Origin: Candidatus Accumulibacter conexus
GTDB taxonomy: Bacteria > Pseudomonadota > Gammaproteobacteria > Burkholderiales > Rhodocyclaceae
Assembly (NCBI GenBank): GCA_017592775.1
Contig: JAGFNJ010000003.1
Coordinates: 1-64,000, forward strand
Direction of reading: 5' to 3'
Length of the DNA: 64,000 nucleotides
Shown here: piece after piece, positions 1 through 64,000 of the stretch
Layout: each line of letters opens with the position of its first letter
Position numbering within the stretch: the first letter of the stretch is position 1
The notes under the pieces: generated by a model
Told to the model about the DNA's origin: nothing
The model's database searches: none
The model's input: the letters and a program-made list of their open reading frames with translations, nothing else
Translations under genes and position numbers: made by a program

Positions 1-161
1 CTGTTCCATGCGGCGGGAAGTGAAAACCGGCCTCTTTGGCATTAGGGAAGAGTTCATACCGCATAGTATAATATGAAAACGCGGACGGGCAAAGTATAAA
101 TGCACTAAAATACTTTATTTCTTAGTATCGCAAGCGACGGGTCTTCTACGACCCTCCAAGT

Positions 162-455
162 TCAATTAGAAGGAGTCCACTTGTCGTCCTCAAGACAAAC
201 GGTTTTCACAGGAGAGCCATCCTTATAGGCAAAGTACTCAATACATCTCCTACCGCCACCGATTACTTCGCGCCTTCCAATATCGCTTGCGGCGAGAAAA
301 TCCGCGAAGGTTGTCCTTCCTCGCTGATGCCAATCCATCTCTTCCCAAGTATAGCCTTGATTCAGGCTACTAATGGCACGGACTACGATATACAAGACCA
401 GCACTCCACAAACCAAGCCAGCGACAACTGTCAACTGTCGGCTCATCTTGCCCAT
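162..455 (-). CDS. Small one-helix membrane protein, candidate immunity protein
   Basis: About 97 residues, of unrecognised family. The start at 455 is chosen because GGAG lies six bases upstream of that ATG; another ATG at 446 overlaps the preceding stop codon as ATGA. Residues about 7-27 form one hydrophobic segment (VVAGLVCGVLVLYIVV), followed by a soluble part of about 65 residues with two Cys. The gene overlaps the 3' end of the toxin-tip gene by 13 bases, so translation is probably coupled. Base composition is clearly lower in GC than the rest of the window, like the adjoining toxin tip. Position, size and composition match cognate immunity genes of RHS/polymorphic toxins, but that role is inferred from context only. 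Confidence 0.6.
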   Translation of the reverse strand: MGKMSRQLTVVAGLVCGVLVLYIVVRAISSLNQGYTWEEMDWHQRGRTTFADFLAASDIGRREVIGGGRRCIEYFAYKDGSPVKTVCLEDDKWTPSN

Positions 456-2452
456 GGTGCGCTCCATCCTTCGCTTGGACGAGATGCCGGATACCATGTT
501 GTTCCATTCGCAACATCCAATTCGAGCAACTTCTTCCCTAGTGATACGGGAAGAGTCTGGCTCCCGGTGTCTATGTTCAGCGCATTCAGGCAGCGCTGGA
601 TCGGACTTCCGCAATTATTGTTGATGCTGTCATAATCATCCTGCGGCATGGATAGACATAGCTGCAACGCCTTTTCTTGCCGAGGCTCTAGATTGAGCTT
701 GACTTCCATTCCATCACGAAAGCTGTTTCGCTCAAGATACGTTGTTGTCGACAGAGTGGTCATACCGTTAGGCCCATAAGAGAATGTCGTCCCGTTGATG
801 TTCACAGAAACATGCCCAAACGAGGACGCACCCCATCCAACTGGTTGCCAAATAGTTACGCCAGCCTCAAGGCCCATCGGATCGACATAACTCACGGAAT
901 TCCCAGCGACATAGCCGTAGAGGTTAACCCCGCCATTGAGGCCAATCGGATCACTCTGGATGTACCGCCCTGTCTGCGGATCGTAGTCCCGGAAGTAGTT
1001 GTAGTGCAACAACGTCTCCCGGTCGAAGTACTGCCCCGGGAATCGGAGGTTGACCACGGTCGCCTGTCCATCGGCGTCCGGGTCCTCTTCCGGCTGTGCC
1101 ATGCCGAACGGCTCGGTGGTGGGCGGGTTGCGCCAGACGACGACATTGGCTTCGTTGGTCGCGACGCGCGGGGTGCCGAGATGATCGCCGTGCAGGTAGA
1201 GGATGCTCGGTCCGCCACCGGTGACCGTGATCGGGATTGCGGTACTGCTGCGCGTCGCCCCGAGATCGTCGGTGGCCTTGGCGGTGAGGATGTAGCTGCC
1301 GGCCGGGACGTTGTTCCAGGCGGCGCCGTACGGCGCCGCGGTCGCGCTGCCAATCAACGCGCTTCCCTGGAAGAATTCGACCCGGGCGATATTACCATCC
1401 GCGTCGCTCGCCATCGCGGCGAGCGCAATGTTCGCCGGAGCGGTGAAGCTCTGGTTGGCAACCGGACTGGTCAGGCTGACGTTCGGCAGTTGGTTCGCGC
1501 CTTGCACGGTGACCGTGCGCGCCGCGCTGTTCGTGACGCCACCTGCGCTGTCGGTCGCGATGGCCGTGAGGCTATAGGTGCCGGCCGTCGTCGGGGTCCA
1601 GGTCGTCGCGTGGGGGGCTGCCGTGCTGCCGCCGATCAGTGTGCTTCCGTGGTAGAAGTCGACACGTGTGACCGGGGTGTTGTGTTCGATCCCGCTCGCC
1701 GTCGCGCTCAGTGTCACCGTCACCGGCAGCGTATACGCAGAGCCGTCGGCGGGTGCGGTGAGACTGACCGTTGGCGGGGCGTTGGTCGCGTTGACCGTGA
1801 CGACACGCGGGTCGCTCCTCGTCGCGGCACCCTGGTTGTCGGTTGCGATGGCGGTGAGGCTGTAGCTGCCGGCTGGGACGCCATTCCAGGTGACAGTGTA
1901 CGGCGCCGCTGTGGCGGTGCCGATCAACGTCGTGCCGTGGAAGAACTCGACTTTGGCGATCGTGCCGTCGGCGTCGGCGGGAATGGCCACCAGGGTGATC
2001 GCTGCCGGCGCGAGATAGCTCGCTCCGGCAGCGGGACCGGTGAGGCTGACGCTCGGCGGGCTGTTGGTCGTCGCGCAGCCAGGGCGCGTACAGCGCAGGA
2101 CGCAGAGCCGACCATCGATGGAGTTGATGGCCCCATTGCCATCGGCATCACGCGGGTCGGCCCGGCCGCTGACCGCGGCGCGTGTCAGGATGGCGCGCTG
2201 GATCAGCCCCAAGTCGTCGCGGTCGATGTCGCCATCCGCGTCGACGTCACAGGCGGCCCCCGCCCGAGCGACCAGGACGACAGTGCCCAGCAGCAGGCCG
2301 ACGAGCGCCCTGGTCAGCAGGAAGCATCTGCTCGGCCGGGTACTCGCCGCTGTTGCCAGCCGATGGGCAAGACGTTCCATGCCGGGCGTGCCGAACGAGC
2401 CGAGCGAGAATTGGGAGCTTCGGTGACGCAGGTCTTGGGAGATCGTGGGCAT
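443..2452 (-). CDS. Exported dockerin/Ig-like protein carrying RHS core and toxin-like C-terminal tip
   Basis: 669 residues. The start at 2452 has a strong SD (AAGGGGAG) that begins inside the stop codon of the RHS gene upstream, so the two are coupled. A hydrophobic export segment lies near residues 45-65, preceded by an unusually long basic stretch; an internal ATG at 2380 would give a shorter signal peptide. Next come a dockerin/EF-hand-like pair (DVDADGDIDRDD, DADGNGAINSID), three Ig-like repeats each opening with a VSLT motif, then the RHS core: YLHGDHLGTPR, GQYFDRET, YDPQTGRYIQSDPIGL and a closing DPMGLEA. The last ~140 residues are a distinct, AT-richer tip with FGHVS (His547) and NNC (Cys614). 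This His-then-Cys order occurs in permuted papain-like hydrolases; that activity is inference. Normally the RHS core is the end of the RHS shell protein itself; here it is on its own exported polypeptide. Confidence 0.8.
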   Translation of the reverse strand: MPTISQDLRHRSSQFSLGSFGTPGMERLAHRLATAASTRPSRCFLLTRALVGLLLGTVVLVARAGAACDVDADGDIDRDDLGLIQRAILTRAAVSGRADPRDADGNGAINSIDGRLCVLRCTRPGCATTNSPPSVSLTGPAAGASYLAPAAITLVAIPADADGTIAKVEFFHGTTLIGTATAAPYTVTWNGVPAGSYSLTAIATDNQGAATRSDPRVVTVNATNAPPTVSLTAPADGSAYTLPVTVTLSATASGIEHNTPVTRVDFYHGSTLIGGSTAAPHATTWTPTTAGTYSLTAIATDSAGGVTNSAARTVTVQGANQLPNVSLTSPVANQSFTAPANIALAAMASDADGNIARVEFFQGSALIGSATAAPYGAAWNNVPAGSYILTAKATDDLGATRSSTAIPITVTGGGPSILYLHGDHLGTPRVATNEANVVVWRNPPTTEPFGMAQPEEDPDADGQATVVNLRFPGQYFDRETLLHYNYFRDYDPQTGRYIQSDPIGLNGGVNLYGYVAGNSVSYVDPMGLEAGVTIWQPVGWGASSFGHVSVNINGTTFSYGPNGMTTLSTTTYLERNSFRDGMEVKLNLEPRQEKALQLCLSMPQDDYDSINNNCGSPIQRCLNALNIDTGSQTLPVSLGKKLLELDVANGTTWYPASRPSEGWSAPWAR

Positions 2453-2464
2453 GCTGTTCTCCCC

Positions 2465-5400
2465 TTACTCGATGATGGCCAGCGGCTGTTCGCCGAGCCA
2501 GACGTAGTCCCTGCGCGCCGTGCCGTCGGGTGCCGTTTCGCTGATCAGACGGCCTTCCGGGTCGTAGTGGTAGAGCGTGTCGTCGGCGCCGGTCTTGCGC
2601 ACGCGCTGACCGAAGGGGTCGAGGTGGTAATGCGTCGTGCCACCGGCGGTGACCGCACCGACGAGTCTGCCGCGCGCGTTGTAGCGGTACTGGCCGAGGC
2701 CGTCGCCGGTGACGTTGCCGCTGCCGTCCGTGGTATAGACCCGAGGCGCGCTGCCGCTGATCTGCGTCAGGCGGTTGCTGGTCGGGCTGATGCTGTATTG
2801 GCGGCTGGCCGCACCACTGGTCTGGCTGAGGCGGTTTCCGGTGGCGTCGTAGGTGTAGCCGTGGGTGACGTTCGGCAGGACGGCGCGCGTCAGCCGGTCG
2901 AGCGGGTCGTAGTCGTAGCTCGCGCTCTCGCCGGCGATGCCGGTACTCTGGCCGACGATGCGGGCGGCGTTGTCGTGGCTGATCCGCCAGACGGGCCCAC
3001 CCAGGGTGTAGTTCGCCGGACGGCCGTCGGTATCCTGTCCCCAGGCAAGGATCTGTCCGGCGCCGTTGGTGAGTGCCTTGAGGCCGCCAAAGGGATGGTA
3101 GACGATGTCGCGGGCGATCGTCCTCGTCTGACCGTCGGCGGTGAGCTGGACTTCGCCGATTCGCCCCTGGGCGTCGAAGCGGTAGTCGATCCGGCGGCCG
3201 CTCGGGAAGGTGAGACCGCTGCGGCGTCCGTCCCGGTAGCGGTACTCGGTGCGGGTGTCGCTGCCGGCAAGGTGGCGGGTTTCCTGCGTCAGTCGTCCGT
3301 GCCCATCATATTGTCGGTCGATGGCGAGGAGCAGCGCGCCGCTGGCGTCGCGTTGCTCGATCCGTCCGAGACGACCGCGACCGTCGGCGCCGAGGTCCCA
3401 GAGGTGGATCTCGCTGCCATCGGCGTCGCTGACGCGGGTGAGGCGGTTGAGCGCATCGTACTGGCGCGTCCGCGTTCGTCCGTCGGCGTCGGTTTCGCTC
3501 AGGAGGTTGCCGGCGGCATCGTAGGTGCGCGTGCGCACGCCGCTGTCGGGCGACTGCTCGCGGGTGGCGTTGCCCAGGCCGTCGACGGTGATGGTGGTGA
3601 CGAGCTGACGGGGATCGCTGACCGCGATGAGACGATCCTGCCCGTCGTGGGCGTAGCGGATTTCGCTGCCGAGCGGGTCGATTTCGCGGATGATTCGGTC
3701 GAGTGCGTCGTAGGCGTACGTGGTGCTGCGACTGCCGGTGCCGAGCGGGGTGCTGGTAACCGTGCGATTGCCCTGCGCATCGTAGCGGTACTCGGCGAGG
3801 AGATCCGCCTGCGCACCGAGTTCGCGCGTCAGCCGGCTGAGCGCGTCGTAAACTCGGCCGCGGGTCTGGCTGAGGGCGCCGCCCGGGTCGCGGCGCTCTT
3901 CCGCGATGCGGTTGCCGGCGGCGTCGAGGGTGTAACGCAGGCTGTTGCCGAGGGCGTCAGTGATTTCCTGCAGGCGGTGCGCGGCGTCGTAGGTGTAGGC
4001 AAGGAAGCTGCCGTCGGGGAACGTGACGCGCGTCAGCAGACCGGCGGCATCGGTGGTTAAGGCAGTGGATTCGCCGCCGACGCTGTATCCGGTGAGGCGC
4101 CCGCGCACGTCGTAGCTGAAGGTGGTGACGAGGCCATTCGGGTCGATGAGACTGAGCGGCCGGCCGTCGGCATCGTAGGTGGTGATCTCGGTGACGTGCC
4201 CGAGGGCATTGGTGACGCTGGCCAGTTGGCCGCGTCTGCCCGGGTCGGCGTCGCTGGCGTCGTAATAGGTGTAGGTGGTGGTGTCGAGGATGTCGGTACG
4301 TGGACCGTCGACGCTGAGGATCTGGCCAAGTGCGTTGTGGGTGAAGGTCCAGGTGCGCGGGCTGCCGGCCAGCGAGGCGGCGAAACCGGGACGGCCGTCG
4401 GGGTCGGTGGTGGCCTGTTCGCTGCGAGTGAGGAGGTTGCCGTTGGTGTCGTAGTCGAAGGTGATGCGCTTGAGCGGCTCGCTGCGACGCAGCGGCAGGC
4501 GGTAGTTGGGGTGCCATTCGGTGGTGATGGTCCGTTCAGCGGGTGTGCCGACGGCCTCGACGCGGCGCGTCTCGAGGTTGCGGCCGAGGTCGTGGGCATG
4601 GAGCGTCTGGCTGCCGTTGTAGTCGGTCTGGCTCGCCAGGTTGCCGTTGGCGTCGTAGCCGAACCGCCGGCTGGCTCCGGGCACGAGCGGCTGGCTGATG
4701 CTGGCGACGCGGTTGGCACCGAGGATGTTCTGGAACTGGTACTGCGTGACGGCGTTCAGCGGGTTGCCGACGTTGCTGCCGGTGATCTGGCCGCTCGCGT
4801 CGGTCTGGTAGGTGAAGCGATGGTGGTCGGCGCCGCCGGCGTGTTCGCTGCTGGCAACACGCGCGCGGCCGTCGTAGGTCCAGGAGGCGTAGAGGCTGGC
4901 GTTTTCGTCGGTGAGCCCGCTGAGCAGGGCGGGCTCGAGGTGACCGTCGACGGTGACCTGGGTGTAGGTGTAGTGGCGACTGTGGCCGTCCGGCATGGTG
5001 ACGCTGACGAGGTGGCCGTCACTGTCGTAGGTGTAGCCGATCCGGTCACCGGCCGGGGTGATGACCTCGGCCAGGAGGTTGCGGGCGTTGTAGTTGAGGG
5101 CAAGGCGGCGGCCGAAGTTGTCCTGGATGGCGGCCAGCCGGTCACTGCCGGGGAGATAGCTGTAGCTGAGCGAGAGCCCGCCACGCTCAATGCGGCGCAG
5201 GCGCCGGCCGGCCGTGTCGAAGCTCTCGAGGGCGTCGTCGGCGTCGCGCCAAGTCCAGCCGCCGGCGGTCTGCTGGAGTTGGCCGACGACGTCCGCGTCG
5301 CTGACCCACTCGTTGCCGCTGCCGGGCTTGGGATGGAAATGGAGGATCTGGCCGTCGCCACGCAGCAGAAGGACGCGGTTCGGAGCTGCGGCCGGGTTGA

Positions 5401-6178
5401 GCCGGACGTCGTGATTGTGCCGCCAGCGACTGCCGAGACTGCTCTGGGCACCGCTGCGGGCATGGTACGGGCTTTGGCTCGAGTAGTAGCGCTGGAAGCT
5501 CAGCGGCGAGACGCCGGCGAAGCGGTAATCGGTTTCGCGCTGGATCTTGCAGCCGTGGCCCGGGACGGTGGGGTTGCCGATGCACAGGTCGGGAGCCTTG
5601 ACCGCCACCGGTACGCTGCAAACGGTCGCACCGGCGGAGCGGGCGAGGCCGCCGGTACAGCCGCAGTGCGCGGGAGGCACGACGCTTGCGCCGAGCGGCA
5701 GCAGGATTGGCGCTGGGAAGACGTGCTCATAGACGGTCGCACCGGTGCCGTCCGGGTAGGCCGCCATGGGTTGTCCAGCGATGCTGTGGGAGGCCGGATA
5801 GCGGCGATTGACGAAGATCAGGTTCAGCCGACAGCTATCGACGAACACCCTGCTTTCGGCAAACGAACTGCCAAACGTGCGGCGAAGCGCTGACAGAAGC
5901 TCTTCCGGCCGATGGTAACCGACGTCCGTGGCTCCCCCGCCGGCCACCGATCCGTCTACAACCTGACCGCTCGCGCCGCAGCGTGGCGACATCATCGCGT
6001 ACCGATACCTGCCATCGCCGTCAGGTCCATCCTGGGCACTGAACTCGACACCAATCGGGAAGTTGGTGTAGCTACAGGTCGCCGCTTCGCTCGGCCGGAC
6101 AAATGCGGCACCGACGACGAGCGAGAGCAGCAGGACGACGACTTTCGGCAGCCATCCTGAAACGCGAGGTTCTTCCAT
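2465..6178 (-). CDS. RHS repeat protein lacking its C-terminal core (split RHS)
   Basis: About 1237 residues. The start at 6178 is chosen for a GGGAGG SD and an immediate signal peptide (KVVVLLLSLVVGAAF...SEA). A Cys-rich N-terminal region is followed by a DUF6531-like segment (CKIQRETDYRFAGVSPLSFQ) and then more than twenty YD repeats (YDANGN, YDALDR, YDPLDR and similar). These build the RHS cocoon that encloses a toxin in known family members. The protein stops at DYVWLGEQPLAIIE. In ordinary RHS proteins this point continues directly into the 'YxHxDHLGTPR' core and toxin tip. That core is found in the next gene, whose SD overlaps this stop codon. The gene is either a true two-part RHS system or the product of a module insertion at the core boundary. 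Confidence 0.88.
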   Translation of the reverse strand: MEEPRVSGWLPKVVVLLLSLVVGAAFVRPSEAATCSYTNFPIGVEFSAQDGPDGDGRYRYAMMSPRCGASGQVVDGSVAGGGATDVGYHRPEELLSALRRTFGSSFAESRVFVDSCRLNLIFVNRRYPASHSIAGQPMAAYPDGTGATVYEHVFPAPILLPLGASVVPPAHCGCTGGLARSAGATVCSVPVAVKAPDLCIGNPTVPGHGCKIQRETDYRFAGVSPLSFQRYYSSQSPYHARSGAQSSLGSRWRHNHDVRLNPAAAPNRVLLLRGDGQILHFHPKPGSGNEWVSDADVVGQLQQTAGGWTWRDADDALESFDTAGRRLRRIERGGLSLSYSYLPGSDRLAAIQDNFGRRLALNYNARNLLAEVITPAGDRIGYTYDSDGHLVSVTMPDGHSRHYTYTQVTVDGHLEPALLSGLTDENASLYASWTYDGRARVASSEHAGGADHHRFTYQTDASGQITGSNVGNPLNAVTQYQFQNILGANRVASISQPLVPGASRRFGYDANGNLASQTDYNGSQTLHAHDLGRNLETRRVEAVGTPAERTITTEWHPNYRLPLRRSEPLKRITFDYDTNGNLLTRSEQATTDPDGRPGFAASLAGSPRTWTFTHNALGQILSVDGPRTDILDTTTYTYYDASDADPGRRGQLASVTNALGHVTEITTYDADGRPLSLIDPNGLVTTFSYDVRGRLTGYSVGGESTALTTDAAGLLTRVTFPDGSFLAYTYDAAHRLQEITDALGNSLRYTLDAAGNRIAEERRDPGGALSQTRGRVYDALSRLTRELGAQADLLAEYRYDAQGNRTVTSTPLGTGSRSTTYAYDALDRIIREIDPLGSEIRYAHDGQDRLIAVSDPRQLVTTITVDGLGNATREQSPDSGVRTRTYDAAGNLLSETDADGRTRTRQYDALNRLTRVSDADGSEIHLWDLGADGRGRLGRIEQRDASGALLLAIDRQYDGHGRLTQETRHLAGSDTRTEYRYRDGRRSGLTFPSGRRIDYRFDAQGRIGEVQLTADGQTRTIARDIVYHPFGGLKALTNGAGQILAWGQDTDGRPANYTLGGPVWRISHDNAARIVGQSTGIAGESASYDYDPLDRLTRAVLPNVTHGYTYDATGNRLSQTSGAASRQYSISPTSNRLTQISGSAPRVYTTDGSGNVTGDGLGQYRYNARGRLVGAVTAGGTTHYHLDPFGQRVRKTGADDTLYHYDPEGRLISETAPDGTARRDYVWLGEQPLAIIE

Positions 6179-6216
6179 TCCCGTCCCTCCCCCAACAATC
6201 ACGCACTGCACGCGGT

Positions 6217-6414
6217 CTACCCTCTCGCCGACGACGATCGTTCGTCGCACCGACCACGACGCGCCGCGAGACTTCCCGGCCGATACCGGGCTGCGGTCCA
6301 GCCACCGGGCTGCGGTCCCGTCTGCACCTCCCAGCGCAGTATAGGATAGCTGTGCCGAGAAGTGAGCACGTCCGCTGCCGGCGAACGCTCACCAACCTGC
6401 ATGGTCTTGCTCAT
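6217..6414 (-). CDS. Possible small ORF with strong ribosome binding site
   Basis: A 65-codon frame starting MSKTMQVGERSP, preceded by an excellent SD (AAGGAGG, eight bases from the ATG). It lies 38 bases upstream of the RHS start and in the same direction. No family is recognised. The C-terminal half is Arg/Ser/Gly-rich, as out-of-frame GC-rich DNA often is. It may be a short leader peptide, a decayed gene, or a chance frame behind a functional-looking SD. Confidence 0.3.
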   Translation of the reverse strand: MSKTMQVGERSPAADVLTSRHSYPILRWEVQTGPQPGGWTAARYRPGSLAARRGRCDERSSSARG

Positions 6415-6535
6415 CGCCACCCCCTCCTTCGGAAAGAGCGTTTCATCAACGGGCGACACGAGCCACGCCATCGGCGCCCGGCACCGCGTCACGGCCAAGA
6501 TGGGTGCGCGCGGACGGGCACACGTCAGTGTTTCC

Positions 6536-7510
6536 TCACTGACCCTGGGCGCTGAAGACGCTCGCCTTCCGCCGCCAGCATTCGGGCTTCTGCAAGGCAG
6601 CGACATCGAGCCCGCGCGCGGCTTGGACCTGCTGCGCGAGGACGCAGCGGGCGCGCTCGCCGCGTGTCACGCCAGCAACCTGTTCGAACCACGTGTGGGT
6701 GGCATTCATGCGCGCGCACTCCTTCGTCGGAATGAATCGATCGCAAGCTGCGACAGCCGGGCGAAGGATAGCGCGATACTGTACGTTTGTCCAGTTTTTT
6801 CTCGGCCAGCGGTTCAGGCGATAGCCGGTCCCCAGGATCCAGGCGACGATGGCGAGGAAGATCGCCAGGTTGATCCCGAGACTGACTTTGGCGGCGCACT
6901 GGAAGCTTGCGCGGAAGCCGCTGGCCAGATAGACGACGATGTTGGCCTTGTTGGTCGCCACGCGGCGGGTGCCGAGATGATCGCCGTGCAGGTAGAGGAT
7001 GGTCCGTCGGCCGCCGGTCGCCGTGATCGGGACAGCGGCACTGCTGCGCGTCGCCCGGAGATCGGCGGTGGCCTTCGCGGTGAGGATGCTCCTACCGGTC
7101 GGAACGTCGTTCCAGGCGACATCGTCAGGCGAAACGGTCGCGCTGCCAACCAAGGTGCTGCCCTGGAACAATTTGACCCTGGCGATATTGCCAGCCGCGT
7201 CGCTCGCCATCGCGGCGAGCGAGATGTTCGCCGGAGCGGCGAAGCCCTGGTTGGCAACCGGACGGCTCAGGCTGACGTTCGGCAGTTGGTTCGACCCATG
7301 CACCGTGACCGTGCGCGCCGCGCTGTCCGTGACGCCACCTGCGCTGTCGCTCGGCCAGCGCATCCTGATCCATGCATCCGCCAGCGCAGTTCCTGCGTAC
7401 TGCTTGCTGTACGGGTCATCCGACAACGCAGTCGCCTGGCATCGTGCCGAAGCAGACCAGAATGCAAGCCAAACGAGGGCACGCAGCAGGCGCGCACGGG
7501 AGGCTTCCAT
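6536..7510 (-). CDS. Chimeric exported protein with Ig-like/RHS-core fragment
   Basis: About 324 residues from the ATG at 7510, which opens a signal-peptide-like sequence (ARLLRALVWLAFWSASARC). About 30 unrelated residues follow, then a segment closely resembling the third Ig-like repeat of the toxin-tip protein (LPNVSLSRPVANQGF...) and the beginning of the RHS core (ILYLHGDHLGTRRVATNKAN). Identity to that protein then stops abruptly and a different C-terminus begins, with one membrane-like helix (INLAIFLAIVAWILGTGY) and a Cys-containing tail with no recognised domain. The shared part looks like a duplicated cassette fused to new ends. It could be expressed, or it could be an open but decayed rearrangement product; the start codon has only a weak SD. 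Confidence 0.45.
   Translation of the reverse strand: MEASRARLLRALVWLAFWSASARCQATALSDDPYSKQYAGTALADAWIRMRWPSDSAGGVTDSAARTVTVHGSNQLPNVSLSRPVANQGFAAPANISLAAMASDAAGNIARVKLFQGSTLVGSATVSPDDVAWNDVPTGRSILTAKATADLRATRSSAAVPITATGGRRTILYLHGDHLGTRRVATNKANIVVYLASGFRASFQCAAKVSLGINLAIFLAIVAWILGTGYRLNRWPRKNWTNVQYRAILRPAVAACDRFIPTKECARMNATHTWFEQVAGVTRGERARCVLAQQVQAARGLDVAALQKPECWRRKASVFSAQGQ
6933..7350 (-). repeat. Diverged duplicate of the Ig/RHS-core segment at about 1135-1555
   Basis: About 420 bases match 1135-1555 in the same orientation with scattered substitutions, by eye in the high 80s percent identity. The copies include a shared run around gtgccgagatgatcgccgtg. Matching ends sharply inside the RHS core on one side and inside the Ig-like repeat on the other. 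The different flanks suggest an old segmental duplication or cassette exchange. Confidence 0.75.
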
Positions 7511-7550
7511 GCATCCATTGGAACAACTGTCAGCAGGAGGAGGGCCATCC

Positions 7551-8327
7551 ATGACCTGTCGCAATTCGAATCCCAAACACGCTGCCACCGGCACGAGCCA
7601 CTGCGTGCCGCAGCCGCGACCGCGACCGCGCTCCAGGCGCTTCCTGGCTGCGGCCGCGTTGGCGGGCGCCGTCTGCCTTGGCGGCGTTCACAACCACGCC
7701 ATTGCCGTTCCGATCACCCTTGACACTTCGTCGCTGCATGGCGTTGCGGCTCTGCTCGAGTTTTCACTGCTCGACGGCGACTTGACGGGCAACAACTCTG
7801 CAACCATAGGGCCGATCACCACGGACGGAACACTGGTAGCGAGCGATTGCAGCGTCGGCTGCACCGGCGGCCCCCCGTACACGATCAACGAGACGCTCGG
7901 TCTGGGTCAGTTTCTCCAGCACGTCATCCTGGGCAGCAGACTGTCGTTCGACTTGACGTTCACCAGCAACTTCGCCGGCGGTACGCCGGATCGACTGTCG
8001 CTGGTACTGCTCGACCCGGGTACCAGCTTCCCGTTGCTGACGACCGATCCCGTCGCTTTCCCGGGCGGTCCGGTGCCGGTGGAGAGCGCACTGTTGATCG
8101 TCGATCACGCCCCCGGCGCGGTGATCCAGATCGCAACCGTCACCGATCCGGTTGCGGGTTTGCCAGTCGCCGTCCCCGAACCCGGCGCCACCGCCCTCTT
8201 CTCGCTCGGACTGGCGCTGCTCGGCGTCCAGCGCATCCGTCGCCGCATTGGGCGCGTATCCAGTGATGCCGGGACGGCAGCAGTTTCCAGCCGCGCCGTA
8301 TCGACACCGACCAAACCGGGAGAATGA
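7551..8327 (+). CDS. PEP-CTERM sorting-signal protein
   Basis: 258 residues. The start at 7551 follows an AGGAGGAGG SD. It has an Arg-rich N-terminus, then a signal peptide (FLAAAALAGAVCLGG), a beta-rich secreted body, and a C-terminal sorting signal: VPEPGATALFSLGLALLGV followed by a basic tail with RRR. Such proteins are processed by exosortase EpsH/XrtA and are typical of bacteria that make exopolysaccharide flocs or biofilm; no exosortase lies in the window. The tail after the helix is unusually long (about 35 residues). The gene overlaps the DUF4331 gene by four bases (ATGA), indicating co-translation. It diverges from the chimeric gene whose start is 40 bases away. Confidence 0.85.
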   Translation: MTCRNSNPKHAATGTSHCVPQPRPRPRSRRFLAAAALAGAVCLGGVHNHAIAVPITLDTSSLHGVAALLEFSLLDGDLTGNNSATIGPITTDGTLVASDCSVGCTGGPPYTINETLGLGQFLQHVILGSRLSFDLTFTSNFAGGTPDRLSLVLLDPGTSFPLLTTDPVAFPGGPVPVESALLIVDHAPGAVIQIATVTDPVAGLPVAVPEPGATALFSLGLALLGVQRIRRRIGRVSSDAGTAAVSSRAVSTPTKPGE

Positions 8328-9964
8328 ACATGAACCTGAAGTCCGCTGCTCCAGCCAACCACCGTTCGCTGCTGGCCCTGCTGTTGGCGACGGCGTGTGC
8401 CGTCCTGCCTGTTGCCGATGCACTCGCCGCCAACCACCGCGAGGCACCGCTGACCGCCCTCGACCACAAGGCCGACATCACCGACTGGTTCGCCTTTGTC
8501 AGTTACGACGATCCGAGCAAGGTGACGATGATCCTCAACACCGACCCGCTGCTCGAACCGGCCAACGGCCCCAATTACCACCCCTTCGACCCGGAGGTCG
8601 CCTACGAAATGAAGGTGGACAACAATTTCGACGGCGACGAAGACCTCAAGGTGGTCTTCCGCTTCCAGACCGAAATCCGCGCGCCCGGGGTGTTTACCGG
8701 CTTCGTCGGCGCCGGCGGCGGCATCAGTGCGCCGACCAACTCGCCGGCACCGGTGCCGCCGGGAACGCCGATCGTCCCACCGGCGATCAGCGCGCTCGAC
8801 GGCCCGGGGGCTGCGGGGTTGAGTCTGCGCCAGACCTACACCGTGACGATCCAGAAGAAGGTCAGCGGCGTCTGGCAGACCATTCTGACCAGCGGCAGCC
8901 GGAAGCTCTTCGCCGTGCCGGCCAATGTCGGCCCGCGCACCATGCCCGACTATGCGAACCTCGCGCGGCAGGGAATCCACGATCTCGGCAGCGGCGTCAA
9001 GGTCTTCGCCGGGACCGTCGACGACCCCTTCTACATCGATCTGGGGGCGGCCTTCGATACCCTGAACTTCCGGCCCAGCGCCTTCGCCACGGGCGTCCCG
9101 GCGGTCCTGAGCGACGATCAGGACGGATTGGACAGCGCCAACTTCGCATCCGATGCGGTTGCCGGCTACAACGTCAACAGCATCGCCATCGAACTGCCGA
9201 TCAGCCTGCTGACGAGCGATGGCGCACGGCATCCGGCGACCGACGCGAAAGCGGTGATCGGGACCTACGCGACGACGTCGCGGCCACGCATGAAGGTGCA
9301 GCCGACGACTCCTGGCGGCAAAGCGTCGCTGTCGACCAATTTCGTCCAGATTCAGCGCATGGGCAACCCGCTGATCAACGAGTTGCTGATCGGCACCGGC
9401 GACAAGGACAAGTTCAGCATGTCCGAGCCGAAGAACGACAGCCAGTTCGCGGGCCAGCTTCTCGATCCACTCCTCGCGCGCGTACTCAATGCCGCCTACG
9501 GTGGCGGAGTGACCATCCCGACGCCGCCGCGCCTCGACCTGTTGCCGCTGGTGACCTACGCCGCGCCGATCTGTCCCGGCTGCAGTGCCGCACAAGCGGG
9601 GCCGGTCGCCGACCTGCTGCGGCTCAACACCGGCATCCCACCCACCGCAGCAGGCAGCCGCAAGCGACTGGGCGCGCTGGCCGGTGACTTCGGCGGCTTC
9701 CCCAACGGCCGCCGCGTCTCGGACGACGTGACCGACATCGCCGCCCGAGTCGTGGTTGGCGTGCTCAACCCGGCGTTCAACATCTTCCCCAACAACCGCA
9801 TCGGCGACGGCGCCAACAGCAACGATGTCGCCTACCAGGAAACCTTCCCCTACGTGGCCTTCGCCAACAGCGGACGCAACAGCCGTCACCAGAACCCCGG
9901 CAGCAGCGGTTGTGTCACTCCGACCTCGCCGTTCCGTCCGGTGGACGAGTGCCCCACCAACTAG
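8324..9964 (+). CDS. DUF4331 family exported protein
   Basis: 546 residues. A signal peptide (LLALLLATACAVLPVADALA) is followed at once by the family's opening NHREAPLTALDHKADITDW. The internal repeats characteristic of DUF4331 proteins are present (SNDVAYQETFPYVAF near the end, DQDGLDSANFASDAVAGYNVNSIAIELP in the middle). The biochemical role of the family is not established; these are periplasmic or outer-surface proteins. The ATG at 8324 overlaps the PEP-CTERM stop; a second ATG at 8330 is a possible alternative. The gene is followed by two hairpins and then a TPR gene and a HupE-like gene, an arrangement that suggests a functional unit. Confidence 0.88.
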   Translation: MNMNLKSAAPANHRSLLALLLATACAVLPVADALAANHREAPLTALDHKADITDWFAFVSYDDPSKVTMILNTDPLLEPANGPNYHPFDPEVAYEMKVDNNFDGDEDLKVVFRFQTEIRAPGVFTGFVGAGGGISAPTNSPAPVPPGTPIVPPAISALDGPGAAGLSLRQTYTVTIQKKVSGVWQTILTSGSRKLFAVPANVGPRTMPDYANLARQGIHDLGSGVKVFAGTVDDPFYIDLGAAFDTLNFRPSAFATGVPAVLSDDQDGLDSANFASDAVAGYNVNSIAIELPISLLTSDGARHPATDAKAVIGTYATTSRPRMKVQPTTPGGKASLSTNFVQIQRMGNPLINELLIGTGDKDKFSMSEPKNDSQFAGQLLDPLLARVLNAAYGGGVTIPTPPRLDLLPLVTYAAPICPGCSAAQAGPVADLLRLNTGIPPTAAGSRKRLGALAGDFGGFPNGRRVSDDVTDIAARVVVGVLNPAFNIFPNNRIGDGANSNDVAYQETFPYVAFANSGRNSRHQNPGSSGCVTPTSPFRPVDECPTN

Positions 9965-9977
9965 GAGCAGCAGGATC

Positions 9978-10041
9978 GCCCTGATGCCGAAAGAAACGGC
10001 ATCAGGGCAAGGGCCGGCAGCCGGTGTCGCTGCCGGCCCTT
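9978..10041 (+). terminator. Two tandem perfect hairpins after the DUF4331 gene
   Basis: First hairpin: gccctgatgccg (9978-9989) pairs with cggcatcagggc (9997-10008), loop aaagaaa. Second hairpin: aagggccggcagc (10009-10021) pairs with gctgccggccctt (10029-10041), loop cggtgtc. The stems are 12 and 13 bp without mismatch and directly abut. No T-tract follows. They may act as an attenuator or an RNA-stability element between the DUF4331 gene and the TPR gene rather than a classical terminator. Confidence 0.65.
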
Positions 10042-10061
10042 CCTCAGGCTCGAGGATCAGA

Positions 10062-11237
10062 ATGAAGCGTTGGAAACCCCCCTTCCCCGGCCTGGCGCTG
10101 GCGGCAAGCTGCTGGCTCATGACCGCGAACGTGGCGGCCGTGCCCTACGTCCCCACCGCCGACGAACAGGTCCTCGAGCGTCTGCCGCTCGTACCGAGCG
10201 ATCCCGGCGCCCGCGAGTTGCGTGCGCTGCGTTCGGAACTCGCGCGCCAGCCGGAGCGGCTCGATCTCGCCGTTGCGCTCGCGCGTCGCTACACCGAACT
10301 GGGGCGGGTCAAGGGCGATCCGCGTTTTGCCGGCTACGCCCAGGCTGCGTTGGCCAAGTGGTGGGAGCAGGCCGAACCGCCGGCCGAGGTGTTGTTGGTG
10401 CGGGCGACCTTGCGTCAGCGCACGCACGATTTCGACGCCGCCCTGGCGGACCTGGCGATCCTGCTGCGCCGCGACCCGCGCGACGGACAGGCACGCCTCA
10501 CGCGCGCGACGATTCTGCAGGTGCAAGGCGCGTTCGACGCCGCCGCCAATGAGTGCGCCGCGCTTCGCCGCCTGGCACCGGAGGTCATCTGGGCCGCGTG
10601 TACCTACGGACTGGCCAGCGTCACGGGGCGTTTGCGCGAGAGTCATGATGCGCTCGCCGCCCTGCTCGCGCGGCAGCCCGAAGCGAAGCCCGAGGTCAGG
10701 GCCTGGGTGCTTTCGATACTCGCCGAAATGACGGCGCGTGCCGGCCTGAACGATGCCGCCGAGGAACACTTTCGCGAAGCGCTGGCGATCGACCCATCCG
10801 ATCATTACCTGCTCACCGCCTATGCCGACTGGCTGCTTGACCAGCAGCGGCCGGCGCAGGTGGTCAAACTCCTCGCCCGCCAGCAGCGCACCGACGCCTT
10901 GCTGCTGCGTCATGCCCTGGCGTTGAAGGCGCTGAACTCGCCCGATCTCGCACCGGCAGTCGAGCAGTTGCGGGCACGCTTCGCCGCCAGCCGCCTGCGC
11001 GGCGACCGTGTGCATCTGCGCGAGGAGGCGCGCTTCACGCGCGAACTCCTGGGCGACAACCAGACGGCGCTGGCATTGGCCCGCGACAACTGGGCCGTGC
11101 AGAAGGAAGTCCCCGACCTGCGACTCCTCCTCGAGACGGCTCGGGCAAGCAACGATGTGGCGACCGTGGAGAGCGTACGCCAATGGCTCGCACGCTCGCG
11201 AACGGAAGACGTCGTGATCAACCGCCTGCTGCGATAG
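10062..11237 (+). CDS. Exported tetratricopeptide-repeat protein
   Basis: 391 residues. The start at 10062 gives a signal peptide (GLALAASCWLMTANVAAV). The body is helical repeat throughout, with TPR-like units such as DAALADLAILLRRDPRDGQA and DAAEEHFREALAIDPSDHYL. TPR proteins serve as protein-protein scaffolds; the partner is unknown. It lies nine bases before the HupE-like gene and just after the DUF4331 gene, so the three probably form one transcription unit and work together at the cell envelope. Confidence 0.8.
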   Translation: MKRWKPPFPGLALAASCWLMTANVAAVPYVPTADEQVLERLPLVPSDPGARELRALRSELARQPERLDLAVALARRYTELGRVKGDPRFAGYAQAALAKWWEQAEPPAEVLLVRATLRQRTHDFDAALADLAILLRRDPRDGQARLTRATILQVQGAFDAAANECAALRRLAPEVIWAACTYGLASVTGRLRESHDALAALLARQPEAKPEVRAWVLSILAEMTARAGLNDAAEEHFREALAIDPSDHYLLTAYADWLLDQQRPAQVVKLLARQQRTDALLLRHALALKALNSPDLAPAVEQLRARFAASRLRGDRVHLREEARFTRELLGDNQTALALARDNWAVQKEVPDLRLLLETARASNDVATVESVRQWLARSRTEDVVINRLLR

Positions 11238-11246
11238 GACACGACC

Positions 11247-12410
11247 ATGGCCCAGGACAACAGGCCGGCGAGCCGGCTGCGAAGAAGACTTGCCTGGCTG
11301 CTGACGCTGCTGCTGACGCTGTTGGCCACGCAGCCGGCACTGGCACACAAGCCGAGTGACAGCTACCTCAGCCTGCGTGTCGGCGACACCGCGATCGACG
11401 GTCAGTGGGACATCGCACTGCGCGACCTCGATTACGCGATCGGCCTCGACGACGACCAGGACGGAGCGATCACCTGGCGCGAGCTGCGCGGTCATCACGC
11501 CGACATCGCCAGCTACGCGCTGGCGAGGCTCGCCTTGTCCGCCGACGGCCAGTCGTGTCCGACGCGGGTGGTCGCGCATCTGGTCGACGACCACAGCGAC
11601 GGCTCGTACGCCGTCCTCCGCTTCGTGGCCACGTGCCCGGGCCCGGCCAGCGTGCTGACTGCCGGCTATCGACTGTTCTTCGATATCGACCCGCAGCACC
11701 GCGGCCTGCTGCGTCTCGAGGACGGCAACGAGACCCGTACGGCGATCTTCAGCGCCGACGCGCCCGTGCAACGCATTGAAGTCGCCGAAGCCAACCCCAT
11801 AGGCCAGTTGATCGACTACGCGGCGCACGGTGTCTGGCACATCTGGGTCGGCTTCGATCACCTGCTGTTTCTCATATCGCTGCTCCTGCCGGCAGTGCTG
11901 ATCCGCGTCGACCGTAGCTGGACCGGTGCCGAATGCTTCCGGAACGCTTTGTGGGACGTCGTCAAGGTCGTCAGCGCCTTCACGCTCGCCCACTCGATCA
12001 CCCTGTCGCTGGCGGCACTGGACGTCGTGCAGCTGCCATCGCGCTGGATCGAGTCGGCGATCGCCGCGTCGGTCATTGTCGCGGCGCTCAACAACCTCGT
12101 CGTCATCGCCGGAGCCAGTCGCTGGCTGCTTGCCTTCGCCTTCGGGCTGATCCACGGCTTCGGCTTCGCCAGCGTGCTGGCGGACCTCGGATTGCCGCAC
12201 GACGCCTTGCTGCTCGCCCTCGTGGCGTTCAACCTCGGCGTTGAACTCGGACAACTCGCCGTGGTTGCCGCTTTCCTCCCCGTTGCATGGATCCTGCGCA
12301 ACCATTGGATCTATCGTCAGGGCATCCTGGCCGGCGGCTCGCTGCTGGTGATTCTCCTCGCCAGCCTATGGCTGATCGAACGGGTCTTCGATCTGAGACT
12401 CGTCGTCTGA
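11247..12410 (+). CDS. HupE/UreJ-family membrane protein
   Basis: 387 residues. Signal peptide (LLTLLLTLLATQPALA), then a periplasmic domain opening HKPSDSYLSL. The C-terminal half has about six membrane helices carrying the family signatures WHIWVGFDHLLFLISLLLP, FTLAHSITL and GLIHGFGFA, whose His residues are characteristic of HupE/UreJ proteins. Known relatives take up nickel or cobalt; this longer type with an N-terminal periplasmic domain is of uncertain function. It is the last gene of the PEP-CTERM/DUF4331/TPR unit. Confidence 0.82.
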   Translation: MAQDNRPASRLRRRLAWLLTLLLTLLATQPALAHKPSDSYLSLRVGDTAIDGQWDIALRDLDYAIGLDDDQDGAITWRELRGHHADIASYALARLALSADGQSCPTRVVAHLVDDHSDGSYAVLRFVATCPGPASVLTAGYRLFFDIDPQHRGLLRLEDGNETRTAIFSADAPVQRIEVAEANPIGQLIDYAAHGVWHIWVGFDHLLFLISLLLPAVLIRVDRSWTGAECFRNALWDVVKVVSAFTLAHSITLSLAALDVVQLPSRWIESAIAASVIVAALNNLVVIAGASRWLLAFAFGLIHGFGFASVLADLGLPHDALLLALVAFNLGVELGQLAVVAAFLPVAWILRNHWIYRQGILAGGSLLVILLASLWLIERVFDLRLVV

Positions 12411-12639
12411 AGCCGACGGTCGCCGCTTGCGGCAGGACCGCCTCCCTTGGCGAGACCGACATCCGGGGCTACGTCAAGGCGCGCAAGAATCAGCGGCAGT
12501 ACCCGCAGCGACCTCGGCCGCCAGTGCCGCGACACCTTCGCCAGTCTGAAGACCCTTTGCACCCCGCGTTTGCTGCAGCGCGCAATGCGGGCAGCTGACG
12601 GTCACGGCTGATCAGGAGCCCGCCTGATGTCGGTTTGCG

Positions 12640-13009
12640 AAAGACCGTGGCCCGTGAAAAGCGGCACATCACCCCGGCGAGTGGTCAAGGCGTAGGCAAG
12701 ACAGTCGCCGAAGTTCAAGCCGGCGGGATGGCGCTCTTTGCCGAAGCGTTGTCAGGAGTCGAAGGCTGTTTGCACCAAGTCGGCGTCAGCGGCTTCGACC
12801 TGCACCTCGGCGACGCCGAGCAGATCGCCCAACGCCTGCACACCCGAGCGGCCGCACCGGGCTGAGATCACCATCGTCGCCTCCAGCCAGTTCGGTGCGC
12901 AGATCACCGGCACTGCCGCTCCGGCGAGCGCGAGAGCCAACGCGTCGCACTCCGGCTCGCCCAACAGGATGGCGACCAATACCAAGCAGTCGACGACCAT
13001 CGTCAGCAC
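12640..13009 (-). pseudogene. Decayed VapC-type PIN-domain toxin
   Basis: The 5' part reads MVVDCLVLVAILLGEPECDAL...APNWLEATMVI, which matches the opening of VapC ribonucleases, but the usual first acidic motif D-T/S-S is D-C-L. After about 85 codons the frame breaks. A recognisable downstream piece (FGKERHPAGLNFGDCLAYAL) continues in another frame and is followed by stops. With catalytic residues lost and a frameshift, it should be inactive. Confidence 0.6.
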
Positions 13010-13170
13010 GGCAGTCCGTCCACACCAAGCCCGAGGATCTCAGCCTCGGGGCGCTCCTCGAGCACGGGCAGACGACTCGCGCGCGGCAGTCGCGCGGACA
13101 CGTGCCAGCCGCAGGTCGACGTCAGACTCGCTGGCCGGAAGGCGCCGCAACCCATCGAACCAAAGGATGA
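13003..13170 (-). pseudogene. Decayed VapB-type antitoxin next to the vapC remnant
   Basis: The 3' end encodes RLPVLEERPEAEILGLGVDGLP, matching the usual VapB C-terminus (LPVLD...DEILGYDEHGLP), and runs into the vapC remnant with the normal short overlap. Upstream, similarity continues only in a different frame (LPASESDVDLRLARVRA), so at least one frameshift is present and no intact start was found. The rest of the ~950-base interval 12411-13364 shows no intact gene. Confidence 0.5.
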
Positions 13171-13314
13171 CCTCCTGACTGAGCGAACTGCGCCTCCTCC
13201 GACCGCGGTCACTTTCCCGAGCAGGCTGCAGACACCATCGACGGTCCAACCATGTTGCTTCGGAGAGAACTCCTTGAAGGATGTGGAGTTGTGGGTCCGA
13301 TTGTTGGCCAGGAG

Positions 13315-13337
13315 GCAGAAATATTTCTGCTTTTCTT
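13315..13337 (+). terminator. Palindrome followed by T-rich run
   Basis: gcagaaatatttctgc (13315-13330) is a perfect palindrome and is followed by ttttctt. On the plus strand this resembles a short intrinsic terminator. On the minus strand it lies about 35 bases after the tRNA-Ser 3' end, where it could stop tRNA transcription less efficiently because it is A-rich on the wrong side. Confidence 0.4.
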
Positions 13338-13364
13338 ATAAATCAGCAGATTGTAACTATATCC

Positions 13365-13455
13365 TGGCGGAGAGAGCGGGATTCGAACCCGCGTTAGGAT
13401 ATTATCCTAAACACGCTTTCCAGGCGTGCGACTTAAACCACTCATCCATCTCTCC
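13365..13455 (-). tRNA. tRNA-Ser (anticodon GGA)
   Basis: Reading the minus strand, GGAGAGA (5' acceptor) pairs with TCTCTCC, followed by discriminator G and an encoded CCA. The anticodon arm is CACGC-CTGGAAA-GCGTG with anticodon GGA. A long variable arm (TAGGATAATATCCTA) and T-arm GGGTTCGAATCC are present, as required for a class II serine tRNA. Total 91 bases. Confidence 0.96.
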
Positions 13456-13596
13456 GGAAGGCCGGGAATTCTAGCAGAAGGCCCGGGGAACACCAAACCG
13501 GATGTGCGCAGGCAGCAGGCGCGCATCCTGCACGGTCACCCCGGGGGCTGGCGCGGAACCTCGGCCGGGCGGGAGTCTCTGCCCAAAGGACAAGTC

Positions 13597-14121
13597 ATGC
13601 CCAAGAATACAGGCGCCCATGAATCGCAGGCCGCCGCCCGTCTCGCCGAGCTGACCGCCGAGGCGATGTACAGCCGCGACGCGGCCAGCCGGCTGATCGG
13701 CCTGCAGATCATCAGCGTTCGCCCCGGTTACTCGCGAATGTCGATGGTCGTCCGGCCGGACATGGTCAACGGCCATCACATCTGCCATGGCGGCTATCTG
13801 TTCACCCTTGCCGACTCGGCGTTCGCCTACGCCTGCAACGCCTACAACCGCAACACGGTCGCCTCGGCGTGCCACATCGATTTCCTCGCGCCGGCGGCGG
13901 AGGGCGAGGTTCTCGAGGCCGAGTGCGAGGAGCGCTCGCGCGCGGGGCGCACCGGCGTTTACGACACGACGATCCGCAACCACAACGGCAAGGTCATCGC
14001 CCTTTTTCGTGGCAAGTCCTACCGCATTGCCGGCGAGGTGATCGCCGGGCTGGAAGCCGAGGAAGCCCGGCCGGCGTCGGCCGGCGTATCGGTCAGCCGG
14101 GTCGAGGGCAATCCACAGTGA
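13597..14121 (+). CDS. paaI: PaaI-type hotdog acyl-CoA thioesterase
   Basis: 174 residues, close to the length of phenylacetic-acid pathway thioesterases. The start at 13597 follows an AAAGGA SD. The hotdog-fold signature is clear: MVNGHHICHGGYLFTLADS, with the conserved HGG and Asp, then ASACHIDFLAPA and GRTGVYDTTI. PaaI hydrolyses hydroxylated phenylacetyl-CoA and related thioesters in the cytosol, relieving CoA trapping. No other paa gene is nearby, so the physiological substrate is uncertain. The C-terminal ~25 residues are an unconserved Ala/Glu-rich extension. Confidence 0.82.
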   Translation: MPKNTGAHESQAAARLAELTAEAMYSRDAASRLIGLQIISVRPGYSRMSMVVRPDMVNGHHICHGGYLFTLADSAFAYACNAYNRNTVASACHIDFLAPAAEGEVLEAECEERSRAGRTGVYDTTIRNHNGKVIALFRGKSYRIAGEVIAGLEAEEARPASAGVSVSRVEGNPQ

Positions 14122-14132
14122 GAGGCACCGGC

Positions 14133-14168
14133 GGCGGGCTGCGAGCCGGGGCTGACAGGCAGCCCGCC
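14133..14168 (+). terminator. GC-rich hairpin between convergent genes
   Basis: ggcgggctgc (14133-14142) pairs perfectly with gcagcccgcc (14159-14168), loop 16 bases, just after the thioesterase stop. It has no T-tract. It may end transcripts arriving from both directions. Confidence 0.4.
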
Positions 14169-14307
14169 GGCATCGTAAACCGTTGACCGGTGGCTCGGTC
14201 CGCAACCGGCACTTGGGCGGTGCCCCGCCGCGCACGCGGCGCGCCGGATCGTCGGGCCCGATGACGGCGCCAGCGGTTGGCCGGGCTACCGCCACCGCAG
14301 ACGGCGG

Positions 14308-15015
14308 TCACGGCAGAAAACGCGTCAGCCAATCCGCAGCGTGGGCGGTAGCCGTCGCCCAGTCCGCGGCCGGCATCAGGTGTGGCGCACCCGCCAGCTC
14401 GCGGTAGCGCAGCCGTTCTGGCTGCAGACGGTAGCGGCCGGCGAGCCGCGCGTGCAGCGCGCGCGCCGCGGCGGGCGGCACGACGCTGTCGCGGGCGGCA
14501 GTGATCGACAGCAGCGCCGTCGGGTGGAAGGCGTCGAGCCAGGCGCCGTCGTCTTCGGGCCGCGTCCATGCGGGCGAACCGAGCAGCGCCACGGCCGCGG
14601 CGTAACGGCGATCGGCGGCGACGGCGCCATAGACGATGCAGCCGCCCATCGAGACGCCGGCAATGGCGAGCCGGCCCGGCTCGCTCAGACCGAGTTCGAG
14701 CAGTTGGTCGACGAGCCGCGGCAGGCCGGCAACGGTGTCGCCGACGATCTGCCGGAAGATTGCCGCGTTCTCTCCTGGCGAGCCGGTGACCCGGTGTTCG
14801 AAACCGGCAGGGCGCCGCCGGCCGTGCGCGACGGCATCGATGCCGACGGCCAGCAGCCCGCGGTCGGCAAGGCGGTGCAGTTCGGCAAGGTGCGTCTCCT
14901 TGCTGGCGCCGTAGCCGTGCACCCAGAGCACCGTCGGCAACGCGCGAACGCTGCCGGACGGCCGCACGAGCAGCAGTGGAACCCCTGCCAGCAGCGACTC
15001 TTCGACGTCAGCCAT
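14308..15015 (-). CDS. Alpha/beta hydrolase (dienelactone-hydrolase-like esterase)
   Basis: 235 residues. The fold's key motifs are in order: LWVHGYGASKETH (oxyanion region), the nucleophile elbow AGVSMGG, TALLSITAARDSVVPP (acid) and GAPHLMPAAD (His). These point to a cytosolic serine esterase of unknown substrate. The start overlaps the end of truC by eight bases, so the two are translationally linked, and both follow the ychJ-like gene in a three-gene minus-strand operon. Confidence 0.78.
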   Translation of the reverse strand: MADVEESLLAGVPLLLVRPSGSVRALPTVLWVHGYGASKETHLAELHRLADRGLLAVGIDAVAHGRRRPAGFEHRVTGSPGENAAIFRQIVGDTVAGLPRLVDQLLELGLSEPGRLAIAGVSMGGCIVYGAVAADRRYAAAVALLGSPAWTRPEDDGAWLDAFHPTALLSITAARDSVVPPAAARALHARLAGRYRLQPERLRYRELAGAPHLMPAADWATATAHAADWLTRFLP

Positions 15016-15772
15016 CGGCGGTCGCCACTCCGGCCGGCAGCCATTCCGGCGGCAGCGTCGCTGCCCACTGCAGCCGCTCGACGAGGCGCAGGAACTCGCC
15101 GGCCAGCGGTGCCACGACGGTCAGCGGCAGGCCGCTGACCGGGTGCGCGAAGCGCAGCTCGGTGCACGCCAGCAACATTCTCTGGCAGCCCAGCCGCGAG
15201 CGAAAAAGGCGGTTGTGCGCCGACTTGCCATAGGTCGTGTCGCCGATGATCGGATGCGCGATGTGTTTCAAGTGGCGACGCAACTGGTGACGGCGACCAC
15301 TCAGCGGCGTCAGCTCGAGCAGCGCGTAGCGGCTGCGCGGATAGGGGTCGACGGCGTAGGGAAGCTCGATCGTGGCGAGTTGACGATAACGGGTGATGGC
15401 CTGCTGGGCGGTCGGGGTGGCCGCTTCGCCGTCGGCCTCGTCGTCGCCGAAGCAGCGGCGCAACGGATGGTCGATCTCGCCCTGCAGCGGCGGATGCCCG
15501 CGCACGACCGCGAGATAGCGCTTGTCGACCCGTCGCTGCTCGAACATCCTGCTCATCACCCGCGCCACCTCGCTGCTCAGCGCGAACAGGAGGACGCCCG
15601 AGGTGCCGCGGTCGAGCCGGTGGATGGCGTAAACGTGGCAGCCGAGCTGGTCGCGCAGCATCTGCAGGGCGAAGCGGCGCTCGTGCGCGTCGAGCGCGGT
15701 GCGATGCACCAGCAACCCGGCCGGCTTGTCGATCGCCACCAGGTGTTCGTCACGGAAGAGGATCGGCAGCAT
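15008..15772 (-). CDS. truC: tRNA pseudouridine(65) synthase
   Basis: About 254 residues from the ATG at 15772 (an in-frame alternative lies at 15796). RluA-family motifs are present: LVAIDKPAGLLVHRT, then HRLDRGTSGVLLFA with the catalytic Asp, then LLELTPLSGRRHQLRRHL and HPIIGDTTYG. The short form without an S4 domain and the HRxxLDAHE opening match TruC, which isomerises U65 in tRNA. It sits between the ychJ-like gene and the hydrolase. Confidence 0.85.
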   Translation of the reverse strand: MLPILFRDEHLVAIDKPAGLLVHRTALDAHERRFALQMLRDQLGCHVYAIHRLDRGTSGVLLFALSSEVARVMSRMFEQRRVDKRYLAVVRGHPPLQGEIDHPLRRCFGDDEADGEAATPTAQQAITRYRQLATIELPYAVDPYPRSRYALLELTPLSGRRHQLRRHLKHIAHPIIGDTTYGKSAHNRLFRSRLGCQRMLLACTELRFAHPVSGLPLTVVAPLAGEFLRLVERLQWAATLPPEWLPAGVATADG

Positions 15773-15798
15773 CGCCCGGTCGCCCGACGCCGGCACGA

Positions 15799-16272
15799 CT
15801 ACGGGCCACCGGCAGCAGCCGGCGCCGCATTGCCGTCAGCGCCGACATGGGGAAACTCGCCGTCGAGGTAATACCAGCGACCCTCCTTGCGGACGAATCG
15901 ACTGATCTCGTGCAAGCGCCCGCCGCGCCCGGCGACGCGATAGCGGGCGACGAACTCGACGGTCGCGGCATCCGGCCCTGCCGGCGAGTGATTCCGGATC
16001 TGCAGGTCGAGCCAGCGCGTCGCGGCAGCGTCGTCGAGCCCAGGTGGCCGCGTCGACGGGTGCCAAGTCGCCAGCAGGTAGTCCTTGCGGCCGCGGACGT
16101 AGGCGCTGTAGCGCGAGCGCATCAGCGCTACCGCGTCGGCAGCGGTGGCGACGCCGTCGTGCAGGGGAGCACAGCATCCGCCATACGGACGCTGGCTGCC
16201 GCACGGGCAGACCACTGAGTCGTCGCGGCGACCATCCACCCGGGTTGTGCCAACTGCCCTCTTTCGCTTCAT
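15799..16272 (-). CDS. YchJ-family SEC-C motif protein
   Basis: 157 residues. The start at 16272 (MKRKRAVG) is preferred over upstream in-frame starts because the extra 50 residues are unconserved. The metal-binding SEC-C motif is at the N-terminus ([13 protein letters not shown]), followed by [28 protein letters not shown] and the YchJ core ([30 protein letters not shown]). The function of the family is not established. It probably heads the operon with truC and the hydrolase. Confidence 0.8.
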
Positions 16273-16426
16273 CCTCGTCCGCCGCCAGCTGCGCTGAGCC
16301 ACCAAGGATGCCACAGCCTGACAGGCGGCGCCAGGCGAAGCGACCGCCATCACGGCAGCGGCGCGCCCACTGGCGGCCACGAATGCCCGTTGCGGACGGC
16401 TGCGTGCTGCCGCGAAAAACACTCTC

Positions 16427-16435
16427 TGCTACAAT
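16427..16435 (+). promoter_or_regulatory. Extended -10 promoter candidate for serC-serA
   Basis: TGCTACAAT, an extended -10 element, lies 80 bases before the serC start. No convincing -35 is visible at the right distance, as expected when TGn is present. Confidence 0.45.
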
Positions 16436-16515
16436 CCCATGCTTGTTTCCCGGAGGTCCGTGGACCCTCGCGGAAGCGCCAACCCTGCTTTCCCTTTTCC
16501 GAGACAGAGGCAACC

Positions 16516-17631
16516 ATGCAACCCACAGTCAAACCCCGCAATCCCAATTTCTCGTCGGGACCGTGCAGCAAACGCCCCGGTCATGACGTCAGCGCGCTGC
16601 AGCTCGACACGCTGGGCCGCTCGCATCGCTCGGCACTGGGCAAGAAGGCACTGGCGCTCGCCTGCAGCGAGACGGCCCGCATCCTCGGGTTGCCGGAGGG
16701 CTATCGGGTGGGTGTCGTGCCGGGTTCGGATACCGGCGCGGTGGAGATGGCGATGTGGTCGCTGCTCGGTCAGCGTGGCGTCGACGTCCTCGCCTGGGAG
16801 TCCTTCGGCGCGGGCTGGGCCACCGATGTCGTCAAGCAGCTGAAACTCGCCGACGCGCGCGTCCTCAAGGCCGACTACGGCGACATCGTCGATCTGTCGC
16901 AGGTCAACTTCGACAACGACGTCGTCTTCACCTGGAATGGGACCACCTCGGGTGTGAAGGTGCCAAACGGCGACTGGATCGCCGACGATCGTGCCGGGCT
17001 GACGATCTGCGACGCGACATCGGCCGTCTTCGCAATGGATCTGCCGTGGGAGAAGCTGGACGTCGTGACCTTCTCGTGGCAGAAGGTCCTCGGTGGCGAA
17101 GGTGCGCACGGCATGCTGATCCTCGGCCCGCGCGCGGTCGCCCGGCTCGAGAGCTACTCGCCGCCGTGGCCGCTGCCGAAGGTCTTCCGCCTGACCTCGG
17201 GCGGCAAGCTGAGCGAGGGAATCTTCCGCGGCGAGACGATCAACACGCCGTCGATGCTCTGCGTCGCCGATTACCTCGACGCGCTGCAGTGGATCGAGAG
17301 CATCGGCGGGGTCCGCGCTGCGATCGCCCGCAGCGAGGCCAACCTCGGCGTCATCGCCGACTTCGTCGCCGCCAACGACTGGATCTCCTTCCTCGCCCGC
17401 GACCCGGCAACGCGCTCCAATACCAGCGTCTGCCTGAGCGTCACGCTGGCGGCCGAGCAGGTGAAGAAGATGGCCAAGCTGCTCGAAACCGAGAGCGTCG
17501 CTTACGACATCGGTTCGTACAAGGACGCACCGGCGGGAATCCGCATCTGGTGCGGCGCGACGATCGACAGTGCGGATCTGCAGGCGCTGATGCCCTGGCT
17601 GGCGTGGGCCTACGCGCAGGTCAACGTCTGA
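16516..17631 (+). CDS. serC: Phosphoserine aminotransferase
   Basis: 371 residues. PLP enzyme making 3-phosphoserine from 3-phosphohydroxypyruvate and glutamate. The N-terminus has [14 protein letters not shown], then [27 protein letters not shown], and the PLP-lysine region [17 protein letters not shown]. This corresponds to the alphaproteobacterial-type SerC rather than the E. coli form. The start at 16516 gives the expected family N-terminus. It lies 45 bases upstream of serA and is evidently cotranscribed with it; together they carry out two consecutive steps of serine biosynthesis. Confidence 0.9.
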
Positions 17632-17676
17632 CGCCGCCAGGTGTCAACCCCACAACCACCTCCGGATCACATCGCC

Positions 17677-18849
17677 ATGTTCAAGGTCAGAACCTATAAC
17701 CAAATTTCAATCAAGGGGTTGGAGCGTTTTCCTCGCAAGTCGTATGAAGTCGGCAGCGACATCGCCCATCCCGATGCCTTCCTCCTGCGCAGCCAGAAGC
17801 TGCAGGGAATCGAGGTTCCCGCGACCCTGCTCGCGGTCGCCCGCGCCGGCGCCGGCGTCAACAACGTCCCGGTCGCCGAGTATGGCAGGCAGGGCATCGT
17901 CGTCTTCAACACCCCCGGCGCCAACGCCAACGCCGTCAAGGAACTGGTGATGGCCGGCATGCTGCTCAGCGCGCGCGGCATCATCGACGGCATGGACTAT
18001 GTCCAGTCGCTGTCGGCGATCAAGGATGCGGCCGAGATGTCGCCGCTGGTGGAAAAGGCGAAGTCGCGCTTCGCCGGCAGTGAGCTGCGCGGCAAGACGC
18101 TCGGCATCGTCGGCCTCGGCGCCATCGGCTCGATGGTCGCCGACATGGCTCTGGCGATGGGCATGACGGTCGTCGGTTTCGACCCGGTGCTGTCGATCGA
18201 CGCGGCGTGGAGGCTGTCGAACGAAGTCAGCCGGATGGAGAACCTGCAGTCGCTCCTCGCCCGCTCCGACTACGTCTCGCTGCATGTGCCGGCGGTCGAC
18301 ACGACGCGACACATGATCAACGACGATACGCTGGCGGTGATCAAGCCGGGTGCGGTCCTGCTCAACTTCGCCCGCGACGCGATCGTCGATGCGGCAGCGG
18401 TGCTGCGCGGCCTCGACGCCGGCCGGCTTGGCAAGTATGTCTGCGACTTCCCCGAGCCGGCGTTGCTCGGCAACCCGAAGATCATCGCCATGCCGCACAT
18501 CGGCGCCAGCACCGAGGAATCCGAGGAAAACTGCGCGGTGATGGCCGCTGACCAGATCGTCGACTATCTCGAGAACGGCAACATCACCAACTCGGTGAAC
18601 TACCCGAGAATCGCCATGGAGCGCAGCCCCGGAACGGTGCGCATAACCTTCGCCAACGAGAACGTCGCGGGCGTCCTCGGCCATGTGCTGTCGATCCTGG
18701 CGAACCACAAGGTGAATGTGGTCGACATGGTGAACAAGAGCCGTGGCGAACTCGCGTTCAACCTCATGGACGTCGAAAGCGAGCCGGATACCGCGGTGAT
18801 CGACGCCATCCGCGCAGTGGCGCACGTGATCCGCGTGCGGGTGATCTGA
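17677..18849 (+). CDS. serA: D-3-phosphoglycerate dehydrogenase
   Basis: 390 residues from the ATG at 17677; an upstream in-frame GTG at 17641 adds only unconserved residues. The NAD-binding motif GIVGLGAIGSMVADMAL lies in the middle, the catalytic region includes LLNFARDAIVD and AMPHIGASTEESEEN, and an ACT domain closes the protein (VRITFANENVAGVLGHVLSI). It oxidises 3-phosphoglycerate as the first committed step of serine synthesis; ACT domains in this family often mediate serine feedback. It is paired with serC. Confidence 0.92.
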   Translation: MFKVRTYNQISIKGLERFPRKSYEVGSDIAHPDAFLLRSQKLQGIEVPATLLAVARAGAGVNNVPVAEYGRQGIVVFNTPGANANAVKELVMAGMLLSARGIIDGMDYVQSLSAIKDAAEMSPLVEKAKSRFAGSELRGKTLGIVGLGAIGSMVADMALAMGMTVVGFDPVLSIDAAWRLSNEVSRMENLQSLLARSDYVSLHVPAVDTTRHMINDDTLAVIKPGAVLLNFARDAIVDAAAVLRGLDAGRLGKYVCDFPEPALLGNPKIIAMPHIGASTEESEENCAVMAADQIVDYLENGNITNSVNYPRIAMERSPGTVRITFANENVAGVLGHVLSILANHKVNVVDMVNKSRGELAFNLMDVESEPDTAVIDAIRAVAHVIRVRVI

Positions 18850-18863
18850 GTCCAGCGGGGAGC

Positions 18864-18902
18864 CACCGCCGACAGGCCGCCGCAGGTGGCCTGTCGGCGG
18901 TG
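18864..18902 (+). terminator. Strong hairpin after serA
   Basis: caccgccgacaggcc (18864-18878) pairs without mismatch with ggcctgtcggcggtg (18888-18902), loop of nine bases, starting 15 bases after the serA stop. No T-run follows. It probably ends the serC-serA transcript or protects its 3' end. Confidence 0.6.
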
Positions 18903-19013
18903 CCCCCGGGACCCCCCACCCGGCAAGGGAACCACCGGCGACGAGCGGCGGTCCGAGGACTGGGTGCCGGCTGCCGCTGGCGGCGGGCAGCCCGACGATG
19001 ACCGGAGGAGACG

Positions 19014-19172
19014 ATGACTGAGCAACTGTTTGTGGCCCCGGGCTGGCAGGAACTCCCGCTGCTGCTCTTCGCGCTGGCGCTGGCACTGGTCTTCTTCCTC
19101 GTCATCCGCCAGAACGCCAGGGACTATCTCGAAATCGAGGCCTGGCTGGCCGAGGAAGACATCGGCCGCTAG
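19014..19172 (+). CDS. Small single-helix membrane protein, unknown
   Basis: 52 residues. The ATG at 19014 is preceded by a near-perfect GGAGGAG SD at ideal spacing. The sequence is a short amphipathic start (MTEQLFVAPGWQ), one hydrophobic helix (LPLLLFALALALVFFLVI) and an acidic C-terminus (YLEIEAWLAEEDIGR). Codon use is like that of its neighbours. It stands between the serA hairpin and the convergent SixA-Nudix gene. Size and layout resemble small membrane-protein subunits, but no family was recognised. Confidence 0.65.
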   Translation: MTEQLFVAPGWQELPLLLFALALALVFFLVIRQNARDYLEIEAWLAEEDIGR

Positions 19173-19191
19173 CCGTCGCACGGGCGCCGCG

Positions 19192-20163
19192 TCAGCCCTT
19201 GCCGACGCCCTTTTCGAGTTTGCCGACCATCTTCTGCAGCGCGCGTTCGTCGAGCAGGCGTCTTGCCTCCTTCGGCTCGACCCAGCGCCGTTCGCGGTGA
19301 CTCTCTTCCCATTCCTCTTCGGGAATGCTCTCGGTCACTTCCATCGGGAAGACGGTGACCTCGCAGACGCCGCCCCACTTCTTGTACTCGTAGTGGCCGA
19401 TCGCCTCCGCAGCGATGTTGCCCCGCACGCCGCCTTCCTCGAGCGCCTCCTTGGCGGCGGAATCGCGCAGCGACAGTTCCTGCTCCTTGACGCCCTTCGG
19501 AACGACCCAGCGGGTACCCTTGCGCGAGGCGATCAGCATGATCTCGAGCCGGCCATCGAGCCGCCGGTACGGCAGGACCGCCGACTGGGTGAAGAAGTAA
19601 TCCGGCACCGGTCCCAGATCGGCTTCATCGGCGACTTCGGTCACGGGCAGTTCGGGTACCTGACCCGGTCGCGTCAGCGAGATCAGGCGACCACAGCCGC
19701 GCCTCAGGTCCGACCAGCTCTCGACCATCTCCAGCCGCGCCAGCGCCGAGGTCGGCAGCACCTTGCCGTCGTCCGGAATCGCGAGCTGCTCGCAGCTCAG
19801 ATACGCCACCAGATCCTCGAGCCCCGGATTGTGTCCGACGACCATCACCCGCCGCGCACTCTTCGGACAGTCGGCGAGCGCCGCCAGTAGATCCTCGACC
19901 GGCGCGGCATAAAGCCGCTCGTCCCAGCGCACCGTCTTCAGCGGCAGCCCCATCGCCTTGCACGCAGCCACCGTCGTCGCACGGGCGCGTTCGGCCATCG
20001 AGCTGACGACGACATCCGGAACCAGCTTGTGGTGCTTGATCCAGGCACCCATCTTCTGACTGCCCAGCCGGCCGCGATCGACCAGCGGTCGGTGAAAATC
20101 CTCGTGACCGGTGCTCCAGTCAGACTTTCCGTGCCGCAATACCAGCAGTGTCTTCTCGGTCAT
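19192..20163 (-). CDS. SixA-type histidine phosphatase fused to a Nudix hydrolase
   Basis: 323 residues, two domains. Residues 1 to about 160 are a SixA-like histidine phosphatase with the catalytic LLVLRHGKSDWS, SSMAERARATT and VVGHNPGLED motifs. From about residue 185 there is a Nudix domain (GTRWVVPKGVKEQE...KEALEEGG); the Nudix box has Lys where Arg is usual. Single-domain relatives dephosphorylate phosphohistidine proteins (SixA) and hydrolyse dinucleoside or inositol polyphosphates (Nudix). A fusion could act on a phosphorylated metabolite in two steps, which is interesting in a presumed polyphosphate organism, but the substrate is unknown. The gene is convergent with the small membrane protein. 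Confidence 0.82.
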   Translation of the reverse strand: MTEKTLLVLRHGKSDWSTGHEDFHRPLVDRGRLGSQKMGAWIKHHKLVPDVVVSSMAERARATTVAACKAMGLPLKTVRWDERLYAAPVEDLLAALADCPKSARRVMVVGHNPGLEDLVAYLSCEQLAIPDDGKVLPTSALARLEMVESWSDLRRGCGRLISLTRPGQVPELPVTEVADEADLGPVPDYFFTQSAVLPYRRLDGRLEIMLIASRKGTRWVVPKGVKEQELSLRDSAAKEALEEGGVRGNIAAEAIGHYEYKKWGGVCEVTVFPMEVTESIPEEEWEESHRERRWVEPKEARRLLDERALQKMVGKLEKGVGKG

Positions 20164-20322
20164 GGCGCAACTCCCCTCCCCTCGGAATGGTTCGACAAAC
20201 GAGGCGGAACGCGGCAGCGATCGTCTGCCCGCGCAACCGTCACAACCGACATGATACCGGATGCCCGTTCGTCAGCGGCAGCCCTGCGACGCGTCCACAG
20301 CATCCCGGATGCCGCACTGCCG

Positions 20323-22857
20323 CTAACTGCTGCCGGCGCGCAGCGCCTCCAGCGGCGCGCTCTGCAGCAGGCGCGCGGCAGCGAACCAGCCGGCGGCGGT
20401 GACCAGCAGGGCACCGCCGCCGATCGCCAGCGGCAGCAGCCAGAGGTTGATCGCCACTTCGAAGCGGAACACCTGCTGCGCCAGGAACTGTCCGACGGCG
20501 ATCGCCCCGAGGGCGGCGATCAGCCCGGCAAAGGCGCCGATGGCGGCGAACTCGGCGAGCAATGCACGCCGCAACTGGTCTCGCCGCGCCCCCAGGGCGC
20601 GCATGACCGCCAGCTCGTAGCGCCGCTCCTCGGCTGCCGAAGCAAGCGCGGCGTAGAGGACGATGACTCCTGCAGCGAGCGTGAACAGGAAGACGAACTG
20701 TACCGCGCGCGCCACCTGCTCCATGATCGACTGTAGTTGACGCAGGATCGCGGCGACGTCGATCACGGTCAGGTTCGGGAAATCACGCACCAGTCGATTG
20801 ATCACGTCGGCCCTGTCCGGCGACAGGTGAAAACTGGTGATCCAGCTTGCCGGAAAGCCTTCGAGAAACACCGGCGGCGCGAGGACGAAGAAGTTGACGC
20901 GCATGGTGTCCCAATTGACCTTGCGCAGGCCGACGATCTTCATGCCGATCCGTTCGCCGGCGACGACGAACTCGATGCGGTCGCCGACCACCAGCCCAAG
21001 CGTCCGCGCCAGCCCCTCTTCGACCGAGGCGGCACCATCGTCCGCCTGCCCGGCGAGTTCGCTCGGGAGGAACCAGCGACCGGCACCGAGGCTGTTGCCG
21101 GCAGGCAGGTCGGGCCGCATCGACAGGTTGAACTCGCGCTCGATCAGTCGCTGCGCGCGGTCGTCGGTGTAGCTGCCGGCGCCGACCTCGACCCCGTTGA
21201 TGCGCGTCAGGCGCCCGCGCACCATCGGCGCCAGCTCGGTCGACACCCCCTGCGCCAGCAACGCCGCGCGCACCGGCTCAACCTGCTCGGGCTGGATGTT
21301 CACCACGAAGCGGTTCGGCGCATCCACCGGCACCGCCCGCCGCCAGGCATCGAGCAGGTCGCCACGAACCGCCGTCAGCAGCAGCAGCGCCATGAAACCG
21401 AGCGCCAGCGCGACGATCTGCACGACACTGGCGTGGGCGCGCCGCTCCAGGCTCGCCAGCCCGTAACGCCAGCCGATCCCTGTCGCGCCAACCGCACGGC
21501 CGCCACCGCGCAGCGCCGCCGCCAGCCGGATGGCGCTGCGCGCCGCGACGGCGAACAACAGCATCGCCAGGCTGAAGCCGGCAAGAACGTAGGCGCCGAG
21601 TTCGACTTCGCCGGCCACCCAGAACATCAGTCCGGCGAGCGCGAGAAAACCGACCAGATAGCCCGCGACGGTGCCGCCCTGCGGACTGCCGAGTTCGCGT
21701 CGCAGGACACGCAGCGTCGGCACCCGGTTGAGCTGCAGCAAGGGCGGCACGGCGAAGCCGAAGAGCAGCAGCAGACCAATAGCGATGCCCTGCAGCGCCG
21801 GCAGCGGCCCCGGGGGGGGTAATGGTGTCGCCAGCAGTTGCGCCAACCAGGCGTGCAGGGCGAAGTGCGCGACGTAGCCGAGAACACAGCCGGCCAAGGC
21901 GGCGAGCAGGCCGAGTGCAGCGAACTGGCCCAGATGCAGACGCAGCAGCAGTGCCTGCGTCGCCCCGAGACAACGCATCACGGCGCAAGGGTCGAGGTGA
22001 CGCTGCACGTAACGGCGGGAGGCAAGCGCCACCGCAACGGCTGCCAGAACCACCGTCAGCAGGGCGGCGAGGCCGAGGAACTTCTGCGCCCGTTCGAGCG
22101 CGCTGCGAATCTCTGGCCGCCCGTTCTGCGGGTCCTCGATCCGCTGCCCGCGCGCCAGCCGTCCTTCGATCTCGCGCTGGAAGCGCTTGACCAGCGGCAG
22201 GTCGCCGGCCAGCAGCAGGCGGTATGCGACACGACTGCCGACCTGCAGCAGCGCCGTCGCCGGCAGATCGTCGAGATGCATCAGCAGCCGCGGTGCGACG
22301 CTGAAGAAGTTGATGCCGCGATCGGGCTCCAGCGTCAGCACCGCGCCAACCTGCAGCGTGCTTTGCCCGACGGCAATCCGGTCGCCGACCTGGGCGCCCA
22401 GCGCCGTCGCCAGACGCTCGTCGATCCAGGTCGTGCCGCGCGGCGGGATTCCCGCGGCCGGCGCGTCGACCGAATTCAGCGCCGGTGCGACACGCAGCGC
22501 GCCGCGCAGCGGATAACCTGCGGCGACTGCCTTGATCTCCGCCAGTTGTGCCCGCAGTTCGTCCCCCGCGCCGTGCGTCACCATGCTCGGAAAGGTCACC
22601 GTCCCGACCACCTGCAAGCCACGCGCGCGCGCCTCCTCGACGACCCTCGCCGGCCACGGCTGATCGGCGGTCAGCAGGAGATCGGCACCCAGCAACTGGT
22701 GCGACTCGCGGTCGAGCGCCTGCCGTACCCGGTCGGCGAAGAAGCCGACCGCGGTCAGCGCGGCCACCGCCACCGCCAGCGCCGCTGCCAGCAGGCGCAA
22801 CTCGCCGCCGCGCGCATCTCGGCGCAGCATGCGCCAGGAAAAGGAGATCAGTTGCAC
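20323..22857 (-). CDS. YbbP-like ABC transporter permease (FtsX/MacB type)
   Basis: 844 residues from a GTG at 22857. The family opening WRMLRRDARGGELRLL is followed by one helix, a large periplasmic region, then a cluster of helices, a second periplasmic region and three C-terminal helices with two FtsX-like domains (ALASAAEERRYELAVMRALGARRDQL near the end). YbbP works with the ATPase YbbA to export or shuttle envelope molecules; no ATPase gene is adjacent here, so it must partner with one encoded elsewhere. The exact substrate is unknown. The gene stands alone. Confidence 0.82.
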   Translation of the reverse strand: MQLISFSWRMLRRDARGGELRLLAAALAVAVAALTAVGFFADRVRQALDRESHQLLGADLLLTADQPWPARVVEEARARGLQVVGTVTFPSMVTHGAGDELRAQLAEIKAVAAGYPLRGALRVAPALNSVDAPAAGIPPRGTTWIDERLATALGAQVGDRIAVGQSTLQVGAVLTLEPDRGINFFSVAPRLLMHLDDLPATALLQVGSRVAYRLLLAGDLPLVKRFQREIEGRLARGQRIEDPQNGRPEIRSALERAQKFLGLAALLTVVLAAVAVALASRRYVQRHLDPCAVMRCLGATQALLLRLHLGQFAALGLLAALAGCVLGYVAHFALHAWLAQLLATPLPPPGPLPALQGIAIGLLLLFGFAVPPLLQLNRVPTLRVLRRELGSPQGGTVAGYLVGFLALAGLMFWVAGEVELGAYVLAGFSLAMLLFAVAARSAIRLAAALRGGGRAVGATGIGWRYGLASLERRAHASVVQIVALALGFMALLLLTAVRGDLLDAWRRAVPVDAPNRFVVNIQPEQVEPVRAALLAQGVSTELAPMVRGRLTRINGVEVGAGSYTDDRAQRLIEREFNLSMRPDLPAGNSLGAGRWFLPSELAGQADDGAASVEEGLARTLGLVVGDRIEFVVAGERIGMKIVGLRKVNWDTMRVNFFVLAPPVFLEGFPASWITSFHLSPDRADVINRLVRDFPNLTVIDVAAILRQLQSIMEQVARAVQFVFLFTLAAGVIVLYAALASAAEERRYELAVMRALGARRDQLRRALLAEFAAIGAFAGLIAALGAIAVGQFLAQQVFRFEVAINLWLLPLAIGGGALLVTAAGWFAAARLLQSAPLEALRAGSS

Positions 22858-23077
22858 TTCGTTGCCGGCTTCCGGTGGTTCCGATGGTCGATGGTGCGGC
22901 GAGCGGCCGGCACATGCACGATGGTGCGCTTGCTGGGGGGCCAGCTTCCGCCCGCCGCCGTCGACAGCGGCCGCGCCACCGCCGATGCCCGCCGCACCGC
23001 AGGTCGCGGGAATCTGACAGTTGCAGGATACTCCAGTTCAGCGACGGCGCGATTGCGGCACCGGCGACGCTCGTGGC

Positions 23078-23086
23078 TGCTACAAT
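23078..23086 (+). promoter_or_regulatory. Extended -10 promoter candidate for PEP-CTERM gene 2
   Basis: TGCTACAAT is the only promoter-like element in the 411-base gap 22858-23268. It would leave a leader of about 180 bases before the ATG at 23269. The remainder of the gap shows no gene that I can support. Confidence 0.4.
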
Positions 23087-23268
23087 GATTACGGGAGTCT
23101 GGCCGGTCGGGTCGCGCAGGATGGGGTTCCTGCCGCTTGCTCGGGCGCCGGGCTGGAAGTGGGAAACGTGTCGCAGAGACCGCTGCCGGCAGTGAGCCGG
23201 TCAGCCAGAGAGACACGGATCGTCCGGCAGATGCACGGGCCTGCGGGACGTCGACGGGAGGATTGGTC

Positions 23269-23835
23269 ATGGTCAGCAAGCGGTTCGGCAGTGTGCTCAG
23301 GATGTCGCTTCTCGCTTCCGCCTTGGCGCTGGCGGCTCCGGTATCGGCGGGGCTGAGCTATAGCGGCGTTTTCACCGCGCCGGGCTCGGGCGGGCTCAAC
23401 GGCAGCTACTACGCGATCGGCCAGGAGGCTCGCCAGTCTTTCGCGGTACCGTGGATGACGGAGGTCAACTCGCTGCAGCTCACGGTCAACCTGATGCCCC
23501 CCTCGCCGTGGTATTCGAACAACCTCAGGGAGCCGCTCGAGTTCAGCTTCGAACTCAACGGAACGACGCTCGGCAGTACGCGCTATCTGCCCAACAACGT
23601 GCCGGGGCAGTGGCAACCGCGTGACCTTGACTTCGACTTCGCGCCGTTATTCAACGCTGCCGGCAACTGGACGCTCCGCATGGTGGTGAGCGACGCGGCG
23701 ACCCCATGCATCGCCTGCGGCAGCATCATGCTGTCTTCGAACAACCCGTTCGAGATCTCGATCCCGGAGCCGAACGGACTCGCACTGGTCGCGCTCGGCC
23801 TCGTCGGCGTCGGGCTGCTCTACCGCCGCCGCTGA
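23269..23835 (+). CDS. PEP-CTERM sorting-signal protein
   Basis: 188 residues. The ATG at 23269 has a GGGAGG SD. Signal peptide LLASALALAAPVSA, a beta-sandwich-like secreted body with one close Cys pair (CIAC), then the sorting signal IPEPNGLALVALGLVGVGLL with RRR directly before the stop. This is the canonical substrate layout for exosortase. It is monocistronic and convergent with radA. Confidence 0.88.
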   Translation: MVSKRFGSVLRMSLLASALALAAPVSAGLSYSGVFTAPGSGGLNGSYYAIGQEARQSFAVPWMTEVNSLQLTVNLMPPSPWYSNNLREPLEFSFELNGTTLGSTRYLPNNVPGQWQPRDLDFDFAPLFNAAGNWTLRMVVSDAATPCIACGSIMLSSNNPFEISIPEPNGLALVALGLVGVGLLYRRR

Positions 23836-23886
23836 TCCATCGGCCACCGCCAGTCGGCCGCAGCGCATGGCGGCCGGGGCGCCAGC

Positions 23887-25269
23887 TCATGCGAGTTCGC
23901 GCAAGCGCCCCGCTGCTTCCTCGACCCGCCGCACGGGAATGACCTCGATGCCGGCAATCGCCTGCCGCGGCCGGTTCGCCTCGGGGACCAGCGCGCGCGT
24001 GAAGCCGAGCTTCGCGGCTTCACGCAGGCGTTCCTGACCGCGTGCCGCCGGCCGGATCTCGCCCGCCAGACCAACCTCGCCGAACACCACGAGTTTCTCC
24101 GGCAACGCCTTGTTCTTGAGGGAAGAAATGATCGCCAGAAGGACCGCGAGATCGGCTGCCGGCTCGCTGATCCTGACGCCGCCGACGGCGTTCACGAAGA
24201 CGTCCTGGTCGAAGCAGACGATGCCCGCATGGCGGTGCAGGACCGCCAGCAGCATCGACAACCGTTGCGCGTCGAGGCCGACCGTCAGTCGCCGCGGGTT
24301 GCCGTGCGCCTGGTCGACCAATGCCTGCACCTCGACGAGCAGCGGCCGCGTGCCCTCCTGGGTGACCAGCACGCAAGACCCGGCGACCTCGGCCCCATGC
24401 TGCGAGAGAAAGATCGCCGACGGGTTGCTCACCGCCTTCAGACCGCGGTCGGTCATGGCGAAGACGCCGATCTCGTTGACCGCTCCGTAGCGGTTCTTCA
24501 CCGCGCGGATCAGACGAAAGCTCGAATGCGTGTCGCCCTCGAAGTAGAGCACGCTGTCGACGATGTGCTCGAGCACCCGCGGCCCGGCAATGGCGCCCTC
24601 CTTGGTCACGTGCCCGACGAGGATGACCGTGATCCCGGTCTGCTTGGCCAGCCGTGTCAGTTGCGCCGCGCATTCGCGCACCTGCCCGACCGAACCCGGC
24701 ACCGAACTGAGCTGCTCAGACCACAGCGTCTGGATCGAATCGATCACCGCCACCCGTGGCCGCGCCGCCTGCAGCGTCGCCATGATCTGCTCGAGATTGA
24801 TCTCGGCCAGCAGCCGCAGCTTGCCGGTCGCCAGCGACAGCCGCCGCGCACGCAGGGCAATCTGTTGTCCGGATTCCTCACCGCTGACGTAGAGAACGTT
24901 CTCCTTCGCCGCCAGACCGGCGAGTGCCTGCAGCAGCAGGGTGCTCTTGCCGATTCCCGGGTCGCCACCGATCAGGATGACGCCCCCGCTGACCAGTCCG
25001 CCGCCGAGCGCGCGGTCGAACTCGCCGATGCCGGTGGGCAGCCGCTCCTCTTCGCGCGCTTCGATGTCGGCCAGCGTCTGCACCTCGCTGCGGCCGGCCA
25101 GGCTGGCGAAGCGCCGTTGCCCGGCAGGCGGAGCTGCGCTGGCGACGGTCTCGACCAGCGTGTTCCACAGACCACAGCCCGGGCACTGCCCCTGCCACTT
25201 GGCAACGCTGCTGCCGCATTCGCTACAGGAGAAATGACTCTTCTGCTGACTGCCGCCGGCGCGTGCCAT
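23887..25269 (-). CDS. radA: DNA repair protein RadA
   Basis: 460 residues. The N-terminal zinc finger (CSEC...CPGC) is followed by a RecA-like ATPase (GGDPGIGKST Walker A, VAVIDSIQTLW Walker B), the RadA-specific KNRYG motif, and a Lon-protease-like C-terminal domain. RadA promotes branch migration during recombination. The start at 25269 (MARAGGSQQK) lies two bases after the alr stop, so radA is the last gene of a lysR-alr-radA operon. Confidence 0.95.
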   Translation of the reverse strand: MARAGGSQQKSHFSCSECGSSVAKWQGQCPGCGLWNTLVETVASAAPPAGQRRFASLAGRSEVQTLADIEAREEERLPTGIGEFDRALGGGLVSGGVILIGGDPGIGKSTLLLQALAGLAAKENVLYVSGEESGQQIALRARRLSLATGKLRLLAEINLEQIMATLQAARPRVAVIDSIQTLWSEQLSSVPGSVGQVRECAAQLTRLAKQTGITVILVGHVTKEGAIAGPRVLEHIVDSVLYFEGDTHSSFRLIRAVKNRYGAVNEIGVFAMTDRGLKAVSNPSAIFLSQHGAEVAGSCVLVTQEGTRPLLVEVQALVDQAHGNPRRLTVGLDAQRLSMLLAVLHRHAGIVCFDQDVFVNAVGGVRISEPAADLAVLLAIISSLKNKALPEKLVVFGEVGLAGEIRPAARGQERLREAAKLGFTRALVPEANRPRQAIAGIEVIPVRRVEEAAGRLRELA

Positions 25270-25271
25270 GC

Positions 25272-26381
25272 TCAGACGGTGCGCACGGGCACGCGCCGGG
25301 CAAGCGCACAGAACAGCTCGTAGCTGATGGTGCCGGCAGCCGTCGCGACCTCGTCGGCCGGCATGCCCGCGCCCCACAGAACGACCGGACTGCCAACCCC
25401 GGCAGCGGGCAGGTCGGTCAGATCGCAGGCCAGCATGTCCATCGACACCCGCCCGATGGTCTGCGTCCGCTGCCCGCCGACAAGGATCGGCGTGCCCCCG
25501 GGCGCATGCCGCGGATAGCCGTCGGCGTAGCCGCAGGCAACGACGCCGACGCGTGTCGGCCGCGCGGCGACGAAGGTACCGCCATAGCCGACGCGCTCGC
25601 CGGCAGCGATCTCCTGCACCGCCAGAATGCTGCTGCGCAGGGTCATCACCGGCCGCAGGCCGAGGCTCTGCGCATCCTCGCTGGCAAAGGGGCTGCCGCC
25701 ATAGAGCATGATTCCCGGGCGTACCCAGTCGCGGGCGGTGGCCGGGTAACGCAGGATGGCTGCCGAATTGGCGAGCGAGACGGGCCAGGAGGCTGCCTGC
25801 GGCCAGTCGTCGAGCATGCGGGCAAAGCGTTCGAGCTGCCAGCGGATGCACGCCTCGCCACCGTCGGCGTCAGCCTCGGCGAAGTGCGTCATCAGCGTCA
25901 GCCCGCCGTCGCCATCGCCAAGCAGCGCTGCCAGGTGTTCGCGCGCAGCCGGCAGTTGCCGCGCCACCAGTCCGAGCCGGTTCATGCCACTGTTCAGCTT
26001 GAGATGGATCGGCGGGCAGCGTGGCAATCGCGCCTGTCGCAGCATCTGCAACTGATCGAGGCAGTGAATGACGACGCTCAGCTCGTGCTCGCTGCAGGCA
26101 GCCAGGTCGGTGGCAGTGAAGAAGCCCTCGAGAAGGAGGATCGGCTGGCGAACCCCGGCCTGACGCAGGCGCACCGCCTCGTCGATGTCGAGCAGGGCAA
26201 AACCGTCCGCCACATCGCCAAGCGCCGCCGCGGCGCGCAGCAGTCCATGGCCGTAGGCATTCGCCTTCACCACCGCCCAGGCCTTCGCCGCGCTGCCACC
26301 CCGCGCCGCATGGCGGCGGGCGAGGAGATAGTTGTACCGCAGCGCCGCGAGATCGACGTCTGCTTCGATCGGGCGCGGCAT
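25272..26381 (-). CDS. alr: Alanine racemase
   Basis: 369 residues. The PLP lysine is Lys39 in VVKANAYGHG, and the catalytic Tyr region is GERVGYGGTFVA. It interconverts L- and D-alanine for peptidoglycan. The start codon overlaps the LysR stop by one base (TGATG), and radA follows after two bases. This is an unusual but compact operon. Confidence 0.93.
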   Translation of the reverse strand: MPRPIEADVDLAALRYNYLLARRHAARGGSAAKAWAVVKANAYGHGLLRAAAALGDVADGFALLDIDEAVRLRQAGVRQPILLLEGFFTATDLAACSEHELSVVIHCLDQLQMLRQARLPRCPPIHLKLNSGMNRLGLVARQLPAAREHLAALLGDGDGGLTLMTHFAEADADGGEACIRWQLERFARMLDDWPQAASWPVSLANSAAILRYPATARDWVRPGIMLYGGSPFASEDAQSLGLRPVMTLRSSILAVQEIAAGERVGYGGTFVAARPTRVGVVACGYADGYPRHAPGGTPILVGGQRTQTIGRVSMDMLACDLTDLPAAGVGSPVVLWGAGMPADEVATAAGTISYELFCALARRVPVRTV

Positions 26382-27283
26382 CAGGCCGTCAGCTCGTGCA
26401 GCTTCGCCTTGGCAAAGTCGACGAAAGTCAGCACGACCCGGGAACGGAAGCGCTCCTTCGGGTAGACCAGCGACAGGGTCCGCCGCAAGGGCGGCCGCAA
26501 GGGAATCGCGATGAGGCTCCCGAGCTGCCTTTCCTTCTCGAAACTGGCGCGCGAGACGATCGAACAGCCGAGGCCGGTGGCGACCACTCCCTTCAGCGCT
26601 TCCGGGCTGGTGAGTTCCATCAGCGTCTTCAGCTTCCCAGGATCGATGCCGCAGGCGCGCAGGTAATCATCGGTCACCTCGCGCGTCCCCGAACCCGGTT
26701 CGCGGGCGATGAAGTCGTGCGCCAGCAGACTGCGCGCGTCGACCTCGGTCCGACTGGCCAGTGGATGACCCGGCGTGCACACCACCTGCAGTTCATCGTC
26801 GCCACAAACCTCACATTGCAGGGCAGGATGGGTGGCCTTCGATTCGATGAGCCCGATGTCGAGCGTATGCGCGGCGACCGCGTTGCTGATCGCGTCCGAA
26901 TTGGCCACCGTCAGGCGGGCGCGGACCTGCGGGTAGCGGACGTTGAACTCGCCGAGGATCGGCGGCAGCATGAACTCGGCGATCGTCGTGCTGGCACCGA
27001 CCAGCAGGCTGCCGCTCATCTGGCCGGTCATCTCGGCGATCCGGATGTCGAGTTCGTTCGACAGACCGAGGATCCGCTCGGCGTAATCGAGGACCACCTC
27101 GCCGGCCGCAGTCAGCGAGACGCGCGCGCCGCCTCGTTCAAACAGGCGGGTGTTGAAGCGCTCCTCCAGCTGCTTGATCTGGAAGGTGACGGCCGGCTGG
27201 GTCATGTGCAGGGCCTCGCCGGCCTTGGTAAAGGAAAGGTGTTTCGCCACGGCGTGGAACACCTGCAATCGACGATCAGCCAC
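26381..27283 (-). CDS. LysR-family transcriptional regulator
   Basis: 300 residues from a GTG at 27283. N-terminal winged helix-turn-helix of LysR type (LSFTKAGEALHMTQPAVTFQIKQLEERF) and a periplasmic-binding-like effector domain (GSLLVGASTTIAEFMLP). The HTH resembles CysB/CbbR-class regulators. It is divergent from lplT across a 184-base gap, the usual site for LysR autoregulation and target control, and is followed by alr. Effector unknown. Confidence 0.88.
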   Translation of the reverse strand: MADRRLQVFHAVAKHLSFTKAGEALHMTQPAVTFQIKQLEERFNTRLFERGGARVSLTAAGEVVLDYAERILGLSNELDIRIAEMTGQMSGSLLVGASTTIAEFMLPPILGEFNVRYPQVRARLTVANSDAISNAVAAHTLDIGLIESKATHPALQCEVCGDDELQVVCTPGHPLASRTEVDARSLLAHDFIAREPGSGTREVTDDYLRACGIDPGKLKTLMELTSPEALKGVVATGLGCSIVSRASFEKERQLGSLIAIPLRPPLRRTLSLVYPKERFRSRVVLTFVDFAKAKLHELTA

Positions 27284-27467
27284 CGGTCATCCCCCTCTCT
27301 GCTCCAACTCTGATTCAAACACAAAACCGCCCTGCCGGCCAGCGCCGCGAGCGCGCGCTCGCCGGGCGACGGCGAAACGCGCAGCGCCACGGCACACAGG
27401 CTAACAAACTGCGGCCGTTCATGGTATAAGGCGGACACTCAAGGAACGGCTCCATTAATAATATCTG

Positions 27468-28730
27468 ATGCCCTTCGGTTTTTACATCATCATGGCAGCG
27501 CAGTTCTTTTCGGCGCTGGCCGACAACGCGCTGCTGATCGTTGCCATCGCGGCGCTGCGCGAGATGCAGGCGCCTGCCGCCTACGAACCGCTGCTGAAGA
27601 CCTTCTTTACCGTCTCCTATGTCGCCCTGGCCGCATTCGTCGGCGCGTTTGCCGACTCGATGCCGAAATGGCGCGTGATGTTCATCAGCAACGGCATCAA
27701 GATTCTCGGCTGCGCCATGATGTATTGGGACGTGCATCCCCTGCTTGCCTATGCCGTCGTCGGGCTTGGTGCCGCCGCCTACTCGCCCGCCAAGTACGGC
27801 ATCCTGACCGAGTATCTGCCGCACCGCCTGCTGGTGGTTGCCAACGGCTGGATCGAGGGGCTGACGGTCGGCGCAATCATTCTCGGCGTCGTCATCGGTG
27901 GCATGCTGATCCAGCCGGAAGTGGCGCAGCGGCTGCTCGGCTGGGATCTGCCGCTGATCGATACCGGGGTCGATACCGTCAGCGAAATGGCACTGTGCTT
28001 CGTCGCCGCCTTCTATCTGCTGGCCGCCCTGTTCAATCTCCGCGTCCCCGACACCGGCGTCGATCACCGGGCGCTGCACAAGAACCCGTGGTACCTGCTG
28101 CGCGAGTTCAACCATTGCCTGATGCTCCTCTGGCGTGATCGGCTGGGCCAGGTTTCTCTGGCGGTGACGACGCTGTTCTGGGGTGCCGGCGCCACCCTCC
28201 AGTTCATCGTCATCAGTTGGGCCGAGACTGCGCTGCAGCTCGATCTCTCGAAATCAAGCATGCTGCAGGGCGTGGTGGCGATCGGCGTGGCGCTCGGCGC
28301 GATTGGCGCAGCGCGGATGATCACCCTGCGCAAGTCGGTGCGCGTCATCCCGCTCGGCATCGCGATGGGCGGCATCGTCCTGATCATGAACTTCGTCCAG
28401 CATACCTGGCTGGCGGTGCCCCTGCTGATCCTGATCGGCGCCCTCTCGGGCTTCTTCGTCGTGCCGATGAATGCGCTGCTGCAGCACCGTGGCCACATCC
28501 TGATGGGTGCCGGCCACTCGATCGCCGTCCAGAACTTCAACGAGAACCTGTCGATCCTGGCGATGACCGGCCTCTACTTCCTGATGATCCGCGGGCAATG
28601 GTCGATCTATCTGGTGATCACCCTCTTCGGCCTTTTCGTCAGCGGTGCGATGTGGCTCGTCAAGCGGCGACATGAAGCGAACCAGCGCCTGCGCGACGAC
28701 GTCATCCATCTCGACGACGGCAAACACTGA
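27468..28730 (+). CDS. lplT: Lysophospholipid transporter LplT (MFS)
   Basis: 420 residues with about eleven membrane helices. The opening FYIIMAAQFFSALADNALLI and AYSPAKYGILTEYLPH match LplT, which flips lysophospholipids across the inner membrane for re-acylation. In many bacteria lplT is joined to aas; here no acyltransferase gene follows. The SD is weak. The upstream gap contains a TATAAG-like -10 about 40 bases before the ATG. Confidence 0.85.
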   Translation: MPFGFYIIMAAQFFSALADNALLIVAIAALREMQAPAAYEPLLKTFFTVSYVALAAFVGAFADSMPKWRVMFISNGIKILGCAMMYWDVHPLLAYAVVGLGAAAYSPAKYGILTEYLPHRLLVVANGWIEGLTVGAIILGVVIGGMLIQPEVAQRLLGWDLPLIDTGVDTVSEMALCFVAAFYLLAALFNLRVPDTGVDHRALHKNPWYLLREFNHCLMLLWRDRLGQVSLAVTTLFWGAGATLQFIVISWAETALQLDLSKSSMLQGVVAIGVALGAIGAARMITLRKSVRVIPLGIAMGGIVLIMNFVQHTWLAVPLLILIGALSGFFVVPMNALLQHRGHILMGAGHSIAVQNFNENLSILAMTGLYFLMIRGQWSIYLVITLFGLFVSGAMWLVKRRHEANQRLRDDVIHLDDGKH

Positions 28731-28814
28731 GCAGCCGTTTCCCGCCCAACTGGCTGCCGGCTGCGGGCAGTTCCCGGCAGCGCAGGCACGACATCGGCAG
28801 GCGAAGTCCGGCGC

Positions 28815-28842
28815 TTGCCAACTCGCATGGTTTCCCTATACT
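28815..28842 (+). promoter_or_regulatory. Sigma-70 promoter of the Lrp-family gene
   Basis: TTGCCA (28815-28820), 16-base spacer, TATACT (28837-28842). The predicted start near 28849 leaves a leader of about 25 bases. Confidence 0.6.
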
Positions 28843-28873
28843 GTGCATGTTTATTGCACTCAGGACCGCCTTC

Positions 28874-29395
28874 ATGTCCAAAATCACCATCGATCGTTAC
28901 GATCTCTCGCTGCTTGATGCATTGCACCGAAAGGGAAACGCCACCAATGCGACGCTCGGCGAACAGATCCGTCTGTCACCCTCGCAGATCAGCCGCCGCA
29001 TCCAGCGCCTGGAGGAAGACGGAGTCATTGCCGGTTACGTCGCCCTCCTCGCGCCTGCCGCACTCGGGCTGTCGATCACGGCCTTCGCGCAGGTGTGCCT
29101 CGAGCCGACCGGCGAATCGGCCTGCGACGCGTTCGAGGACGCCGTCGCGGCGATTCCCGAAGTTCTCGAGTGCTACTCCGTCAGCGGTGATGCCGACTAC
29201 ATGCTGCGCATCGTCGTCCCCGATCTGGCCGCCTTCGCCGAGCTGACGATGAAGCGCCTCCTGGGCCTGCCGGGAGTCGGCCGCATCCGGACGAGCATTG
29301 CGCTGCAGACCGTCAAGCAGACGCACGCCCTGCCGCTCGACCACCTGACGCAGCCAAGCAAGCCACGGCAGCGGGTGCGCTACGCGGAAAGCTAA
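28874..29395 (+). CDS. Lrp/AsnC-family transcriptional regulator
   Basis: 173 residues from the ATG at 28874. An AsnC-type HTH (NATLGEQIRLSPSQISRRIQRLEEDGVIAGY is its core, residues about 22-52) is followed by the RAM/ligand domain (ECYSVSGDADYMLRIVVPDL). Such proteins sense amino acids and bend DNA. The ligand cannot be told from the sequence. A good promoter lies directly upstream. The last four bases overlap the convergent udg gene. Confidence 0.9.
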   Translation: MSKITIDRYDLSLLDALHRKGNATNATLGEQIRLSPSQISRRIQRLEEDGVIAGYVALLAPAALGLSITAFAQVCLEPTGESACDAFEDAVAAIPEVLECYSVSGDADYMLRIVVPDLAAFAELTMKRLLGLPGVGRIRTSIALQTVKQTHALPLDHLTQPSKPRQRVRYAES

Positions 29396-30258
29396 GGCGT
29401 CGTCGTCACGCCCTGACCAACTCCGGGATCGGGCCCGGCAGAAGTGGCCCGGGCGGCGCGCATCAGCGCGCGGGCACGGCACAGATCCTCCCAGGCCCGC
29501 GCCTTGTCGGTCAGCGTCCGCAGCAGATAGGCAGGATGGTAGCTGACGATCACCGGGATGTTCTCGCCACCCGCGGGCGACCTGTACTGGAATGACTGTC
29601 CGCGCATGCTGGCGAGCGAGCCGACCTCGCCGAGCACGGCGTGCGCCGCCGCACGGCCCAGCAGCACGATCAGGCGCGGCTGCAGGAGCGCAATCTGCCG
29701 TCGCAGATAGGGCGCGCAGGCCGCGATCTCCGCCGCCTCGGGGGTGCGGTTGCCGGGCGGGCGGCACTTGACGGCATTGGCAATGTACACATCGTTGCCG
29801 CGCTGCAGATCGATCGCTGCCAGCATCGCATCGAGCAGCTTGCCGGCCGGCCCGACGAAGGGCTCGCCGCGCGCATCTTCCTCGGCCCCGGGGCCTTCGC
29901 CGATGAACAGCCAGTCGGCGTTGAGGTCACCGACACCAAGCACTGCCTGCCGCCGCGCCTGGCAGAGACTGCAGGCGCGACAGTCGGCGACGCTCCGCCG
30001 CAACTCGTCCCACCCCATGCCGGCGATCTCCCCGGCGCGGTCGCCAGCGGCTGCCGGCACAGTCCCAGGCGGCACTGCAACAGCGGGCCCGCCGGACGCC
30101 AGGTGGTCAGCGTCTGACACCGCCGCTGCCACCCCTTCCAGCGGCTGCGACGGTAGACGCGAAGCGTGCGGGCGCAGCCGCCAGAGCGGCGACAGCCCCA
30201 TCTCGCGCAGCATCTGCGGGCGCGTCAGCGATGTGCGAAGGCGGTCGCCGCCACTCAC
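29392..30258 (-). CDS. Type-4 uracil-DNA glycosylase
   Basis: 288 residues from the GTG at 30258, which overlaps the rimI stop (GTGA). The Fe-S family motifs are CRACSLC, the catalytic FIGEGPGAEED...PFVGPAGKLLD, the second Cys region VKCRPPGNRTPEAAEIAAC, and SYHPAYLLR. It removes uracil from DNA to begin base-excision repair. The first ~65 residues are a low-complexity Pro/Ala-rich extension of the kind often found in this family. Third gene of tsaB-rimI-udg. Confidence 0.9.
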   Translation of the reverse strand: MSGGDRLRTSLTRPQMLREMGLSPLWRLRPHASRLPSQPLEGVAAAVSDADHLASGGPAVAVPPGTVPAAAGDRAGEIAGMGWDELRRSVADCRACSLCQARRQAVLGVGDLNADWLFIGEGPGAEEDARGEPFVGPAGKLLDAMLAAIDLQRGNDVYIANAVKCRPPGNRTPEAAEIAACAPYLRRQIALLQPRLIVLLGRAAAHAVLGEVGSLASMRGQSFQYRSPAGGENIPVIVSYHPAYLLRTLTDKARAWEDLCRARALMRAARATSAGPDPGVGQGVTTTP

Positions 30259-30731
30259 GCCAGAATCCTGTCCAGCTCGCGCCGCAGCACGAGCGCGTCC
30301 TCGCGTCCGCCGGTCGCCGGGTAGTAGCCGCGTCGCAGGCCGATCTGGCGAAAGCCGAAGTGTCGATACAGAGCCAGCGCGCTGTGGTTGGACGGTCGCA
30401 CCTCGAGCAACAGGCTGCTCGCGCCTGCCTGCCGCGCGCCATTCATCGCGCACTCCAGCAGACGGGCACCGAAGCCCATCCGCTGTCGCTTCCCGGCGAC
30501 GCTGATGTTGAGCAGGTGCGCCTCATCGACGGCGATCATCAGCACGAAGTAGCCGACCAGCTCGCCAGCGAGACGGCAACCCCAGACGCTGTAACCACTG
30601 GCGACCGAATCGACGAAGTTGCCGCGCGTCCACGGGTAGGGAAAAATGCAGTTCTCGATCGCGACCATCTCGTCGATGTCGGCATCGCCGAGCGGCAACA
30701 TCTCGACGCGCGGCAGCAGCACGGCGCTCAA
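30255..30731 (-). CDS. rimI: Ribosomal protein bS18-alanine N-acetyltransferase
   Basis: 158 residues. GNAT acetyltransferase: IENCIFPYPWTRGNF, the acetyl-CoA loop VAGKRQRMGFGARLL and LEVRPSNHSALALYRHFGF are the RimI family markers. The start appears to be TTG at 30731, overlapping the tsaB stop as TTGA. Coupling with tsaB is a common bacterial arrangement. Confidence 0.9.
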   Translation of the reverse strand: MSAVLLPRVEMLPLGDADIDEMVAIENCIFPYPWTRGNFVDSVASGYSVWGCRLAGELVGYFVLMIAVDEAHLLNISVAGKRQRMGFGARLLECAMNGARQAGASSLLLEVRPSNHSALALYRHFGFRQIGLRRGYYPATGGREDALVLRRELDRILA

Positions 30732-31405
30732 GCCTTTCCCCCCGTCGCCAGGCGTTCAGCAATCGTCAGCGCCACCTTGTTGCGCACGTAGAGCGGCGCC
30801 ACCGCCGCCGCATCGACCCCTTCACCACGCGCCAGTCGCGGCGCCGCCAAGCGCGCGACCGCAGCGGCGTCGGGGCGCAGATCCGGCAACCAGTCGCATA
30901 CCCGCTCCGACAGGCGCTGCCGCAGCAAGGGATGGGCGGCGAGCCCGTTGCCACAGGCGAGCCAGCCCGGCGTATCGGGCAGCGGCAGTTCGTCGGGGTG
31001 GCAGACACCCACCGGCAGGGCCTCGACGCCGGCGACGAAACGGCTGTGATAGACCTCACCCATGCGCGCGTCGAGGAGGACGATCACCCGCTCGCCGCCG
31101 CTGGCCAGCGCCATCGCCTCCAGCGTGCCCACCGCAATGACCGGCAAGGCGTGCGCGACGGCCAGTCCCTGCGCCACACCACAGGCGATGCGCAGGCCGG
31201 TGAAGGAACCCGGACCAGCGGCGAAGGCAATCCCGTGCAGATCGCCATGACCGAGTCCGGCTTCCTGCAAGGCCTCGCCGAGCAGCGGCAGCAGGGTTTG
31301 CGAATGCGCCACGCCGGCCGGGCAACTGCGACGCAGCAGATCGCCGTCGCACCAGAGGGCGATGGAGCCCGACTCGGTGGAAGTCTCGATGGCCAGCAGA
31401 TTCAT
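30728..31405 (-). CDS. tsaB: tRNA threonylcarbamoyladenosine biosynthesis protein TsaB
   Basis: 225 residues. The ASKHA-type opening MNLLAIETSTESGSIALW and AAGPGSFTGLRIACGVAQGLA identify TsaB, the non-catalytic partner of TsaD in making t6A37 of ANN-decoding tRNAs. The ATG at 31405 is the family start. First gene of the tsaB-rimI-udg operon; divergent from the glycogen synthase gene. Confidence 0.92.
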   Translation of the reverse strand: MNLLAIETSTESGSIALWCDGDLLRRSCPAGVAHSQTLLPLLGEALQEAGLGHGDLHGIAFAAGPGSFTGLRIACGVAQGLAVAHALPVIAVGTLEAMALASGGERVIVLLDARMGEVYHSRFVAGVEALPVGVCHPDELPLPDTPGWLACGNGLAAHPLLRQRLSERVCDWLPDLRPDAAAVARLAAPRLARGEGVDAAAVAPLYVRNKVALTIAERLATGGKA

Positions 31406-31623
31406 CGACCGTATTCTACCCGTCCTGACCGCGCGCGTCGCCTGCAGCCGCCCATCCGCGCGCTGGCTGCGCCACAGCCACGTGCATGCCAGGACCTGCT
31501 GCGCCGCAACAAAAACAGCGCCGATTCTGGCCGGCAACTGCCTTTCCCGATACAATGTCAGGGCCTTCCAACGACGCGCCGGCGGCGCGCCAAACCCACC
31601 AATCAACAACGGAAAGTAGCGCG

Positions 31624-32832
31624 ATGAAAGTACTGCTATTGACGCGAGAGTACCCTCCCTACGTTTACGGCGGAGCCGGCGTTCACGTCGAGTATCTGTC
31701 TGGAGAACTGGCGAAACTGATGCATGTCGAAGTTCGCTCCTTTGGTGACCAGGACACCGTGGTCGACGGCGTGCGGGTCAAGGGCTTCCCGTTCGGCAAC
31801 GGCAGCTTTGCCCACGTCGACAAGAAGCTCAGCGGCGCTCTCGACACCTTCGAAGCGAATCTCGAGACGCTCAGCGAACAGGTGGATGCCGACATTGTGC
31901 ATGTGCACACGTGGTACGCCCACCTCGGGGGCATCCTGGCGAAAACCCTCTACGGTATCCCGTTGGTGCACACGGTGCATTCGCTTGAACCGCTGCGGCC
32001 GTGGAAGCGCGAACAGCTCGGCTGCGGCTATGACATGTCGTCGTGGATCGAAAAGACCTCGTTGAGCATGGCCGATGCGGTCATCGCCGTCTCCGAGGGA
32101 ACCAAGCAGGACATCCTCGAGCATTTCGACATCGACCCGGCGAAGATTTCGGTGATCTACAACGGCATCAACGTCGACCAGTACCACCCGACCGACGAGA
32201 CCACGGCGCTGGAAAAGTATGGCGTCGACCCCGGCAAACCGATCGTCCTCTTCGTTGGCCGCATCACCCGCCAGAAGGGCATCGTCCATCTGGTCAACGC
32301 GATCCATTACATCAACCGCGATGCGCAGGTCGTCCTCTGTGCCGGCGCCGCCGACACCCCGGAAGTACTGCACGAGATGGAGATGGCGGTCAAGCGGGTC
32401 CGGCAGGAGGGCTTCACCAACGTCATCTGGATCCAGGAAATGGTCAGCAAGGCCGAGGCGATCGAGCTTTACTCGCACGCCACCGTCTTCTGCTGTCCGT
32501 CGATCTACGAGCCGTTCGGGATCATCAATCTCGAGGCCATGGCCTGCCGCACGGCCGTCGTCGCGAGTGCCGTCGGCGGCATCAAGGAGGTCGTCATCGA
32601 CGGCGTCACCGGCTTCCTGGTCCCGCTCGAGCAGTTGCACGTCGCCCCCTTCGAGCCGGTCAATCCGGACCTCTTCTCGCGTGACCTCGCGGCCGCGATC
32701 AACAGGATCCTCGACGACCCGGAACTCGCGGATTCGATGGCTGCAGCGGGCCAGAAGCGCGCACGCGATGTCTTCAGCTGGACGAGCATCGCACAGCAGA
32801 CGAAACGGCTTTACGATTCGCTGCTGAAATGA
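31624..32832 (+). CDS. GT4 glycogen synthase (actinobacterial GlgA/GlgM type)
   Basis: 402 residues from the ATG at 31624. GT-B/GT4 fold: REYPPYVYGGAGVHVEYL at the N-terminus, VHVHTWYAHLGG, FVGRITRQKGIVHLVNAI and the nucleotide-sugar motif PSIYEPFGIINLEAMAC. It belongs to the short 'Corynebacterium-type' glycogen synthases, not the GT5 GlgA. In mycobacteria the homologue GlgM uses ADP-glucose plus glucose-1-phosphate to make maltose-1-phosphate, the donor for GlgE, and glgE is the next gene here. That makes the GlgM activity likely but unproven. A terminator-like hairpin separates the two. Confidence 0.85.
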   Translation: MKVLLLTREYPPYVYGGAGVHVEYLSGELAKLMHVEVRSFGDQDTVVDGVRVKGFPFGNGSFAHVDKKLSGALDTFEANLETLSEQVDADIVHVHTWYAHLGGILAKTLYGIPLVHTVHSLEPLRPWKREQLGCGYDMSSWIEKTSLSMADAVIAVSEGTKQDILEHFDIDPAKISVIYNGINVDQYHPTDETTALEKYGVDPGKPIVLFVGRITRQKGIVHLVNAIHYINRDAQVVLCAGAADTPEVLHEMEMAVKRVRQEGFTNVIWIQEMVSKAEAIELYSHATVFCCPSIYEPFGIINLEAMACRTAVVASAVGGIKEVVIDGVTGFLVPLEQLHVAPFEPVNPDLFSRDLAAAINRILDDPELADSMAAAGQKRARDVFSWTSIAQQTKRLYDSLLK

Positions 32833-32934
32833 TCTTCACGCCGGGCCGGCGCGCCACCGCGACAGACCGCGAGCCGGTCGTTGCACGGCGCCGCTGCGGA
32901 CCCGGTGGCCGGCGCGCCCGCGCGTCGGCATGGA

Positions 32935-32965
32935 CGGACGGGCCGGCAACGCCCGTCCGGTTTTT
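32935..32965 (+). terminator. Intrinsic terminator between the glycogen synthase gene and glgE
   Basis: cggacgggc (32935-32943) pairs with gcccgtccg (32951-32959), loop cggcaac, followed by gttttt. This is the best classical terminator in the window. It implies that glgE is either expressed from its own promoter or by read-through. Confidence 0.8.
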
Positions 32966-33010
32966 CAGTCTTTTCCTGCCGGCAGGGCCGGTAAAGGATT
33001 CAGGAGCAGC

Positions 33011-34972
33011 ATGATGGTTCCCGAGAACTACCCCCGCGTGATCATCGAAGCGGTCGAGCCGCAAATCCAGGGCGGCCACTTTCCCATCAAACGTGTCATC
33101 GGCGAGAAGGTCGCCGTCAGCGCGGATATCTACAAGGAGGGCCACGACAAGCTGGCGGCGGTGCTCAAGGTACGCAAGGTCGGCGACAAGAGGTGGCATG
33201 AAAGCCCGATGGCGCAAGGCGACAACGACCGTTGGTATGGCGACTTCACCGTCGGCGCGATCGGCTGCTGGGAGTACACGATCGAAGCCTACGCCGAGCG
33301 CTACCTGTCGTGGGTCGACGAGATCAGCAAGAAGAACGTCCCCGGCGCCAACCTCAACAGCGAACTCCTCGAAGGGCTGCAGATCATCAGGACCTCCGCC
33401 GCACTCGCGCCGGCCGCTGCACGAACCCGCATCAACGGCCTGCTCACGGCAATGGAGAGTGCGCTCGCCGTCGGCGAGCAGCAGGGCGCGATCGACCTCG
33501 GCATCGGCGCCGTCATGCGCAGCCTGATGGCGAGCTGTCCCGACCGCAGCGAGGGCTACGAGCTGAGCCCGCCGCTGACGATCATGGTCAATCGTCCGGT
33601 GACCCGCTTCGCCGCCTGGTACGAGTTCTTTCCCCGCTCGCAGGGCAGCATGCCCTACCGTCATGGCACGCTGCAGGACAGCATTCGCCGCCTGCGCGAG
33701 ATCAAGGCGATGGGCTTCGATGTCGTCTATCTGCCGCCCATCCATCCGATCGGCCACAGCTTCCGCAAGGGCAAGAACAACAGCCTCGTCGCCGTTCCGG
33801 GCGACGTCGGCAGCCCGTGGGCGATCGGCAACGAACACGGCGGGCACATGGCGCTCGAGCCGCAGCTCGGCACCTGGGCCGACTGGGACCGGTTCGTCGC
33901 CACCTGCCGCGAACTGGGGATCGAGATCGCCATCGACTACGTCATGAACTGCTCACCCGACCATCCGTACGTCGCCGAGCACCCCGAGTGGTTCTTCCAT
34001 CGCCCCGACGGTTCGATCAAGTACGCCGAGAACCCGCCGAAGAAGTACCAGGACGTCTACCCGCTCAACTTCGGAACAACCGACCGCGCCGGCCTGTGGC
34101 AGGAGATGCTGAAGATCTTCCTCTTCTGGGTGGACAAGGGCGTCACCACGTTCCGCGTCGACAACCCGCACACCAAGCCGGTACCGTTCTGGGAGTGGGT
34201 GATCGCCGAAGTGCACCGCAAGCATCCGGAGGTCATCTTCCTCGCCGAAGCCTTCACCAAGCCGAAGATGATGCGCCTGCTGGCCAAGGTCGGTTTCGCC
34301 CAGTCCTACACCTACTTCACCTGGCGCAACCACAAGCATGACCTGACCGAATACGTCAGTGAGCTGACCTGCAGCGAGATGAAGGAGTATTTCACCGGCA
34401 ACTTCTTCGCCAACACGCCCGACATCCTGCCGCCGATCCTGCAGTTCGGCGGGCGGCCGGCGTTCATCATGCGCGCCGTCCTGGCGGCGACGCTGTCTAG
34501 TGTTTACGGCATCTACAGCGGCTACGAGCTGTGCGAAAACGAAGCCATTCCCGGCAAGGAGGAGTACCTCGACTCGGAGAAGTACGAGATCCGGGTGCGC
34601 GACTGGAAGGCGCCGGGCAACATCGTCGACATCATCACCCGCATCAACCAGATCCGCCGCGAGTCACCTGCGCTGCAGACCTACAACAACGTTCTCTTCC
34701 TGGGCGCGGACAACCCGCAGATCCTGGCTTACGCCAAGATGACCGAGGACCGCTCGGACATCATCCTCTGCGTCGTGAACCTCGACCCCTTCCACAAGCA
34801 CGGATCCGTACTGCACATACCGCTGGCCACCTTCGGTATCGACGCCGGCGAGCAGTACCAGGCGCACGATCTGCTGTCCGACGAGCGTTACCGCTGGAGC
34901 GGCCCGACCGCTTACGTCGAGCTGTCTCCCGAGACCAAGATGGCGCACATCATCAAGATCCGCCGCTGGTAG
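33011..34972 (+). CDS. glgE: Alpha-1,4-glucan:maltose-1-phosphate maltosyltransferase
   Basis: 653 residues from the ATG at 33011 (AGGAG SD). GH13_3 enzyme that extends alpha-1,4-glucans with maltosyl units from maltose-1-phosphate. The N-terminal domain is beta-rich; the (beta/alpha)8 barrel holds DVVYLPPIHPIG, the nucleophile Asp384 in TTFRVDNPHTK and the acid/base Glu413 in FLAEAFTKP, ten residues before the equivalents known from Streptomyces GlgE. It follows the GT4 synthase, fitting the GlgM-GlgE route. No treS, pep2 or glgB is in the window. Confidence 0.94.
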   Translation: MMVPENYPRVIIEAVEPQIQGGHFPIKRVIGEKVAVSADIYKEGHDKLAAVLKVRKVGDKRWHESPMAQGDNDRWYGDFTVGAIGCWEYTIEAYAERYLSWVDEISKKNVPGANLNSELLEGLQIIRTSAALAPAAARTRINGLLTAMESALAVGEQQGAIDLGIGAVMRSLMASCPDRSEGYELSPPLTIMVNRPVTRFAAWYEFFPRSQGSMPYRHGTLQDSIRRLREIKAMGFDVVYLPPIHPIGHSFRKGKNNSLVAVPGDVGSPWAIGNEHGGHMALEPQLGTWADWDRFVATCRELGIEIAIDYVMNCSPDHPYVAEHPEWFFHRPDGSIKYAENPPKKYQDVYPLNFGTTDRAGLWQEMLKIFLFWVDKGVTTFRVDNPHTKPVPFWEWVIAEVHRKHPEVIFLAEAFTKPKMMRLLAKVGFAQSYTYFTWRNHKHDLTEYVSELTCSEMKEYFTGNFFANTPDILPPILQFGGRPAFIMRAVLAATLSSVYGIYSGYELCENEAIPGKEEYLDSEKYEIRVRDWKAPGNIVDIITRINQIRRESPALQTYNNVLFLGADNPQILAYAKMTEDRSDIILCVVNLDPFHKHGSVLHIPLATFGIDAGEQYQAHDLLSDERYRWSGPTAYVELSPETKMAHIIKIRRW

Positions 34973-35092
34973 GCAGCGCTGGCCGGCAGCCGCGAGGCTG
35001 CCGGCCCACTGCAATGGTGGGCAGCGCCGGACCGGCGGTCGCCGCGCCAGGAAGCTGCCGCAACGGCAGTCCCGCGGCGCCGCCGCTTGGCG

Positions 35093-37672
35093 TCAGTCGG
35101 GTCCGGCCGCCGCGCGCTTGAACTGCAAGTCTTCGCCGGAGAGATCGCTGAGTTCGATACGCACCGGCCGCACCCGCCAGATCTCGTCGCAATACTCCTG
35201 AATCGCACGATCGGAGGAGAAGAAGCCCGACCGCGCGACGTTGAGGATCGACATCCGCGACCAGCGTTCAGCGTCCAGATAGCTCGCCGAAACACGCTCC
35301 TGGCAGTCGATGTACGACTGGAAATCAGCCAGCAGCATGTACTCGTCGTGGTTCAGCAGGTGCTCGACGAGCGGTTTGAAGATGTCGCGGTCGCCGCGGG
35401 TGAAGAAGCCACCGGCAATCAGGTCGATCACTTCCTGCAGGTGCGGATTGGCTTCGTACCAGGCGCGCGGCCGGTAACCGGTGCGACGCAGTTCCTTGAC
35501 TTGCGGCACGTCCATTCCGAAGAGGAAGAAGTTCTCCTCGCCGACCTGCTCACGGATCTCGACATTGGCTCCGTCGAGCGTGCCGATGGTCAGCGCGCCG
35601 TTCATCTGGAATTTCATGTTGCCGGTGCCCGAAGCCTCCTTGCCGGCGAGCGAGATCTGCTCCGACAGGTCCGCCGCGGGAAAGATCGCATGCGCGTTCT
35701 TGACGTTGTAGTTGGGGTAGAAGACAACCTGCAACTTGCCGCGCATCGCCGGGTCGCGACCGATCAGATCGGCGACTGCGGTGATCAGCCGGATCATCAG
35801 CTTCGCCAGGAAGTAGCCCGGCGCCGCCTTGCCGCCGAAAATGACCGTCCGCGGCGCCACCTCGAGGTTCGGATCATCCTTCAGCCGCTTGTACAGCGAG
35901 ACGACGTGCAGCAGGTTGAGATGCTGCCGCTTGTATTCATGGATTCGCTTCACCTGGACGTCGAACATCGTCTCGAGATCGACCTCGACACCGGCCGAGC
36001 GCGCGATTTCGCGCGCCAGCCGCTCCTTGTTCACTGCCTTGATGCGCCGCCACTCGGCGCGAAACGCGGGATCATCGGCGTGCCTCTCCAGCTCGCGCAG
36101 GCGTGTCATGTCGGTGACCCAGCCCTTGCCGATGGTCGCGTCGATCAGGCCCGACATCGCCGGGTTGGCGAGGACGACGAAACGGCGCGGGGTGACGCCA
36201 TTGGTCTTGTTGCTGAACTTCTCCGGCCACATTTCGTGGAAGTCCCGCAGCACGTCGGATTTCAGCAGCTCCGAATGCAGCGCGGCGACGCCGTTCACCG
36301 CAAAGCTGCCGACCACCGCCAGATGCGCCATGCGCACGTAGCGCGCACCGTCCTCGTCGATCAGCGACATCCGCCGCAGCCGGTCGTGGTCGAACGGAAA
36401 ATGGATTCGGACTTCGTCAAGGAAACGCTCGTTGATCTCGCAGATGATCTCGAAGTGCCGCGGCAGAACGCGTTTGAAGAGTTCCAGCCGCCACTTCTCG
36501 AGCGCCTCCGGCAGCAGGGTATGATTGGTGTAGGCAAAGGTGCGGCGGGTGATCGACCAGGCTTGGTCCCACTCCATCGCATACTCATCGACCAGCAGGC
36601 GCATCAGCTCGGCGACGGCGATCGACGGATGCGTATCGTTGAGCTGGACGACGAACTTCTCGTCGAAGTGGTCGAGGTTCTGCTCGCGCTGCAACTGCAG
36701 GCGGATCATGTCCTGCAGCGAGCAGGAGACGAAGAAATACTGCTGCTCGAGGCGCAATTGCTGCCCAGCTTCCGTCTCGTCATTCGGATAAAGCACCTTG
36801 GTGATGGTCTCCGAAGAAATCTGGGCATCGACCGCCTGGTCATAGTCGCCGGCGTTGAAGGCCGCGAAATCGAAGGCTTCCGGTGCCTCGGCGCTCCACA
36901 GCCGCAGCCGGTTGGGCGTGTTCACACCATAGCCGAGAACCGGCATGTCCCAGGCAGTGCCGCGCACCAGCTTGTCGGGGATCCATTGCACGCGCAGGCG
37001 GCGGTTGCCGCTGGCCTCGTACTGGTGCTCGGTACGGCCGCCGAGCTTGATCTCGAAGGCGATGTTCGGTCGGTGAATCAGCCAGGGGCTGCCCGAACGC
37101 AACCACTTGTCGGTCAGCTCGACCTGCCAGCCATCGCGAATCGCCTGCGTGAAAATCCCGAACTCGTAGCGGATGCCATAGCCGATGGCGGGAATCTCGA
37201 GCGTCGCCAGCGAATCGAGATAACACGCTGCCAGCCGGCCGAGGCCGCCGTTGCCCAGCCCCGGCTCCCCCTCTTCCTCGAGCAGCAGCTCCAGATCCAG
37301 TCCGAACTCCTTCATTGCCTGTCGCGCGTTGTCGTAGATCCCCAGATTGATCAGGTTGTTGCCCAACTGCGGGCCGATCAGGAATTCGGCCGACATGTAG
37401 CACACGGTCCGGCTGCCGCGGTCACGGTAGGTCCGCGCCGTCTGCACCCAGCGCTGCAGCAGGCGGTCGCGCACCGCCTGTGCCAGCGCGAGAAAACAGT
37501 CGCGGCGGGTAGCCACCTGCGGAAAGCGCGCCTGCACATACACCAGCTTGTCCAGCAGCGCCCGTTTCAGCGCATCCACACCGAGTCCGGTCCGCCGGTC
37601 CTCGGGCCCTGTCAGGAAGCCCGGGTCCACCGCGGCACCCTGCCCTCCTTCGGCTTTGGTCTTGTCGTTCAT
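35093..37672 (-). CDS. glgP: Glycogen phosphorylase
   Basis: 859 residues from the ATG at 37672; an upstream in-frame ATG at 37726 is less likely. Family blocks are intact: TVCYMSAEFLIGPQL, GNGGLGRLAACYLDSLATL, VQLNDTHPSIAVAELMRLL, TRRTFAYTNHTLLPEALE, and the PLP-lysine block GKEASGTGNMKFQMNGAL. It releases glucose-1-phosphate from glycogen in the cytosol. It faces the glgE gene convergently. With the GT4 synthase and GlgE it covers both synthesis and breakdown of glycogen. Confidence 0.95.
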   Translation of the reverse strand: MNDKTKAEGGQGAAVDPGFLTGPEDRRTGLGVDALKRALLDKLVYVQARFPQVATRRDCFLALAQAVRDRLLQRWVQTARTYRDRGSRTVCYMSAEFLIGPQLGNNLINLGIYDNARQAMKEFGLDLELLLEEEGEPGLGNGGLGRLAACYLDSLATLEIPAIGYGIRYEFGIFTQAIRDGWQVELTDKWLRSGSPWLIHRPNIAFEIKLGGRTEHQYEASGNRRLRVQWIPDKLVRGTAWDMPVLGYGVNTPNRLRLWSAEAPEAFDFAAFNAGDYDQAVDAQISSETITKVLYPNDETEAGQQLRLEQQYFFVSCSLQDMIRLQLQREQNLDHFDEKFVVQLNDTHPSIAVAELMRLLVDEYAMEWDQAWSITRRTFAYTNHTLLPEALEKWRLELFKRVLPRHFEIICEINERFLDEVRIHFPFDHDRLRRMSLIDEDGARYVRMAHLAVVGSFAVNGVAALHSELLKSDVLRDFHEMWPEKFSNKTNGVTPRRFVVLANPAMSGLIDATIGKGWVTDMTRLRELERHADDPAFRAEWRRIKAVNKERLAREIARSAGVEVDLETMFDVQVKRIHEYKRQHLNLLHVVSLYKRLKDDPNLEVAPRTVIFGGKAAPGYFLAKLMIRLITAVADLIGRDPAMRGKLQVVFYPNYNVKNAHAIFPAADLSEQISLAGKEASGTGNMKFQMNGALTIGTLDGANVEIREQVGEENFFLFGMDVPQVKELRRTGYRPRAWYEANPHLQEVIDLIAGGFFTRGDRDIFKPLVEHLLNHDEYMLLADFQSYIDCQERVSASYLDAERWSRMSILNVARSGFFSSDRAIQEYCDEIWRVRPVRIELSDLSGEDLQFKRAAAGPD

Positions 37673-37793
37673 GTCGATACCCCCGCAACATCGTTCTTCA
37701 GCCATTGGTGAGAAATCGTGAAACACCCGCGATGGGGTTCACGCCAGCGGCGAGTCTATAGTATTGTTCGAGGCTGTGCACGTGCGCCCGTTT

Positions 37794-37806
37794 GTTGCGT
37801 CGCAAC
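37794..37806. promoter_or_regulatory. Dyad between divergent glgP and patatin genes
   Basis: gttgcg-t-cgcaac is a perfect 6-bp dyad with a one-base centre. It lies in the 320-base divergent gap 37673-37992, about 40 bases from ctatagtatt, which contains -10-like hexamers on both strands (TATAGT forward, TACTAT reverse). It could be an operator. The rest of the gap shows no gene. Confidence 0.3.
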
Positions 37807-37992
37807 TTCCGGAGGGCGAGAGCGCCCTGCCAACGAGGCGGATTCCCGCCCGACAAGCCGCTCGCCAGCGTCTGCGGCGGCGCCGGCCGTGCGGCAGGCA
37901 GCCCCCCCGCCAGCGACCAAACGGGGCCGCACCCGCCGACACGCCATCGCCTGGCTGCCAGGCAGCGCGACAATCTCACGAAAGACGCCTCG

Positions 37993-38874
37993 ATGCCTCA
38001 CCCGTTGCTGCTCGCCTCACTCACGCTGCTCGCCCTGGTCGGCTGTGCCGGCACTGCCACGCCGCCACAAGCGACAGCGGCGGCGCAGCCGGCCCGGCCG
38101 GCGAAACTCGGCCTCGCGCTCGGTGGCGGCGCAGCGCGCGGCTTCGCCCATGTCGGCGTGATCAAGGTTCTCGAGAGCCAGGGAATCGTTCCCGACATCG
38201 TCGTCGGCAGCAGTGCCGGCGCAGTGGTCGGCGCGCTCTATGCCGCCGGCCACAACGGCTTCGAACTGCAGAAACTCGCGCACAGGCTCGATGAAAGCCG
38301 GATCAGCGACTGGTCGCTGCCGGCGCGTGGCGTTCTCAAGGGCGAATCGCTGCAACAGTTCGTCAACGAAGCAGTCGGGCAGCGTCCGCTGGAAGGGCTG
38401 AAACGGCCGTTCGGCGCGGTCGCGACCGATCTCCGCAGCGGCGAGAGCATCGTTTTCCGCAGCGGCAACACCGGCATGGCGGTGCGCGCCTCGGCCGCCG
38501 TCCCGGGGGTCTTCCAGCCGGTGAAGGTGAGCGGCCGCGAGTACGTCGACGGCGGCCTGTCGAGCCTCATCCCGGTGCGTGCGGCACGCGAGATGGGCAG
38601 CGACATCGTGATCGCCGTCGACATCTCGGCACGCCCAGCGGGCCAGCCGGTGCGCAGCACCTTCGACATCCTGCTGCAGACCTTCACGATCATGGGGCAG
38701 AGCCTGGCACGTTACGAACTGCGCGAGGCGGACGTGGTGATCCAGCCGCAGGTCGGCAACATCGGCTCGACCGACTTCCAGGCCCGTCACGACTCGATCC
38801 TCGAAGGCGAGAGGGCAGCGCAGGCGGCATTGCCGAAGATTCGCGAGGCCTTGCGCAGGCTTGGCCGCCAGTGA
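37993..38874 (+). CDS. Patatin-like phospholipase lipoprotein (RssA type)
   Basis: 293 residues. The signal peptide ends in a lipobox (LVGC, Cys18), so it should be membrane-anchored. The patatin core is complete: oxyanion GGGAARGFAHVGV, nucleophile GSSAG, and the Asp in VDGGLSSLIPVRAA. It is a Ser-Asp dyad acyl hydrolase acting on lipids in the periplasm. It overlaps the BenE-like gene by 14 bases. Confidence 0.88.
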   Translation: MPHPLLLASLTLLALVGCAGTATPPQATAAAQPARPAKLGLALGGGAARGFAHVGVIKVLESQGIVPDIVVGSSAGAVVGALYAAGHNGFELQKLAHRLDESRISDWSLPARGVLKGESLQQFVNEAVGQRPLEGLKRPFGAVATDLRSGESIVFRSGNTGMAVRASAAVPGVFQPVKVSGREYVDGGLSSLIPVRAAREMGSDIVIAVDISARPAGQPVRSTFDILLQTFTIMGQSLARYELREADVVIQPQVGNIGSTDFQARHDSILEGERAAQAALPKIREALRRLGRQ

Positions 38875-40174
38875 CCTGCCACCTCTGCCGCCGGCCAACG
38901 CCGACCGCCCCCTCATGCGGCTGCTGAAGGACTGCTCGCTGGCGGCCGTGACCGCCGGCTTCGTCGCCGTCCTGGTCGGCTTCACCAGCTCGGCGGTGAT
39001 CGTTTTTCAGGCGGCCCGGACGCTGCAGGCGAGTGCCGCGGAGATCGCCTCGTGGATGCTGGCGCTCGGTCTGGGGATGGGGCTGACCAGCATCGCCCTC
39101 TCCCTGAGGTTCCGCGTGCCGGTGCTGACCGCCTGGTCGACCCCCGGTGCGGCGATGCTGATCACTGGCGCCGCGGGCGTCTCGCTGCCCGAGGCGACGG
39201 GCGCCTTCATCGTCTCGGCAGGACTGATCACCGTCGCCGGCTTCTCCGGCCACTTCGAGAAAATGATGGGCCGCCTGCCGATCTCGATCGCTTCCGGCAT
39301 GCTCGCCGGTGTCCTGCTGCGTTTCGGGCTCGACGCCTTCGGCGCGATGGCAAGCCAGTTCACGCTGGTCTTTCCGATGTTCTGCGCCTATCTCCTGTGC
39401 CGCCGGCTGCTGCCGCGCTATGCGATCGTCGTCACCCTGTTGCTCGGTATCAGCATTGCCGCAGCGCAGGATCAGCTGCGCCTAGACGGACTGCGGCTCG
39501 AACTGGCAGCACCGGTGTTCATCACACCGCAATTCTCCTGGACGGCGCTGGTCGGCGTCGCCCTGCCGCTTTTCATCGTCACCATGGCATCGCAGAACGT
39601 TCCTGGCGTGGCGGTCATCCGCGCCTCCGGCTACCACCACGTACCGGTCTCACCACTGGTCGGCTGGACCGGCGCCGCCAACCTGCTGCTCGCCCCCTTC
39701 GGTGGCTTCGCCCTCAATCTCGCGGCCATCACGGCGGCGATCTGCATGGGCCGCGAGGCACACGAGAACCCGGACCGGCGTTACGTCGCCGCCATCGCCG
39801 CCGGCGCCTTCTACGTCCTCATCGGCATCTTCGGCGCCACCGTCGGCGCGCTCTTTCTCGCCTTGCCGCGGGAACTCGTTCTCGCCATCGCCGGCTTTGC
39901 GCTGCTCGGCACGATCGGCAGCGGGCTCGCCAGCGCGCTCGCCCAGGAGAGCGAGCGCGAGCCGGCGCTGCTGACCTTCCTCGTCACCGCCTCCGGAATC
40001 TCCCTCGCCAGCATCGGCTCGGCGTTCTGGGGCCTTCTCGCCGGACTGGCCGCGCTGTACGTCCTGCGGGCGACGCCGACGCAGCGGCAGCGCCGGCGCC
40101 ACCCCGCCAAGGACGCTGCGGCTGCCGTCAGCGAGGGTCCGCCGGCAGACGATCAGGGCCGGCGCAGCGGCTAG
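38861..40174 (+). CDS. BenE-family transporter
   Basis: 437 residues from a TTG at 38861 that overlaps the patatin stop; an ATG at 38915 is an alternative start. About eleven to twelve helices with BenE signatures (VLTAWSTPGAAMLITGA, LPLFIVTMASQNVPGVAV). Members are annotated as benzoate:H+ symporters; the true substrate may differ because no benzoate genes are near. The last four bases overlap the convergent uup gene. Confidence 0.85.
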   Translation: MAASDLPPLPPANADRPLMRLLKDCSLAAVTAGFVAVLVGFTSSAVIVFQAARTLQASAAEIASWMLALGLGMGLTSIALSLRFRVPVLTAWSTPGAAMLITGAAGVSLPEATGAFIVSAGLITVAGFSGHFEKMMGRLPISIASGMLAGVLLRFGLDAFGAMASQFTLVFPMFCAYLLCRRLLPRYAIVVTLLLGISIAAAQDQLRLDGLRLELAAPVFITPQFSWTALVGVALPLFIVTMASQNVPGVAVIRASGYHHVPVSPLVGWTGAANLLLAPFGGFALNLAAITAAICMGREAHENPDRRYVAAIAAGAFYVLIGIFGATVGALFLALPRELVLAIAGFALLGTIGSGLASALAQESEREPALLTFLVTASGISLASIGSAFWGLLAGLAALYVLRATPTQRQRRRHPAKDAAAAVSEGPPADDQGRRSG

Positions 40175-42099
40175 CTTTCCAGAGCCTCCCAGCGTTCGAG
40201 CAGGACCAGCAACTCCGCGTCGATCTCCTCCAGCCGCACGGCCAGCCGTTGTGCCTCCTGCGGCGACGATTGGTACAACGCGGGGTCGGCGAGGCGCTCG
40301 CCGATCGCCTGCTGCTCCGCCTCGAGCACCGCAATGCGCTCGGGCAGGGCAGCCAGTTCGCGGCTTTCCTTCCACGACAGCTTGGCGCTCGCCGCGGTCT
40401 TCGCCGCCGCCTTCCCCTTGTCGCCAGCGGCAGCCCCCGTCGCGTTCGCGGCGCGGGATCGCTGCTCGGCGATCGCCGGCGCATCGTCCCGACGCCGCGC
40501 CGCCTGATGGTCGGCCCAGTCCTGGTAGCCGCCGGCGTACTCGCGCCAGACGCCCTCCCCTTCGGCGGCGATCGTCTGCGTCACCACGTTGTCGAGGAAG
40601 GCGCGATCGTGGCTGACGAGAAACAGCGTACCGCTGTAATCCTGCAGCAACTCCTCGAGCAGTTCGAGCGTTTCGATGTCGAGGTCGTTCGTCGGCTCGT
40701 CGAGAACGAGGACGTTCGCCGGGCGGGCGAAGAGGCGCGCCAGCAGCAGTCGGTTGCGCTCGCCACCCGACAATGAGCTGACCAGCGAGCGGGCCCGCTG
40801 CGGGGCAAAGAGAAAATCGCCGAGATAGCTGATCACGTGCTTCCTCTGGTTGCCGATGTCGACGAAGTCCGATCCCGGCGAGATGACTTCGATCAGCGTC
40901 GCCTGCTCGTCAAGCTGACTGCGGAACTGGTCGAAGTACGCCACCTGCACCTTCGTTCCCAGGGTCACCCGGCCGGCATCCGGCGCCAGATCGCCGAGAA
41001 TCAGCCGCAGCAGCGTCGTCTTGCCGGCGCCATTCGGGCCGATGATGCCGATCTTGTCACCACGCTGGACGCGGCACGAGAAGTTGCGCACCACGACCTT
41101 GTCGGCAAAGCTCTTGCTGACCCCTTCGAGCGCTGCCACCAGCTTGCCGCTGCGGTCGCCGGCATCGAGCGCCAGTTCCACCTTCCCCTGTCGTTCGCGG
41201 CGCGCCAGCCGCTCGCGTCGCAGGCGCTCGAGCCGCAACACCCGGCCCTCGTTGCGTGTCCGCCGCGCCTTGATGCCCTGCCTGATCCACACCTCCTCCT
41301 GCGCCAGGAACTTGTCGAAACGGGCATTGGCCAGCGCCTCGTCGTGCAGCATCGCCTCCTTGCGCGCCTGGTATTCGGCGAAGCTGCCGGGACAGGAAAG
41401 CAGGCTGCCGCGGTCGAGCTCGACGATGCGCGTCGCGACCCGCTCGAGGAAGCGACGGTCGTGCGTGATCAACACCAGCGTCATCGTCGAGTGCAGCAGC
41501 ATCTCCTCCAGCCATTCGATGGTCGCGACGTCGAGGTGATTGGTCGGCTCGTCGAGCAACAGCAGGTCGGGCGATACGGCCAGGGCCTGCGCCAGCGCCA
41601 GGCGCTTCTTCTGGCCGCCGGAAAGCGTGCCGACAAGGCGGTCGGCATCGAGCGAGAAGCGCTGGATGACCCGCTCCGCCTGTGCTTCGAAAGACCATGC
41701 CTGGCGCGCCTCGAGTTCCGTCTGCAACGCGTGCATCCGTTCGAGCAAGCCGTCCTGGTCGGCACCTGCCTCGCCGAGGGCGTGTGAAACAGTGTGGTAC
41801 GCGGCAAGCAGCGTCGACACTTCACCCATACCGGCGACGACGGCCTCGAATACGGTCTGCTCGGCGGCAAACGGTGGTTCCTGAGGCACGTAGCCGATGC
41901 GCAGCCCCGGCTGCAGCCAGACCTTCCCGTCGTCAAGCCCGCCACAACCGGCGAGAGCAGCAAGGAGGGACGACTTGCCGGTGCCGTTGCGACCGATCAG
42001 CGCCACCCTTTCGCCGGCATCGAGCTGAAAGGCGGCATGGTCGAGCAACGGTACGTGGCCAAAGGCGAGCGAGGCGTCGGAGAGGATGATGTACGGCAT
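40171..42099 (-). CDS. uup: ABC-F ATPase Uup
   Basis: 642 residues with two ATP-binding cassettes (Walker A GRNGTGKSS and GPNGAGKTT; signatures LSGGQKKRLALAQAL and LSGGERNRLLLARLF) and a C-terminal coiled coil (LPERIAVLEAEQQAIGERLA), as in Uup. These cytosolic proteins act on ribosomes or branched DNA rather than in transport. Full length. Confidence 0.9.
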   Translation of the reverse strand: MPYIILSDASLAFGHVPLLDHAAFQLDAGERVALIGRNGTGKSSLLAALAGCGGLDDGKVWLQPGLRIGYVPQEPPFAAEQTVFEAVVAGMGEVSTLLAAYHTVSHALGEAGADQDGLLERMHALQTELEARQAWSFEAQAERVIQRFSLDADRLVGTLSGGQKKRLALAQALAVSPDLLLLDEPTNHLDVATIEWLEEMLLHSTMTLVLITHDRRFLERVATRIVELDRGSLLSCPGSFAEYQARKEAMLHDEALANARFDKFLAQEEVWIRQGIKARRTRNEGRVLRLERLRRERLARRERQGKVELALDAGDRSGKLVAALEGVSKSFADKVVVRNFSCRVQRGDKIGIIGPNGAGKTTLLRLILGDLAPDAGRVTLGTKVQVAYFDQFRSQLDEQATLIEVISPGSDFVDIGNQRKHVISYLGDFLFAPQRARSLVSSLSGGERNRLLLARLFARPANVLVLDEPTNDLDIETLELLEELLQDYSGTLFLVSHDRAFLDNVVTQTIAAEGEGVWREYAGGYQDWADHQAARRRDDAPAIAEQRSRAANATGAAAGDKGKAAAKTAASAKLSWKESRELAALPERIAVLEAEQQAIGERLADPALYQSSPQEAQRLAVRLEEIDAELLVLLERWEALES

Positions 42100-42324
42100 G
42101 GGCTGGTGTCGTTGCGCCGGAGAAGAAACCGAGGGAAGGCTGCGGGACGGCCATCGGCGCCCCGCAGCTGCGCCGTCAGCCGACGGCAGCCCGTCATTCT
42201 ACCGCGTGCCGGACAGCAGCACGCCGCTTGGCCGTGCAGTGCGGTGTGCGGCCGTCAGGGACATCGGGCCAGCGCCACCGCCCGTGCTGCCACAGTGGCG
42301 ACCAAGCCCGCGACAGGGCGCGGC

Positions 42325-42354
42325 TTGGCGGAAGCCTGAGCCAGCGGCTACAAT
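42325..42354 (+). promoter_or_regulatory. Promoter of tRNA-Arg
   Basis: TTGGCG (42325-42330), 18-base spacer, TACAAT (42349-42354), ten bases before the tRNA. Confidence 0.5.
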
Positions 42355-42364
42355 ACGCGCCCGC

Positions 42365-42436
42365 CTCCTCGTAGCACAATGGACAGTGCACACGCCTCCT
42401 AAGCGTGGGATACAGGTTCGATTCCTGTCGAGGGGA
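42365..42436 (+). tRNA. tRNA-Arg (anticodon CCU)
   Basis: Acceptor CTCCTCG pairs with CGAGGGG (one G-T pair), discriminator A, CCA not encoded. The anticodon arm is CACGC-CTCCTAA-GCGTG with anticodon CCT. D-arm AGCACAATGGACAGTGC and T-arm ACAGG-TTCGATT-CCTGT are normal. It marks the left edge of the accessory island; such tRNA genes are frequent integration sites, but I see no repeated 3' end. Confidence 0.93.
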
Positions 42437-42483
42437 CTTGCCGGGCGTCCGGCGGAGTCCGCCGAAGAAAGCCGGTTTCGCCG

Positions 42484-42808
42484 GCTGAGCACCCACAGCA
42501 AGCAATTGCCCGACACGCTCAAGATCATCGCCTAGCGTGCCGAAACGGCGATGGCCAACGTCCTGGCGCCGCTTCTTGCCCGCCCGGACGAGGCCCGGAG
42601 CTTGCTACGCGCGATCTACACGACCGAAGCCGACTTGCTGCCCGACCCGCAGGCCGGCACCCTGACCGTTCGCCTCCACCATCTGGCCAATGGCGTCTCG
42701 GACCGCGCCGTCCGCACACTCTGTGACGAGTTGAACGCGACCGAGACCGCCTTCCCACGCACCAACCTCCGCTTGATCCTGCAACTCGGTCCTTCGCAAA
42801 ATCCGTGA
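42484..42808 (+). pseudogene. C-terminal remnant of a transposase
   Basis: One frame reads RLSTHSKQLPDTLKIIA, an in-frame stop, then RAETAMANVLAPLLARPDEA and a ~85-codon tail ending LRLILQLGPSQNP. The composition and ending resemble the C-terminus of DDE transposases common in these bacteria. Only the last ~110 residues remain and the stop interrupts them, so the element is dead. Confidence 0.5.
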
Positions 42809-42896
42809 GATCAGGTTGTCTGAACCTGCGGGCTCCTCGATGCCACGCGGTTCGCGACCAGGCATTTTTTTTTGCGCGGGGCGCTGCGCGCCCCGC

Positions 42897-42918
42897 AAAA
42901 CGCCGCGCGGCGGCGTTT
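42897..42918 (-). terminator. Terminator of STAND-FGE gene A
   Basis: On the minus strand AAACGCCGC-CGC-GCGGCGTTT ends in TTTT, 47 bases after the stop of gene A. A second hairpin (42876-42896) lies just beyond. Confidence 0.6.
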
Positions 42919-42944
42919 CAGAGTGCCACTGCGACAGAGTTGAC

Positions 42945-43096
42945 AGAGACCAGAGATCCAGTGGTCAGCGCTTCAGGATGGGGGAGACACACACCAACCG
43001 CAACCCCAGGAGGTCGTAGCGGCCGCCCGGGTCGTCGCCGAGGCGGACGGCGCAGCGCGCGCTGCCGCGGTCGTAGCGCCAGGAGCCGCCGCGCAC
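42945..43096 (-). repeat. DGR-like variable region of gene A with conserved 3' end
   Basis: Conserved upstream edge at 43079-43096 (gtgcgcggcggctcctgg on the minus strand), then 23 variable codons at 43010-43078, then a conserved tail. From 42988 down to 42945 the minus strand is identical over 44 bases to 49151-49194 of gene B, running through and beyond the stop codon. This layout equals a DGR variable repeat with its initiation-of-mutagenic-homology region. Confidence 0.65.
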
Positions 43097-45325
43097 CCCG
43101 CGCCGGGCATCGCCGCTGGTCGTGACCGCTCCCGGCTTTTCGAACTCGTTGAGGCACCACTCCCAGGCGTTCCCGGCGAGGTCCAGCGCCCCCTGCGCCG
43201 AGGCACCGGGCGGGTAGACCCCGACCGCGATCATCCGACCCAGCTCGCTCTCGATCGTGTTCGCCCGACCGTCGCGCCAGTCACCCCATGGGTACTCGCG
43301 CTGCGAATCGCCGCCGGTCGCCGCCTGCTGCCACTCCCACTCGCTCGGCAGCCGGACCTCATGACCCAGCGCGCCGCTGAGCCACTGGCAGTACGCGATC
43401 GCTTCCCACCAGCTCAGGCTCACCGCCGGCTGGTTGGCACGCCCGCGCTGTACTGCCGCCGGAACACCGTAGCGTTTGCCGACGAGCGCTTCATAGCCAT
43501 CAGCCGCCGCGAGAAACACCCGCCACTGCGCCACCGTCACCGGATGGCGCGCGATGTGGAACGGTTCAACGGCAAAACACGGGCGACCGCGCCAGCGACG
43601 CAGCAGGCCGCTCGCCGCGGCGTCGAGTTCGACCTCGCCGCCGGGCACTTCGTGCCAGACGATGTCCGGCAGCCCGTCGGCACGCAGGCCGACGCCCGGT
43701 CGCGGGTCGCCGCCGGGAAGCAGCGCCAGCCGGTCGCCGATCGTCGCCCGCAGCGCGTGCGTCGTCTCCGGATCGGCGAGCAGCGCCAGCATCTCGTCGA
43801 CCGCCAGCGGGCCGAGAAAGCGCTGCTCGCTGTCGCGCAGCGGAAAACGCACGCCGAGCCGCTGCAGCATCGGCGCCGTCTCGAGCATGACGCGCTCGTC
43901 GGGCCAGTGGTGGCTGTCGCCGTGCGCTGCCGAGGCGACGGTCGCGCGCTCGATCTCGCGCCGTTGATGCAGGTCGTCGCGGTCCTGCTGCCGCCAGTCG
44001 CGCAGCCGCGGCCAGTTGCGGATCAGTGCTTCGTGCGCGACCTCGACCGTCTCCTGCCCGCTGCCGGGGTCGCGGCTGGTGACCAGCAGGCGCTCGCTCG
44101 CCAGCTCGCCGATCAGCGCCCGCGCAGCGTCGGCGAAATCGCCGAGCGGCGCGGGCCGGCGGGTGTCTTCACTGCCCTCGCCGAGCTGGACGAGCTGCAG
44201 GAAGACGTCGCGTGCGATCGCTTCGCTGCCGGGGGAGCGCGCCGACAGTTCGTCGATGACGCTGTCGGCGCGCTCGACGATGGCGCCGCGAACGCCGCCG
44301 ATCGCGTCGTAGCCCGCCTGGCAGGGGGCGCCATCCTGGCGCCGCGCGTGGAGCTGCGTCAGGCAGAACTCGAGCAGCGGCAGGTTGCCCGGTTCGTCGC
44401 CGACATCGTCGAGGAGGCGCGCGACGAGACCCGCCTCGAAGCGGAGATCCGCCTTCTCCGCCGGGCCGCAGATCGCCTGCCGGCGCTCGTCGCGGGTCAT
44501 GCCGCCGAGCAGGACCGTCGCCCGCTGCAAGTGGTCGCGCAGCGGCCGGTGGTCGAGCGCACGGCCGAAGAAGGCGGCGCGCAGCGTCAGCACGACCTTC
44601 AGCGGCGCGCTGGCGGCCGCCGCCAGCAGGCAGTCGGCGAAAGCGGCGGCAGTGGTGGCGGTGGCGCCAGTGGTGGCGTCGGTCGAGCGGTAGGTGTACA
44701 GCTCCTCCCATTGATCGACCAGCAGCAACAACTGGCGGCAGCCCGGCTGCACGACCAGCACGTCCGCGACCAGGTGCGGCAGGCCGATGCGGGCGCTGCC
44801 AGCGACGCCGCGCGCCAGTTCGGCGGCGAGTTCGCCAACCGCCAACTGCCGCTGCACGCGCTGGCCGGCGGCCGGATCGCCTTCGATCAGCTCGAGCAGG
44901 CAGCCGGCGAGGCTGCGCCACGGCTCCGGACCCGGTCGCACGATCGCCGCCGACCAGCCGCCGCGCCGGCGCAGCACCGGCAGCAGCCCGGCCTGCACGA
45001 CCGAAGACTTGCCGCTGCCCGAGGCACCGACGACGGCGACCAGCGGCTGCCGGTCGACCGCCGCGACGATTTCGTCGGTGAAGGCATCGCGACCGAAGAA
45101 GAACGGTTCGTCTTCCTCGCGAAAGGCGCGCAGGTCGCGGTACGGGCAATCGGCCGTCGGCGCCCGCGCGCAGCTCGCGTCGAGTTCGCCGATCAGCGCC
45201 GCAAAGTCGCCGGCCTTCTCGTCGCCCGCCGCGCATTGTGAACCCAGGCGTGCGGTCTGCCAACAGGGTGACGGCCGTCTTCCCGGTCGTGCTCTACAAC
45301 GGGCGCCAGAGCTGGACGGCGGCAC
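42965..45325 (-). CDS. STAND NTPase with C-terminal FGE/SUMF1 domain (A), N-terminus probably lost
   Basis: Open for 786 codons, but sequence before about residue 30 looks spurious, so the true start is unknown. CPYRDLRAFREEDEPFFFGR begins an nSTAND1-type ATPase (Walker A VVGASGSGKSS, Walker B LLLLVDQWEELY), followed by winged-helix and helical parts (VEVAHEALIRNWPRLRDW). The C-terminal ~230 residues are an FGE-sulfatase/C-type-lectin-like domain (EPFHIARHPVTVAQWRVFL, RLPSEWEWQQAATGG, GNAWEWCLNEF, RGGSW, LGLRLVCVSPILKR). FGE domains in such proteins are regarded as ligand sensors rather than enzymes. An N-terminal effector domain, present in genes B and C, is missing at the junction near 45240, next to a likewise truncated Rpn gene. 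Confidence 0.8.
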   Translation of the reverse strand: MPPSSSGARCRARPGRRPSPCWQTARLGSQCAAGDEKAGDFAALIGELDASCARAPTADCPYRDLRAFREEDEPFFFGRDAFTDEIVAAVDRQPLVAVVGASGSGKSSVVQAGLLPVLRRRGGWSAAIVRPGPEPWRSLAGCLLELIEGDPAAGQRVQRQLAVGELAAELARGVAGSARIGLPHLVADVLVVQPGCRQLLLLVDQWEELYTYRSTDATTGATATTAAAFADCLLAAAASAPLKVVLTLRAAFFGRALDHRPLRDHLQRATVLLGGMTRDERRQAICGPAEKADLRFEAGLVARLLDDVGDEPGNLPLLEFCLTQLHARRQDGAPCQAGYDAIGGVRGAIVERADSVIDELSARSPGSEAIARDVFLQLVQLGEGSEDTRRPAPLGDFADAARALIGELASERLLVTSRDPGSGQETVEVAHEALIRNWPRLRDWRQQDRDDLHQRREIERATVASAAHGDSHHWPDERVMLETAPMLQRLGVRFPLRDSEQRFLGPLAVDEMLALLADPETTHALRATIGDRLALLPGGDPRPGVGLRADGLPDIVWHEVPGGEVELDAAASGLLRRWRGRPCFAVEPFHIARHPVTVAQWRVFLAAADGYEALVGKRYGVPAAVQRGRANQPAVSLSWWEAIAYCQWLSGALGHEVRLPSEWEWQQAATGGDSQREYPWGDWRDGRANTIESELGRMIAVGVYPPGASAQGALDLAGNAWEWCLNEFEKPGAVTTSGDARRGVRGGSWRYDRGSARCAVRLGDDPGGRYDLLGLRLVCVSPILKR

Positions 45326-45747
45326 GTGACGTCGGCGGACGCATCGCAGCGCTGCCGGCCAGCCGCAGGCGTTATCATCCGGCGCAACGCACCTTCCTGC
45401 TCGAGCAGCGCGCGGTCGATGCAGCCCGCTTGGCCGACACGCAGAACACGGTCGCCGACATCATCCGTCTCGAAACCAGCAGCGTGCCGGCCGACGTGCA
45501 GCGCGCCGTGGCGCGCCTCGCGGCGCACCTGCAGGGCGCAGAATGCGCGAGCCTGCGGCGCGCTTTCGTCGTCTGGATCAACCGGGTGGTCCCGCGGCGC
45601 CTGATGCCCGGACAGGAAATACCCGAAGTCAAGGAACTACAGGAGATCGACACCATGCTTGCCGAAACCGTCGCGGAATGGACCAGACAGTGGAAAGAGC
45701 ATGGCCTCCGCCATCGCCAGCGCGGGTCGGTTGCGTCGCGCGCGTAG
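45255..45747 (+). pseudogene. Rpn-family nuclease/transposase, 5' truncated
   Basis: The readable part starts VFPVVLYNGRQSWTAARDV and ends in EVKELQEIDTMLAETVAEW..., matching the middle and C-terminus of Rpn (YhgA-like) PD-(D/E)XK recombination-promoting proteins. The N-terminal nuclease core is gone. A possible frameshift sits at about 45265, where GDGRLP is in another frame. Head-to-head with gene A, which is also 5' truncated. Confidence 0.6.
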
Positions 45748-45830
45748 GTTGGGCTGAGGAACGAAGCCCAACAGATCCGCGACCGTGCCCTGCCATCCGG
45801 GCGTGTTGGGCTGCGCAGGCTCAGCCCAAC
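45748..45830. repeat. REP-like double hairpin, copy 1 (upstream of gene B)
   Basis: gttgggct-gaggaacga-agcccaac (45748-45772) and gttgggct-gcgcaggctc-agcccaac (45805-45830). The same pair recurs at 49344-49474. Such paired palindromes are typical of dispersed REP/BIME elements. Confidence 0.7.
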
Positions 45831-45910
45831 CGCGGCGCCGCGGATCTTCCGCTGCCCGCACGCTTCGCCGCCAGCCCACCGATCCAGGTGGCTGCTGCTG
45901 CAACCACTGA

Positions 45911-45940
45911 TTGTCGCTGCACCGCCAACAGGGGCATACT
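45911..45940 (+). promoter_or_regulatory. Promoter candidate for gene B
   Basis: TTGTCG, 18-base spacer, CATACT. It lies 46 bases before the ATG at 45986. Confidence 0.3.
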
Positions 45941-45985
45941 GGCACACTTGGCGGCGCTGCACCGCAACCACCGACGGCACCACCG

Positions 45986-48900
45986 ATGAGCATCCTCGAC
46001 GACACCACCCGGCACGAATTCATCACGCTGCTCTCGCCGATCTTCGGGCGCGCGGATCGACGCCGCGATTTGCTCGCGCTGGCGCTCGGCGCCGACGGCC
46101 CGGCGCTGCGGCAGTTCGGCGAGGACGAGTGGCGGGGCCCGCCAGAGGCCTTCGTCCTGCGGCTGGTCGACGCGCTCGCGCGCAGCGACGAGGCCGGTCG
46201 AGCGGCGTTCGCCGGACTGCTCGATTTCGCGCGCGAGCGGGTGACCGACGACCAGCGGCCGCGGGTCGCTGCGCTCACGGCGATGGTCGCCGCGACGGCC
46301 TCGAACGCCGCCATCGCCGCAACGCCGCTGCACCTGCGCGTCTTTCTCGCTTCGCCGGGCGACGTCAGCGAGGAACGTCGACTGGCGCTGCAGGTGCTCG
46401 AACAGATCGCTTACGACCCGCTGCTGCGTGGCCAGGTGACGATCGAGACCGTCGCCTGGGACCAGCCCGGCGGCGGAACGCCGATGCTGGCGACGATGAC
46501 GCCGCAGGCGGCGATCGCCGCCGGACTGCCGCAGCCTGCGCGATGCGACATCGTCGTCGTCATCGTCTGGGCACGGATGGGAACGCCTCTGCCGGTCGAC
46601 GAGTACCGCAAGCCTGACGGCAGCCCGTACCTCTCGGGCACCGAATGGGAGTACCTCGACGCGCTGGCGGCTGCCGAGCGTTGCGGGCGGCCGAGGATTC
46701 TCGTCTATCGCCGCACCGGGAAATGCCTGCTCGACCCAGACGACGACGCCTTCGACGACAGGAAGCGCCAGTACGACCAGGTCAAGGCGTTCTTCGCCAC
46801 GTTCCGCAACCCCGACGGGTCGATCCGCCGCGGCGTGAACGACTATGCCGCTCCTGCCGACTTCGGCCGCGACCTCGCCCTGCACCTGCGATCGCTGATC
46901 CGCGCGCTGCTGCACGAGCGTCCCGCCGCAACGACCCGCTCGTCGCCCATCCCACCGCCCGCAGCGACCCCGGCAGCGCCGCTCTGGCCGGGATCGCCCT
47001 TCCCCGGCCTGCGCGCCTTCACGCCGGCCGACGCGCCGATCTTCTGCGGCCGCGGCCGCGAGACCGACCAGCTCGTCCGCCGGCTCGCCGAAGGCGGCCG
47101 CTTCATCGCCGTCGTCGGCGCTTCGGGATCGGGCAAATCGTCGCTGGCCGCCGCCGGACTGCTGCCGCGGCTGGCCGGCAACGCCATCGAGGGCAGCAAG
47201 GACTGGCTGCTGCCGCAGGTGGTGCCGGCCGGTGCGGCAGACCGCTGGCAGTGGTCGGGGCTGCGCTTCACCCCCGGCGAACTCGGCGACGACCCGTTTC
47301 TCGCGCTCGCCGCCCGGCTGGCGCCGCTGCTGCCGGACGAGATCACGCCCGGCAGGCTGGCCAGGCAGCTCAAGCAGGAACCGGCCAGTTTCGCGGCCGC
47401 GGCCGCGAGCCTCCTCGCGACGCGACCGGAGTGGGCCGAGATCCTGATCTTCATCGACCAGTTCGAGGAACTGCTCACCGTCGTCGCCGAAAGCCGCCGC
47501 GCGCCTTTCGTCGAACTGCTCGCGGCGGCGGCAGCAACACCACGGTTGCGGCTGGTGGTCACCATGCGTGCCGATTTCCAGCCACGCTGGCTCGACTGGC
47601 CGCGGCTGCCGCAAGCGCTCTGCAGCGAGGCGTTCTCGGTTCGCGCCCCGGGCCTCGCTGCGCTGTTCGAGATGATCACTGCGCCGGCGGCGCGCGCCGG
47701 GCTCGAACTCGAAGAGGGGCTGGCGGCGCGCATCCTCGAGGAGACCGGCAGCGATGCCGGCGCACTGGCGCTGCTCGCCTTCGCGCTGCACGAGCTGCAT
47801 GAGGCGAGGGACCCCGCCGGCCGCCTGACGCATGCCGCCTACGACGGCTTCGGCGGCGTCCGCGGCGCGATCAGCCGGCGCGCCGAAAAGACCTGGCAGG
47901 CGCTCCCCGACGCCGCACGGGCACTGCTGCAGCCGGTTTTCGGCGAACTCGTCGAGGTCGACGAACGCGGTGTCGCCACCCGCCGCCGGCTGCCGCGTTC
48001 GCGCCTCGCCGTCTCGCTCGCCGCCAGCGAAGCCGTCGAGATGCTGCTCGCTGCCTTCGTCGATGCGCGGCTGCTGGTCAGCAGCCAGGGTGCGGCCGGA
48101 GCCGTCGTCGAAGTCGCGCACGAGGCGCTGTTCCGCGAATGGCCACGGCTGCGCGACTGGATCGGCGAACGCGCCGACGACCTGCGCACGCTGCGCCAGG
48201 CCGAGACGGCGGCCGCCGAATGGCAGCGCAGCGGTGGCCAGGCCAGCCACCTCTGGCCGCACGAGCGCCTGCAGCCCGTGTTCGAAGCGCTGGCGCGGCT
48301 GGGCAAGGACCGGGCGGACCTCGCCGATCCGGCACGCTCTTTCCTGCGGCCGGAAGCCGAGCGCCTGCTCGCTGAAGTCGCCGACCCGGCGACGACGCAC
48401 GACCGTCGCGCCTGGATCGGCGACCGGCTGGCGAGCATCGGCGATCCCCGACACGGCGTCGGCGTGCTGCCAGACGGCGCGCCCGACATCGACTGGTGCG
48501 AGATCCCGGCCGGAAAGGTCGAACTTGAGGACGGTCACGGCGAGTTCGAAGTCGAGCGCTTCCATATCGCCCGCTACCCGCTGACCTGGTGGCAATACCG
48601 GGCTTTCGTCGCCGACCCGCTGGGCTACGCCGACCGCGGGCGCTGGTGGCAGGGGCTGCAGCGCGAGGACTCACCGGGCGAGCAGTTTCGGCCGATCGGC
48701 AACTGCCCGGCCGAGAACATTTCATGGTACGACGCCGTCGCCTATTGCCGCTGGGCGAGCGCGCGGCTCGGTTACGCAGTGCGGCTGCCAAGCGACGCCG
48801 AGTGGCAGCAGGCGGCTACCGGCGGTCGGCCCGGAAAGGCTTATCCGTGGGGGTCGCGATGGAGGGAAGGATGTGCGAACACTAGGGAAAGCCGGCTCAA

Positions 48901-49174
48901 CCGAACGACGACCGTCGGCATGTATCCGGCGGGTGCTTCGGTCCACGGGGTCTTCGACCTCGCCGGGAACGTCTGGCAGTGGTGCTTTAACGAATACGAT
49001 CATCCCCGCCAAGCCCAACTCAGCAGCAGTACCCGACGCATGGTGCGCGGCGGCTCCTGGATCCACGAACCCGGCAACGCCCGTTGCGGCTTCCGCTTCG
49101 GCAGCGATCCGAGCCTCCGCAACTCCTACTTGGGCTTGCGGTTGGTGTGCGTCTCCCCCATCCTGAAGCGCTGA
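45986..49174 (+). CDS. EAD1-DUF4062-STAND NTPase-FGE protein (B)
   Basis: 1062 residues from the ATG at 45986. Domains: residues about 5-90 look like an EAD1 effector-associated domain (RHEFITLLSPIFG...FVLRLVDAL); about 112-270 a DUF4062 domain (LRVFLASPGDVSEERRLALQ...YLSGTEWEYLDAL); about 335-700 an nSTAND1 ATPase (PFPGLRAFTPADAPIFCGR, Walker A GASGSGKSS near 378-386, IFIDQFEEL); then VVEVAHEALFREWPRLRDW; and a C-terminal FGE domain (HIARYPLTWWQYRAFV, RLPSDAEWQQAATGG, GNVWQWCFNEY, RGGSW). The last residues are identical to gene A's. EADs recruit separate effectors in conflict systems. The 3' end holds a DGR-like variable region and lies 315 bases from the RT gene, convergent to it. A REP-like element lies on each side. 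Confidence 0.85.
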   Translation: MSILDDTTRHEFITLLSPIFGRADRRRDLLALALGADGPALRQFGEDEWRGPPEAFVLRLVDALARSDEAGRAAFAGLLDFARERVTDDQRPRVAALTAMVAATASNAAIAATPLHLRVFLASPGDVSEERRLALQVLEQIAYDPLLRGQVTIETVAWDQPGGGTPMLATMTPQAAIAAGLPQPARCDIVVVIVWARMGTPLPVDEYRKPDGSPYLSGTEWEYLDALAAAERCGRPRILVYRRTGKCLLDPDDDAFDDRKRQYDQVKAFFATFRNPDGSIRRGVNDYAAPADFGRDLALHLRSLIRALLHERPAATTRSSPIPPPAATPAAPLWPGSPFPGLRAFTPADAPIFCGRGRETDQLVRRLAEGGRFIAVVGASGSGKSSLAAAGLLPRLAGNAIEGSKDWLLPQVVPAGAADRWQWSGLRFTPGELGDDPFLALAARLAPLLPDEITPGRLARQLKQEPASFAAAAASLLATRPEWAEILIFIDQFEELLTVVAESRRAPFVELLAAAAATPRLRLVVTMRADFQPRWLDWPRLPQALCSEAFSVRAPGLAALFEMITAPAARAGLELEEGLAARILEETGSDAGALALLAFALHELHEARDPAGRLTHAAYDGFGGVRGAISRRAEKTWQALPDAARALLQPVFGELVEVDERGVATRRRLPRSRLAVSLAASEAVEMLLAAFVDARLLVSSQGAAGAVVEVAHEALFREWPRLRDWIGERADDLRTLRQAETAAAEWQRSGGQASHLWPHERLQPVFEALARLGKDRADLADPARSFLRPEAERLLAEVADPATTHDRRAWIGDRLASIGDPRHGVGVLPDGAPDIDWCEIPAGKVELEDGHGEFEVERFHIARYPLTWWQYRAFVADPLGYADRGRWWQGLQREDSPGEQFRPIGNCPAENISWYDAVAYCRWASARLGYAVRLPSDAEWQQAATGGRPGKAYPWGSRWREGCANTRESRLNRTTTVGMYPAGASVHGVFDLAGNVWQWCFNEYDHPRQAQLSSSTRRMVRGGSWIHEPGNARCGFRFGSDPSLRNSYLGLRLVCVSPILKR

Positions 49175-49194
49175 CCACTGGATCTCTGGTCTCT
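49043..49194 (+). repeat. DGR-like variable region of gene B with conserved 3' end
   Basis: gtgcgcggcggctcctgg at 49043-49060 is identical to gene A. Codons at 49061-49129 differ from gene A mainly at first and second positions (ATC/CGC, CAC/TAC, TTC/GTC, AGC/GAC, CTC/GGC, AAC/TAC), keeping C in third place. From 49151 to 49194 the sequence is again identical to A, beyond the stop codon. Confidence 0.65.
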
Positions 49195-49343
49195 ATCATC
49201 TCTGCTTCACTGGCCCGAAAACGACCGCGGGTGGCTGCCGGGCGGCCGGCCCAATCCGGGTGGCCTGGCCGCCTGACGCCTTTGCATTGCAGCCGACACC
49301 GCTGGCGAGCAGCGAACGGTCGGAACTGTTTGCCGGCACGTCG

Positions 49344-49474
49344 GTTGGGCTGAGGAACGAAGCCCAACATCGGCAAGCCATCACTGACAGCCGGCAGCCG
49401 CTCCACGCGCACGGGCTCCAGCCTCTGGCGGCGCTGCTGGCCTGGGGCGTTGGGCTTCGCAGGCTCAGCCCAAC
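49344..49474. repeat. REP-like double hairpin, copy 2 (downstream of gene B)
   Basis: gttgggct-gaggaacga-agcccaac (49344-49368) is identical to the first hairpin of copy 1; gttgggct-tcgcaggctc-agcccaac (49449-49474) differs by one loop base from its second hairpin. The spacer is longer than in copy 1. The rest of the gap 49175-49489 contains no gene or visible template repeat. Confidence 0.7.
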
Positions 49475-49489
49475 CTACGGGTCTACCGG

Positions 49490-50701
49490 TCAGGCACCGC
49501 GCGCCGGCACCGTCGGCGTGCGCTGGCTGCACTTGCCCGGCCGCCCGCCATCGCCGGTCGCCGCCCACTCGGGCAGCGCCTTTGGCGACGGCGGCCGCAT
49601 CGTGAATCGCAGGCCGCGGAAGACTTGCTTGCGCAATCCCCACGAATCGGCGTAGCGGATGTGGTTCACCCAGCCGCTGACGCTGGCGTCGAACTCGCCG
49701 AAACTGATCCGTCCGCCGAGGTAGTCGTCGAGGCGTTCGCCGAGGTGAGCGACCGTGGCGCGGATCTTGCGCGCCTTGACCAGCCGGTGCGTCGGATGGA
49801 CGACGAAGCCCAGCCAGGGAATGCCGCAGTGCGTCGGCAGCACCTGCGCCTCGCGCGCATGGATGGTCAAACGCAGCTGCGCCAGCCGGTCGACGAGCGC
49901 GCGCTTCCAGTCCCACAGTTCGCGCTTGCTGTCGCTGAACAGCGCACAGTCGTCCACGTAGCGCAGGTACGCCGGGCATGACAGCTCGCGGGTGACGAAC
50001 TGGTCGAACGGGTGCAGATGGCAGTTCGACCAGAACTGCGAAGTCAGATTGCCGATCGGCAAGCCGCGCGGGCGGCAGGCGGCGAGGAGATCGTCGCCCG
50101 CGAAGTAGACCATCGCGTATTCTTCGTCGAGGACGCCGGCGCCGCTCGCCAGAATGCAGTCGACCAGCGCCAGCACGTCGTCCTCGGGGATCGTCCGGGC
50201 CAGCGTCTGGCGCAGGATCGCATGGTCGATCGAAGGAAAGTGCCTGACGATGTCGGCGCGCAGCACGTAGGCGTAGCGCTGCGCGAACTGCTGCAGGCGG
50301 TCCACCGCCCGGTGCGTTCCCTTGCCGGCGCGATTGGCGTAGCTGTCGGCGATGAACAACCGCTCGAAGCGGGGCTCGATGACGCGGCACAGCGCGTGAT
50401 GAACGACCCGGTCGCGGAATGGCGCGGCGCTGATCTTGCGCCGCTTCGGTTCAGCTATATGGAAATGGACGTACGGCCCGGGGCGATAGCTGCCTTCTCC
50501 GAGTTCCCGCCAGAGCGCCAGCAGACGATCGGCGAGTTGGTACTCAGCTGGTACTCGAAGGTCGCCGCCGCGTCCCAGCCGCGCTTGCCCTGCGCCGCGC
50601 GCGCGCCGCCAACCGGTGCTCACGTGCCCACCCCACAGCCCGGCGACATGGCGATCCTGGTTGGAGAAGCCGATCCCCGAAGGCGTATCAGACTGCCTCA
50701 C
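49490..50701 (-). CDS. DGR-type reverse transcriptase
   Basis: 403 codons from a GTG at 50701. RT motifs are in order: [50 protein letters not shown] (first catalytic Asp), [20 protein letters not shown] (SQ in place of the QG usual in retrovirus-like enzymes, a DGR mark) and [11 protein letters not shown] (catalytic Asp pair), then [14 protein letters not shown]. Residues before EYQLADRL do not resemble the family. A (GC)n deletion and an 11-bp duplication appear to shift the frame out and back, replacing about 20 residues; whether the enzyme is active is therefore open. The gene sits between the 3' ends of STAND-FGE genes B and C. No accessory avd gene or template repeat was recognised. Confidence 0.88.
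50535..50556. repeat. 11-bp tandem duplication inside the RT gene
   Basis: agttggtactc followed directly by agctggtactc, one base different. Removing one copy restores FEYQLADRL in the minus-strand frame used upstream by [10 protein letters not shown]. Confidence 0.75.
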
Positions 50702-50833
50702 CGGCTTGCACCGGCCAGCCGAGTATCGCGCTTGGCGCCTTCTCTGCCTAGGGCGAGCGGGGCCGAGTGAGAGCGGCTGGGGCTGCGCGCGGGGTGCAAC
50801 GCAGCGCTTGAGCCTGCCAGCGAGGCATGGACG

Positions 50834-50987
50834 GCAAACCTCAGCGATGCAGTGATCAGTGCCTCAGGATCCTGGAGGCGCACACCAGCCGCAACCCGAG
50901 GGCGTAGTCGCGGTGACCCGGATCGAGACCGTTGCGAAAGGCGCAGCGTGCGAGGGCACTATGGGTCGAACAAGATCCACCTCTGAT
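50834..50987 (-). repeat. DGR-like variable region of gene C
   Basis: 23 variable codons at 50901-50969 align without gaps with those of A and B; constant positions (RC, R, DP, R) are shared. Downstream, ctgaggcactgatcactgca on the minus strand matches the A/B tail (ctgaagcgctgaccactgga) past the stop, though diverged. Gene C may belong to a different template or have been inactive longer. Confidence 0.5.
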
Positions 50988-53900
50988 CACGCGCCTTACG
51001 TCCGCATTGGCACCCTCGCGCCGATCGTCTGGAGCGTAGGGGTAAGGATGAAAGGCGCTGCTCGTCCATTCAAAGACGTTTCCGCTGACGTCGGCTAGCC
51101 CTTCGGGTGTATCGCCAGCCGGAAACACACCGATTGGCGTCGTGGCGCGAACATGAGTCTCGAAGCTGTTGCAACGACCGACCTCGAACTCGTCGCCCCA
51201 GGCATAGCGCCGACGTTCGCGGCCACGCGCCGCCGCCTCCCATTCAGCTTCGCTGGGTAACCGCCAGATCTGCCGGCTCTGCGCCGACAACCAAGTGCAG
51301 TATGCTCGGGCCTCGTGCCAGCAGATGCCGACCACCGGCTGCAAAGCACTGTTGTACTGTGGATCGTTCCAGATGTCTGGCTGTGTTTTCTTTCCCGCGG
51401 GGTACCGCTGGTTCAACGTGCTCTCCAACTCGCGATCAGTCATCCGCCTCATCACCTCAAAACCTTCGGCCTGCTGCCAAGTCATGTGCCCGTTCCGGAG
51501 CAGCTCGTCGATTCGCTCCGAATTGTCGCACGCCCACTGCCGTCCTGCCCGCCATGCGTGTTTCGGGCCTTCGGCAGTCCTCTCGCCGCGCCGCCAGCGC
51601 TGCGCCGCGTCGTCCTGCCACCATCGCTCGTCCTCATAGCCGCCCGCGGCGATGAACAGCCGCCACTCGGCATTGGTCACCGGGAAGCGAGCGATGGCGA
51701 AGCTCGCGAGCCTAACCCTGTGCGCCGGTGATTCGCCCGCGTACAGCCGGTCGTCACTCCCTACGCGGTAGCGGCCCGCGTCGACCACCAGCAGCGGCGG
51801 CAGCAGGAAGTCGTCACCATCGGGGCCGCGGCCTTGCGCGAAGCGCGGATCGCCGAGTTCGCCGAGCGCGCGCGCGGCGGCGATGCGCGCGCGCAGGTCG
51901 GCCTGCGGATCGCGGCTGCGCTCGACCAGCGCCAGTTGCAGACGACGGCGCAACGCGGCGGAAACCGGCACGTCGGGCGGCGCGGCGCAGCGGCCGGCGA
52001 GCGGCAGGTTGCGGTCGATAAGCGCGCCGACGAATGCGTCCGCATCGCGCGCGATCGCCGCGGCCAGGACGAAAGACTCCTCCCAACCGGTCGCCGGCGC
52101 TTCGGGCAGCGGATCGGCGTCGGCCAGGCCGGCGAGCACCTCCGGCAGGCGCGGCAGCATCGCGTCGGCGCGCCAGGCGGTGGCGGCGAGTTCGGGCTGT
52201 GGCTGGCCGGCGAGCGCACGCGCGGCGAAATACTCCTGCAGCAACTGATGTACGTAGAAGACGTCGTCCCACTGTTCGTCGAGCACCTGCATCGCGACGC
52301 CGGCGTGCAGCAGATCGTCGCCGTGCTGCGTCCCGCATTCACCGCCGAGCAGTTCGCGCGCGTCGTCCCACGGTACGCGCAGGCGCGACGCTTCGCCGGG
52401 CGCGCGGCGCGACTGCAGGTCGTGGGCGAAGCGGCCGAGCGCCGGCAGCAGCAGGCCGCCCTGCGGCAGGTCGGTAGCGTTGCGCCAGGCGCGGGCGCTC
52501 TGCGCCAGCCGTTCGTGGTCGCGCCGGTCGAGCAGCGCGCCGGGGCGGAACAACGGATTGTCGGCCGTGATCTCGCGCTGCAGCGCCTGGCGGACGAAGG
52601 CGGTGAACAGCGCCGCCCGGCCGTTGAGCAACGGACCGCCGGCGCCGGCCTGGGCGAGCAGCAGCCGGAGGTAGAACGGCGAGCGGAAGAGGTCGAGCTG
52701 CGGCGTTCCGCGCAGTTGCTGCCACAGCGCCGGGCCGTGCTCGGCGTCGTAGGCGCCGAGGAACTCTGCGACCTGCGAATCGCTGAGCTGCTCGATGCGC
52801 ACGTGCGGCACCGGCCCTTCGGGCGTCGACAGGCTGGCGCTGTAGTCGAGGCTGCGGCACGAGAACAGGACCCGCGTGCCCGCCGGCAGTTCGCCGACGA
52901 AATCGCGCCAGAGCGCGATGCGCTCGCGGTAGTCGGCCTCGCCGCTGTGCGGCAGCTCGTTGACCGCGTCGAGCAGCAGGACGAGCGGCCCGCTCGCGAG
53001 CAGTTCGCCGAATGCCGGCAGTTGCGGGTAGCGCCGGCTCCATTCCTGCGCCAGCCAGTCGCCCGGCAACGGCGGCGCTTCGCCGGGGCGGGCCGGTCGG
53101 TAGCGGTTGAGCGGAACGAGGAAGCTCAGCGGCGACGCCTCGCCAGCCGCTGCCCGCAGAGCGTCCGCGGCGAGGTCGAGTTCGAGCCGGCGCAGCAGCG
53201 TGCTCTTGCCGCAGCCCGGCGGACCGAGCAGCACCAGCGCCCGCTCGCCGGCCTGCACCAGCACTTCCCGCAGGTCGTCGAAAGTCTGCTGCAGCGGCTG
53301 CCAGCGCGTTCCCTGCGCGTCCGGGCCCTGGTCGAGCAGCAGCGTCAGCCGCGTGAAGCGCTTGTCGAGCGCATGGCGCGGCTGCGCCCATTCGGCGATT
53401 CGCGCCAGGCGGTATTCGTCGAGCGTTCGCGGCGAGTGGCCGACGATCTCCTGCAATGCGCCAGCCGGCAGTTCCGGCAGCGGCTGGCCGGCGAGCAGCG
53501 CCTGCCGCACCGCCTGCAGTCCGGTCGGCAGTCCGCCCTCCTGGCTCTGCTGCGGAAACGCCGGTGCCGCAGCCCGACCCGGAAAGCCCGGCGAACGCGA
53601 CGGCTTGCGCCGACCGCCGCCGATGCCGGCGAGCAGCGTCTCTCGTGCCGCCGGCTCGTCGAGTCCGAGCAGATCGACGTAGACGATGGCGCGCAGCATC
53701 CCGGCGGGATCGCAGTTGCGAACCCGCACCGGCAGCAGGACGCCGCCGCTGCCGGTCGGATCGCGGGCGAAGGCCTCGGCCCACTCGGCGGCGGTGAAGT
53801 GCGCCGCCAGATAGTCGGGCGAGAGGACGGCGATCGTCCGCCGGCTGGTGCGCGCCGCACGGTCCATCTCGAGGACGAAGTTGCCGCCGGCGTGGAAGTC

Positions 53901-54443
53901 CCAGGCCTGAATGATCGTGCTGTAACCGGCGTCTTCGAGCTGCCAGGCGATCCATTCGGCCCAGTCACGGTCGTTGCCGTTGTAGCTGACGAAGAAGTCG
54001 CGCGGCGCCGTTGCGGCGTCGGCCGGCGGCGCTGGCGCGGGCTTCGCGCGCCGGGCAGCGCCGCCCGCTGCAGCCGCCGCCGCACCGGCCGACGGCGGCG
54101 ACGGGCTGCCGATGGCGTTGGCCGCGCCGGCTGTCGGGATCGCGATGCAGCGGCGGTCGAGTTCGTCGATCAGCGTCTGGAAACTCTCCTGCAGCTCGTC
54201 ACCGGCCTCGCCGCGAACGGCTTCGAGCAGCAGCGACAGCGCGTGCCGCGAGCCGACGCAGCCGCGGTCAAGCAGCTGACTGACGCAACAGACGCTGAAG
54301 TCACTGGCGCTGCCGCTCTGCGATATGCCGTCCAGGATCGCCCGGTTGCTGCCGTGGAAGGCGAGCGCGAGCCTAGCGCCGCGGCGCTCCTCGCTCAGAT
54401 GGGGTTGCAGCAGTCGCGCTGCACGCGGCAGGAAGTCGTCCAT
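50856..54443 (-). CDS. TIR-NACHT/STAND-FGE protein (C)
   Basis: 1195 residues. Residues 1-100 are an all-helical effector-associated-like domain. Then comes an Ala-rich linker, a TIR domain at about 148-280 ([40 protein letters not shown]), a NACHT-type ATPase (Walker [12 protein letters not shown] at about 406-415, Walker [12 protein letters not shown]), helical repeats, and a C-terminal FGE domain ([65 protein letters not shown]). TIR domains in bacterial conflict proteins cleave NAD+ or make signal nucleotides. The organisation equals an animal or plant NLR: effector, switch, sensor. Its 3' end is 155 bases from the RT start, same strand, so RT and C may be cotranscribed. Confidence 0.87.
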
Positions 54444-54632
54444 GGCTCGGGTGCCGGCAGGTGCGGGGTGGGCAGTTTGGGGGGTTGGGGCGGTCGATGC
54501 AGTGCAGCGGCGATGCTAACCGAAAACGCCGGCCAGCGGGGCAGCCCGGCCAGGCCTCGCCGGCCGAGGAGTATGCGGAGACGGCAAAGGCCACGGCCTG
54601 ACAACCTCAGTAAACCCGCAATCCCTTTTTCA

Positions 54633-54672
54633 GAAGATCGAAGACCCGCCCCGGCTGGTCTTCTCGCTTTCT
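54633..54672 (-). terminator. Hairpin after the esterase-STAND-TPR gene
   Basis: gaagacc (54640-54646) pairs with ggtcttc (54657-54663); flanks extend pairing weakly. It lies about 30 bases past the stop of the minus-strand gene. The minus-strand side continues gatcttctgaaaaa, so it is not a strong terminator. Confidence 0.35.
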
Positions 54673-54695
54673 GAGCCTTCAACCCTCCAACACAA

Positions 54696-57575
54696 CTACG
54701 TTGCACCCGGCGCCAGGCGCGCCATCCAGGCGCACGCTTGAGCAGGCCCACCGGTCACTTCGACCAGCGCGCCAAAAACGTAGTCGCTCACGCTGCCCAC
54801 ATGCGCACGTTCTGCAGCATCCAGTGCCGACCGCAGCGCTTCGTCCCGCAAGCCTTCTTTGCGCAGCGCATGCAGGCAGCGCGCCAACTCCGCAAAGGTG
54901 TACGCAGTTCCTATGGGCTCTTGCTCCTTTGCGTACAAAGCCAAAGCGCGCTGATAGGTCTTGACAGCCTGGGCATGGTTAGCGCCAGCACGCTGCAAAT
55001 CGCCCAGCGCCTGAAGCGTGTTCGCCTGCCCCAGGCCGGCTTGCTCCTTCTCATAAAGCACCAGCGCCCTGTCGTACAGCCCCCGCGCCTCGTCCGGCCG
55101 CCCCAGCCGGCTTTCCAGATCGCCCAGCGCCTGAAGCGTGTTCGCCTGCCCCAGGCCGGCTTGCTCCTTCTCATAAAGCACCAGCGCCCTGTCGTACAGC
55201 CCCCGCGCCTCGTCCGGCCGCCCCAGCCGGCTTTCCAGATCGCCCAGCGCCTTCAGCGTGTTCGCCTGCCCCAGGCCGGCTTGCTCCTTCTCATAAAGCA
55301 CCAGCGCCCTGTCGTACAGCCCCCGCGCCTCGTCCGGCCGCCCCAGCCGGCTTTCCAGATCGCCCAGCGCCTGAAGCGCGCTTGCAGGCCTGGCCAAGTG
55401 CGTGTGCAGACGCGCCAGCACGTCGCGCGATAGCGCTGCGCGAAACTGGTACTGGTTGATCAAGGCGTCGTGGGTCTTCTGCAACCAGTCCAGGCGGGGT
55501 GAAGCATGGTCCAAGTCGTGCTGAAACAGCCGCGCCAAGGTCGCAAACTCGTCCATCAGCCATGCACGCGCGCCAAGGGCCTGAGAGGTCGATGCGATGC
55601 TGGAAGCCGCGTTCGCAACTTCACCGAACAGGGTTTGGGGCGCCTCCCGGCATGTGGCCCAATCAAAGCAAGCGGTGCCGGCCAGTGAGGCGTCCAAAGC
55701 GTAGCGGGCCAAGGGCGGCAGCATGTGCCAGCGCTCACCCCGCCGGGTCAACACATGGTGCCGAACCAACCAGGGCCGGGCCCGGGCCCAGCCGCCCAAT
55801 GCTTCCAGTTGCTGCAACACCGAGTCAGAAACACCGGTGGCAAACAGCGCCGCTACGGTCCATAGGGCCAAGCTGCCTTCGTGCCGCGCCAAAGCATCCG
55901 TTGTCAGCCGAAGGCTGACGGGCAGGCTGCCCAACCGGCTTTGGGCATCTTGCGGGTCTTGCGCTATTTCAGCGCCTGCGGCTTGCCAGCGCCGCTGCAA
56001 TTCGGCAAAGGTGTAGCAGTCACCCAGGCGCGCGGCCAGGGTCACGGTCAACGCGTGGGCACCGAGTTGCTGCACCACGAAGGGCCGCAGCATGGGGTCG
56101 GCGGGCAAAGCGTCGTTGCCCGCCCAGAGGTCACGAAACAATTGCAGCGCCTCGTCGGCAGGCAATACATCCACCACGATGGGCTTGCCCAGCACCCCAG
56201 GTAGGCTGACACGCGACGAAGCCAGCAGGCGCACCCCCGGCTGGTCCTTCAATGCACGCAGCACCTGTTGACCTTCGGGGGACTCAGCCACGCTTTCCAG
56301 GTTGTCCAGGTAGTAAAGCGCCGGCGGCAACGCTGGCAGCAACTGCTGAAGGGTGTCCGCGCTTTGCAAACCCACCGCGCGGGCCATGCGGTCCACCAGT
56401 TCAACGGCGTTGGCGCTATCGGGCAGGTCAACGTAGTAGGCCACTGCATCAGGGTGGCTTTCCAACCAGCGTTTCAGCGCGGCCTTGCAAACTTCGGTCT
56501 TGCCGATACCGCCCACGCCAGCCACCAGCGCAGTGACCAGTGCAGCATCGCGGCCACCGCGCAAAAACTCAAGCACCTGCGACACCTCGGCATGGCGGCC
56601 GTACAGGCGCGCTTCGCGGGGCTGCAGGCGCTTGTCGTCCGCGCCGGACAGGCGGCCGGGTTCTGCGGACGGTGCGAGCCGTGGCATGACCACTTCAAGC
56701 TGCGGCGTTGCCGGCACCGACACCGCTGCAACGGCCATGGGCACGTTGCCAAGGGCAGGCGACTGCGACTCGGCGACAATCACGGGCAAGTTGGCAATGA
56801 AGTCGCACAGCGACTTGTGGATTTGCTGGTTTCGATCGACGGGTTTGCAGATACTGAAGTGGTCGCCGGCCAGGGGCACCGTGGTCATCTGGGGCAAGCC
56901 GGGGTCGGCGCTGCTGGCGTCCACGACTTGCCTGCGCATCCCAGTGGGAATGCGCAACCCTGCCCACGTGACGCCCACGGGAACCCCCTGCCTCTCTGCG
57001 TAAGCCCGCACTGCAATACCCTGCTTCTGCACTGCGCTGCGAAACTGCTGGTTCAACCCCCGCAAATGGGCGTCGTGCGCGCGCATGTTGCCTACCTGTT
57101 CGTTGGTGCGAAGCACCCACCGCACGGCGCTGGCCAAGCTGGCCAGGTTCGAACCGTTATGCGGTGTGGCGACAAAGACAATGGCGACGATGCGCCTGAC
57201 AACTTCCTCGACACGCGGATCGCCCTTGGTGCGCCCATTGATAAGCAATGTCTTGATCACCAGGCCGCCCATGCTATGGCCAATCAGCGCCAGGGGTTTG
57301 GCCCTCAACCCTGGCTCAGTGGCCAACAAATCGGCCACCTGGTCGCCTTGATCGGGCAAGGGCATGGCCTGGCCCTGCCAGGCGGACAGTGCGGAGTCAT
57401 AGCCCAGTGCCCATACATCGCAATTGCAGTCCCGCCCCACCCAGTGCGGCCAACAGTCATCCGGCTTGCAGCGTTCATGCCGCCAAGTGTCAACAGCGTC
57501 GCCCCCCAAGCCGTGAACGAATATGAGGGCGGGACGCCCAGTAGGCGCCGTGTGCAGTCTCCTCAGTTCCGCCAT
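54696..57575 (-). CDS. Esterase-STAND (NB-ARC)-TPR protein
   Basis: 959 residues from the ATG at 57575 (AGGA SD). The N-terminal ~265 residues are an alpha/beta hydrolase of PGAP1/DUF676 type: FVHGLGGDAVDTWRHE, nucleophile Ser101 in LIGHSMGG, FVATPHNGSNLASLA, and a late His in AGDHFSICKP. A STAND ATPase follows (YGRHAEVSQVLEFLRGGRDA, Walker A VAGVGGIGKTE near 352-360, LYYLDNLESV), then a winged-helix region and TPRs. The last TPRs include three 40-residue units almost identical at DNA level. The layout of effector, switch and repeat sensor matches antiviral STAND proteins with a lipase or esterase effector. Base composition is slightly lower in GC and codon use differs from neighbours, suggesting separate acquisition. 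Confidence 0.85.
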   Translation of the reverse strand: MAELRRLHTAPTGRPALIFVHGLGGDAVDTWRHERCKPDDCWPHWVGRDCNCDVWALGYDSALSAWQGQAMPLPDQGDQVADLLATEPGLRAKPLALIGHSMGGLVIKTLLINGRTKGDPRVEEVVRRIVAIVFVATPHNGSNLASLASAVRWVLRTNEQVGNMRAHDAHLRGLNQQFRSAVQKQGIAVRAYAERQGVPVGVTWAGLRIPTGMRRQVVDASSADPGLPQMTTVPLAGDHFSICKPVDRNQQIHKSLCDFIANLPVIVAESQSPALGNVPMAVAAVSVPATPQLEVVMPRLAPSAEPGRLSGADDKRLQPREARLYGRHAEVSQVLEFLRGGRDAALVTALVAGVGGIGKTEVCKAALKRWLESHPDAVAYYVDLPDSANAVELVDRMARAVGLQSADTLQQLLPALPPALYYLDNLESVAESPEGQQVLRALKDQPGVRLLASSRVSLPGVLGKPIVVDVLPADEALQLFRDLWAGNDALPADPMLRPFVVQQLGAHALTVTLAARLGDCYTFAELQRRWQAAGAEIAQDPQDAQSRLGSLPVSLRLTTDALARHEGSLALWTVAALFATGVSDSVLQQLEALGGWARARPWLVRHHVLTRRGERWHMLPPLARYALDASLAGTACFDWATCREAPQTLFGEVANAASSIASTSQALGARAWLMDEFATLARLFQHDLDHASPRLDWLQKTHDALINQYQFRAALSRDVLARLHTHLARPASALQALGDLESRLGRPDEARGLYDRALVLYEKEQAGLGQANTLKALGDLESRLGRPDEARGLYDRALVLYEKEQAGLGQANTLQALGDLESRLGRPDEARGLYDRALVLYEKEQAGLGQANTLQALGDLQRAGANHAQAVKTYQRALALYAKEQEPIGTAYTFAELARCLHALRKEGLRDEALRSALDAAERAHVGSVSDYVFGALVEVTGGPAQACAWMARLAPGAT
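55021..55380 (-). repeat. Three 120-bp tandem repeats encoding TPR units
   Basis: Three consecutive 120-base units identical except for a few bases at the unit joint (ctgaag versus cttcag and the final base pair). Each encodes the same 40-residue unit around LGRPDEARGLYDRALVLYEK. A diverged partial fourth unit adjoins at 54979-55020. Recent expansion or gene conversion is likely, and copy number may vary between strains. Confidence 0.95.
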
Positions 57576-57728
57576 CTTTCCTGCCCTTTGATTTTCCGCG
57601 TGCTGTCGGTGACGAAGGATAGGAAATCCAACCGCACCACGGTGAGTATATGAGCGCCCGCGAAGCGGCGTCAATCTTCAAGCTCCTTCCAGGAACCCCT
57701 GAAAAGTCCTCTGGCTTCGGCTCGCTCA

Positions 57729-57781
57729 GTGCCTGCGGTCATCCGCCGGTGCGGACCGCCCTGGCGGATGACCGCAGGCAC
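57729..57781. repeat. Perfect 19-bp inverted repeat
   Basis: gtgcctgcggtcatccgcc (57729-57747) and ggcggatgaccgcaggcac (57763-57781) with a 15-base loop that is itself partly self-complementary (ggtgcggaccg). It lies 154 bases upstream of the esterase-STAND start. No T-run. It could be a dispersed palindrome, an element end or a regulatory hairpin. Confidence 0.75.
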
Positions 57782-58133
57782 GAGTCCTCTCACGACGGGC
57801 AACGGTAGCTCGTCTGGCTGCGAGCTTTGCGCTTGTGCCGCCTGCACGCTCCCCAACACCTACCGGGCGACGCGCTGATCGAATTCGTACTCCCGGCGCG
57901 CCGGAAGAGCGGATTGCCGGAGTCGATGGTGGAACTTGCCGGCTTGTCGAGCATCGCGCGCGACGTGCAGGTGCCGGTCTACGAGGAAAACCCGACGGTC
58001 AATGCGCGAAGGCAGCTTGCGTCCCAAGCGCCCGGTGCGGCCAACCCCATGCGCCAGACCGATTGGCCGCAAGTTGCCCGGATTGACCTTTTGACTCATT
58101 CTTTCATCAATCAGGTCAAAAACGGTTCATGCC
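57782..58133. other. No recognisable gene
   Basis: Open frames of up to about 125 codons exist on both strands, but none resembles a known family, has a good SD or stands out in codon use. The stretch may be a decayed gene between the esterase-STAND gene and the antitoxin. Confidence 0.4.
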
Positions 58134-58808
58134 ATGGCGAAGACAGCATCGCTCACGCTGCAGGGAGACGTGCTCACGGTGCAGCCGTATCGCGGCGAGC
58201 CGGGGCGTGATCCAGGCGCCGGCCGCGCTTACGTCCTCGAGGTGGTCGACGAGGCGGCCTGCAGCACGCTGCTGGCTTCGCTGCCACTGCTCGACCGGCT
58301 GCTGGCCGAGAAGATCGCGGCCGTGCGGGAGGACCGGATGGAGGAAGTGGTCGACTTCATGGCCGCCCGCATGCTCGCGCCGAGCGCCGTCGATCTCGCG
58401 ATGGCGCAGCGGCTCGCGCATCGGCACGCGCGCATCCTCAACGAGTTTGGCTACTTCTCCGCCGAGCAGTTGGCCGACGCCAACGGCTCCCAGGCCAGCA
58501 ACCGCACGGCCCTGGCCGACAACTGGCGGAAACGTCGCCAGGTGTTCGCCGTGCCGCATCCGGACAAGGCGGCGCGTGACCGCGATGTCCATCCCGCCTT
58601 CCAGTTCGAGAATGGCAAGCCGATCAAGGCGGTGCAGGAGGTGCTGGGGGCCTTCGGCGGGCGCAAGGCGCCCTGGAAGCTGGCGCTGTGGTTCAGCTCG
58701 AACAACGGTGCTCTGCCTGGCAGCGCGCGCCCGGTGGATCTGCTGACCAGCGATCCGGGCGCGGTCGTGCGGGCGGCGCAGCACGACGCCGAGGGGAACG
58801 CGGCTTGA
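58134..58808 (+). CDS. Xre/MbcA/ParS-like antitoxin of a RES-type module
   Basis: 224 residues. The C-terminal half (FGYFSAEQLADANGSQASNR, FAVPHPDKAARDRDVHPAFQ, then APWKLALWFSSNNGALPGS and RPVDLLTSDPGAVVRAAQ) matches antitoxins of the Xre/MbcA/ParS group that bind RES toxins and autoregulate. The N-terminal ~75 residues are less conserved. The stop overlaps the start of the RES gene by four bases, as usual for this toxin-antitoxin type. Confidence 0.72.
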   Translation: MAKTASLTLQGDVLTVQPYRGEPGRDPGAGRAYVLEVVDEAACSTLLASLPLLDRLLAEKIAAVREDRMEEVVDFMAARMLAPSAVDLAMAQRLAHRHARILNEFGYFSAEQLADANGSQASNRTALADNWRKRRQVFAVPHPDKAARDRDVHPAFQFENGKPIKAVQEVLGAFGGRKAPWKLALWFSSNNGALPGSARPVDLLTSDPGAVVRAAQHDAEGNAA

Positions 58809-59101
58809 GTTGCCGCGCGCCGGTCCCGCCCCTCGATCCCCGGTTCGACCGCTGGCCGGCGGGCCGGGTGATCCATGTCATCCACGACACCGCGTTCGTT
58901 CCCGAGAGCTTCGATCCCGGCGTGGGCGGCTTGCTGTGGAGCTCGCGCCAGCGGGACCGCGACCATGCGCTGGTGCTGTTCGGCGACCGCATGGACGGCG
59001 TGCTGAGCGGCCGGCGCATCGGCGGTCCGCTGGCGCGCAACGCGGCCTTGCGCGACGCCGTGCTGGCCGCGGCACTGCGGGCGGGCATCGAAGCCGACTG
59101 A
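58805..59101 (+). CDS. RES-domain toxin with apparent internal deletion
   Basis: 98 residues from a TTG at 58805. The start (PLDPRFDRWPAGRVIHVIHD...FDPGVGG) is the N-terminus of a RES NAD-degrading toxin. It is followed directly by LLWSSRQRDRDHALVLFGDR, which resembles the RES C-terminal part. Intact RES proteins have 150-230 residues, with catalytic Tyr/Glu/Ser between these blocks. The missing middle should abolish activity, while the frame and antitoxin remain intact. Assignment of the second block is tentative. Confidence 0.5.
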   Translation: MSCRAPVPPLDPRFDRWPAGRVIHVIHDTAFVPESFDPGVGGLLWSSRQRDRDHALVLFGDRMDGVLSGRRIGGPLARNAALRDAVLAAALRAGIEAD

Positions 59102-59248
59102 ACGACCACAGGCTGCCAAGGTCGGCGCAGCGGCGAGACGGCAGCCGGAATGCCGGCCTCGCCCGCCCGGAAGCGGTGGCGGCGATCGACGCGGCGGCCG
59201 CGGTGGCGTTAGAATGCCGGCCCTTGACCACCAGCCGGGAGTCCCGCC

Positions 59249-60340
59249 GTGAAAATCCTGCTCAGGAAGCTGCTCTTCGCCACCGCTCTCGTCGTCGCAC
59301 TGGCGCCCGTCAATGCCGCTGCGCCCGACGCGCCGGCCGACCTCAAGGCGCAGGCGGCGAAAATCGTCCGCGTCGAGAATCCGGATGTGCTGACGTCGGT
59401 CCGGCGCGTCGTGATCACCAGCTTCATGGCCGATTTCGTCAGCGAACTCCGCTACAGCAAGTCCCTCAGCGGCCTCGAGGCGATGATTGGCGCCGACTCC
59501 GACGTGTCGATCCGGCTCGTCGGCAGCAGCAACGAGCAGTTGCAGGCGATCACCGAAGCGTTCTACGAACAGACGGTCGCCCAGTTGCGCGCCCGCGGCA
59601 TCGAGGTGGTCGAGCACGCCGAACTCGCTGCCCTGCCCGAGTTTGCCGAACTCGCCGCCTCCGGGCTGCAACCGCTGCCCAGCGAGCAGGATGCGAAAGC
59701 CGGCAAGGGACTGTTCTTCACGGCGCGGGGGCTGCCGCTGCACCTGATCGACGAGACGCAGTTCATGCCGAGCTTTTCCTTCGGCCGCAAGAAGCAGGAC
59801 GACTTCCTCACCTTCGGCACGCGTTTCTCGGGTGGCTTTGCCGCCGCCCAGACGCAGCAGATCGAGAACCGGATCGCCACCGGCCTCGGCGCGACGCTGC
59901 TCAAGGTCCGTCTGACCGTTCTCGGCGGCCAACTGACTCCGGACAGCAGTTTCTGGAGCAGCGGCAAGGTCAGCACGCGGGCGGCGGCAAGCTTCGTGGA
60001 CGCCGTCACGCGCTACGCCTTCATCACTCCGGAAGGCAACAAGGCGCGCATCTCGCTGCAGGAGACGGTCGCCACCGACGAGATCGGCGAACTCGTCAAT
60101 ACCACCAGCGACGGCAGCAAGGCAACCGACACGGCGAAGAACGTCGCGCTCATCGCGCTCAACGTCGCCAGCCTGGCGGCGCGCTTCGGCGGGCTGAATA
60201 CCGGCTACACCGGAGGTTTTTCGGCAACCAGCGAGTATGAATGCCGGGTCCGCCCCGAACTCTTCGAGAAAACGGTCCTCAGCCACTACGAAACGATCGC
60301 CGGCCTGTTCGGCGATCGGCTGCAGAATCCGGGGCAGTAG
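59249..60340 (+). CDS. Exported protein of unknown function
   Basis: 363 residues. A signal peptide (LLFATALVVALAPVNA) is followed by a soluble domain with VVITSFMADFVSELR and, near the C-terminus, ARFGGLNTGYTGGF. No Cys-anchored lipobox. No catalytic motif was recognised. It appears monocistronic; a TAGAAT-like -10 lies at 59220, 24 bases before the ATG. Codon use is like the core genome, so it may be a normal chromosomal gene within the island. Confidence 0.75.
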   Translation: MKILLRKLLFATALVVALAPVNAAAPDAPADLKAQAAKIVRVENPDVLTSVRRVVITSFMADFVSELRYSKSLSGLEAMIGADSDVSIRLVGSSNEQLQAITEAFYEQTVAQLRARGIEVVEHAELAALPEFAELAASGLQPLPSEQDAKAGKGLFFTARGLPLHLIDETQFMPSFSFGRKKQDDFLTFGTRFSGGFAAAQTQQIENRIATGLGATLLKVRLTVLGGQLTPDSSFWSSGKVSTRAAASFVDAVTRYAFITPEGNKARISLQETVATDEIGELVNTTSDGSKATDTAKNVALIALNVASLAARFGGLNTGYTGGFSATSEYECRVRPELFEKTVLSHYETIAGLFGDRLQNPGQ

Positions 60341-60434
60341 GGGCAATCCGCAGGGGTGCTGCCAGAAAGGCTCTGGCGGCTGGTGGCTGGCAGCGGCCAC
60401 TGCGCCCTCGCGACTCTGAACGGAGCTCCCGGAA

Positions 60435-60842
60435 CTACGGGCCGTTCCCTGGCAGCATCTCCTGGAGTACCGGCACCACCTTGAACTCCGGGTCCTTGTG
60501 GATCAGGATCGCTCCCTGTTCGATCGCGGACGCAGCAATCCACGCATCGGCTACCGATAGCGGATGAGCGGCCTTGATCGCCGCGGCTCTCTGCAGCAAC
60601 GCCGGTGTTTCATGCAGCCAGACGATGGGAAGCGCCAGGCATTGCTCATGCGCCAGGCGGCCGGCGGCCTCGCCTTCGTCGCGCCAGACACGATACAGCA
60701 CCTCCATCAGCGACATGAAGCAGCCACAACAGCGCGCCGTTCCCAGTTGGGCCTGCTCCAGCAACTCGCTGACACGTTGCGCACCGGGTTCGTCATCGCG
60801 CAGGGTCAGGAGCGCCGAGGTGTCGAGCAGATAGACGGTCAT
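60435..60842 (-). CDS. vapC: VapC-type PIN-domain toxin
   Basis: 135 residues. PIN-fold acidic residues are present: LLDTSALLTLRDDE at the start, MEVLYRV, and LSVADAWIAASAIEQGAILIHKDPEF at the end. VapC toxins are Mg-dependent ribonucleases cutting tRNA or rRNA. The ATG at 60842 overlaps the antitoxin stop by four bases. Looks intact. Confidence 0.88.
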   Translation of the reverse strand: MTVYLLDTSALLTLRDDEPGAQRVSELLEQAQLGTARCCGCFMSLMEVLYRVWRDEGEAAGRLAHEQCLALPIVWLHETPALLQRAAAIKAAHPLSVADAWIAASAIEQGAILIHKDPEFKVVPVLQEMLPGNGP

Positions 60843-61063
60843 TCTCTGGCCAGTTCCTCGCTGCGACCCTGAACCAGGCGCTGCGTGCTCCCCCCCTTGC
60901 CCTGGCCGCGAAACGCCGCGATGGGGTTCGCTCGTACCGGCACAACGCGAATTCCCTGTGCGTCCACCACCCATTCCAGGCGATCGGCTGGGCTCAAGTG
61001 AAACTGCCGGCGAATCTCGGCCGGAACGACCGTCTGTCCACGTTCGGTAATCGTGCTTCTCAT
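60839..61063 (-). CDS. AbrB/SpoVT-type antitoxin
   Basis: 74 residues. The N-terminal swapped-hairpin DNA-binding domain is clear (TITERGQTVVPAEIRRQFHL...RLEWVVDAQGIRVVPV). The C-terminal Gly/Arg-rich tail would neutralise the adjacent VapC. It autoregulates the pair in known relatives. Confidence 0.85.
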   Translation of the reverse strand: MRSTITERGQTVVPAEIRRQFHLSPADRLEWVVDAQGIRVVPVRANPIAAFRGQGKGGSTQRLVQGRSEELARE

Positions 61064-61154
61064 GCTCTGCTCCCTGCAAACTCATCCGATGAATTGCAGT
61101 ATTCTAGCATTGGTAATTCAAGCCAGCCCACCATTCCTTCTCCAGACGCCCGGG

Positions 61155-61211
61155 CGGATGATCGGCGCTGATCGCCGCGGCTCTCTGCAGCAACGCCGGT
61201 GTTTCATGCAG
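61155..61211 (-). repeat. Duplicated fragment of vapC
   Basis: 57 bases resemble 60561-60617 inside vapC, with 43 of them (61169-61211) identical to 60575-60617. Minus-strand translation gives LHETPALLQRAAAI. It is a leftover of a second vapC-like copy. The rest of 61064-61328 shows no gene. Confidence 0.8.
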
Positions 61212-61328
61212 GCAAAGGCCGAGAGGCGTCGGCCATGGTGTATGGCCCCCCTCGACGAGCCGCCAAACTCTCCGGCAAGCGCAGCCTGCAGCACGGAACG
61301 AGCGCTTTGCGCTACCATCGGCCGCACC

Positions 61329-63788
61329 ATGATGAGAACACCAGCAGACGGCTCCCCCGCCCCCCTGACCGGCGCCGCCGGCAACGAAGCGCCTTCTGCC
61401 GTTCGTCGGCATGCGCCTTCGCCCGCGCGGCAGCGCCACGCCGGCCGCCGCCCGCTGCCTGCCGAACCTGCTGCCTGGTGGCGCCAGTCGCTCGCCTGGC
61501 AGCCGTTGCTCGCCCTGCTCCTGCTGCTGCTCGGCACGCCGGCGGAGGCGCAGTTCCCGTGGTCGAAGGCGAACAGCGCGCCACCGGCAGCGAGCGCCGA
61601 GCCGACGGAGAAGCCGCGCGACAAGGCGGCGCGCAACCTGGCCGAGGCGCGCCGGCAGCAGGAGGCATTCCGGCTCGAGCAGGGGGTTGCGCGACCAACC
61701 GAGGATCCGCTGGTCAGCGACCGGCGTCGGCTGCTCGACCGCCTCGTCGTCTCCTACGGCGAGCAGATCAAGCTGCTCGACGACCTCGAGAACCTCGAGC
61801 GACCGCGCCCGACAGACCTGCAGCAGCAGGATCTGCTCGCCAGCTTGAGCGGCCCGGGGCCGTACCCGGCGTTGCGCGTCGATACGCTGCGCGACGCGCA
61901 ACAGGCGGTGCGCAACCTCATGCAGCGGCTGAAGGCCGCCGACCGCGCGCTCGACACGCTGCAGACGGGGCAACTCGACGAACACCGCAAGGCGAGCGAG
62001 GCGGTCCGTCTGGCCGAGGACCGGTTGAGCCGCGCACGCGGTGACGAGGCAACCGACCACGAGCGCGACCAGCGTGACACGAACCTGCTGCGCCGCAAGC
62101 TGGCGGAGACGCAGCTCGTCAACATCGGCCTGGCGAAGGACAAGATCGCCGCCGAAACGAAAGCACTGCAGGCGCGCGACACGGAGATGGAACGGGTTCT
62201 GGTCCGGGTTCTGCCAGGGCAGGAACTGAGCAAGGACGACCTCGAGCAGCAGCAGGCGCTGTTGCGCAAGGAGCTGAAGCAGATCAACTCGGAAGCCGAA
62301 CGGCTGCTTGCCGAGAACAGCCGTCACGCGGCAGAGCGCGAACGCCTCGTCGCCGCCGCCGGCCGCGGCAGCGCACAGTCGGCACAGCGCCTGCACCTGC
62401 TCGATGCACGACTGGAGAGCGACCGCATCCGCCTGCTGGCACTGAGCTGGGTACAGACGGTGGCGCAGGAGAGCATCGACGCCTGGGCGCAGCGTTACGT
62501 CGGCTTTCAGTCGCAGGATGCGGCGACCCGGCAGGCTGCCGTCGCCTGGCTGACCCGCACCCGCGACGAACTCGAAAGCCGCCGCCAACTCGTGCAGCAG
62601 CTCGCGCAGGAGGCGCGGGCCGAAGTCCGCGAAGAGGAAGCGCGCATCGCGGCAGGCACTCCCGGTGCCACAACGGCAGCGCAACAGGCGGAGCTGCTGG
62701 CCGCCCTGCGCGAGCGGAGCCTGGCTTTCGAACGGGTCGAACGGATGGGGACCGCACTGTTGCGACAGCTCGAACGCTGGCTCGCGGATTTCGGCTTCAG
62801 CGGCAGCGGCGCGCACTCCGGCGACTGGAGGCTCGCCGCCGCACAGGTCACCGAGACGCTGAAGGGAATCTGGAACTTCGAGATGTTCGCCGTCGACGAA
62901 TCGACGATCATCGACGGCAAGAGCGTCACCGTCAGTTACGGCGTCACCGTCGGCAAGAGCATCGGCGCACTGCTCCTGTTCCTGCTCGGCTACTGGCTGT
63001 TCGCAGCGCTGTCGCGGCGGCTGCAACGGGTGATGGTGCAGCGCTTCGGCGTCGACCAGCAGCTCGCCAGCGTCATTCGCCGCTGGGCGATGATCGCACT
63101 CGGCGTGCTGCTGGTGGTCTTCATCCTCAACCTGGCGCGCATTCCGCTGACGGTCTTCGCCTTTCTCGGCGGTGCGCTGGCGATCGGCGTCGGTTTCGGC
63201 ACGCAGACGATCATCAAGAACGTCATCAGCGGCATCATCGTCCTCTTCGAGCGCAAGATCCGCGTCGGCGACATCATCCAGCTCGGCGGAACAACGGGCC
63301 ATGTCGTCGCCGTCGACCTGCGCGCGTCGACGGTGCGCGGCTTCGACGGCGTCGAGGCATTGATTCCGAACTCGAGTTTTCTCGAGAACCAGGTGGTCAA
63401 CTGGACCTACTCCAACCCGCGCATCCGGCGCGAGCTGCGCATCGGCATCGCCTATGGCTCACCGACCCGCCGCGCCGCCGAAATCATCGCCGGCTGCGCC
63501 CAGGATCATGGCGAGGTGCTCAAGGATCCGCCGCCCGAGGTCTTCTTCGAGGACTTCGCCGACAGCGCGCTGCTGCTGGTGCTGGTTTTCTGGGTCGAAC
63601 TCGGACCGCAACGGGCGCCGGGGCGCCGGGTGGACAGCGACCTGCGTTACGCGATCGAGAAGAGGCTGGGAACCGCGGGCATCGCCATCCCGTTCCCGCA
63701 GCGGGACCTGCACCTGGATACCTCGCAGCCGCTGGCGGTGCGCATCGCACCGCAGGCGGAAGCGCCGCGCGATGCCGGCGCTGCCTGA
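61329..63788 (+). CDS. Large MscS-family mechanosensitive channel (MscK/KefA-like)
   Basis: 819 residues from the ATG at 61329. A hydrophobic segment (WQPLLALLLLLLGTPAEA) is followed by a long periplasmic coiled-coil region rich in Arg/Glu/Gln, then three helices near residues 535-630 and the MscS pore and beta domain (GALAIGVGFGTQTIIKNVISGIIVLFER, covering the pore helix; RVGDIIQLGGTTGHVV). It opens under membrane tension to release solutes. It is monocistronic and appears intact. Confidence 0.88.
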   Translation: MMRTPADGSPAPLTGAAGNEAPSAVRRHAPSPARQRHAGRRPLPAEPAAWWRQSLAWQPLLALLLLLLGTPAEAQFPWSKANSAPPAASAEPTEKPRDKAARNLAEARRQQEAFRLEQGVARPTEDPLVSDRRRLLDRLVVSYGEQIKLLDDLENLERPRPTDLQQQDLLASLSGPGPYPALRVDTLRDAQQAVRNLMQRLKAADRALDTLQTGQLDEHRKASEAVRLAEDRLSRARGDEATDHERDQRDTNLLRRKLAETQLVNIGLAKDKIAAETKALQARDTEMERVLVRVLPGQELSKDDLEQQQALLRKELKQINSEAERLLAENSRHAAERERLVAAAGRGSAQSAQRLHLLDARLESDRIRLLALSWVQTVAQESIDAWAQRYVGFQSQDAATRQAAVAWLTRTRDELESRRQLVQQLAQEARAEVREEEARIAAGTPGATTAAQQAELLAALRERSLAFERVERMGTALLRQLERWLADFGFSGSGAHSGDWRLAAAQVTETLKGIWNFEMFAVDESTIIDGKSVTVSYGVTVGKSIGALLLFLLGYWLFAALSRRLQRVMVQRFGVDQQLASVIRRWAMIALGVLLVVFILNLARIPLTVFAFLGGALAIGVGFGTQTIIKNVISGIIVLFERKIRVGDIIQLGGTTGHVVAVDLRASTVRGFDGVEALIPNSSFLENQVVNWTYSNPRIRRELRIGIAYGSPTRRAAEIIAGCAQDHGEVLKDPPPEVFFEDFADSALLLVLVFWVELGPQRAPGRRVDSDLRYAIEKRLGTAGIAIPFPQRDLHLDTSQPLAVRIAPQAEAPRDAGAA

Positions 63789-64000
63789 GAGGCTGTGAAG
63801 AAATCGTCGCGAGCAGGCCGAGCTGCAAGGCGCGATGGAGCGAACGACGAGACATATCAAGTGGATAGGCGAGGGCGAAGGCGGGGTTTAGCGCAGCATG
63901 CTGCGCGCCGCCGTAGCCGGCCGGCTGTGCAAAGCCGGCCGTGGGCGGGAGCGACTGAGCAACGCCGCAGATCGGTCGCGCAGTAGATTTATTCACCCCT
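63789..64000. mobile_element. MITE-like element or IS end, truncated by the window edge
   Basis: Starts with gaggctgtgaagaaat and ends near atttattcacccct, an imperfect inverted match to the start (atttcttcacagcctc). In between is a non-coding, palindrome-rich sequence (gccggccggct...agccggcc). No transposase frame. The layout fits a short non-autonomous element of about 210 bases. Confidence 0.5.

Follow-up and report, generated by a model that had tools for sequence, protein, structure and literature searches.

The DNA analysed here (the window, a 64-kb stretch that runs from position 1 to 64000 of contig C26, in a genome of 4.87 Mb assembled in 102 contigs) very probably contains a degenerate diversity-generating retroelement (DGR) with STAND-FGE targets in Ca. 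Accumulibacter, in which the template and the avd gene have been lost and the N-terminus of the reverse transcriptase (RT) has been rearranged. Since the template and the helper gene avd are gone, the remaining RT would most likely be a relic beside receptors that were diversified earlier, and the locus itself is most likely silent now. Its features are given below, where the counts refer to the template of L044, that is, the template of Ca. A. iunctus, used as a sister-species reference.

49490-50701, minus strand: RT open reading frame of the DGR clade, 403 aa; catalytic core open, first ~40 residues without homology to the relatives
50684-50746, minus strand: remnant of the template leader, ending at most 3 nt from the template start as placed in Ca. 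A. iunctus; weaker match up to 50797
50599-50683, minus strand: scar region, where the relatives' template repeat and avd are absent; DNA-level RT homology returns at 50598
50856-54443, minus strand: gene C, EAD8-TIR-NACHT-FGE, in the upstream target position (ORF and Pfam domains)
50858-50995, minus strand: putative variable region of C, old, its coordinates placed by eye; 18/27 template adenines and 28/111 other bases differ
45911-49174, plus strand: gene B, EAD8-(weak DUF4062)-nSTAND1-FGE, in the convergent target position (ORF and domains)
49031-49168, plus strand: variable region of B; 15/28 template adenines and 16/114 other bases differ
42965-45325, minus strand: gene A, nSTAND1-FGE, third target (ORF and domains)
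42971-43107, minus strand: variable region of A, the freshest; 18/27 template adenines and 7/114 other bases differ
42925-42964, minus strand: post-stop flank of A, common to B and to a remnant on contig C59
49175-49214, plus strand: post-stop flank of B, common to A

This arrangement confirms the layout given in the original prediction, according to which an RT with the motifs LPIGNLTSQ and YVDD lies between the 3′ ends of two STAND genes, B and C, with a third, A, some 6.5 kb away: the ORF list places the RT gene between the 3′ ends of B and C, the 3′ end of A is found ~6.5 kb from it, and the RT ORF contains both motifs and matches RVT_1 at 3.1e-14. The description of the three genes as STAND proteins ending in FGE is likewise borne out, with FGE-sulfatase at the C-terminus of A (5.5e-38), B (7.6e-40) and C (5.5e-51), and a STAND NTPase core that is nSTAND1 in A and B and NACHT in C. 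In their N-terminal parts, C carries TIR_2 and EAD8, B carries EAD8 (27.2 bits vs a cut-off of 27) and a DUF4062 match under its cut-off (20.0 vs 24.7 bits), and for A no effector or adaptor domain was found with Pfam; the PADLOC matches of all three are weak. The FGE ends would probably sense ligands for NLR-like defence proteins and would now be fixed.

The surroundings of the locus include a tRNA-Arg (CCT) at 42365-42437 of the window, ~500 nt past the 3′ end of A, and an ORF at 45238-45747 (plus strand) that overlaps the start of A and has no Pfam match at E ≤ 0.01. B is flanked on either side by interspersed repeats (45740-45831 and 49336-49475) that hold GTTGGGCT and AGCCCAAC and are also present at 8937-9076 of L044. 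The next NLR-like neighbour (54696-57674, minus strand) combines TPR repeats with weak PGAP1-like hydrolase and AAA matches, contains near-identical 120-nt tandem units at 54996-55390, and matches PADLOC DUF626_VIII at 1.1e-46.

That the RT is of the DGR type, as originally predicted, follows from the closest structure, the template census and the tree taken together. The solved structure nearest to it by sequence is 8ub7 (E 1.2e-35), which appears in the structure table only as "Reverse transcriptase" and which we take to be a phage DGR RT; the best group II intron RT follows at 6.9e-16 and chains labelled retron-type at 4.8e-11. The tree comprised 85 rows, namely the window RT, the loci of the named-genome census with one exception (79 of 80, a piece of <230 residues being omitted), and five RTs from the same genome, three of them other DGR-like RTs and two distant ones, on contigs C1 and C92, that of C1 being presumably a group II RT. 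In this tree the window RT joins that of Ca. A. iunctus (L073, 99% SH-aLRT) and then that of Ca. A. appositus (L072, 98%), nested among Accumulibacter DGR RTs, many with adjacent templates, and the C1 RT is placed apart; the tree is the product of one short search, and the program warned that long outer branches may join falsely, these being the five own-genome RTs and not the neighbours of the window RT. An enzyme unrelated to DGRs, be it of a group II intron, a retron or a DRT system, could be suspected from the top NCBIfam model, group_II_RT_mat (1.3e-33), but this match reaches 116.6 bits against a cut-off of 300; the NCBIfam Drt models lie far under their cut-off, the top PADLOC match is a generic RT model (4.9e-43, with UG17 at 6.8e-23), and with tree, template census and closest solved structure all pointing to a DGR, such an origin was discarded and retains practically no likelihood.

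The relatives of this RT indicate what a complete locus contains. The first set started from 22 RT matches found outside the own genome, in related genomes (15 of 61 genomes, the own genome included, matched at E ≤ 1e-60), from which 19 stretches were examined and three fragments left out; the 19 loci are not all independent, because L052 and L053 gave identical matches. An avd match (bAvd in Pfam, Avd in PHROGs) is present in all 19, although partial in L044, L045 and L054, and an adenine-biased pair of template and variable region in 18, the sole locus without a pair being L048, whose RT lies 755 nt from the contig start. Over the best 60-nt stretch, all mismatches fall on template adenines in 17 of the 18 pairs, and 8 of 9 do so in L054. 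Among the nearer loci, the 12 that have a template (L043-L055 minus L048) share the order target, template, antiparallel avd and RT, with a second target that is convergent in six of the 12 and in the same orientation in three; in the six farther ones (L056-L061) avd is encoded on the same strand as the RT. The named-genome census, whose counts are raw scan hits, covers 80 loci among the matches listed, at least six of them repeating loci of the first set, and gives a pair in 60 and avd in 75; among the 46 well-flanked loci (more than 1,200 nt ahead of the RT match and more than 1,500 nt behind it) the pair is found in 42 and avd in 45, L147 being the one relative with neither. Eight target ORFs from the relatives were scanned for domains, and all contain FGE: NACHT accompanies it in seven, together with caspase in two of them and with a TIR below the cut-off in two of the other five, and the eighth is clipped to the FGE by the contig end.

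Near the window RT, neither an adenine-biased template repeat nor the accessory protein Avd was found. At the settings used for the relatives no template/variable-region pair appeared in 42001-52000 or 44490-55701, a second set of settings likewise returned 0 template pairs in the window, and 0 in a shuffled window stretch as control, and lax settings retrieved only the A/B pair; the best avd match in the window has an E of 0.90. The original prediction had staked itself on an adenine-biased template for A, B or C somewhere in the genome, and none was found in the 102-contig assembly with the B variable region and the iunctus template as queries (best 40 of 42 and best 40 of 74 candidates scored), the sequence matches being A, B, the C59 remnant, contig C35, the C63 loci, and short weak ones. 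An active local DGR was thus rejected, neither template nor avd having been found, and the present-day targeted hypermutation that had been proposed for the sensor domains is not supported, in view of the same losses and of the rearrangement of the RT N-terminus.

What persists of the lost segment is the leader, ~80% identical to L044 and 82% identical to L043 over 50 nt, which, among the 28 Accumulibacter genomes searched, was found in the own genome and in two others only (G024, Ca. A. iunctus, and G009, Ca. A. appositus); the ≤3 nt between its end and the L044 template start was judged by eye on alignments. Of the deletion, the left edge alone is firm; the proposal that its right edge coincides with the beginning of avd was abandoned as weak, since 8 of 500 shuffles matched equally well. 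The N-terminal segment of the RT, as aligned, displays a further loss together with a short tandem duplication, and the window RT aligns to 8ub7 only from chain residue 39, the L043 RT from residue 11.

Template and variable repeats tend to break assemblies, and the junction between C and the RT is known from a single assembly, without reads. The missing parts could accordingly be an assembly effect or a strain-level deletion, with other cells in the population keeping an intact locus that still diversifies A, B and C; the fresh variable region of A speaks for this, as does the coexistence of strains whose DGR loci are intact with strains whose loci are degraded, reported in the part of Dore et al. 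(PMC10907252) drawn on here. However, the lesion is no simple repeat collapse, in that the leader was kept, the template and avd went, and the RT N-terminus was further rearranged, and we regard a mere assembly or strain effect as unlikely.

The past activity of the DGR is most legible in A, whose FGE end bears the signature of adenine-directed writing when compared with the iunctus template (p = 5.5e-11 for the counts given above). Four of the seven non-adenine differences of A, counted on the alignment, fall in the last 18 nt, a stretch in which L044 and L043, too, show differences between template and variable region, and only 1/10 of A's own adenines is mismatched, which sets the direction as from template to A. 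The corresponding values are p = 3e-5 for B, where the adenine-directed signature is weaker, and p = 8e-5 for C. Enrichment at adenines is nevertheless obtained even with templates that cannot be the source, as with the unrelated template of contig C35 (1.8e-4 for A, 0.024 for B, 0.0082 for C), so that agreement at the other bases is the telling part, and with the iunctus template A agrees well, B fairly and C poorly. For B and C, adenine enrichment by itself cannot tell the two templates apart; the C35 template, with other-base mismatches of 28/104 in A, 34/106 in B and 31/85 in C, against 7/114, 16/114 and 28/111 with the iunctus template, was discarded as the source of any of the three.

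As the C35 template also yields the enrichment, the case for C having been written from an L044-type template is weak; identity to the L044 homologue is 74.6% in its FGE region and 92.6% in the part upstream of it, and this drop suggests that the C end may have been replaced or may have drifted. The three intervals singled out beforehand in these genes (43010-43078, 49061-49129 and 50901-50969) do lie inside regions that align to the sister-species template repeats. The proposal that the FGE ends are diversified by a DGR stands, for the past and with respect to the sister-species template, clearly for the C-terminus of A, more weakly for that of B, and weakly for that of C. The codon-position test of A vs B gives p = 0.0097, modest alone. 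The non-adenine substitutions point to an order of writing in which A would be the most recent, followed by B, with C the oldest. On contig C59 (107102-107291, L003), a ~190-nt remnant of the 3′ end of an FGE gene, with a broken frame and an A/B-type post-stop flank, differs from the iunctus template at 18/26 adenines and 16/114 other bases (p = 5.4e-8).

The same genome contains other DGR parts. An orphan template of a second type, close to the L049 template, is found near the end of contig C35 (52299-52437, L065), a contig on which no RT was found and on which a scan for a local variable region of this template gave none; the avd there is a remnant, and the only other avd match of the genome, on contig C73, is 36% identical. 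On contig C30 (233-366, L156), an FGE gene near the contig end is a very fresh product of the C35 template, with 20/25 adenines and 2/111 other bases changed in the gene end (p = 2.5e-17). Contig C24 (6320-7360, L010 and L017) carries an RT with LPIGNLTSQ, 42% identical to that of the window, for which no template (2-13 kb of the contig scanned) and no avd were detected, and contig C73 (L018) a further DGR-like locus with template and RT. Contig C63 bears two more DGR-like loci (L015, 5278-9010, and L016, 564-6014). The right one combines template and RT with a pair of FGE variable regions; in the left one a template-like repeat accompanies two FGE genes, and no RT match was obtained.

These parts raise the question of a system that is split and not dead, in which the window RT would act in trans on the orphan C35 template or on another. 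The C35 template without an RT on its contig and its very fresh C30 product agree with such a split, as does the fact that the window RT is the sole close relative found, in this assembly, of the RT clade concerned (the next best is 42% identical), and diversification in trans has been proposed for DGRs (PMC10907252, in the part considered). However, the C35 template resembles the templates of another RT subclade and fails to explain A, B and C at non-adenine sites, the avd matches amount to the C35 remnant and that of C73, and the window RT is damaged at its N-terminus; a split system is very unlikely. That two defective DGRs make up for each other's losses, with the window RT, which has neither template nor avd of its own, writing the C35 template into the C30 gene, is a highly improbable case, which if true would mean complementation by an RT that can do without an Avd of its own and use a foreign type of template.

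Within a decayed DGR, the reading that we prefer, the state of the RT core still calls for comment. Against L044 it shows a dN of 0.048 and a dS of 0.264 (dN/dS ~0.18), and against L043 a dN of 0.120 and a dS of 0.545 (dN/dS ~0.22), over 237 codons in both cases; as the core is open and under purifying selection, the RT may still be used. Branch values derived from the three pairwise values would be ~0.27 for the window RT and ~0.08 for L044, and the core would have been constrained until recently and is perhaps relaxing now. Retention for some other role, for example as a solo antiviral RT, would accord with this purifying selection and with the C24 RT, which also has no detected template or avd, but the best PADLOC match is the generic RT model, with the DRT/UG models far weaker, and the sister locus retains its template, so that a role of this kind is exceedingly improbable.

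The order found in the nearer relatives comprises a first target with its variable region, a template repeat, an antiparallel avd, the RT and, in half of them, a convergent second target; of this the window retains the first target (C), the template leader, the RT core and the second target (B), together with the third target (A). In the complete machine, judging from known DGRs, the RT would have copied the template RNA with errors at adenines, and the mutated cDNA would have taken the place of the 3′ ends of the FGE domains, ends that after the loss of the machine would stay fixed, no longer diversifying. The locus would offer a clear instance of a DGR decaying next to NLR-like receptors, where the variable regions outlast the machine as fixed and possibly useful sensors, and where comparing the three genes with sister loci whose template is intact would make the order of diversification and loss readable.

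Among the known loci closest to the window is that of Ca. Accumulibacter iunctus (G024:C136, L044/L073), with a syntenic C-homologue, RT and B-homologue, an RT 86% identical to that of the window, and 82.8% identity over the 4.6 kb of RT and B; unlike the window, it has kept its template and has no A homologue in the stretch compared (L044), its avd match is partial, and homology between the two RTs does not start before about window residue 94-106. The locus of Ca. Accumulibacter appositus (G009:C104, L043/L072) shares with the window the leader, the target family and the RT (79% identical), and differs from it in that template, avd and RT N-terminus are all present. Compared with the L044 template, the variable region of its upstream target (L043, 973-1130) shows a gap of one base, and its end is out of frame.

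The combination of genes, which had been thought possibly new, is of a published kind. PMC10907252, in the part drawn on here, deals with clade 5 DGRs in multicellular bacteria, names Accumulibacter among the hosts of the RT lineage, and describes STAND NTPase targets with CLec/FGE ends, some with EAD8 or TIR, as well as degenerate loci, so that DGR-diversified STAND-FGE proteins, this host and such decay are already on record; PMC7159879, likewise in part, ties hypervariable FGS domains and DGRs to conflict systems. This particular locus was not found described in the literature searched for Accumulibacter and diversity-generating retroelement. It is ordinary in kind and leaves the knowledge of DGRs and of bacterial STAND proteins unchanged, its state of decay being what is informative. 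The likeness of the window locus to clade 5D is one of the features described in PMC10907252. As here, degenerate loci are present in the genome of Thiohalocapsa PB-PSB1, according to the same part of PMC10907252; there one complete locus per class remains, and in the genome of the window no complete locus of its class was found. In common with the window, DGR 3 and DGR 6 of Thiohalocapsa PB-PSB1 and other members of clade 5D have the RT near at least two STAND NTPase targets (nSTAND1/NACHT) with CLec/FGE C-termini, EAD8 occurring in the targets of DGR 6, and TIR or peptidase N-termini in some clade 5D targets (PMC10907252).
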